Origin: a virus
Reading direction: 5' to 3' (one strand)
Virus record (IMG/VR): IMGVR_UViG_3300020439_001059
Span: 1-25,635 of that record
DNA: 25,635 bases
In this document: piece by piece, positions 1 through 25,635 of the stretch
Layout: every line of letters begins with the position of its first letter
How positions within the stretch are numbered: position 1 is the first letter of the stretch
Notes under the pieces: model-generated
Database searches by the model: none
What the model was told of the DNA's origin: nothing
Seen by the model: the letters and a program-made list of their open reading frames with translations, nothing else
Made by a program: the position numbers and the translations under genes

Positions 1-1150
1 GCGCAGGTTTATATGCGTTAGGGTCATTGTCTGGTTTCTTTGCATTCTTCGCAAAGTGAGTTGCTCTTTTGTCTTTAGTAGACTTGGACATCTCATCACC
101 ATCTGCATCCTTCGCATAATACTTGGCAGGTTGTGTACCTTTCTTATCACTAACTTCCGAATCTTGTCGGACTTTAGTTTTATCCTCTTTTCTCTTCTCT
201 GCAACTCGTTTAGCAGTAGCAGTTGCTATTGCCATCTTCTTGTCCATAGGCATCTTAGGATTATCTTTCTCTATTGCCTTGGCAATTTCTTCTCTCTTCT
301 TGAGTTCAGCAGGAGTTAATTTCTTTTCGACAACTTCGACATCCTTTAACCACTTACGATATTTCTTGTTGTCACTTGTTTCAACAATAACATAATTAGA
401 ACCAAGAACCGTTACAGTTCCTATTTCTTGGGTCTCTTTGATTGCAACTATATCACCTATCTCAAATAGGTCACCCTTCACGAATGCTTCACGAAGGTCA
501 TCTACTTTAGGTAATGATATGTGTCGTTTGAAACTTCTTTCTTCTTTCAGACCCATGCCCTTACGAACATCGTTAAACAACTTACGAGCATCACGGTCTG
601 ACATTTTTGAAGGAACACCTTTAACGAATGCTTGATAATCATTGGCAGATGCGTTTGCTCTTTGTTTAGATGCAGACATGCCCTCTACTCCTTCGGAGTC
701 AGGGTCTCTCTCTCCTGCGGAAACTATGTTTATCTTCTCGAAGTTATAGAATCCGTGTCTTGCTTTTACACCGTTATACTTGTTTAAGAGTGTGGAAAAC
801 TCTCTGATACGGTCAGCACCAACAACCATAGTTACATTCTTATATCCTGAGTCGTATAACTTAGATGCGACATCAAATACATTCCTTACACCTTTGTCTA
901 CCATAACACTTCTTGCGTGTTTAGGGAACATCTTACGAAGGTGTTTGATTTTGTCAGAATAAGACAATGGGTCTTTTTTAGGGTTTTGTGATTGAGATAC
1001 AAATATCTTATAATCTGAACCACCAGATTTCTTAGCAATAGTATCCATCACCTTTCCATGTCCAATAGTAGGTGGGTTCATTCTACCAAAGGTAAAATAA
1101 ACTTCCTTTTCTTCTTCTATCAGATAGGACTTAAAATTCTTAATCGTCAT
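1..1150 (-). CDS. HxGH nucleotidyltransferase, partial (C-terminus beyond left edge)
   Basis: I translated this open frame by hand; it has no stop before the left edge, so 383 codons are visible and the C-terminus is missing. Residues 18-36 carry FGRMNPPTIGH, the nucleotide-binding loop of the cytidylyltransferase/NMN-adenylyltransferase-like superfamily, with T-I-G-H as the HxGH-type signature. The domain covers about residues 15-160. After it comes a charged Lys/Glu-rich stretch. The last 50 visible residues contain KYYAKDADGD and MSKSTKDKRATHF, a tail I remember from cyanophage and pelagiphage proteins (DUF6321-like, from memory). The start ATG overlaps the TGA of the upstream gene (ATGA), so it is translated as part of the late operon. 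The substrate cannot be read from the sequence; NMN, nicotinate nucleotide, CTP-alcohol or a protein are all possible. Confidence 0.8.
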   Translation of the reverse strand, partial: MTIKNFKSYLIEEEKEVYFTFGRMNPPTIGHGKVMDTIAKKSGGSDYKIFVSQSQNPKKDPLSYSDKIKHLRKMFPKHARSVMVDKGVRNVFDVASKLYDSGYKNVTMVVGADRIREFSTLLNKYNGVKARHGFYNFEKINIVSAGERDPDSEGVEGMSASKQRANASANDYQAFVKGVPSKMSDRDARKLFNDVRKGMGLKEERSFKRHISLPKVDDLREAFVKGDLFEIGDIVAIKETQEIGTVTVLGSNYVIVETSDNKKYRKWLKDVEVVEKKLTPAELKKREEIAKAIEKDNPKMPMDKKMAIATATAKRVAEKRKEDKTKVRQDSEVSDKKGTQPAKYYAKDADGDEMSKSTKDKRATHFAKNAKKPDNDPNAYKPA

Positions 1151-1530
1151 TTATCACCACTTCTTGCTTTTTTCTTCTTCTGTATTTCTGCTTGACGCAC
1201 CTTCGGAAGAAGTTTCTTAGCAATCTTATCTACGACTGCTTTCTTTTTATCTAATTGTTTTTCAATTGATTGTCTACGAGCAAAAGACAGTTCCCCTTTA
1301 GGAATGTCCTTGGTGATTTTCTTGAGCAACAAGTTTCGTGCTTGTTTCCTTGCTCTCTTTTTGAGGGTTTCCATATCGGCAATCTTACGAGCAGCCTTCT
1401 TTCTGCCAATAGCAATCTTTGCTTTATTCTTCTTCAAAGACCTTGCACGAGCAAGACGCTGTTGCATTGTCAATGCTTCAGTTGCAGGAGCAGATTCAAT
1501 AAACTGTTTTAGTCCTATTGGTCTGGACAT
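1147..1530 (-). CDS. Small highly basic conserved phage protein
   Basis: This encodes 127 residues. I chose the ATG at 1530 (MSRPIGLKQF) because GAGGT sits five bases upstream and the codon lies just after the TAA of the preceding gene; an ATG 24 bases further up lacks this. More than a quarter of the residues are Lys or Arg, spread over predicted long helices with repeated Ala-Arg-Lys patterns (KKNKAKIAIGRKKAARK, KKARKQARNLLLKK-like segments). There is no signal peptide or membrane segment. I recall similar proteins beside DUF6267 genes in marine T4-like phages, but no function is known to me. DNA or RNA binding, or a role as an internal head protein, fits the composition but is inference. 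Confidence 0.85.
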   Translation of the reverse strand: MSRPIGLKQFIESAPATEALTMQQRLARARSLKKNKAKIAIGRKKAARKIADMETLKKRARKQARNLLLKKITKDIPKGELSFARRQSIEKQLDKKKAVVDKIAKKLLPKVRQAEIQKKKKARSGDK

Positions 1531-1532
1531 GA

Positions 1533-2753
1533 TTACCTCGTTGGTTTTTCCCATCCCTTCAGTATATCTGGACTGAAGTTATTATATGAAAATTCAAGAC
1601 GGTCAACCAATTTGACCGCATCACCACCTAATTTGTCAATAGCAACAAAACCTTCTGCACCTGTTTTGATTTTATAACCTTTCTTGGTCTGAACAAATGC
1701 ATCGATTTTGCTAATACTGTTTAATCTATTTATAAGTTTTAGTTTTGCTAGTACAAGATTTTTCTGTAAATCAAACATATTTACTAGACTTGTTCTGTTT
1801 CTAGGAGAAAAAAACTTCATCAACTCATCTAATTTCTTCTGTTGAACTGCTTTACCTTTCTCCGATTTCCTTTTATCTTTCTCTTTTTGAAACTTAGTAT
1901 TCATCCATTTGAGCAATCCAACCACATGCTTTCTAGATGGTGGTAGTAATTGTCCCTCACGGACAAAGGTATTATTGTATTGTTCTATCAATCGTGCTAG
2001 TTCTTCGTTTGCTTCGAGTTCTCGAAGTGTACTTCCAGATACCTTGTTAAATAATTTACCTGCGTTAGACAGGTATTTAGTAACTTCGGCAGTCTCCTTT
2101 TCATTCATGGTTGCTTCACCTGCATTGGTAAGCATCGCATCCTGAGACCATACATTCTTTGTTTTCTTGAACTTAGATACATCAACACCATAGGATGCTT
2201 TCATATTCTCAAACTTATCACCCTTATATGATGTATGCCATACGATTCCTATCTTGGCATCTTCGATTGTTTTCGATTGACTCATAGGAACTGCATAGAT
2301 GATTGTATTCGGATGGAAGGTTACATACTGTTGTCCATCAATCTTTTCTCGTTTCAAATCATTATTTGCATATAAGAAGTCACCTTGAATCACTCCCTTG
2401 ATACCAAGTTCTGGTAGATATTGTAGAGCAAGTTTCATCTTGTCAGCAAGGTCACCAGATAGTTCTGCATCGATATCAGCATTTGATTTGTATACCTTTG
2501 CACCAGTCTTAGCAAAGATACCTTTCTTAGCAACAAAGAACGCACCGTCCTCTGGGTCTGTTCCTGCAAAGATAGCAGGCGCACCGTCCCACTTGACAGA
2601 TAGTTTGCTTGAGGTTTTACCTGCCAACATATCACGCAGTTCTCTCAGAGCATTGATTGCCTGTCTTGTACCATTGACTCCACCATAGAGAACCTTGTCC
2701 TCAATATGAGTCATGTGAGTATTCTGTTGTTCTGTTATGTATTCACTGAACAT
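1533..2753 (-). CDS. DUF6267-like protein with ligase-type nucleotidyltransferase motifs
   Basis: This encodes 406 residues. It resembles the phage family I remember as DUF6267. Residues 54-57 read K-W-D-G, matching motif I (KxDG) of ATP-dependent ligases and capping enzymes, where Lys takes the AMP or GMP. QGDFLY at 123-128 could stand for motif III, GIVWHTSYKG at 169-178 for motif IIIa, EGFVA at 367-371 for motif IV (EGxV) and VKLVDR at 380-385 for motif V. The order and spacing suit the superfamily, although a long helical insert of about 150 residues separates IIIa from IV. The start overlaps the stop of the gene before it (TAATG) with AAGGT upstream. It lies between a possible nuclease and an HxGH nucleotidyltransferase in a late operon. 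RNA or DNA ligase activity is inference from the motifs. Confidence 0.85.
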   Translation of the reverse strand: MFSEYITEQQNTHMTHIEDKVLYGGVNGTRQAINALRELRDMLAGKTSSKLSVKWDGAPAIFAGTDPEDGAFFVAKKGIFAKTGAKVYKSNADIDAELSGDLADKMKLALQYLPELGIKGVIQGDFLYANNDLKREKIDGQQYVTFHPNTIIYAVPMSQSKTIEDAKIGIVWHTSYKGDKFENMKASYGVDVSKFKKTKNVWSQDAMLTNAGEATMNEKETAEVTKYLSNAGKLFNKVSGSTLRELEANEELARLIEQYNNTFVREGQLLPPSRKHVVGLLKWMNTKFQKEKDKRKSEKGKAVQQKKLDELMKFFSPRNRTSLVNMFDLQKNLVLAKLKLINRLNSISKIDAFVQTKKGYKIKTGAEGFVAIDKLGGDAVKLVDRLEFSYNNFSPDILKGWEKPTR

Positions 2754-4063
2754 TATGATACCTTCAGATGTGGAGCAGATGCTTTTGTTTGTGATTTAGC
2801 AATACGGAATAGGTAGGTCAATACATCTTGTTCCTTACCTTCGATTGCGGTGAATAATTCGGTTACCATATATTTGGACATCAACCAGTCAACAGATTTA
2901 CCTTTGAGTGCTTCTCTGAATTTGTCTTCTGTCAATGCACCCTGTATCTTGGAATACATTTGATAGTATTGTTTTAAGAATAAGTCAGGGTCTTTCTTAT
3001 ATAATGTCTCCAGAGTCTTCTTATCAGTAAGTGGTCTACCGACTGCATCTTTCATTGCATCACTGATACCACCGTATGATACCTTACCATGCTTTGCTTT
3101 CTTACCAATGATTTCACACTGGAATGTAGGGAAGGTTCGAAACTGCATCTGAATACCTTTACCTAAAAGATATCCATCCTTTGCCTTGAAGTAATCTCTC
3201 TTACCATAACTCGCACTAGTAAACTCAGGTGACTGGAATGGTCTACCAATGTTTACTTGCATCAACTTAGGTCTCTTTCCAATCTTCTTGAGAGAGATAC
3301 CAAGGATGTCCCTTGCGATAAATGCTTTTAATAATTCGTTGTTCATCTCTGCTATGCTTTCTGCATCAAGGATATTATACTTGTATTCTGCTCCTTTTGC
3401 AACTGCATATATGTCAGCAGGACTCCACTTGTTTAGATTCTTAAATAGTTTTTCTGTTCTGTTGAGTTGTTTGAATTTGTTCTCTAATGCATTGACCCAA
3501 GTAGAACCACGATGCCATGAATAGTTCTTTTTCTTTAATGCTCTGTATAGAACTCTTGCACCATCGATAGATGATTTAATCCATTGTTCATCTGCAAGTA
3601 ATATCTCACCTGCACTACCATCGACATTCTTACTCATCTTCTGGTGAGTGATACGGAGTTCATCTGGGGTAAACTGGGTATTGGGATTGTCCCACATCAA
3701 CTGGGCATAGACGCATTGAGCAGATTCGGTAGCACGAGTATTATCTGAACCACCACCAGAACCACGACCACCACCACCAAACTCTTGGGACTTCTTGAGT
3801 TTACCGAAAGAAATCTCTTCACCATCTGCGGTGACTAGTGGTTTTGCTCCTAGACCTTTGGCACTACCTTTACGAATGGCAGATTCAATCCCTGCATCAT
3901 ACTTAATGATAGCAGTTGAACCGTCAGTCATTTCAAAAGGTTCACCTAGTTTCATCTTTTTGATGAATAGGTCTGCACGGAATGAACGGTCTGCACGGAC
4001 TATCTCACCAAAAGTAAGACTAGTTTCGTTCAGTTCTTTGAATTTGAGCATCGACTTTCCCAT
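2753..4063 (-). CDS. Conserved phage protein, possible PD-(D/E)XK-like fold
   Basis: This encodes 436 residues from the ATG at 4063 (MGKSMLKF). The open frame extends 33 codons further up, but a TATAAATA late promoter at 4094-4087 lies inside that extension, so the later start is preferred; ATG 4051 is a second option. A Gly/Ser-rich linker at residues 96-106 separates a small N-terminal domain from the main domain. WSPADIY (213-219) followed by LGISLKK (254-260) repeats a pattern I recall in cyanophage proteins of unknown function. The D...SxK layout is what a PD-(D/E)XK nuclease core looks like, but this is suggestive only. It is the first gene of the late operon that runs to the left edge. 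A virion-associated role is equally possible. Confidence 0.8.
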   Translation of the reverse strand: MGKSMLKFKELNETSLTFGEIVRADRSFRADLFIKKMKLGEPFEMTDGSTAIIKYDAGIESAIRKGSAKGLGAKPLVTADGEEISFGKLKKSQEFGGGGRGSGGGSDNTRATESAQCVYAQLMWDNPNTQFTPDELRITHQKMSKNVDGSAGEILLADEQWIKSSIDGARVLYRALKKKNYSWHRGSTWVNALENKFKQLNRTEKLFKNLNKWSPADIYAVAKGAEYKYNILDAESIAEMNNELLKAFIARDILGISLKKIGKRPKLMQVNIGRPFQSPEFTSASYGKRDYFKAKDGYLLGKGIQMQFRTFPTFQCEIIGKKAKHGKVSYGGISDAMKDAVGRPLTDKKTLETLYKKDPDLFLKQYYQMYSKIQGALTEDKFREALKGKSVDWLMSKYMVTELFTAIEGKEQDVLTYLFRIAKSQTKASAPHLKVS

Positions 4064-4086
4064 ATAATAAAAATTTATTATACCAC

Positions 4087-4094
4087 TATTTATA
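4087..4094 (-). promoter_or_regulatory. T4-type late promoter box TATAAATA
   Basis: The minus strand reads TATAAATA, an exact match to the T4 late -10 box recognised by gp55-type sigma with gp33/gp45. It ends 23 bases before the ATG at 4063, leaving a leader of normal length. It overlaps the last codons of the exonuclease gene, so late transcription starts before the early operon has ended. The factors themselves are not in this window. Confidence 0.75.
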
Positions 4095-4770
4095 TGATTT
4101 GGGAAGTAGAACTTTGCTCCTCTTGATATTTTTTGATAGTTTCCTTGAGAGGATTTAACCAATTGTCACGATGTTCCACGAAGATTTGTGGTTTATCTTC
4201 ACCATCAACACTGATAAGTGTGACTAATTGTGTAATCGGTTGACCAGTTCGTTCTTCCCACATCTTGGCATAACCTGCTTCTTGCATGAAATAGTTATGT
4301 ACCCATTTGCGGAGTTTCTTCTTACGACTTGTTTTGAAATCAATAATAGATAGTTCACCATCGAACTCTGCAACACAGTCTACTCGACCTGCGATACCAA
4401 GTTCAGTTGAATACAGTGGTGCTTCTTGAGCATACACATCTCCAATTAAACCATCTAGTATTGGTTTCATAACAAGAAAAGACTCAATGACATCTGGGGT
4501 ATACCCTTCACGATAGTCTTTATCATTATCAATATACTTCTCAATAATCTCGTGAACCTTTGTCCCTCTCTGGGACGCACGAGTTGATATTTTGTTTGCT
4601 TCTTCTTCTCCTACCCTTGCTCTCCATTTAGCAATGGACTCACGAGATAGGATGGATAGGACAGTGGTAATAGAGGGTAAGTCAATACCCTCTGGAGTTT
4701 TGTAAACTCTACCAGTGTCGGTATCTTCCGATACCATGTCTTTCAATTCAGTTGGGATGTGCTTAAACAT
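4090..4770 (-). CDS. PD-(D/E)XK exonuclease (Cas4/RecB-like)
   Basis: This encodes 226 residues. The RecB/Cas4-like nuclease core is clear: H73 in GTKVHEIIEKY (the helical His motif), E116, D131 in GRVDCVAEF and D144-F-K146 in IIDFKTSRK, which together make the metal site. A Gln/Tyr motif (MQEAGYAKMW) follows, as in RecB-type nucleases. T4-like marine phages often carry such an exonuclease, thought to trim DNA ends in recombination or degrade host DNA. AGGAG lies upstream of the ATG, and the gene overlaps its neighbour by 8 bases. It is the last gene of the early operon that starts with the two metallopeptidase-like genes. Its start region carries a short hairpin (4720-4735) with a GGAA loop. 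Confidence 0.9.
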   Translation of the reverse strand: MFKHIPTELKDMVSEDTDTGRVYKTPEGIDLPSITTVLSILSRESIAKWRARVGEEEANKISTRASQRGTKVHEIIEKYIDNDKDYREGYTPDVIESFLVMKPILDGLIGDVYAQEAPLYSTELGIAGRVDCVAEFDGELSIIDFKTSRKKKLRKWVHNYFMQEAGYAKMWEERTGQPITQLVTLISVDGEDKPQIFVEHRDNWLNPLKETIKKYQEEQSSTSQII

Positions 4771-5074
4771 TTATTGCTCCTACCAGATTACGAATCAAGA
4801 ATAGTAATCCGACTGCATTCAAAATGATTAATGCACGGTCTTTCCAGAGTATGCTTACCCATAACCATAGAGCAATCCCTACGATTGATACTGATAAGTC
4901 ATAAACCTGTAGACCATCGATACCTCGTATCGACATTCCGATAAGAATCATAATTGATGCTACCCACTTTACATACCAGTCTAAGGTATACTTCGGAGTA
5001 GCAGACTTCTGAATCCGATTCGAATTCTTTAGTTCTTCTTCTGAATAGATTTTACCCATTTCATTTACATTCAT
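4763..5074 (-). CDS. Small inner-membrane protein (DUF6552-like)
   Basis: This encodes 103 residues. A cytoplasmic-type charged N-terminus with YTLDWYVKW is followed by three hydrophobic segments at about 34-48, 58-75 and 80-98, with very short loops between. This looks like a small polytopic membrane protein. I associate the KYTLDWYVKWVASI pattern with DUF6552 of marine phages, from memory. The ATG overlaps the TGA of the metallopeptidase-like gene (ATGA), and AAGGA lies upstream. Its function is unknown. A holin is possible by size and topology, but the early promoter and distance from the lysin gene do not favour that. Confidence 0.85.
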   Translation of the reverse strand: MNVNEMGKIYSEEELKNSNRIQKSATPKYTLDWYVKWVASIMILIGMSIRGIDGLQVYDLSVSIVGIALWLWVSILWKDRALIILNAVGLLFLIRNLVGAINV

Positions 5075-5661
5075 ACATTTCCTTGAAGTTTCAACATGCG
5101 TTCACGACTTGCTTTCCATGCTTCGAAGTCAAGAGGTTTACGAGGTTGTCCATAAGAAAGTTTTGCTTTCTTGAACTCTGCCTTGAGAATCTTCTTCTCC
5201 TTCGCACCCATGAAAGTGCCAACTAATGCCAACACAGTTCGGCGGAAAGACCGACCATGATGCATGTTGCCCAAACAATGAGACAGTTCATGTAACAGTG
5301 TGTACATGTTCAATCCCACCTTAGTATCTAGCACAACTTTATTACCGTTGGTAAACCCTGCCGTGCCACGACCACTGTTTCGTTGTTTCATCTCAATAGG
5401 AATCTCTGAGAAGAACAAACGAGTGACATCTTTATCGATGCCTTGCTTCCACAACTTTTGCCATGTCTTAGATTTGTAAATCCGTTTGGCAACCTTTTGT
5501 GCTTCTTTGATATCTTTGAATTCTTTGTTATCGACCTGACCTAGGAATGCCCACTCAGCACGATATGTTTTCATTCGTTCAGAATCACGACCTCGTTTGC
5601 CACGATTCTGTTTGCGTTCCTGCTTACGCAGGTATTGACGATATTCAAATTCTAAACTCAT
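5071..5661 (-). CDS. HExxH zinc metallopeptidase-like protein
   Basis: This encodes 196 residues from the ATG at 5661, chosen because GGAGA lies eight bases upstream and the codon overlaps the TGA of the preceding gene. An upstream ATG (5676) would contain that ribosome site. HELSH at 124-128 is the zinc-binding and catalytic motif; H134 or H135 in MHHGRSF would be the third ligand, as in SprT-like and TIGR04338-like metallopeptidases. The N-terminal 70 residues are very basic, rich in Arg/Lys and Glu, and may bind nucleic acid. No signal peptide is visible, so it acts in the cytoplasm. The target is unknown; SprT-like enzymes cleave DNA-crosslinked proteins. A second HExxH gene lies directly before it. 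Confidence 0.85.
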   Translation of the reverse strand: MSLEFEYRQYLRKQERKQNRGKRGRDSERMKTYRAEWAFLGQVDNKEFKDIKEAQKVAKRIYKSKTWQKLWKQGIDKDVTRLFFSEIPIEMKQRNSGRGTAGFTNGNKVVLDTKVGLNMYTLLHELSHCLGNMHHGRSFRRTVLALVGTFMGAKEKKILKAEFKKAKLSYGQPRKPLDFEAWKASRERMLKLQGNV

Positions 5662-6083
5662 AGTATCTCCTTCCATACTTCAAGAGCAAGTTCGTCTTGG
5701 AGTTCGTATGCTTCCTTCTCCCAAGGTTGGTCATCGTACTCGTCCTCAGAATGGTCACGACCTTTCCAGAACTGCTTGTTGTCCTTCTGGACAAACTCAC
5801 CACGATAAACTTGCTTGAGATGAACCATCTCATGACAGATAGAGGTAATGAAGTCACGGAGTCCTAGTCCTGCATCAATACCAATTTCATGGTCATACTT
5901 GTCTTCGACTTCCCAGTGCCATGCTTGGACACCTTCGTTCTTCTCAAGATTACGAATAATCTCTAAGTCAATAGTCAAAGAGCGAGTCCGACCTAGACCC
6001 AAACGGTCTAACATAAGATAGACTATCTGCTCTGCAAGTTGCCGTTGACCTTTTTTGCCACCTTTTACAGTAACTAGATTCAT
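5658..6083 (-). CDS. Second HExxH metallopeptidase-like protein (minimal gluzincin type)
   Basis: This encodes 141 residues. HEMVH at 84-88 sits in a helix (ITSICHEMVHLKQ), and a Trp-Glu-Lys-Glu-Ala-Tyr-Glu segment at 121-127 offers a glutamate third zinc ligand (E124 likely), the arrangement of small gluzincins. The spacing and small size resemble peptidase domains in phage proteins of unknown target. It has no signal peptide. A strong AAGGAG lies eight bases before the ATG, and a host-type promoter (TTGACA-17-TACGCT) gives it a leader of about 28 bases, so this is the first gene of an early operon. Two adjacent and unlike HExxH proteins suggest co-translation for processing host or phage proteins early in infection. 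Confidence 0.85.
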   Translation of the reverse strand: MNLVTVKGGKKGQRQLAEQIVYLMLDRLGLGRTRSLTIDLEIIRNLEKNEGVQAWHWEVEDKYDHEIGIDAGLGLRDFITSICHEMVHLKQVYRGEFVQKDNKQFWKGRDHSEDEYDDQPWEKEAYELQDELALEVWKEIL

Positions 6084-6117
6084 AAAGAAAACTCCTTCAA
6101 CTCAACTTTACCTACAT

Positions 6118-6146
6118 AGCGTACCACGCCCAACAGAAAATGTCAA
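6118..6146 (-). promoter_or_regulatory. Early sigma-70 promoter (TTGACA-17-TACGCT)
   Basis: The minus strand has a perfect -35 TTGACA (6146-6141), a 17-base spacer and TACGCT as -10 (6123-6118). It drives the metallopeptidase-membrane protein-exonuclease operon. The -35 sits in the context GCTTGACATT, shared with the promoters at 7903, 14832 and 16001. The space between this and the peroxiredoxin stop (6147-6193) shows no gene. Confidence 0.8.
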
Positions 6147-6193
6147 GCTCTTTTTTTCAGAACAAGAACCTGACATTCTCTAATTTGGTTGTT

Positions 6194-6757
6194 TTAGACT
6201 GCGGAGACAGCTGCCCCACCGTTGTAAAGTTCTTCAAGAACCTTCAACACATTCTGGGGAGAAGACTTACCGTATGGGTCATCCTCACAGTTGTCACTAA
6301 ATCCTTCTTCTGGAAGAAAGACCTCAATGAATCCATCATTGATAATCATGGCATATCTCCATGACCTCAATCCAAATCCAATATTAGTCTTATCCACGAG
6401 CATACCCATCTTACGAGTAAACTCTCCTGCACCATCTGGAATTACTTTGACACATTCGATACCTTGGTCTTTTGCCCAACAGTTCATTACGAATGCATCA
6501 TTTACAGAGATACAAGATACACTATCGATACCATAGTCTGAGAACTTACCTTCTTTCATAAGTTTCTCAAAATCTGGTAATTGATAAGTGCTACAGGTTG
6601 GAGTGAAAGCGCCTGGGAGTGAGAATACTACATGGTATCCTTTACCCCATAAGTCAGTAGATTTCACATCTTCCCATCGAAATGGATTATCACCACCAAT
6701 ACTTTCATCTCGTACACGAGTTTTGAAAGTCACTTCTGGAATGTTTCCGTTATACAT
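6194..6757 (-). CDS. Peroxiredoxin (Prx5-like)
   Basis: This encodes 187 residues from the ATG at 6757, which has AGGTG seven bases upstream; a start at 6808 would lack a site and extend past the family N-terminus. FSLPGAFTPTC (45-55) is the Prx5-type active site, with C55 as the peroxidatic cysteine and T52/P53 positioned for it. VNDAFVMNCWAKD (85-97) and the conserved Arg in RSWRYAMII (132-139) also match. The enzyme reduces H2O2 or organic peroxides using host thioredoxin, glutaredoxin or glutathione. Extra cysteines at 82, 93, 102 and 157 could resolve the sulfenate. The gene overlaps the end of the small gene before it and belongs to the DUF932 early operon, so it would act early, probably against oxidative stress in the infected host. 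Confidence 0.93.
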   Translation of the reverse strand: MYNGNIPEVTFKTRVRDESIGGDNPFRWEDVKSTDLWGKGYHVVFSLPGAFTPTCSTYQLPDFEKLMKEGKFSDYGIDSVSCISVNDAFVMNCWAKDQGIECVKVIPDGAGEFTRKMGMLVDKTNIGFGLRSWRYAMIINDGFIEVFLPEEGFSDNCEDDPYGKSSPQNVLKVLEELYNGGAAVSAV

Positions 6758-6926
6758 CAATTTCACCTTTATACTCTTGTTGTCTTTGAGTCTGAAAGTA
6801 GTCATCATCTATGATGTGTGGTCTACCTTCATTCTCTCCAGACCAGTCTATATCGTCTTCTGGGGGTGTTTTACCCCCAGAGAACAAATTATATATCCAG
6901 TCTTTAAGCGGCGTTAGCAAACTCAA
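6750..6926 (-). CDS. Small unknown protein with overlapping ends
   Basis: This encodes 58 residues if it starts at the TTG at 6926 (MSLLTPLKDWIYNLF), which has GGAG seven bases upstream inside the DUF932 gene. The frame is open to a TTG at 6971, but that extension lacks a ribosome site. There is no in-frame ATG, so the start is uncertain. An amphipathic N-terminal helix is followed by an acidic, Pro/Asp-rich tail (DDIDWSGENEGRPH). Its end overlaps the peroxiredoxin start by 8 bases, which supports it as a real coupled gene. No function is recognised. A perfect hairpin (6859-6881) sits in its coding sequence. Confidence 0.65.
   Translation of the reverse strand: MSLLTPLKDWIYNLFSGGKTPPEDDIDWSGENEGRPHIIDDDYFQTQRQQEYKGEIDV
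6859..6881 (-). other. Perfect 9-bp hairpin inside a small gene
   Basis: TCTGGGGGT and ACCCCCAGA are exact complements around a 5-base loop, giving a GC-rich stem in an otherwise AT-rich region. It encodes Ser-Gly-Gly-Lys-Thr-Pro-Pro of the 58-residue protein. No U-tract follows on the minus strand, so it is not a normal terminator. It could attenuate, stabilise mRNA or act as a processing site between DUF932 and peroxiredoxin. Confidence 0.7.
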
Positions 6927-7872
6927 CTGCTTTCTCCACTGCTTTGACCTTTCTGGATTGGTTAGAACCAAACCATGCAGATGCCAACCTTGAGTCGGTT
7001 TCCCTTCCCATTTTGTGGTCAGTTAAGTAAGTGACACTGTTAAGCGCCTGCCACCAAGAACCTGCTCCAAACTCTGCCCCAGGCTGAGTCTCTAAAACAG
7101 AATATGCTTTCTGTCCGTTAGAAGATAAGTCCTTGAAATCATTGACTGAAACAGGTTTCTTACCTTGGTAAGTTCTAGGGAAAACTTCGTTGTAGAAGTT
7201 TATCAAAGATTCTACTGAATACTGCTTAGAAGCAAGGAACTCAGCAACTTCTTTGTATTGTGTAAACTTCTCGTGGGCAATACCCAGAGCAGTCTTCACA
7301 GACTCAGAATCAAATGCAGTTCTGTGGTTTAGAGACACAGACTTAGCAACCTCTTGTCCTAGAGACATTGTAAGAGTGTTGTTACATACAACTCTGATTG
7401 GGGTAAACCTAACATCAACTGACTTACCATATTGATGTGGGTTTGAGAACAGTAGATAAGAATCTACTTGGTCATCACCAAGGATAGTGAAAGAATCTTT
7501 CACCTTTGCTAATGCCCACACCATTTTTCCACCTTTCAGTGAACCTGCCGTGTGCATTTCCATATCCCCTGCGAGGACATATTCGGAAAAGAAGTTGAAT
7601 GCTTCATCGTTCTGAACTGGATTCCAGTTCTCACCAATTACATCCAATACCTTGTTGTCCGAAGACCTAACAAGTGCTTGTTTTCCATCGATTTTGACAC
7701 CACCACTAGTGATGATATCTTGTTTCTCAACTGACCAATTCAGTCCTGCGACTTCTTGCATCTGTTGAGGGGTTAAGTCATTGGATACAGCAGTTCCTAG
7801 ACCATGCCAAGGGACTTCCCCTGCATATGCCATTTGTGCTTGTCCGTTGACCATTTCAACTTCATGTGACAT
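6904..7872 (-). CDS. DUF932 / phage-plasmid-like protein (TIGR03299 family)
   Basis: This encodes 322 residues, the usual length of this family. The typical opening MSHEVEMVNGQAQMAY, then PWHGLGTAV, and the later SYLLFSNPHQ-like and RVVCNNTL segments match the DUF932 pattern found in many phages and plasmids. It has no signal or membrane segment. The biochemical role of the family is not established to my knowledge. AAGGAG lies six bases before the ATG, and a perfect TTGACA-17-TATAAT promoter gives a leader of about 25 bases, so this is expected to be a strongly expressed early protein. Downstream it couples to a small unknown and to peroxiredoxin. Confidence 0.9.
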   Translation of the reverse strand: MSHEVEMVNGQAQMAYAGEVPWHGLGTAVSNDLTPQQMQEVAGLNWSVEKQDIITSGGVKIDGKQALVRSSDNKVLDVIGENWNPVQNDEAFNFFSEYVLAGDMEMHTAGSLKGGKMVWALAKVKDSFTILGDDQVDSYLLFSNPHQYGKSVDVRFTPIRVVCNNTLTMSLGQEVAKSVSLNHRTAFDSESVKTALGIAHEKFTQYKEVAEFLASKQYSVESLINFYNEVFPRTYQGKKPVSVNDFKDLSSNGQKAYSVLETQPGAEFGAGSWWQALNSVTYLTDHKMGRETDSRLASAWFGSNQSRKVKAVEKAVEFANAA

Positions 7873-7902
7873 AATATACTCCTTCTTTGATATTATTTAA
7901 GT

Positions 7903-7931
7903 ATTATACTTAAAACAACAAAGAATGTCAA
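7903..7931 (-). promoter_or_regulatory. Perfect-consensus sigma-70 early promoter
   Basis: TTGACA (7931-7926), exactly 17 bases, TATAAT (7908-7903). Both hexamers are perfect matches to the host housekeeping consensus, with an AT-rich region upstream. It drives DUF932, the small gene and peroxiredoxin. A T-tract (minus strand, about 7950-7940) follows the stop of the preceding membrane protein, but I see no good stem before it. Confidence 0.9.
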
Positions 7932-7950
7932 GCTTATTTTCAAAAAAAGT

Positions 7951-8379
7951 TTATTCTGTTCCTGCCAAAGGATTTGCTAGTGCTTCTTCTATCTGTTCTC
8001 TTATTGATTTACGGATGTCTATCAAGTCTCTTTGAGTCTGAGTTTCCAGTTCATATAGTCTCTTATTGCTTTCTCTTGTATCAGACTTCAAATCTCTTAA
8101 ATCATCAGATACGAAAGTTAATTCGTTATTTACTGTGTTCAGAGTGATTTCCAGTTCTTCCTTGATACTGGTCATTCTCTCGTCTTGTACTGCGAGTTGT
8201 TGCTCTATCTGAGACATATCTGGTGCTATATATGAATCGATTTTATCTTTCATATCCATGTAGTCACCCCAGAATAATGCTCCTGCCCAAACAATACCAG
8301 CGGCAGATGACAATGCAGTCAATACTGCTACCATCTTACCACCAGTAAACTTGATGCCACCTACTTCTATTTCTGCCAT
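7951..8379 (-). CDS. Membrane-anchored coiled-coil protein
   Basis: This encodes 142 residues. A short N-terminus (MAEIEVGGIKFTGGK) leads into one transmembrane segment at about 17-37. From about 55 to 135 a long coiled coil rich in Glu, Gln, Asp and Leu follows. No cleavage site is obvious, so the coiled coil is presumably anchored to the inner membrane. I remember close look-alikes in pelagiphage-type contigs without a function. The ATG overlaps the stop of the big acidic protein (TAATG), with AGGAG nine bases upstream. It is the last gene of the three-gene secreted/membrane cassette. A spanin-like or envelope-bridging role is possible but unproven. Confidence 0.85.
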   Translation of the reverse strand: MAEIEVGGIKFTGGKMVAVLTALSSAAGIVWAGALFWGDYMDMKDKIDSYIAPDMSQIEQQLAVQDERMTSIKEELEITLNTVNNELTFVSDDLRDLKSDTRESNKRLYELETQTQRDLIDIRKSIREQIEEALANPLAGTE

Positions 8380-10697
8380 TAGTATTGACTCCTAATTAAT
8401 TCACGCATCTTACCGTGCGATTCGTTTGTCATTCTGAAAAGACTCTGGGCATCATTCATCTTTGCAGACTTATATATGCTTTCTGTCTTGTACCAATCAG
8501 ACTCAAATGTATATGTGTCTGCGTAGTACATACTCAAATCGGTTGCTTTTGCCATGCCTTGAAGTATTGTTACCTGATTGGCAAATACCCCAGTCTGGTT
8601 CTTTTCTTTTCGTTCTGCTACTCTTTCAGCAAGAACTTCTGCTAATGTCTTTGGTCGATTGTCATCTGGTATGTCAATCTTTATCTCTGGTAAGTTGAAA
8701 CTCAATACTGGAATATCTACACCAGTATCAACACCACCAGTCAAATCGTCTTGTTGTTGTGCTTGTGATGACATTGCTTGTGAGTTAGATGTCTCTAGTT
8801 CACCTAATTGCACTGAAGCATTACCTGTAATTGAACCAAAGTTCTGTATGTCATCTAGGAATACATCACCTGTAGATGATGCAAAACCACCCCCAGAGAG
8901 TCCACCAGAGAATGCAGAGTTACTACCAGAGAATGCAGACCCACCTGAACTACCACCTGAACCACTTCCAGATGCTCCAATAGAATTACCAGATGCCATT
9001 GCACTATTGATAGCACTATTTACTGCCTTGGCAGTTTCTTTTCTACTCTCTTTCTTTGCTTTACTTTCTTTTCGTTCACCTCTTGCACGAACTGGAGCAG
9101 GTTCTATCTCATCAAGTTCTTCTGCTTCAACAATCAGTTCTTCTTCAAATATCTCTTCTTTTTCTTCTTCAATAAACTCTTCTTCAACTATTTCTTCTAT
9201 CTCTTCTAGAATCTCTTCTTCTAATAACAAGACTTCTACTACTTCTTCATCAACTTCTACTAAGAGTGGAGTCTCACGGAAAAAATCTTCGAACTCTTCT
9301 TCTACAAATATCTCTTCTGGTTCGATACCTTCTTCTTCTAGTATCTCAAAGAACTCCTCTTCAGATACCTCAATGAAGGCAACCTCTTCCAATTCAAACA
9401 AACTTAGGTCTTCTTGAAAGTATTCATCTCTTACTGGTTCAAAGGTAAATGACTCTTCTTCATATGGTTCAAAGAATACAATGTCTTCATACTCTTCTAC
9501 TGAACCATCCATAGGCATTTCTTCATACCCATAGAACTCTTCTTCTTCATATCCAAAGTATTCTTCCTCATCACCAAATGATACACCCTCTGGTATAAAT
9601 TCATCCAGTGGGTCAAATCCTTCGTCAAAGTTCCAGATATATCCATCACATTTTTCATCTGATTGTGGGTCAGACTCACATTTATCATCAAGGAATGCTA
9701 AGTCATATCCTTGACATGAAGTATCATATAATGGGTCTAAGGTACATTGTTGAGCAAGATATGCATCATCATATCCAGTACAGGTAGAATCATACAATGG
9801 GTCAATACCACATTGTTGAGCAAGATATGCTTCTGCGTATCCTGTACATTGAGAATCGTACAGTGAATCAATCGCACATTGTTGTGCGAGGTATGCATCT
9901 GCATAGCCTGGGCAGGATGCGTCATTCAGTGGGTTGCTACAATCGATTGTATCGACATCTCCTAGGAAAGCATACGAGTTGTTGCTCGTTTCATCCCACT
10001 GCCAGATATAATCCCCATCTCCTTTATTATGAAAAAAGAGATGCTCCACATGCCCTTCGGATAAATCCCCTGTTGCACCTGCCCAGATACTATGATTCTT
10101 TATTTCTATTTGGTCGTATGCAAATGTCCATCCATCTGGATTTATTTGTATTTCAAATGTATTCTTTGTATTGCTCTGTCCGTATTCTTTTACTTCATAC
10201 CATCCAAAGACTGCTTCATTATCATCTGCATAGTACCATGTAGAACCATTACCTTTTATAAGGTCAGTCCACAGGGGAGCAATCATATAGTCCAACATGT
10301 CGATTTGGTTCTGTAAGTTGTTCCAATATGATGGTGGATTCAAGGGGTCTTCATCTAATCTAAACCCTTCACAACATCCACCATATAATACATTCTGGTC
10401 ACTGAATGATATGAAACCATTCATATACATCTTACCTTGGGATACTTTATGACCATCAATCATCTCTGCTTCCCATGGCAGATTAAAATTTGCAAAGGAA
10501 TCATCACCAATATTAAACTGAGTTGCCCCAGTCATATTACGGATATCAATTAAATCTGTTGAACCACACGCAACACCACACTCTCCACTCGTGCCAGTCC
10601 ACGGAGAGTTTACCCCATTATAGGTTTGTGCGTTTGCTATATTAGAGAAGCATAAGCAGGAGAGCAGCCCCACCAATACCCAGAAGTGCTTTTTCAC
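8379..10697 (-). CDS. Large secreted modular protein with cysteine repeats and acidic region
   Basis: This encodes 772 residues from the GTG at 10697, picked because AAGGAG lies nine bases upstream and a clean signal peptide starts there (KKHFWVLVGLLSCLCF...ANA, cut near residue 23). Modules follow. A globular N-domain of about 25-240 is rich in Trp, Gly and Asp. Four 22-residue repeats at 262-349 share the pattern CxGYxxAYLAQQCxxDPLYD. A Glu-dominated region spans about 355-535, then a basic patch, a Ser/Gly-rich linker at about 565-620, and a conserved-looking C-domain at about 690-772. An ATG at 10724 is possible but would bury the signal peptide. It overlaps the N/T-rich gene by 56 bases. 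An exported or virion-surface protein is likely; the function is unknown. Confidence 0.85.
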   Translation of the reverse strand: MKKHFWVLVGLLSCLCFSNIANAQTYNGVNSPWTGTSGECGVACGSTDLIDIRNMTGATQFNIGDDSFANFNLPWEAEMIDGHKVSQGKMYMNGFISFSDQNVLYGGCCEGFRLDEDPLNPPSYWNNLQNQIDMLDYMIAPLWTDLIKGNGSTWYYADDNEAVFGWYEVKEYGQSNTKNTFEIQINPDGWTFAYDQIEIKNHSIWAGATGDLSEGHVEHLFFHNKGDGDYIWQWDETSNNSYAFLGDVDTIDCSNPLNDASCPGYADAYLAQQCAIDSLYDSQCTGYAEAYLAQQCGIDPLYDSTCTGYDDAYLAQQCTLDPLYDTSCQGYDLAFLDDKCESDPQSDEKCDGYIWNFDEGFDPLDEFIPEGVSFGDEEEYFGYEEEEFYGYEEMPMDGSVEEYEDIVFFEPYEEESFTFEPVRDEYFQEDLSLFELEEVAFIEVSEEEFFEILEEEGIEPEEIFVEEEFEDFFRETPLLVEVDEEVVEVLLLEEEILEEIEEIVEEEFIEEEKEEIFEEELIVEAEELDEIEPAPVRARGERKESKAKKESRKETAKAVNSAINSAMASGNSIGASGSGSGGSSGGSAFSGSNSAFSGGLSGGGFASSTGDVFLDDIQNFGSITGNASVQLGELETSNSQAMSSQAQQQDDLTGGVDTGVDIPVLSFNLPEIKIDIPDDNRPKTLAEVLAERVAERKEKNQTGVFANQVTILQGMAKATDLSMYYADTYTFESDWYKTESIYKSAKMNDAQSLFRMTNESHGKMRELIRSQY
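9651..9914 (-). repeat. Four tandem 66-bp coding repeats
   Basis: Four in-frame 22-residue units begin at Cys codons at 9914, 9848, 9782 and 9716 and end before the Cys at 9650. The first three are nearly identical at protein level (CxGYxxAYLAQQC); the fourth has drifted (AFLDDKC). Two cysteines per unit suggest disulfide-linked small modules in an exported protein. Confidence 0.85.
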
Positions 10698-11655
10698 CGT
10701 CTGAAACTCCTTGATTGATATCATCTTTGACCTTCACATCATCAAGAGCATTGTCAGGTATTAGTTGAGGGAACTTAGTCCATAGTTCTAATGCTTCGTC
10801 ACCTATCTTACCTTCGAAAGGACAAGGTGTTCCTGCCATCATCATTGCCTTCCATACTCTTTCATCTTGACACATAGTCGAGACAGCGGCGACTTTCATC
10901 CCCATATCGTAAAGAGTCTTTGACAGTTTTATCCTCTCACAGTTCATGTCTCTAACTGATTTACCACCAGATAAACCAAGTATCTGAGTCTGCACCGCAC
11001 CAGATATACCAGTCGTACAAAGGTCTTGTGAATAGGATGAACCTATACTAGGTGCAATTGCACTAGGAGGCGGAGACTTAATAGTGGTCTCGTTCTTATT
11101 GATGTTCTCATTCTTATTAGTATTATTCGTTGTAACTTCAGATTTCGATTCACTTTTAGATTCACTAGTAGATGTATTCACATTTGTATTAGTGTTATTA
11201 TTAGTATTATTCGAAGTTGAATTACTGTTCACATTAGAATTACTGGTAGAATTTACAGTAGTATTATTCGTGTTGTTATTCGTGTTCGTGTTATTCGAAG
11301 TCGAAGTCGAAGTGTTGGTATTCACATTCGTATTGTTGTTCGTATTATTACTAGTCGAAGTCGAGGTATTCGTATTCGTGTTAGTATTCACACTAGTATT
11401 ATTATTAGTGTTAGTATTAACATTTGTGTTGTTGTTTGTATTGGTATTCGTATTTGTATTTACATTAGTGTTGTTATTCGTGTTCGTATTAGTATTATTC
11501 GAAGTCACATTACTAGTTGTATTATTAGTTGACTCAGAAATACTGTAATCAGAATTTGACGCATCCTGAAACGAACCATCGACATCATCTGCTAATGCCA
11601 TAGTAGATGTAAATAAAAATAGACATGCCAAAGGTACTTTGTAAAGGGTCTTCAC
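10642..11655 (-). CDS. Secreted Asn/Thr-rich low-complexity protein with conserved C-domain
   Basis: This encodes 337 residues from a GTG start, with GGAG eight bases upstream. A signal peptide (KTLYKVPLACLFLFTSTMALA) is cut near residue 22. Residues about 42-190 are almost only Asn, Thr, Ser and Val (NTNTN, NNTNVNTN patterns). Residues 195-290 form a domain with four cysteines (DLCTTG, MNCERIKLS, TMCQDERVW, GTPCPFEG) that I have seen as a conserved unit in marine phages without a function. The C-terminus is a short hydrophobic segment (LLGIGGAALLLMLL). A TATAAATA box 54 bases upstream marks it as late. Plausible roles are an envelope anchor with a long flexible stalk or a virion fibre component; no function is assigned. 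Confidence 0.88.
   Translation of the reverse strand: MKTLYKVPLACLFLFTSTMALADDVDGSFQDASNSDYSISESTNNTTSNVTSNNTNTNTNNNTNVNTNTNTNTNNNTNVNTNTNNNTSVNTNTNTNTSTSTSNNTNNNTNVNTNTSTSTSNNTNTNNNTNNTTVNSTSNSNVNSNSTSNNTNNNTNTNVNTSTSESKSESKSEVTTNNTNKNENINKNETTIKSPPPSAIAPSIGSSYSQDLCTTGISGAVQTQILGLSGGKSVRDMNCERIKLSKTLYDMGMKVAAVSTMCQDERVWKAMMMAGTPCPFEGKIGDEALELWTKFPQLIPDNALDDVKVKDDINQGVSDGEKALLGIGGAALLLMLL
11085..11532 (-). repeat. Low-complexity Asn/Thr/Val coding tract
   Basis: About 450 bases are built from AAT/AAC and ACT/ACA codons with scattered GTG/GTT, giving imperfect tandem 6-12 base periods. Such a tract can slip during replication, so its length may vary between related phages. The opposite strand shows a long but spurious Val/Leu/Phe frame. 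Confidence 0.85.
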
Positions 11656-11676
11656 CTAACAGTCTCCGTTTATGCT

Positions 11677-11694
11677 CCGTCAATTGTTTGACGG
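11677..11694 (-). other. Leader hairpin before the Asn/Thr-rich gene
   Basis: On the minus strand CCGTCAA, a 4-base loop and TTGACGG form a perfect 7-bp stem between the late promoter (11717-11710) and the GTG start at 11655. No U-tract follows. It leaves the ribosome site GGAG free and may protect the 5' end of the mRNA. Confidence 0.6.
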
Positions 11695-11709
11695 ATTCTT
11701 ACCTATTGG

Positions 11710-11717
11710 TATTTATA
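11710..11717 (-). promoter_or_regulatory. T4-type late promoter box TATAAATA
   Basis: This is an exact TATAAATA followed by CC on the minus strand, 54 bases ahead of the GTG start of the Asn/Thr-rich protein. It should drive the 11.7-7.9 kb cassette. It sits right after the stop of the IscA-type gene at 11729. Confidence 0.75.
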
Positions 11718-11728
11718 CAAACTGAGAG

Positions 11729-12082
11729 TTAAACTGGAAAAAAAGTAACACTTTCTCCGCATCCACACTGAGATGCTTCAAGGGGATTCACCCATTTTAG
11801 ATATTTGTTGAAACCGTCTACATGTAAATCAAGAGTTGCATTTTCGAAATACATATATTGGTCTTTAGGAATCATGAAGGTGATACTATCTGCTTGAACA
11901 GTTTCCCATCCATAAGCAGAGGTAACATCCGCACAATCGTCTACCGCACTAGGGGCAGACTTTTCTTTGAGGGTAATTTCATATTCGAATCCATGACAAC
12001 CACTTGCTTTAATACCAAGAAGTATTATCGCATCCTTTTCAACAGACTCAATATGTTCTATTGCTTCTTTTGTTACTATCAT
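11729..12082 (-). CDS. iscA: A-type iron-sulfur carrier (IscA/HesB-like)
   Basis: This encodes 117 residues. The three cysteines of A-type carriers are present: C29 in ASGCHGFEYE, and C106 and C108 in CGCGESVTF near the C-terminus. The family receives Fe-S clusters (or iron) from the IscU scaffold and passes them to target enzymes. The central part (about 45-60) carries a short insertion with an extra Cys compared with the bacterial form of about 107 residues. The ATG overlaps the TGA of iscU (ATGA), so scaffold and carrier are made together. No IscS, HscA or ferredoxin is visible here, so it would depend on the host desulfurase and chaperones. Confidence 0.92.
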   Translation of the reverse strand: MIVTKEAIEHIESVEKDAIILLGIKASGCHGFEYEITLKEKSAPSAVDDCADVTSAYGWETVQADSITFMIPKDQYMYFENATLDLHVDGFNKYLKWVNPLEASQCGCGESVTFFPV

Positions 12083-12498
12083 TGATTGTGCTTTCTATGT
12101 GCAGTCTTGGTTTCCCAATCCTCTATTGCTTTTCGAATCCCTTCTTCTGCTAGAACTGAGCAGTGTAATTTGATAGGTGGTAATTGAAGTGCTTCTGCAA
12201 TATCTTTATCTTTGATTTCTTTTGCTTGTTCAATTGTTTTACCTTTCAACATTTCAACAAACATTGTAGATGATGCAATAGCAGAACCACATCCATAAGT
12301 CTTGAATTTAACATCTAGTATTTCATCGGACATAGGGTCAAGTTTCAAATCTAGTTTCATTACATCCCCACATGCAGGCGCACCCACCATGCCAGTTGCG
12401 ACATTGGGGTCTTTAGGGTCAAACCTACCTACAGAGTGTTTCTCTGGATTCTTGAGTACAGATTCGAATCTATCTACTACTTCCTTACTATATGCCAT
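12079..12498 (-). CDS. iscU: Fe-S cluster scaffold IscU
   Basis: This encodes 139 residues, slightly longer than the bacterial protein because of a short insert before GMVGAPACGD. All ligands are intact: C43 and D45 (APACGD), C70 (YGCGSAIASS), H112 and C113 (KLHCS). LPPIK at 106-110 matches the LPPVK site bound by the HscA chaperone. IscU assembles [2Fe-2S]/[4Fe-4S] clusters with host IscS. The N-terminus MAYSKEVVD is as in cellular IscU, so the start is firm. That makes the TATAAATA box, only six bases before the ATG, notable: no ribosome site fits between them. It is likely a late auxiliary metabolic gene. Confidence 0.95.
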   Translation of the reverse strand: MAYSKEVVDRFESVLKNPEKHSVGRFDPKDPNVATGMVGAPACGDVMKLDLKLDPMSDEILDVKFKTYGCGSAIASSTMFVEMLKGKTIEQAKEIKDKDIAEALQLPPIKLHCSVLAEEGIRKAIEDWETKTAHRKHNQ

Positions 12499-12504
12499 AT
12501 CTTT

Positions 12505-12512
12505 TATTTATA
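12505..12512 (-). promoter_or_regulatory. T4-type late promoter box next to iscU start
   Basis: An exact TATAAATA, then AAAGAT and the iscU ATG. Late transcripts normally begin about six bases after the box, so the mRNA would start at or next to the ATG and be leaderless. Confidence 0.7.
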
Positions 12513-12518
12513 ATTAAG

Positions 12519-12540
12519 GACACCCTAACCGTGGGGTGTC
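12519..12540 (-). terminator. Hairpin after the desaturase gene
   Basis: GACACCC, an 8-base loop and GGGTGTC form a perfect 7-bp GC-rich stem just after the desaturase stop. On the minus strand it is followed by CTTAATT, only a weak U-rich run, so it may be a leaky terminator or an mRNA 3' end stabiliser. It separates the desaturase from the iscU promoter. Confidence 0.55.
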
Positions 12541-12546
12541 ACGAGT

Positions 12547-13245
12547 CTATTTGTGGCGACCAACCCAATTGATTAAATGACCACCAATATCTAATGGATG
12601 CCATTTCGATAATTTAGGATTGTCATGGTGAGTATTATGGAATCCTTCACCAAAAGTTAATAATCCTAACCATGTATCTGAGTTAGGTTTTCGTCCTCTA
12701 TGTGAATATGAGAAGACAAATGAACCTATCAGTTTAGATAATCCTGTTGGTGCTAACCATGCATATACTAATGCGTATGGGTCAATCAACATCAGGAATA
12801 CTGCCCAACATGCCATGATTTGCCAGTAGGCAGAATGTTGTGCTTTGAATAAATCGTTTTTAAGCAAATCCCTCACATAATTAAGTTTGATATCTGTGAA
12901 CACTTGTAGGAAGTGTGCATAGAACCATCCTTTATAATATGGTGAGTGTGGGTCATCTGGTGTATCAGCATATCGATGATGCTCTCTATGATTAGCACAC
13001 CAGAGAAGAACTGGGCCGACCATGTGAATATGTCCAAAGAACAACATCACATATTCCAACCACTTCGGTGCATTAAAGGTCTTGTGGGCAAAGTACCTGT
13101 GGTATCCCATTGTCATACCAAGACAGTTGATACCAAAATACATGAATGCACATATCGCAATCTGCATCGGAGTTGCGAAGTACATAAGGGGAATGGATAG
13201 CATTGCTATCACTTGACCGATAAATAATTGAGTTGGTAATTGCAT
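12547..13245 (-). CDS. Membrane fatty-acid desaturase (acyl-CoA delta-9 type)
   Basis: This encodes 232 residues. The three histidine boxes of the di-iron membrane desaturases are complete: HRYFAH (49-54), HREHHRYAD (86-94) and HNTHHD (203-208). Hydrophobic pairs at about 8-45, 65-83 and 140-180 fit the four-helix topology. It is short for the family (usually 270-400) but lacks no box. It would insert a double bond into acyl chains in the host inner membrane, using O2 and electrons from a ferredoxin, cytochrome or similar donor that is not fused here. A TATAAATA box lies five bases before the ATG; an internal ATG at codon 15 is a weaker alternative. Expressed late, it may adjust membrane fluidity before lysis. 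Confidence 0.93.
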   Translation of the reverse strand: MQLPTQLFIGQVIAMLSIPLMYFATPMQIAICAFMYFGINCLGMTMGYHRYFAHKTFNAPKWLEYVMLFFGHIHMVGPVLLWCANHREHHRYADTPDDPHSPYYKGWFYAHFLQVFTDIKLNYVRDLLKNDLFKAQHSAYWQIMACWAVFLMLIDPYALVYAWLAPTGLSKLIGSFVFSYSHRGRKPNSDTWLGLLTFGEGFHNTHHDNPKLSKWHPLDIGGHLINWVGRHK

Positions 13246-13250
13246 ACCTT

Positions 13251-13258
13251 TATTTATA
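13251..13258 (-). promoter_or_regulatory. T4-type late promoter box next to desaturase start
   Basis: An exact TATAAATA between the tRNA and the desaturase, followed by AAGGT and ATG. The AAGG is too close to the ATG (one base) to serve as a normal ribosome site, so the transcript is predicted to be leaderless or nearly so. Confidence 0.7.
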
Positions 13259-13263
13259 CAAAC

Positions 13264-13337
13264 TGGCGGTCTCTAGGGGAATCGAACCCCTGCTTCTTCT
13301 TAGACAGAGAAGAGTTCTACCATTAAACTAAGAGACC
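13264..13337 (-). tRNA. tRNA, anticodon GTC (Asp) as folded, CCA encoded
   Basis: The minus strand folds as a full cloverleaf of 74 bases. Acceptor GGTCTCT pairs with AGAGACC, the D-stem GTTT pairs with GAAC around AATGGTA, the anticodon stem is CTTCT/AGAAG, the variable loop has 4 bases, and the T-stem AGGGG/CCCCT closes TTCGATT. Base 73 is G and CCA is encoded. The loop CTGTCTA gives anticodon GTC, reading Asp codons, and G73 suits Asp. Position 37 is T instead of the usual purine and 38 is A, so the identity is less certain than the tRNA itself. Confidence 0.85.
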
Positions 13338-13340
13338 CAA

Positions 13341-13472
13341 TCAGTCTTTCTTGTGCTTAGTTTTGCGAGTATACTTTGTTCGGTCACGCTCAACTTTGTG
13401 ACCAAACGGAGAGTCCTTTTCGAACAACCGTTTAGCATAACGAGGTTTTACTCTGGACTCTCTTCTTTTCAT
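13341..13472 (-). CDS. 43-residue basic protein next to bS21
   Basis: I found this short frame by hand: the ATG at 13472 lies nine bases after the S21 stop and the TGA is at 13341, just before the tRNA. Of 43 residues 20 are Lys or Arg. The C-terminus DRTKYTRKTKHKKD resembles a pattern I remember from small phage proteins (DUF7230-like, from memory). A GATAAATA box, one base off the late consensus, overlaps the S21 stop. There is no strong ribosome site; coupling to S21 is likely. The composition is like small ribosomal proteins, and its place beside bS21 suggests a ribosome or RNA link, which is inference. Confidence 0.75.
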   Translation of the reverse strand: MKRRESRVKPRYAKRLFEKDSPFGHKVERDRTKYTRKTKHKKD

Positions 13473-13481
13473 AACAAGTAT

Positions 13482-13778
13482 TTATCTAATCCTAAATTTA
13501 TATTCAGCATCCAATCTTTCTTGTTTGAGTTTTAGATTTCTCACTCTTCGGATTGCTTTGTTCTTAGTCTTCCTTGCTTTCTCGTTTCTTGTTTCAAAGA
13601 ACTCCCTTTTCTTCAAGTCAACTAATATACCAGACTTCTTGACTTTCTTTTTGAAAATCTTTAGTGCAGTATCAACATCACCATTTCTTACGGTGACTTG
13701 CCTAGCACCGTCCTTAGGCCACACTTTTTGTTTAGGTCTTTGTGGTCTCCTAAATTTAGAATTATAATTTCTTCTCAT
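13482..13778 (-). CDS. rpsU: Ribosomal protein bS21
   Basis: This encodes 98 residues. The central part follows bS21: VTVRNGDVDTALKIFKKKV, then KSGILVDLKKREFFETRNEKA and a basic helical tail. Bacterial S21 has about 60-70 residues; here both ends are longer, with a basic N-terminus containing RRPQRPKQK. bS21 binds the 30S subunit near the Shine-Dalgarno helper site and is known in several marine phages, where it may swap into host ribosomes to favour phage mRNA. AAGGA lies upstream of the ATG. Its neighbours are a tRNA and the 43-residue basic protein, so this is a translation-related cluster. Confidence 0.93.
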   Translation of the reverse strand: MRRNYNSKFRRPQRPKQKVWPKDGARQVTVRNGDVDTALKIFKKKVKKSGILVDLKKREFFETRNEKARKTKNKAIRRVRNLKLKQERLDAEYKFRIR

Positions 13779-13794
13779 AGTTCCTTAGTTAAAG

Positions 13795-14013
13795 TTAAAC
13801 TCCAAGGATACGACCTGCGGATTCGGAAGTCAATGACTTACCTTTGCGTAGGTGTTCCTCACACTGCTCGAAATAGAATGATGCATCTTCATGACCATAC
13901 TGCTTCAAGACTTCTTTTGCAGATTTGAAAAATTGCAGAAGTTTCATTTCCTGACTAGCACCAAATTCAGCACCAGATGCTTTATGCCAGTTTCCTCTTC
14001 GTTGATTACTCAT
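13795..14013 (-). CDS. Small unknown cytoplasmic protein
   Basis: This encodes 72 residues from the ATG at 14013, with AAGGAG seven bases upstream; the frame extends 18 codons more but without a site. The N-terminus NQRRGNWHKASGAEFG is basic, followed by helices with QFFKSAKEVLKQYG and a Glu/Cys segment (YFEQCEEHLRKG). It overlaps the TM protein gene by 8 bases. No family is recognised. It is part of the run of small early-type genes between the 14.8 kb promoter and bS21, and is probably co-transcribed with bS21. Confidence 0.8.
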   Translation of the reverse strand: MSNQRRGNWHKASGAEFGASQEMKLLQFFKSAKEVLKQYGHEDASFYFEQCEEHLRKGKSLTSESAGRILGV

Positions 14014-14224
14014 TTCGCAACTCCTTGAATTTGTCAAAGAATATATCAATGACTTGTTCCAATTCATCTAGGTTGACTGAATCTTCATCGACACACTCAG
14101 CAACACTAGCAACTCCTTGCTCGAACCCTGCCTTCTTGCCTACCGAATAACCAGATAGACAAATGAAGATTGCAACGGTTACGGCAATCATTACATAAAA
14201 GAAATCAAACTTATCCGAAAACAT
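14006..14224 (-). CDS. Small single-span membrane protein
   Basis: This encodes 72 residues. One transmembrane segment at about 9-26 (FFYVMIAVTVAIFICLSG) precedes a short basic turn (GKKAG) and an acidic helical tail rich in Asp, Glu and Leu. The positive residues after the membrane segment suggest the tail is cytoplasmic. GGAG lies seven bases before the ATG, and the gene overlaps both neighbours (8 and 14 bases). Function unknown. Confidence 0.82.
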   Translation of the reverse strand: MFSDKFDFFYVMIAVTVAIFICLSGYSVGKKAGFEQGVASVAECVDEDSVNLDELEQVIDIFFDKFKELRNE

Positions 14225-14405
14225 AGTTCATCTCCTCATGAATGGTTTGTTGCTCCGCAAGTGCGGCCTCTAAACAAAGACCATACTCAGCAGAACCCTC
14301 TGGGAAGATTTTGCCAACTTCTTTGGCAATCACTTCTTTTGACTCATTGTAACATTCCTGTCCAATGACTTGTGCTTCTAGCACAACTGCTCCAATTTTA
14401 CTCAT
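14211..14405 (-). CDS. Small unknown acidic protein
   Basis: This encodes 64 residues, mostly helical and acidic (Glu-rich), with two cysteines (C18, C44) and no signal or membrane segment. Patterns such as VLEAQVIGQEC and KEVGKIFPEGSAEY look like a short phage family I have met without a function. AGAGG precedes the ATG by seven bases and overlaps the end of the 127-residue gene before it. It belongs to the operon from the 14.8 kb promoter. Confidence 0.82.
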   Translation of the reverse strand: MSKIGAVVLEAQVIGQECYNESKEVIAKEVGKIFPEGSAEYGLCLEAALAEQQTIHEEMNYVFG

Positions 14406-14415
14406 AATTTACCTC

Positions 14416-14799
14416 TCAATCTAAATTGAAATATGGTTTTACTTCTCCTTCGATAATTGCACGGACAAGTTCAACCGAATCATATGAATTGCCACCTATG
14501 TGCCAATCGTATTCACCAGTAGGTGTAGCACCACCAGTCTTCCAGTTGTAGACTGTGGCATTGACATATTCATTGTCAATTTCACCATCCTCATCGGTAA
14601 AGAATACTTTACCTTCAATACACCACTCAGTCTGGACTTTCTCATAGGGGTCACCTGTATCGAAAGAAGGTTTACCGAATAAACCTTTCAAAGTATCGTA
14701 AGTGGTGGTAATTTCACCCTGAAGACAAGTAGAACCATTGAGATACTCAACGACCTCATACTCGACATTATCAGGTTTGATTTCAACATTATTGTACAT
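14416..14799 (-). CDS. Unknown early phage protein (first gene of operon)
   Basis: This encodes 127 residues, acidic, with predicted mixed alpha/beta structure. TTYDTLKGLFGKPS, EWCIEGKVFF, VYNWKTGG and DWHIGGNSYDS form a pattern I recall from many phage proteins of unknown role, apparently a compact globular fold. There is no signal peptide. It follows a perfect TTGACA-17-TATAAT promoter with a leader of about 26 bases and AGAGG upstream of the ATG, so it should be made in quantity early after infection. It heads the operon that reaches the bS21 gene. Confidence 0.85.
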   Translation of the reverse strand: MYNNVEIKPDNVEYEVVEYLNGSTCLQGEITTTYDTLKGLFGKPSFDTGDPYEKVQTEWCIEGKVFFTDEDGEIDNEYVNATVYNWKTGGATPTGEYDWHIGGNSYDSVELVRAIIEGEVKPYFNLD

Positions 14800-14831
14800 A
14801 TTGTATTACCTCTCTCATTATCAATACAAGT

Positions 14832-14860
14832 ATTATATCAAAGGAAAACAAAAATGTCAA
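14832..14860 (-). promoter_or_regulatory. Perfect-consensus sigma-70 early promoter
   Basis: TTGACA (14860-14855), 17 bases, TATAAT (14837-14832). The TGA stop of the preceding gene lies inside the -35 hexamer (GCT TGA CA), as at 16024-16029. It drives the run of small genes leading to bS21. Confidence 0.9.
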
Positions 14861-15123
14861 GCGTTTTTCAAATCTTTTTCTTCGTATTCTTTGATTTTGT
14901 TTTCTAGTTCATTAGCATCTAGAGACTTAGCAACTTTCTTTTTGTGTTGCAATGCTTCTAGTTCTGCCTTTGCTTGAACCAGATGTTGGACACGGTTCTT
15001 AACCGATTTGGGAATACCACCCTTGAATATGTTTGCGTAGTGCTTTAATTCACGGTTGATACCTGAGAGTCCAAGACCTTTTGCCTTTTCGACTCTTTGA
15101 TTGAAACGATATGTATTTGGCAT
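14857..15123 (-). CDS. Small basic helical protein
   Basis: This encodes 88 residues from the ATG at 15123 (MPNTYRFNQR), with GAGG six bases upstream. The N-terminal half is basic (RVEKAKGLGLSGINRELKH); the C-terminal half (about 50-88) is a charged helix with heptad-like Leu and Ala that may form a coiled coil. No family is recognised. Its last codons overlap the next promoter: the stop TGA is part of TTGACA. It follows the DUF3310-like gene by one base. Confidence 0.82.
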   Translation of the reverse strand: MPNTYRFNQRVEKAKGLGLSGINRELKHYANIFKGGIPKSVKNRVQHLVQAKAELEALQHKKKVAKSLDANELENKIKEYEEKDLKNA

Positions 15124-15124
15124 A

Positions 15125-15439
15125 TTATCCTCTGTCGTAGTGGTCATGAACATGAAGTTGAATGATAGCATAGTGTAGAACTTTCAACAAGTCCTTACGA
15201 TTGTATCCATCCTTATTGCCATATCTCTGGGCATACTTCATGATATTACCAATACAGAATCCATCACCATGACCACCGTCAATGATAAACTCTGTTGCTT
15301 GAAACTTATTCTTAGAATAATGTTCACCGTATGTTGCGTCAATGTAATCTTTCAATTCTTGGATAAGATTACCTTCGTTATAACGATATTCAATTGGATT
15401 AACTACCTCTTGTATCGCATCTTTCATTCTCTTTCTCAT
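15125..15439 (-). CDS. DUF3310-like protein
   Basis: This encodes 104 residues from the ATG at 15439, which overlaps the SleB stop (TAATG) with AGGTGG five bases upstream; a GTG nine bases earlier is less likely. The family signature is clear in NIMKYAQRYGNKDG followed by NRKDLLKVLHYAIIQLH, a helical HTH-sized unit found in many phages (DUF3310, sometimes labelled nucleotide kinase by transfer). The N-terminal part IEYRYNEGNLIQELKDYID is also typical. Its function is not established; the label kinase is not supported, since there is no P-loop. Confidence 0.85.
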   Translation of the reverse strand: MRKRMKDAIQEVVNPIEYRYNEGNLIQELKDYIDATYGEHYSKNKFQATEFIIDGGHGDGFCIGNIMKYAQRYGNKDGYNRKDLLKVLHYAIIQLHVHDHYDRG

Positions 15440-15993
15440 TATTTCCACCTATAAAATATATGCTCTCCTATGCGTCCGATTAAGACCATACCTTCTGCGG
15501 ATGCCCAGTCAGGGTTGACATAGGTTGCATGATAATGTGTTGCACCTTCGGTAATCCCACGGTGTAGTCCGTTTTCTAAATATTGATACGCAATATTACG
15601 AGACCTATCCCATGACCTACCTTCCTTTGGGTCATCTTTCAAACCGTCACAATACCAAGAGAACTGACATCTATTCCTACGAGGGAAAGTCCTTCCGTCC
15701 TCTGTCGTATAGGTCTGTGCTTCATACACAACATTACATATATTGTTTGGATACCTTGTATCTTTGACACGGTTGAGAGTGACATCTGCTACGGCAACTT
15801 GACCTGCAAGATGCTCTGCTCTTGCTTCATGGTAAATGTTAAGTGCCATGCAGTAATGTTCTTCTGGTGTATAATAGTCATTACCATATTGATATGGTTC
15901 TGTAACTACTGTTTCACCGTTGATTTGGAGTGCAGTTGTCGCAGTCGCAATGCCCACACTCAGTGCTATTCCTAGCATCACAGATTTTTTCAT
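15439..15993 (-). CDS. Secreted cell-wall hydrolase, SleB family (likely lysin)
   Basis: This encodes 184 residues. The N-terminus MKKSVMLGIALSVGIATATTA is a signal peptide or signal-anchor, so the enzyme reaches the periplasm by Sec. The SleB/hydrolase-2 domain covers about 46-184: NIYHEARAE with E56 as the catalytic acid, GQVAVADVTLNRV, CQFSWYCDG, GATHYHATYVNPDWA and GRIGEHIFYR. It cleaves the glycan chain of peptidoglycan, most likely for lysis. Cysteines at 48, 86, 109 and 115 could form periplasmic disulfides. The promoter's -10 ends seven bases before the ATG, with no ribosome site, so the mRNA is predicted leaderless. An early-type promoter for a lysin is unusual. Confidence 0.93.
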   Translation of the reverse strand: MKKSVMLGIALSVGIATATTALQINGETVVTEPYQYGNDYYTPEEHYCMALNIYHEARAEHLAGQVAVADVTLNRVKDTRYPNNICNVVYEAQTYTTEDGRTFPRRNRCQFSWYCDGLKDDPKEGRSWDRSRNIAYQYLENGLHRGITEGATHYHATYVNPDWASAEGMVLIGRIGEHIFYRWK

Positions 15994-16000
15994 GGGGAGT

Positions 16001-16029
16001 ATTATAACAAATCACTTGACGAATGTCAA
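16001..16029 (-). promoter_or_regulatory. Perfect-consensus sigma-70 promoter with dyad at -35
   Basis: TTGACA (16029-16024), 17 bases, TATAAT (16006-16001), then seven bases to the SleB ATG. An inverted repeat CTTGAC-4-GTCAAG (16015-16030) covers the -35 and spacer, and could be an operator. The stop of the preceding gene (TGA) is inside the -35. Confidence 0.9.
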
Positions 16030-16697
16030 GCGGTTTCTAACCTTTCAATCATATCTTGGATTGCATAGTATGCCATATTAAGTCTCTCAGATACTTTTCC
16101 ATACGGAAACTTATATGCTAATGTGATGCGAGGACAATTTGTCCATGCACTATGCCAACAATGATGTTCAGGTTCATCGATTCTACCAAATCGATACCAT
16201 CTACCTTGCCATCCTTTGACATCGTGTTCTGTAATTATCTCATCTTTCTTCTTATCATAATAAGAAAAATAACCATCACCTTTCTCACTCCATGTAAGAA
16301 TGAGTTGGTATCCAAAGGCATTCCAGTTAGTATGCCATCCTACAAATCCATTAGGTGGATAATATGATACTAGTGAACTTGAGTTTGCTCCAAACTCACG
16401 AGGTAAGGTGTGTTTACACCATTTATGTAATTCTTCAAATACTTCTGGTCGTTTTGAATAACCTTGTGCAGATTGAAATCCATATCCCTTCTCAGGAAAC
16501 CCTACATGCTCTTCACCTTTTTCATAGGTCTTCCACAACCAGTCTTCAGAAACATATTGTTCCCAATCTGGGGTAGGGTCTTCACCACCTTGTAAGTTAT
16601 CAGATAGTTCTTCGCACAACTCTTTGCGTTCTAGAAACAAGTCTCTTGTTTTATCTAGAATACTGAGCATTTGTGGATTAACTATATTGATTTCCAT
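16026..16697 (-). CDS. 2OG-Fe(II) oxygenase-like protein
   Basis: This encodes 223 residues from the ATG at 16697, two bases after the thyX stop; the frame extends 24 codons upstream inside thyX. The second half looks like a double-stranded beta-helix oxygenase: YYPPNGFVGWHTNWN (112-126) with H122 and N124 in the HxD position, a strand GDGYFSYYD, and HHCWHSAWTNCPRITLAY (178-195) with H182 and R190 as distal His and 2-oxoglutarate-binding Arg. The Asp-to-Asn change at the metal site is odd and could lower iron binding. I recall near relatives in marine phages. The substrate is unknown. Confidence 0.8.
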   Translation of the reverse strand: MEINIVNPQMLSILDKTRDLFLERKELCEELSDNLQGGEDPTPDWEQYVSEDWLWKTYEKGEEHVGFPEKGYGFQSAQGYSKRPEVFEELHKWCKHTLPREFGANSSSLVSYYPPNGFVGWHTNWNAFGYQLILTWSEKGDGYFSYYDKKKDEIITEHDVKGWQGRWYRFGRIDEPEHHCWHSAWTNCPRITLAYKFPYGKVSERLNMAYYAIQDMIERLETA

Positions 16698-16698
16698 C

Positions 16699-17367
16699 TT
16701 ACTCTTCCAGAGCCTCACATACGGCAGGGAAATGTGTATTGATAATGTCCCAACATTTATCAGCAACAATCATATGTTCTTTCTGTGTGCCATTACCTCT
16801 TCGAAGTTGACAGTAATGAATCCAAGACCTAAGTGAACCTGCCATATAAAGGACAGACTCAGTATTACCTTCTGGTAAAACTGCTCTTGCTTGTTCTTTG
16901 GCAATACCGTTTTCTAATGCCCATCGATATGCTTTCTTTGCTTTAATAATAACATCCTCTTGATGCCTTCTCCACTGAGCATTCTTTTTAACATCTGATG
17001 GGTCATTCATATCCAAGGGAATAGAGTTCTGTCTATTCTTTTCGTCTTGTAATCGTGCGTCACGAATCTCTGTATTCTGTTGCTCTGCATATCTTTGAGA
17101 GAACTCTTGGAATGCAAAAGACCTATGACGAATAATCTGCCTTGCAATATCTCTTGTTGTTTTGATTTCAAGAGTCATATGTACCATTTCGAATGGTGAC
17201 CAATGATTCTCACGAATCAAATAACGAACAAGACCTGATGCGGTCTTGAGATTATTCTGATTACTAGGATTCGATACACGAGCAGTATATGCTACGAGTT
17301 GTTCTGCCGTTAGGCAATCTGTGATTGCGGTTGGTTTTGATAATGATATAAGGTTTACTTCACTCAA
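16699..17367 (-). CDS. thyX: FAD-dependent thymidylate synthase ThyX
   Basis: This encodes 222 residues. The ThyX signature RHRxxSxxxxSxR appears as RHRSFAFQEFSQR (80-92; the first Ser position is Phe/Ala-shifted, the second Ser is kept). HWSPFEMVHMT (55-65) and RSWIHYCQLRRGNGTQKEH (179-197) also match the dUMP and FAD sites. It makes dTMP from dUMP with methylene-tetrahydrofolate and NADPH, supplying phage DNA synthesis. The start is a TTG with GGAG eight bases upstream, overlapping the TGA of the preceding gene; no in-frame ATG lies near. Such a start would limit expression and couple it to upstream translation. Confidence 0.95.
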   Translation of the reverse strand: MSEVNLISLSKPTAITDCLTAEQLVAYTARVSNPSNQNNLKTASGLVRYLIRENHWSPFEMVHMTLEIKTTRDIARQIIRHRSFAFQEFSQRYAEQQNTEIRDARLQDEKNRQNSIPLDMNDPSDVKKNAQWRRHQEDVIIKAKKAYRWALENGIAKEQARAVLPEGNTESVLYMAGSLRSWIHYCQLRRGNGTQKEHMIVADKCWDIINTHFPAVCEALEE

Positions 17368-18074
17368 GTGAGATACTCCATTGCCTGATTTACATTCATT
17401 GTTTTGAAGTCGATACCAAAATTGATTCTCACTCCTAAATCACCATCTCTATGAACTGAGTGCCATATCTCATGATTAAAGAGTGTCCACACATTCGGTG
17501 TCAGACTTTTCTCCTCTGCAACTTTCAACTTTGCCATATCAGGTATGTAGTATTCTGGGTAGTGTTCAAATGGTGTAGTTTCATCATACCATTTGGTTAC
17601 CTCACCTTCACCTTCTAATAAACAAAAGAAAGATGCTAATCTTGCATGTCCACGATGTGGATGCAATAATTCACCACCGTCTTGAATCTGAACCACTGGT
17701 AAAGACTCATCCTTGGGAATACCAAATTCAAGATAAGTTTGTTCTTTGACATACTGACGCATATCTTCTGGTAAATCGTATTGGTCAATAATGATACGAT
17801 TCACCTCACCAAACTCTCTTAACATTTTTATCTGTCTGCGTTTCCACTCTCGTGCTTTCTCAGCACCAAACTGGTCAACGACTTTATCCCATTCGTTCCA
17901 TGGGGTTCTATCTACCGCATGAAAACTTCTGGGTCTAAAGGTTAAATGTGGATGCGTTCTTTCACCAGTCTCTTTATAAGTCTGTGCTACTTCTCTTGCC
18001 CATGTCAAGCATTGTGCTTTAACATCTGAAAGAAATCCATCATCAAAGTCTAACTCTTTATTGTATATCTTCAT
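17364..18074 (-). CDS. Cupin/2OG-oxygenase-like protein of unknown substrate
   Basis: This encodes 236 residues. The N-terminal half is helical and charged. From about 125 onward, a barrel-like part contains GGELLHPHRGHARLASFF (H138, H140, H143), a strand with EGEGEVTKWYDE, and LFNHEIWHSVHR (H201, H205, H208), followed by GVRINFGIDF with R216. Two His-rich strands plus a late Arg suit a non-heme iron cupin or 2OG oxygenase. No close family comes to mind. The ATG overlaps the cytochrome stop (ATGA) and its own end overlaps thyX. A redox or oxygenase role is inference from motif layout. Confidence 0.75.
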   Translation of the reverse strand: MKIYNKELDFDDGFLSDVKAQCLTWAREVAQTYKETGERTHPHLTFRPRSFHAVDRTPWNEWDKVVDQFGAEKAREWKRRQIKMLREFGEVNRIIIDQYDLPEDMRQYVKEQTYLEFGIPKDESLPVVQIQDGGELLHPHRGHARLASFFCLLEGEGEVTKWYDETTPFEHYPEYYIPDMAKLKVAEEKSLTPNVWTLFNHEIWHSVHRDGDLGVRINFGIDFKTMNVNQAMEYLT

Positions 18075-18514
18075 TTAAGTTCTGCTTCTACAAAATCTCC
18101 AAGAGTTTGTATATCTGCATCTGAGAGAACACTTGATTGTCCCCACATCACACCAGACATTGCTCCTCTTGTTTCTCCGTTTTTATATTGGGTAAGTGCT
18201 TCTACTATATAGTCGGAACTTCTACCTGCTAATGCAGGGAATGCTCCAATACCCTTACCATCGTTACCATGACAGGCTGCACATCCTGCCCATGCTCCTC
18301 TGATAGAACTGAACTCGTCAGCATTTGCTAATTCTGCTTTTGCTCTTTCTATCTCTACAACCGTGCCATACTTTGCTACATGTGCTTCATAGCATTCACC
18401 GTTGCAACTTTTTATATTACTATATCCCTTGACTTCTAAGTCAGGATAGATTACACCTGCAAAAAACCCTGTAAATGCAAGGCAACCTAACAATACCATT
18501 CCTAGTTCTTTCAT
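18071..18514 (-). CDS. Class I c-type cytochrome, membrane-anchored or secreted
   Basis: This encodes 147 residues. A hydrophobic N-terminus (about 6-23) is an uncleaved anchor or signal. The heme site is CAACH at 78-82 (C78, C81, H82), followed by GNDGKGIGAFPALAGR and a distal Met in GAMSGVMWGQSS (M119 or M123), then the C-terminal helix of small c-type cytochromes (c4/c5/caa3-like domain). Heme would be attached in the periplasm by the host Ccm system. It can carry one electron between respiratory complexes, or to an oxidase. Two extra cysteines (37, 41) in the N-terminal linker might form a disulfide. GGAG precedes the ATG. This is an unusual gene for a phage. Confidence 0.93.
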   Translation of the reverse strand: MKELGMVLLGCLAFTGFFAGVIYPDLEVKGYSNIKSCNGECYEAHVAKYGTVVEIERAKAELANADEFSSIRGAWAGCAACHGNDGKGIGAFPALAGRSSDYIVEALTQYKNGETRGAMSGVMWGQSSVLSDADIQTLGDFVEAELK

Positions 18515-18535
18515 GATTCTCCGTTGTTTTTTGTA

Positions 18536-18889
18536 TTAAGAATTCCTTTTTAACCGTTCTATTCTTACTCTAACATAGAGTAAATTTCTTAGTCCTGCGC
18601 CTGGCAAAAACATATGCAGTTTCTTTCTTCTACGAATTGCTATACCAACATACAACAATCCTAGAGGATACTGTTTGTATCCTTTTGCATTCCCTCTAAA
18701 CCAGAAGAGCATATTTCGATAGTCACCCCATCTACCAGTAATAGTAGTGAAGTCCCCAAACGAATTTATGAATCTTCCTTTGAAGGTATGGTCAGTTGAC
18801 AACTCACAAGTAAAATTGTTCTTGTCTCCTTCTACATATTCCTTCTTAGAAAATCCGTAATGTTTTAAGTAACTATCGAATAAAATCAT
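18536..18889 (-). CDS. Unknown basic protein
   Basis: This encodes 117 residues. It begins with MILFDSYLKHYGFSKKEYVEG and has a mixed beta-rich middle (FKGRFINSFGDFTTITGRWG), a Trp/Phe/Arg patch and a very basic C-terminus (RRRKKLHMF, RVRIERLKRN). A weakly hydrophobic stretch (YPLGLLYVGIAI) is too short to call a membrane span. The ATG overlaps the helicase stop (ATGA) without a clear ribosome site, so it is probably translated by coupling. No family is recognised; nucleic-acid binding is possible from charge alone. Confidence 0.75.
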   Translation of the reverse strand: MILFDSYLKHYGFSKKEYVEGDKNNFTCELSTDHTFKGRFINSFGDFTTITGRWGDYRNMLFWFRGNAKGYKQYPLGLLYVGIAIRRRKKLHMFLPGAGLRNLLYVRVRIERLKRNS

Positions 18890-20274
18890 TCTAACTTGAA
18901 GTTCTTGAACTTCTCAGCACTGATACTCTCACCTGAATGAGATTTATCAAACACTGGTCTGTCATCAACTACTCCTGTATCGTCTGGGTCATTGTCATCT
19001 GATAGACGCATCTTGCTCCTATCAATCTTCAATGTGAATCTATTGTATTTAGTAGGGTCGTTATATCTGTTTTTCAACTGCTTCACCATAATCTTACCTA
19101 GGTTGTTCAACTCATCATTAGAGATGAGAGCAAACATAAGGTCAGCAGTTGCAGGTAGACCAAACGATTCTGAAGTATCTTCAAGTCCTACATCATCATT
19201 AGAGTAACCACTACGAGTGGTCTGTGTTGCAGATACAATAGGAACATTGAACTCAACTGCGAGTCCACGAATCTCCTCTGCAATACTCTTGATGTAAGAA
19301 TAAGAGTTGATTGCACCACCCATACCTTTCATCCTAGAGGATGCACAGATATTAAGATAATCAATAAAGATAATCTCTGGTACAAAGTTCTTTTTAAGTT
19401 TGAGTTCGTTAAGTAATGCACGGAAGTGTGCAGTATTTGCTTGACCTGTAGGATACTCTTTGATAATAAGTTTACCTTCGGTCTTTGCTTTGAGTTGACT
19501 TACCTTGTCAGAGAACATAGTCTTAGATAGGTTCTCTAACTGGTCAATAGGTACATTCAATAAGTTAGCATCAATTCTTTCTGCGATTCTTTCTTCTGCC
19601 ATCTCCATAGTGATATACAATACATTGTATCCTTGAGACAATGCACCAGATGCTTGATGACACATAAACAATGACTTACCTACACCTGTACCTGCAAGTG
19701 CGATATTCAAAGTCTTGTTAGGTAATCCACCCTTGGTAATCTTGTTGAAGTAGTCTAGGTCAAACGGTAGTCTCTCTTCTTTCTCATGATAGAAATCATA
19801 TCGTTCATCAACATTCTCTAGATAGTCGTGACCAATGTTAGTGTCAAAGGTGACACCAAGTGCTTTGGATAGAACATCTGGAATAGCATTCTTTTGCATG
19901 GTCGCATGTTTACCATCAATGATAGTAATCGATTCCATCACTGCATTGTAAACTGCACGGTCTTGACACCATGCTTCTGTACGGTCAACTAACCAATCAA
20001 GGTCTTCTTTCTCAGGGGTAAAGATATTAGGTAGCAGTTCTGTCGCAAGACGATAGTTGTCTTCACCCAGACTGTGACCTTCATCCAACTCAATCTTGAA
20101 TGCTTCTAAGGTAGGTAGTTTATTGTATTTTGCGACAAACTTTGTAACTTCTTTGAATAACCCTTTGTATACTCCATCAAAATAATCAGGGTTTATAAAC
20201 GGAAGAACCTTCCGCATGTAAGGTTCATTCGTTAACAGATTCCTCAGTATCGTCTGTTCCAGATTTATATTCAT
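18886..20274 (-). CDS. 41: Replicative DNA helicase, T4 gp41-like (DnaB family)
   Basis: This encodes 462 residues from the ATG at 20274 (MNINLEQTIL), with GAGG seven bases upstream; the frame runs eight codons further up inside the preceding gene. An N-terminal helical domain (about 1-150) precedes the RecA-like motor: Walker A AGTGVGKS (194-201), LYITMEMAEERIAERI as the DnaB H1a/H2 region, Walker B IIFIDYLN (301-308, D306) and the late SATQTTR motif (H3). T4 gp41 is a hexameric 5'-3' helicase that works with the gp61 primase and gp59 loader. A possible internal promoter lies about 110 bases before the start. Its C-terminus is acidic and probably disordered. Confidence 0.95.
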   Translation of the reverse strand: MNINLEQTILRNLLTNEPYMRKVLPFINPDYFDGVYKGLFKEVTKFVAKYNKLPTLEAFKIELDEGHSLGEDNYRLATELLPNIFTPEKEDLDWLVDRTEAWCQDRAVYNAVMESITIIDGKHATMQKNAIPDVLSKALGVTFDTNIGHDYLENVDERYDFYHEKEERLPFDLDYFNKITKGGLPNKTLNIALAGTGVGKSLFMCHQASGALSQGYNVLYITMEMAEERIAERIDANLLNVPIDQLENLSKTMFSDKVSQLKAKTEGKLIIKEYPTGQANTAHFRALLNELKLKKNFVPEIIFIDYLNICASSRMKGMGGAINSYSYIKSIAEEIRGLAVEFNVPIVSATQTTRSGYSNDDVGLEDTSESFGLPATADLMFALISNDELNNLGKIMVKQLKNRYNDPTKYNRFTLKIDRSKMRLSDDNDPDDTGVVDDRPVFDKSHSGESISAEKFKNFKLE

Positions 20275-20644
20275 TCCAATCCTCTGCCAACTCTTCATTG
20301 TTGGTCATTATATTACCAGTCTCTTCATCCTTCATAACCATAGTCCCTTCAGACAAGGATGCTTCTATCACCGAATTGAGTATTCTACCACAGTAGGACT
20401 GCAAAGTCAAGTCCTTTTCTGTGAGGTCAGGGTCAGGAGAGGAAACGATGGTGAAGTTGAAAGAGAGGTATCCATCGTCATCATCCTTTCCTGACCCTTC
20501 AAACTTTACATTCCCAAAACGAATTACCGTTTCTGGGAACTCCTCATTGATACGAACATCCCATCCATCCTCACTTTCTGATTGTGGGATAATATCGTAA
20601 TGGATATGTTCTGATAATTTATTTTCTAAATCAATCAACTGCAT
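20225..20644 (-). CDS. Conserved unknown between uvsX and helicase
   Basis: This encodes 139 residues from the ATG at 20644 (MQLIDLENKL), the likely start; an ATG at 20659 has equally poor ribosome sites. The protein is acidic. It has DGWDVRINEEFPETVIRFG, then a Gly/Asp loop (GSGKDDDDGYLSF) and SSPDPDLTEKDL, giving a compact beta-rich fold, and an Asp/Glu-rich tail. I remember similar proteins beside uvsX in marine T4-like phages, without known activity. It overlaps uvsX (14 bases) and gp41 (50 bases). A recombination- or replication-accessory role is suggested only by position. Confidence 0.8.
   Translation of the reverse strand: MQLIDLENKLSEHIHYDIIPQSESEDGWDVRINEEFPETVIRFGNVKFEGSGKDDDDGYLSFNFTIVSSPDPDLTEKDLTLQSYCGRILNSVIEASLSEGTMVMKDEETGNIMTNNEELAEDWNEYKSGTDDTEESVNE
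20382..20410 (-). promoter_or_regulatory. Possible internal promoter before gp41
   Basis: TTGACT (20410-20405), 17 bases, TAGAAT (20387-20382), inside the gene before gp41. Each hexamer has one or two mismatches to consensus. It shares ACTTGACTTT with the candidate at 21745-21750. The chance of a random match is real because it is in coding sequence. Confidence 0.4.
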
Positions 20645-21668
20645 CTTCGACAATCTCATCCATAGACACTTGGTCTTCGTGTCCTATACTGTATTGCTTT
20701 TTGATGAAGTCTGCGAAGTCTGTTTCCTCGAAGATTGGAGTCCAAAATTCCTTCTGAAGAGTATCTGCCTGACGGACTTTCTTCTCGTCACCATTGACAC
20801 TATACCAACCATTACTAGGTTTAACAACATAACCGCCAGCAAGAGCAACATCCAACAGACCACTGTAGCGTTGAACACCACCTTCCCAAGAAACTGAGAT
20901 AGGTATCTTTGACTTTTCTTTAACATATCTAGATTTATCAACATTGATTACAAAGTGATATCCTTTGATTTCAGTGCCTTGCTTGTCTTGTTGTCTACCA
21001 ATAATCCAGATGTTATCTGCACTATAGTAGATTCCAGTTCCACCACCGACTACATCTTTTGGAAACAATCCAATCTCTTTATATGTGTGGTTGACTGCTA
21101 CAAGTGGAATATTCTTCATAGTCAAATAAGGTGTGACCATTCTGAATAATCCTTTCAGTGCTTTTGCACGAGACATGTCGGCAACTGATTTTTCGTTTAG
21201 TGCATCTTCGAGTTCTTTCTTAGATGCGAGGTTACCAATAGAGTCGATAACAATCATTACATTATCTTCTCTAGTAAGTTGCTCTAGTTGGTTCACTAAG
21301 TCAAACTTGAGTTCCTCAACATTTGCAACAGGTGTATGTAACACTCTATCAGTATCTACATCAAACTCTTCGAAGTAAGATTGGGGTGAACCAAACTCAC
21401 TATCATAGAATAAGATGACACCATCTTTCTTTTCTTTCAAGAATGCACTTGCCATCAATAAGGCAAATGATGTCTTGAAGTGTTTACTTGGGCCTGCTAG
21501 TACAGTCATCCCAGGCGTGATACCACCAGAGATACTACCTGATAGTGCCACATTAACCATTGGTACATCTGTCTGTACCATATCTTGTTCTGTAAAGAAC
21601 TTAGAATCCGATAATATGTCAGTCTGACTTATCTTCGAGTTCTTCTTTAGTTTGTCCATAATCGACAT
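20631..21668 (-). CDS. uvsX: UvsX recombinase (RecA-like, T4 type)
   Basis: This encodes 345 residues. Walker A is GPSKHFKT (59-66), the T4 UvsX variant of the P-loop. Walker B is VMIVIDSIG (137-145). VAVNHTYKEIGLFPKDVVGGGTGIYYSADNIW-type segments match the L2 and late core. UvsX forms filaments on single-stranded DNA, with UvsY and gp32, and starts recombination-dependent replication and repair. The start at 21668 has GGGAG ten bases upstream; a second ATG three codons in lacks one. It overlaps the dehydrogenase gene by 50 bases. A likely promoter at 21750-21722 gives a leader of about 45 bases. Confidence 0.95.
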   Translation of the reverse strand: MSIMDKLKKNSKISQTDILSDSKFFTEQDMVQTDVPMVNVALSGSISGGITPGMTVLAGPSKHFKTSFALLMASAFLKEKKDGVILFYDSEFGSPQSYFEEFDVDTDRVLHTPVANVEELKFDLVNQLEQLTREDNVMIVIDSIGNLASKKELEDALNEKSVADMSRAKALKGLFRMVTPYLTMKNIPLVAVNHTYKEIGLFPKDVVGGGTGIYYSADNIWIIGRQQDKQGTEIKGYHFVINVDKSRYVKEKSKIPISVSWEGGVQRYSGLLDVALAGGYVVKPSNGWYSVNGDEKKVRQADTLQKEFWTPIFEETDFADFIKKQYSIGHEDQVSMDEIVEDAVD

Positions 21669-22539
21669 TGCTACTCTTCTCCCTATCGTCTAATTCATAT
21701 TCTTTGCGATATTTGTTGTTTATATTAACACACTCCGCAATTAAAGTCAAGTCCTCATCGAACTTCGTGAAGGCAAGTGTATCTTTAGGGAAACACGCAC
21801 CACCAAATCCTCTCTTACCATCATAGCCTGGGACACGAGTATGCCCAATGCCAATACGAGGGTCTTTACCGATTGCATTAACAATCGTAGGAAAGTTCGA
21901 ACCAAACTTCTTTACTGCATCATATAGTTGATTAAAGAAGGTTACCTTCGTAGCAAGGAATGAGTTCACTCCATACTTCACAAAGGATGCTTCCGCCGCT
22001 GACATCATTATAAATTCTGATGCCGTGCAAAGAGAATACACAGAATATATTTCTGCCACTCCTTTACATGCGTCTGGGAATCCACCCAATACATGATATT
22101 TTGCGTTTACAAATTGTTCCTTGGCATTGCTTTCTGTCAAGAACTCTGGATTGTAAACAATTCGTTTCCAATCATTCTCATAACAAGATTGATATAATCT
22201 ATCAACGATGTCAGGAGTGATTGTTGATTTAATAATAACACCACCCTTAGTATGCTCTAATAGTTTGAGTACCGCATCTTCAACAAGTGATGCATCAACC
22301 ACTCCATCTCCTACCGCAGGGGTAGGAAGGCATATAAAAGAAAAGTGTGGGTCATATTCAATAAGGTCATCAATAGTTGTATCATATTTCAAATCAACTA
22401 AAAACTTATCAATACCTTCATGAGTAAATGCATAGTCTACTGCACCACCAACAAATCCATGACCTACAATACCAACCTTGAGTTTTTCAAGTGGTTGTGG
22501 ATTTGGATTTGCAACATCCATCATTTCATCTTTATCCAT
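21619..22539 (-). CDS. UDP-glucose 6-dehydrogenase-like, short form
   Basis: This encodes 306 residues. The NAD-binding GxGxxG is at 26-31 (GHGFVG). Catalytic residues are present: K188 in SFVKYGVN, N192, and C249 in GFGGACFPKDT. Typical UDP-glucose or UDP-ManNAc dehydrogenases have 380-450 residues; this one stops soon after the catalytic Cys region, so the C-terminal UDP-binding domain is absent or replaced by an acidic tail. It would oxidise a UDP-hexose to the uronate. It couples (TAATG, GGAG) to an epimerase just upstream, so both steps of a sugar-acid pathway are together. Whether the shortened protein is active is not certain. Confidence 0.9.
   Translation of the reverse strand: MDKDEMMDVANPNPQPLEKLKVGIVGHGFVGGAVDYAFTHEGIDKFLVDLKYDTTIDDLIEYDPHFSFICLPTPAVGDGVVDASLVEDAVLKLLEHTKGGVIIKSTITPDIVDRLYQSCYENDWKRIVYNPEFLTESNAKEQFVNAKYHVLGGFPDACKGVAEIYSVYSLCTASEFIMMSAAEASFVKYGVNSFLATKVTFFNQLYDAVKKFGSNFPTIVNAIGKDPRIGIGHTRVPGYDGKRGFGGACFPKDTLAFTKFDEDLTLIAECVNINNKYRKEYELDDREKSSNVDYGQTKEELEDKSD
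21722..21750 (-). promoter_or_regulatory. Likely promoter for uvsX inside the dehydrogenase gene
   Basis: TTGACT (21750-21745), 17 bases, TAATAT (21727-21722), about 54 bases before the uvsX ATG. The spacer length is ideal and the site is where an extra promoter would let uvsX be made apart from the sugar genes. It lies in coding sequence, so it needs testing. Confidence 0.55.
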
Positions 22540-23480
22540 TAATTAACTCCATAATAGTCTTTATACCATCTAATAAAGGATTCTACTCCTTGTTCAATAT
22601 TAACTCTGGGTTTATATCCCAGTTCTCTTAGTTTATAGGTATCTGCCCAAGTCTCCAGAGTATCCGCAGGATGTCTTGGAGCAAGTGTGACATTCGCCTC
22701 TCTCCCTAATTCATTACTTATACACTTAATAAAGTCCATCAATTCAACTTGCTTTCCTCTACCAATATTGAATATCTCATTAGATTGGATATCATCATTG
22801 AGTAAAACAATCTTGATACCATTGACAATATCTCCGACATAAGTAAAGTCTCTTTTCATATCACCGTAATTAAATGCTTCGATAGGTTCACCACGGACAA
22901 TAGCATCTGTAAATTGAAACAGTGCCATGTCTGGTCTACCCCAAGGCCCATATACAGTGAAGAATCTTAGACCAACATTGTTCAGTCCAGATATTTTGAA
23001 CTGACACTCGTTAGTATATTTTGTGTATGCATATGCATTAAGTTGGTGTCCAGTTACTTCATCCTCTGTCCATCCAGTAGTCGGTAGTGGTGTACCACCG
23101 TATACACTTGATGTGGATGCGTATATAACTTTGTATACATCATACATCTTACATACTTCAATAAGGTTCTGCGTCCCTAGAATATTCTCATTGTGGTAAA
23201 TTGCTTCTTTACCAAACGAATCTCTCACACCTGCTCGTGCGGCGAGGTGGATAACAACATCTGGTCTAATCCATTGGAATGCATCATCCAATGCATCAAA
23301 GTCTTTTAGGTCAACCTCATGAACCTCATGACCAAAGTATTCAACCCTCTTTGCTTTCAAAGAAGGGTCATAGTAATCGTTATAGTTGTCTATTCCGAAT
23401 ACAGTGAATCCGTCTTCTAGTAGTGAGTCTGCAAGATGACTTGCAATAAACCCTGCACCACCAGTAATTAATATCTTCAT
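22539..23480 (-). CDS. NAD-dependent sugar epimerase (UDP-glucuronate 4-epimerase-like)
   Basis: This encodes 313 residues, a full-length extended SDR. The NAD motif is GGAGFI (7-12), the catalytic triad is S124/S125, Y150 and K154 (YAYTK), and LRFFTVYGPWGRPDMA (about 171-186) is typical of UDP-glucuronate 4-epimerases, as is the C-terminal ADTYKLRELGYKP. It would interconvert UDP-GlcA and UDP-GalA, or a related pair. The following gene is the matching dehydrogenase, so together they could make UDP-galacturonate for glycosylating phage or host surface sugars. ATG overlaps the stop of the small gene before it. No glycosyltransferase is visible in this window. Confidence 0.93.
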   Translation of the reverse strand: MKILITGGAGFIASHLADSLLEDGFTVFGIDNYNDYYDPSLKAKRVEYFGHEVHEVDLKDFDALDDAFQWIRPDVVIHLAARAGVRDSFGKEAIYHNENILGTQNLIEVCKMYDVYKVIYASTSSVYGGTPLPTTGWTEDEVTGHQLNAYAYTKYTNECQFKISGLNNVGLRFFTVYGPWGRPDMALFQFTDAIVRGEPIEAFNYGDMKRDFTYVGDIVNGIKIVLLNDDIQSNEIFNIGRGKQVELMDFIKCISNELGREANVTLAPRHPADTLETWADTYKLRELGYKPRVNIEQGVESFIRWYKDYYGVN

Positions 23481-23740
23481 ACTTTTACTACACCATGGTT
23501 TTTTCTAATAGCATATTTCTTATCTTCAGGAATTTTTCTATTCTCTAGAACTTCCTTTATATAATCTTTGAACATCTCTGCACCCTTCAACCCTTTGGAT
23601 GGTGGATATAGATTGTCTTCGTTCTCCATAAAGAAGATACACATCATTGCAACATCACGAAATGAAACTGCTTTACCTTGATATAATAATATCTTATCTT
23701 TCTCAGACTTGCGTCCTTGTACTACTTGCCACTTATCCAT
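23477..23740 (-). CDS. Small unknown protein
   Basis: This encodes 87 residues, basic and helical at the C-terminus. FRDVAMMCIFFMENEDNLYPPSKGLKG in the middle has a short hydrophobic core but no membrane span, and KDYIKEVLENRKIPEDKKYAIRKN forms a charged helix. It overlaps the primase-like gene by 8 bases and the epimerase by 4, so it is part of the same transcript. I do not recognise the family. Confidence 0.8.
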   Translation of the reverse strand: MDKWQVVQGRKSEKDKILLYQGKAVSFRDVAMMCIFFMENEDNLYPPSKGLKGAEMFKDYIKEVLENRKIPEDKKYAIRKNHGVVKV

Positions 23741-24671
23741 TTCTGTAGATATACTCCAATGCCCTATCTGCTTCTTTATCTAGGGGTCTGTTTTCATACC
23801 AGTTACCAGTCTCTCTATCCAACTCAGAACATAACTCTGATATCTGTTGAGCAGTGATAGGGTAACCACTCTTGACTGCATTACCTGCAATTGCAACCAT
23901 AATCTGATACATCTTGTGATACCAACCAGTACCAGTTGTGGCACGATACTCCTGCTCTAACCTTTTAGGAAAGAAGGGACAGTCACGATAAGATGTCCAT
24001 GTGTAGGTAGTATTATTTAGTTGCTCTTTACGATGTTCAATTACTGCCTTCTGCATTGCTTCAGGTAATCTATCTAGAAAGGTGTTACCTTGTTTCTCTA
24101 CATAGGAATGTTTGTTCTTCAACATGTCAGGGTCTAAGAAGACACCTTTGTTTGTAAATATAAAGTTCTCTGCATTAGGATACTGTGCAGGTATGTAATA
24201 CATACGAGACAAATCTTTAGTCTGTTCATCACCTAGTCCCTTGAACTGTTTGTTCATAGCAAACCAGAAGTGTGGTAACTCTTGAGACTCAACTATTCTT
24301 GTGAGTGGGAATACGAGTCTAAACTTAGGATGGTGTTTTGTAGAACTGGCAGTTGAGTAACAGATGTAATAGAATCCACCAAACTGTTCGTAAAGGTAGG
24401 ACTCAAGTTCGTCTGAGGTAACTCCAAGTTCAGTATCCACATCAAGACAAGACCAACCACCCCAATGTTCAACATTGCGATTACTCCTAGTTGTCTTGCT
24501 AACATAACTAGCAGGACTGATGAGAGGACTACTGTTTCTACCACCCTTTTCTCCGTGTTGTTTTGATAATGAGTACAGCAATGACTCAAACTCATCGAAG
24601 GACTCAAACTCCTGAGTCCGATGAGTCTTATTATCATAAGTATTTTTGAATAGTGTTAAACTATAAATCAT
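23733..24671 (-). CDS. Primase-like protein (archaeo-eukaryotic primase type)
   Basis: This encodes 312 residues from the ATG at 24671. A longer frame starts at 24686, but that codon overlaps the -10 box of the promoter and so cannot be in its mRNA. GGWSCLDVDTE (71-81) offers the DxD metal motif (D77, D79), and YSTASSTKHHPKFRLVFPL (105-123) matches the second AEP motif (Ser and His, then Arg on a strand). The C-terminal 110 residues are helical, like primase-associated domains. It may prime DNA for the gp41 helicase or act in repair. No T4-type gp61 is seen in this window. Assignment rests on two motifs only. Confidence 0.75.
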   Translation of the reverse strand: MIYSLTLFKNTYDNKTHRTQEFESFDEFESLLYSLSKQHGEKGGRNSSPLISPASYVSKTTRSNRNVEHWGGWSCLDVDTELGVTSDELESYLYEQFGGFYYICYSTASSTKHHPKFRLVFPLTRIVESQELPHFWFAMNKQFKGLGDEQTKDLSRMYYIPAQYPNAENFIFTNKGVFLDPDMLKNKHSYVEKQGNTFLDRLPEAMQKAVIEHRKEQLNNTTYTWTSYRDCPFFPKRLEQEYRATTGTGWYHKMYQIMVAIAGNAVKSGYPITAQQISELCSELDRETGNWYENRPLDKEADRALEYIYRNG

Positions 24672-24677
24672 CCGCAC

Positions 24678-24706
24678 ATTATACAATAAAGAACTTGTTT
24701 TGTCAA
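24678..24706 (-). promoter_or_regulatory. Perfect-consensus sigma-70 promoter, leaderless type
   Basis: TTGACA (24706-24701), 17 bases, TATAAT (24683-24678), then six bases to the primase-like ATG. No ribosome site lies between. It should drive the operon into the sugar genes and perhaps uvsX. Confidence 0.9.
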
Positions 24707-24707
24707 G

Positions 24708-25190
24708 TTAAAAGTTTCTCCATTGCTTTCTACCAAAGAAAACAATTACACATCTATCCTTATCCGTTAGGTCAGGCATATGCATGTGTTCACCATTATA
24801 ACATATTGCACGATTCTTTGCAAACTCTATAAGTTCTCCATCGTAATATGTTCCAGTGTTACCCCACAAATATACGACACCTGCTAGTGGGAATGCATCC
24901 TTGTGAGGTTTCAATGCTTGTTCTTGATTCTCCCATAACCATTTCTTCTCTTCACCTTCTATCTTATAGAAGTGCATCTTCTCTACAACCATACCAAACG
25001 ACTCTTCAATCTTCTTGGTAATGTTAGGATATCTTGTTTTGATATCAAGAGTACGAGTACCAGTCCAACCTTCTCGTATGCCTTGGATTTTATTAGATGC
25101 TTCTCTAGAGTAATACTCTTCATGATATGCACAGTCGCATACATGTTCAAAGTCATCTAGAAAATCATCTACTATTACTAGGTCTTCCAT
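24708..25190 (-). CDS. 2OG-Fe(II) oxygenase-like protein (DUF6445-like)
   Basis: This encodes 160 residues. LKPHKDAFPLAGVVYLWG (93-110) carries H96-K-D98, an HxD metal motif at the start of a strand typical of 2OG oxygenase folds. GEHMHMPD (133-140) supplies the distal His, and R146 in DRCVIVFFG may hold 2-oxoglutarate. The N-terminus VIVDDFLDDFE is also usual in these folds. It resembles the small phage family I recall as DUF6445. The gene overlaps the end of the endonuclease by 26 bases; no ribosome site is clear, so coupling is likely. Substrate unknown. Confidence 0.8.
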   Translation of the reverse strand: MEDLVIVDDFLDDFEHVCDCAYHEEYYSREASNKIQGIREGWTGTRTLDIKTRYPNITKKIEESFGMVVEKMHFYKIEGEEKKWLWENQEQALKPHKDAFPLAGVVYLWGNTGTYYDGELIEFAKNRAICYNGEHMHMPDLTDKDRCVIVFFGRKQWRNF

Positions 25191-25632
25191 GTCGTTCTAA
25201 ATATTCTGCTTGTCTCCTTAGTATATCTGGATTCTCATCTGCATATCCAACTGTATTATTACAGTATTGACATATGTAATCACGAAACTTACCAGTTATA
25301 TGACAATGGTCTAATACAAAGGGACTCTTCTTCCATCCCTTGAAATGAGATTTATCTCTACCACAGGCAGGACAGACATATGTCTCTGGGTCAGGTGGTG
25401 GATGAAGTTTCCTAAGTTCACGAACAATCTTAGCATTCTCTCTTTGACAATCCTTACAATCATTCCTTTGTTCTGTACCTTTACCATTGCGTTCAGAACG
25501 GAAAGCAAATCTTTCACTTGGTTTCCATTCTCCACACTTGATACACTGCTTACTATCTTCAACAGTCTCAAGTCCCCATAATGTATTTATCTCAAGCAAA
25601 GAACATATCCAACTGTGCCTTGGGTTCTGCAC
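25165..25632 (-). CDS. Endonuclease VII-like (recombination endonuclease), 5' end may be cut
   Basis: At least 155 residues are visible. The first in-window start is a GTG at 25632, three bases from the edge, so the true start may lie outside. A zinc-ribbon-like N-terminus has CIKCGEWKP (C30, C33) and CKDC (C59, C62). The endonuclease VII domain follows: YVCPACG (C87, C90), LDHCH (D108, H109, H111) and CQYCN (C121, C124), which give a structural zinc and the His-Asn nuclease core. T4 gp49 resolves Holliday junctions and cleans branched DNA before packaging. Small relatives also behave as homing or HNH nucleases, so that alternative stands. Confidence 0.88.
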   Translation of the reverse strand: MQNPRHSWICSLLEINTLWGLETVEDSKQCIKCGEWKPSERFAFRSERNGKGTEQRNDCKDCQRENAKIVRELRKLHPPPDPETYVCPACGRDKSHFKGWKKSPFVLDHCHITGKFRDYICQYCNNTVGYADENPDILRRQAEYLERHGRPSNSR

Positions 25633-25635
25633 TCC

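Follow-up and report, generated by a model that had tools for sequence, protein, structure and literature searches.

The window analysed here, a 25,635-nucleotide stretch of viral DNA (positions 1 to 25,635 of IMG/VR record IMGVR_UViG_3300020439_001059), carries on its minus strand a 147-residue open reading frame at 18071-18514, which the initial annotation had described, with correct coordinates and without a strand, as a phage-encoded c-type cytochrome. The frame opens with an ATG preceded four nucleotides upstream by GGAG, the TGA that ends it overlaps the start codon of the following gene (ATGA), and the plus-strand frame over the same interval is full of stops. Read along the minus strand, a UvsX-like recombinase and a 144-aa ORF are followed by a DnaB-like replicative helicase of the T4 gp41 type (18886-20298; phrog_19, E=5e-126), a 117-aa ORF with neither a Pfam nor a PHROG match (18536-18889), the cytochrome, a 236-aa ORF whose start overlaps the cytochrome stop (17364-18074) and thyX, encoding a flavin-dependent thymidylate synthase (16699-17367; PF02511, E=8e-42), all on the minus strand. 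The 236-aa product resembles a 2OG oxygenase by eye and matched no Pfam or PHROG family. The cytochrome gene thus does lie between helicase and thyX, as had been noted, with the 117-aa and 236-aa ORFs intervening, and searches of Pfam and PHROG identify the genes around it as T4-like replication and nucleotide genes. By its helicase, the nearest named phage is Phage C48C1 (75% identity; Kyanoviridae, host not stated).

Elsewhere in the window, tandem Fe-S assembly genes, SufA/IscA-like (11729-12082) and IscU-like (12079-12498), adjoin a fatty-acid desaturase gene (12547-13245); an IscU-like gene is also found in C48C1 and in a 146-kb relative discussed below (contig L041). A peroxiredoxin-like protein (Redoxin, AhpC-TSA) is encoded at 6194-6808, with a counterpart annotated as peroxiredoxin in C48C1 and a similar ORF in the L041 phage. 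Two adjoining genes code for proteins that both resemble secreted or surface proteins, one of 781 residues that combines tandem repeats containing Cys with a long Glu-rich stretch (8379-10724), the other of 337 residues with a long Asn/Thr repeat (10642-11655).

The cytochrome assignment is supported by the HMM search and the structure prediction that had been proposed as checks. The window protein matches PF00034 (Cytochrom_C) with an E-value of 6.7e-7 and 31.0 bits against a cut-off of 21.3, and also exceeds the cut-off of Cytochrome_CBB3; PF00034 is likewise matched by 65/65 aligned relatives, which, with the at least 524 IMG/VR stretches described below, puts the resemblance well outside what chance would give. 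Sequence searches against solved structures lead to cytochromes c4, c552, c554 and c553. An AlphaFold2 model built on 65 alignment rows reaches a pLDDT of 85 overall, at least 90 in the heme domain and about 87 over residues 1-20, and consists of a single N-terminal helix (residues 2-26), two linker helices and an all-alpha cytochrome c fold. Foldseek matched this model to c554, c546/556, c552 and c553 (2zzs, 8yts, 1cno, 1c53) with TM scores of 0.75-0.84, the c554 of Vibrio parahaemolyticus giving 0.81 on the target, and retrieved no match to it from a viral structure library.

The hydrophobic N-terminal helix, the CAACH motif and the distal methionine that had first drawn attention to this frame are all present in it. 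Residues 2-26 (18437-18511, minus strand, as for the features below) form a hydrophobic stretch, modelled as one helix and predicted to be an uncleaved membrane anchor that would remain in the inner membrane. A CxxxCY motif follows at residues 37-42 (C37, C41, Y42; 18389-18406), where the two cysteines probably form a disulfide clip in the linker. The heme c attachment site CAACH occupies residues 78-82 (18269-18283), and MWGQ residues 123-126 (18137-18148); M123, which lines up with the methionines of the cytochrome c4 ligand region, is the probable sixth (distal) heme ligand. Scored on 65 aligned phage and cellular orthologues, C37, C41, Y42, C78, C81, H82, P93, L95, Y110, M123, W124 and Q126 are invariant. 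Judged from sequence and predicted fold, the gene product is a class I c-type cytochrome with a single heme site and an N-terminal membrane anchor. Other assignments were considered and rejected. CcoP, a subunit of cbb3 oxidase, has two heme c domains where this protein has one CxxCH, and TIGR00782 scores 21.6 bits against 180; cytochrome c4 is diheme, and the phage protein contains one heme domain. A CuA-like site at CNGECYEAH was dismissed because its His varies across the family.

Relatives are encoded by 355 IMG/VR stretches in one scan and by at least 524 in an alignment-based scan, whereas two different family members used as queries against 50,697 named phage records returned no match; PHROGs, INPHARED and BFVD contain no match to the cytochrome. 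The initial statement that phages rarely carry cytochrome c therefore applies to named isolates (0/50,697) and fails for uncultured marine T4-like phages, in which the search for the same gene in related genomes, suggested at the outset, recovered it from hundreds of contigs. Members were also collected through the pattern MW[GA]QA[GA]M alone, which avoids selection on the heme motif: CxxCH is kept in 73/73 family frames found in this way (71 CAACH and 2 CGACH), and CxxxCY in 67 of the 71 with enough N-terminus. Relatives devoid of CxxCH, named at the start as evidence against a cytochrome, were looked for and none occurs among these 73. Over 173 pairs, the median dN/dS is 0.23, which indicates that the family is under purifying selection.

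Such conservation, together with intact frames in hundreds of contigs, makes it barely conceivable that the gene is a functionless host gene copy, heme-less or in decay, a reading that would find some comfort in the low frequency of the gene in the window's own clade. Among loci of that clade (helicase identity of at least 76%) with enough sequence, only 2/46 carry the cytochrome: one belongs to the same species (L001), and the other has the gene at a different place (L078 and L248, the same contig). We therefore regard it as an accessory gene that has moved between T4-like lineages. Given its T4-like neighbours, its cellular orthologues and the dN/dS of 0.23, the gene has the hallmarks of an auxiliary metabolic gene, as it appears to be host-derived, intact and selected inside a phage genome.

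Around 84 cytochrome loci of relatives, gene clustering gives as the commonest order nrdA, an oxygenase-like gene, nrdB, cytochrome and glutaredoxin. Pfam confirms nrdA, nrdB and glutaredoxin, and returns no match for the oxygenase-like gene. Since ribonucleotide reductase and glutaredoxin are cytosolic, this association is best read as co-expression; delivery of electrons to ribonucleotide reductase was rejected, as the cytochrome would lie on the wrong side of the membrane. The same topological argument weighs on the suggestion, made in the initial annotation, that the cytochrome feeds the phage desaturase or oxygenases. Maturation and activity of c-type cytochromes take place outside the inner membrane, while desaturases rely on cytosolic ferredoxin or cytochrome b5-type donors and 2OG enzymes on 2-oxoglutarate. 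A desaturase gene and oxygenase-like ORFs are indeed present in the window, but these enzymes are expected to be cytosolic or to act at the inner face of the membrane, across from a periplasmic c-heme, and desaturase is not among the common neighbours in the 84 loci; donation of electrons to either type of enzyme is thus extremely unlikely.

What lies between nrdB and glutaredoxin varies: the cytochrome occupies this slot in 20/67 loci retrieved with a close NrdB query, and other small genes occupy it elsewhere. The slot seems to be a small accessory-gene hot spot, where short single-helix membrane proteins and a 208-aa QueC-like ORF are also found (L349, L361 and L362, for example). Small anchored envelope proteins of phages often mediate functions of the superinfection exclusion type, and the presence of other small membrane proteins in this slot could suggest an envelope role apart from electron transfer, with the heme domain as a scaffold. 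However, CxxCH and the distal Met are strictly kept under purifying selection, and an alternative oxidase (AOX) encoded next to the cytochrome in relatives points to redox work; we consider an envelope role very unlikely.

This AOX was recognised in several cytochrome loci of relatives (PF01786, E=6e-70, 235.6 bits vs 22.7), and its full-length copies display the diiron ligand motifs ENERMH, E[EQ]EAV and RADExHH. It lies near the cytochrome in 22/84 cytochrome loci, compared with 0/79 helicase-control loci; conversely, in the best 80 AOX loci, 26 have a cytochrome within about 6 kb. Several arrangements coexist: nrdB-cyt-aox-grx with a short overlap between cyt and aox, nrdB-cyt-grx-(gap)-aox, nrdB-(gap)-aox-cyt-grx, aox-cyt with no nrd genes within the flank, and overlapping cyt-aox ahead of distant nrd-like genes, the cytochrome of this last arrangement being only 48% identical to that of the window. 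That the two genes adjoin in either order speaks for a common role. Among dereplicated nrdB loci, AOX accompanies 5/34 with the cytochrome and 0/40 without it (Fisher p=0.017, uncorrected for phage phylogeny), and the association rests on few independent lineages. Within the 25.6-kb window there is no AOX gene. The window phage may nevertheless carry one outside the sequenced fragment, because C48C1 possesses an AOX (OQ984149.1:26255-26818, annotated 'hypothetical protein'), and AOX loci were likewise obtained from two contigs that encode relatives of the window's helicase (L230/L480 and L292/L491). Other copies lie at L025:6796-7371 and L004:6441-7004. One scan found 164 IMG/VR relatives of the phage AOX family; among 25 genomes checked, the nearest cellular AOX is 70% identical (G1446), and a phage AOX query returned no cyanophage PTOX at E<=1e-5.

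One carrier of the cytochrome is near-complete, the 146-kb phage of contig L041, whose tail sheath is 52% identical to that of pelagiphage HTVC008M. This T4-like marine phage also encodes a curlin-repeat protein and a CsgG-like secretion channel (L342:6426-7139 and L342:8948-9874), besides both cytochrome and AOX.

Cellular orthologues spanning the full length of the protein, with the anchor, CxGxCY and the heme domain, are found in Litoricolaceae, and stronger matches come from further genomes of the GTDB order to which this family belongs; these carriers are marine Pseudomonadales. In a sample of 398 Pseudomonadota genomes, a single Litoricolaceae genome matched along the full length, and in 385 Alphaproteobacteria genomes no full-length match was found, the sole match covering the heme domain. 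We had considered Litoricolaceae as the only cellular source, and abandoned this idea after the order-level search gave better full-length matches in other Pseudomonadales. In the tree, a branch supported at 97/94 and present in all 200 bootstrap trees examined sets the phage sequences apart, an alignment of 147 columns and long branches limiting how the phage clade is placed relative to cellular groups. Taken together, sequence comparisons make a marine gammaproteobacterial origin of the phage gene likely. Metagenome-assembled genomes assigned to Synechococcus CPC35, Sphingobacteriales and Planctomycetaceae (L082-L085) were rejected as hosts, as their cytochrome genes have phage neighbours; these are most likely misbinned phage contigs. 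The same gammaproteobacteria also contain a second cytochrome c (L590:5999-6397, genome G1431), with a c5-like N-terminus (CVAGEDCGG) and a phage-like MWGQA heme domain.

In cells, the orthologues are lone genes beside unrelated functions, with no oxidase operon around them and, in the genomes looked at, no AOX beside them, so that the redox partner is not readable from context. In lithotrophic hosts, OM252/Litoricolaceae for instance, the cytochrome could take up electrons from a host dehydrogenase in the periplasm, such as one that oxidises sulfide or thiosulfate. Orthologues do occur in Litoricolaceae, sulfur oxidation has been predicted for OM252 members (PMC8269220), c4- and c552-like domains are part of flavocytochrome c and TsdBA structures, and phages with soxD are known (PMC8190135). 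Yet neither the phage nor the cellular loci showed a recognisable sulfur-oxidation gene close to the cytochrome, and the orthologues extend to other Pseudomonadales, which leaves this dehydrogenase partner quite unlikely.

We favour, as the rather probable reading, a membrane-tethered periplasmic carrier matured by the host Ccm system, which would link cytochrome bc1 to a host oxidase during phage DNA synthesis, with an additional AOX branch in relatives. The N-terminus would stay in the inner membrane, host Ccm would attach heme at CAACH in the periplasm, and H82 and M123 would bind the heme iron. The tethered heme domain could then accept electrons from the cytochrome bc1 complex of the host and pass them to the host's cytochrome c oxidase. 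With its gene placed among those for replication and dNTP synthesis, such a carrier would sustain respiration and ATP supply during copying of the phage DNA. In many of the relatives, the phage AOX would open a second, bc1-independent route from ubiquinol to oxygen; as this route bypasses the bc1-cytochrome c branch, the two proteins need not act in one line. The scarcity of the gene in the window's own clade (2/46 loci) and the lack of an AOX in the window also speak against this reading. The initial annotation had proposed electron flow to an oxidase as one role of the protein, and this remains the best reading: a respiratory role agrees with the AOX neighbour in relatives, but the cellular context, deprived of an oxidase operon, does not single out a redox partner.

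The same pair could instead relieve over-reduction or oxidative stress in the dying cell, through overflow or superoxide oxidation, rather than contribute to ATP yield. The AOX of relatives is an energy-wasting overflow branch, and the peroxiredoxin-like gene of the window and the glutaredoxin of relatives would fit such a function. However, a monoheme cytochrome c is not known to have detoxification as a dedicated function unless paired with a peroxidase, and no such partner was recognised in the vicinity; we hold stress relief to be unlikely.

These observations suggest that the phages prop up or re-route the host respiratory chain while copying their DNA. As a tentative proposal, which we judge to fall just short of an even chance, uncultured marine T4-like phages that infect heterotrophic or mixotrophic gammaproteobacteria would carry, beside their ribonucleotide reductase genes, a rewiring module made of an anchored cytochrome c and an AOX, the counterpart of cyanophage plastocyanin and PTOX. 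Phage electron-transport genes have been well documented for cyanophages and photosynthesis, and searches of the open-licence literature found neither a stand-alone respiratory cytochrome c described from a phage nor a pairing of one with AOX. With the cytochrome absent from PHROGs, INPHARED and BFVD, and AOX hidden under an uninformative label in the named phage, current annotation misses both. If the proposal is correct, phages of non-photosynthetic ocean bacteria also manage host respiration during infection, which would bear on estimates of how infected cells use oxygen and channel carbon. The cytochrome and AOX provide a defined, testable gene pair.

Compared with known systems, the phage protein belongs with monoheme class I cytochromes such as c554 of V. 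parahaemolyticus (2zzs), c552 of Pseudomonas nautica (1cno) and c546/556 of Thioalkalivibrio paradoxus (8yts). With these and with c4 domains it shares a heme domain of about 75 residues, CxxCH, P.L.G, a conserved Y and a distal Met followed by an LSD-type helix; it differs from them by its anchor, apparently uncleaved, its CxxxCY linker and MWxQ at the Met ligand. Its predicted layout, a probably uncleaved anchor, a linker and a class I heme domain, resembles that of cytochrome cy/c552 (CycM) of Rhodobacter and Paracoccus. Cytochrome cy carries electrons from bc1 to the oxidase. The heme-domain subfamily is nonetheless distinct, the phage protein being nearest to the c4/c554/c552/c553 type, and the R. 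capsulatus supercomplex with cy (6xkw) appeared in the fold search only at E=2.9. The overall design is shared with the anchored cytochrome of marine Pseudomonadales (LSUCC0096, HIMB30 and others), which is 33-44% identical to the window protein and has the same anchor, CxGxCY, linker, heme domain and M[WFY]..A. Phage sequences nevertheless form a branch of their own, and the cellular copies have no nrd or AOX neighbour.

Plastocyanin and ferredoxin are known electron-transport genes of cyanophages. Another such gene, PTOX, is widespread in cyanomyoviruses (PMC7472177). Like these phage-carried electron carriers and quinol oxidase, which are thought to sustain electron flow during infection, the anchored cytochrome and AOX could serve the infected cell; unlike them, tied as they are to photosynthesis in cyanobacteria, the carrier described here is a cytochrome c of respiratory type. 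Another phage auxiliary gene with a cytochrome c motif is soxD (Kieft et al., 2021; PMC8190135). SoxD is a sulfane dehydrogenase subunit, some phage copies of which have no heme motif (PMC8190135), whereas the phage cytochrome is a stand-alone anchored carrier in which the heme motif is always kept.
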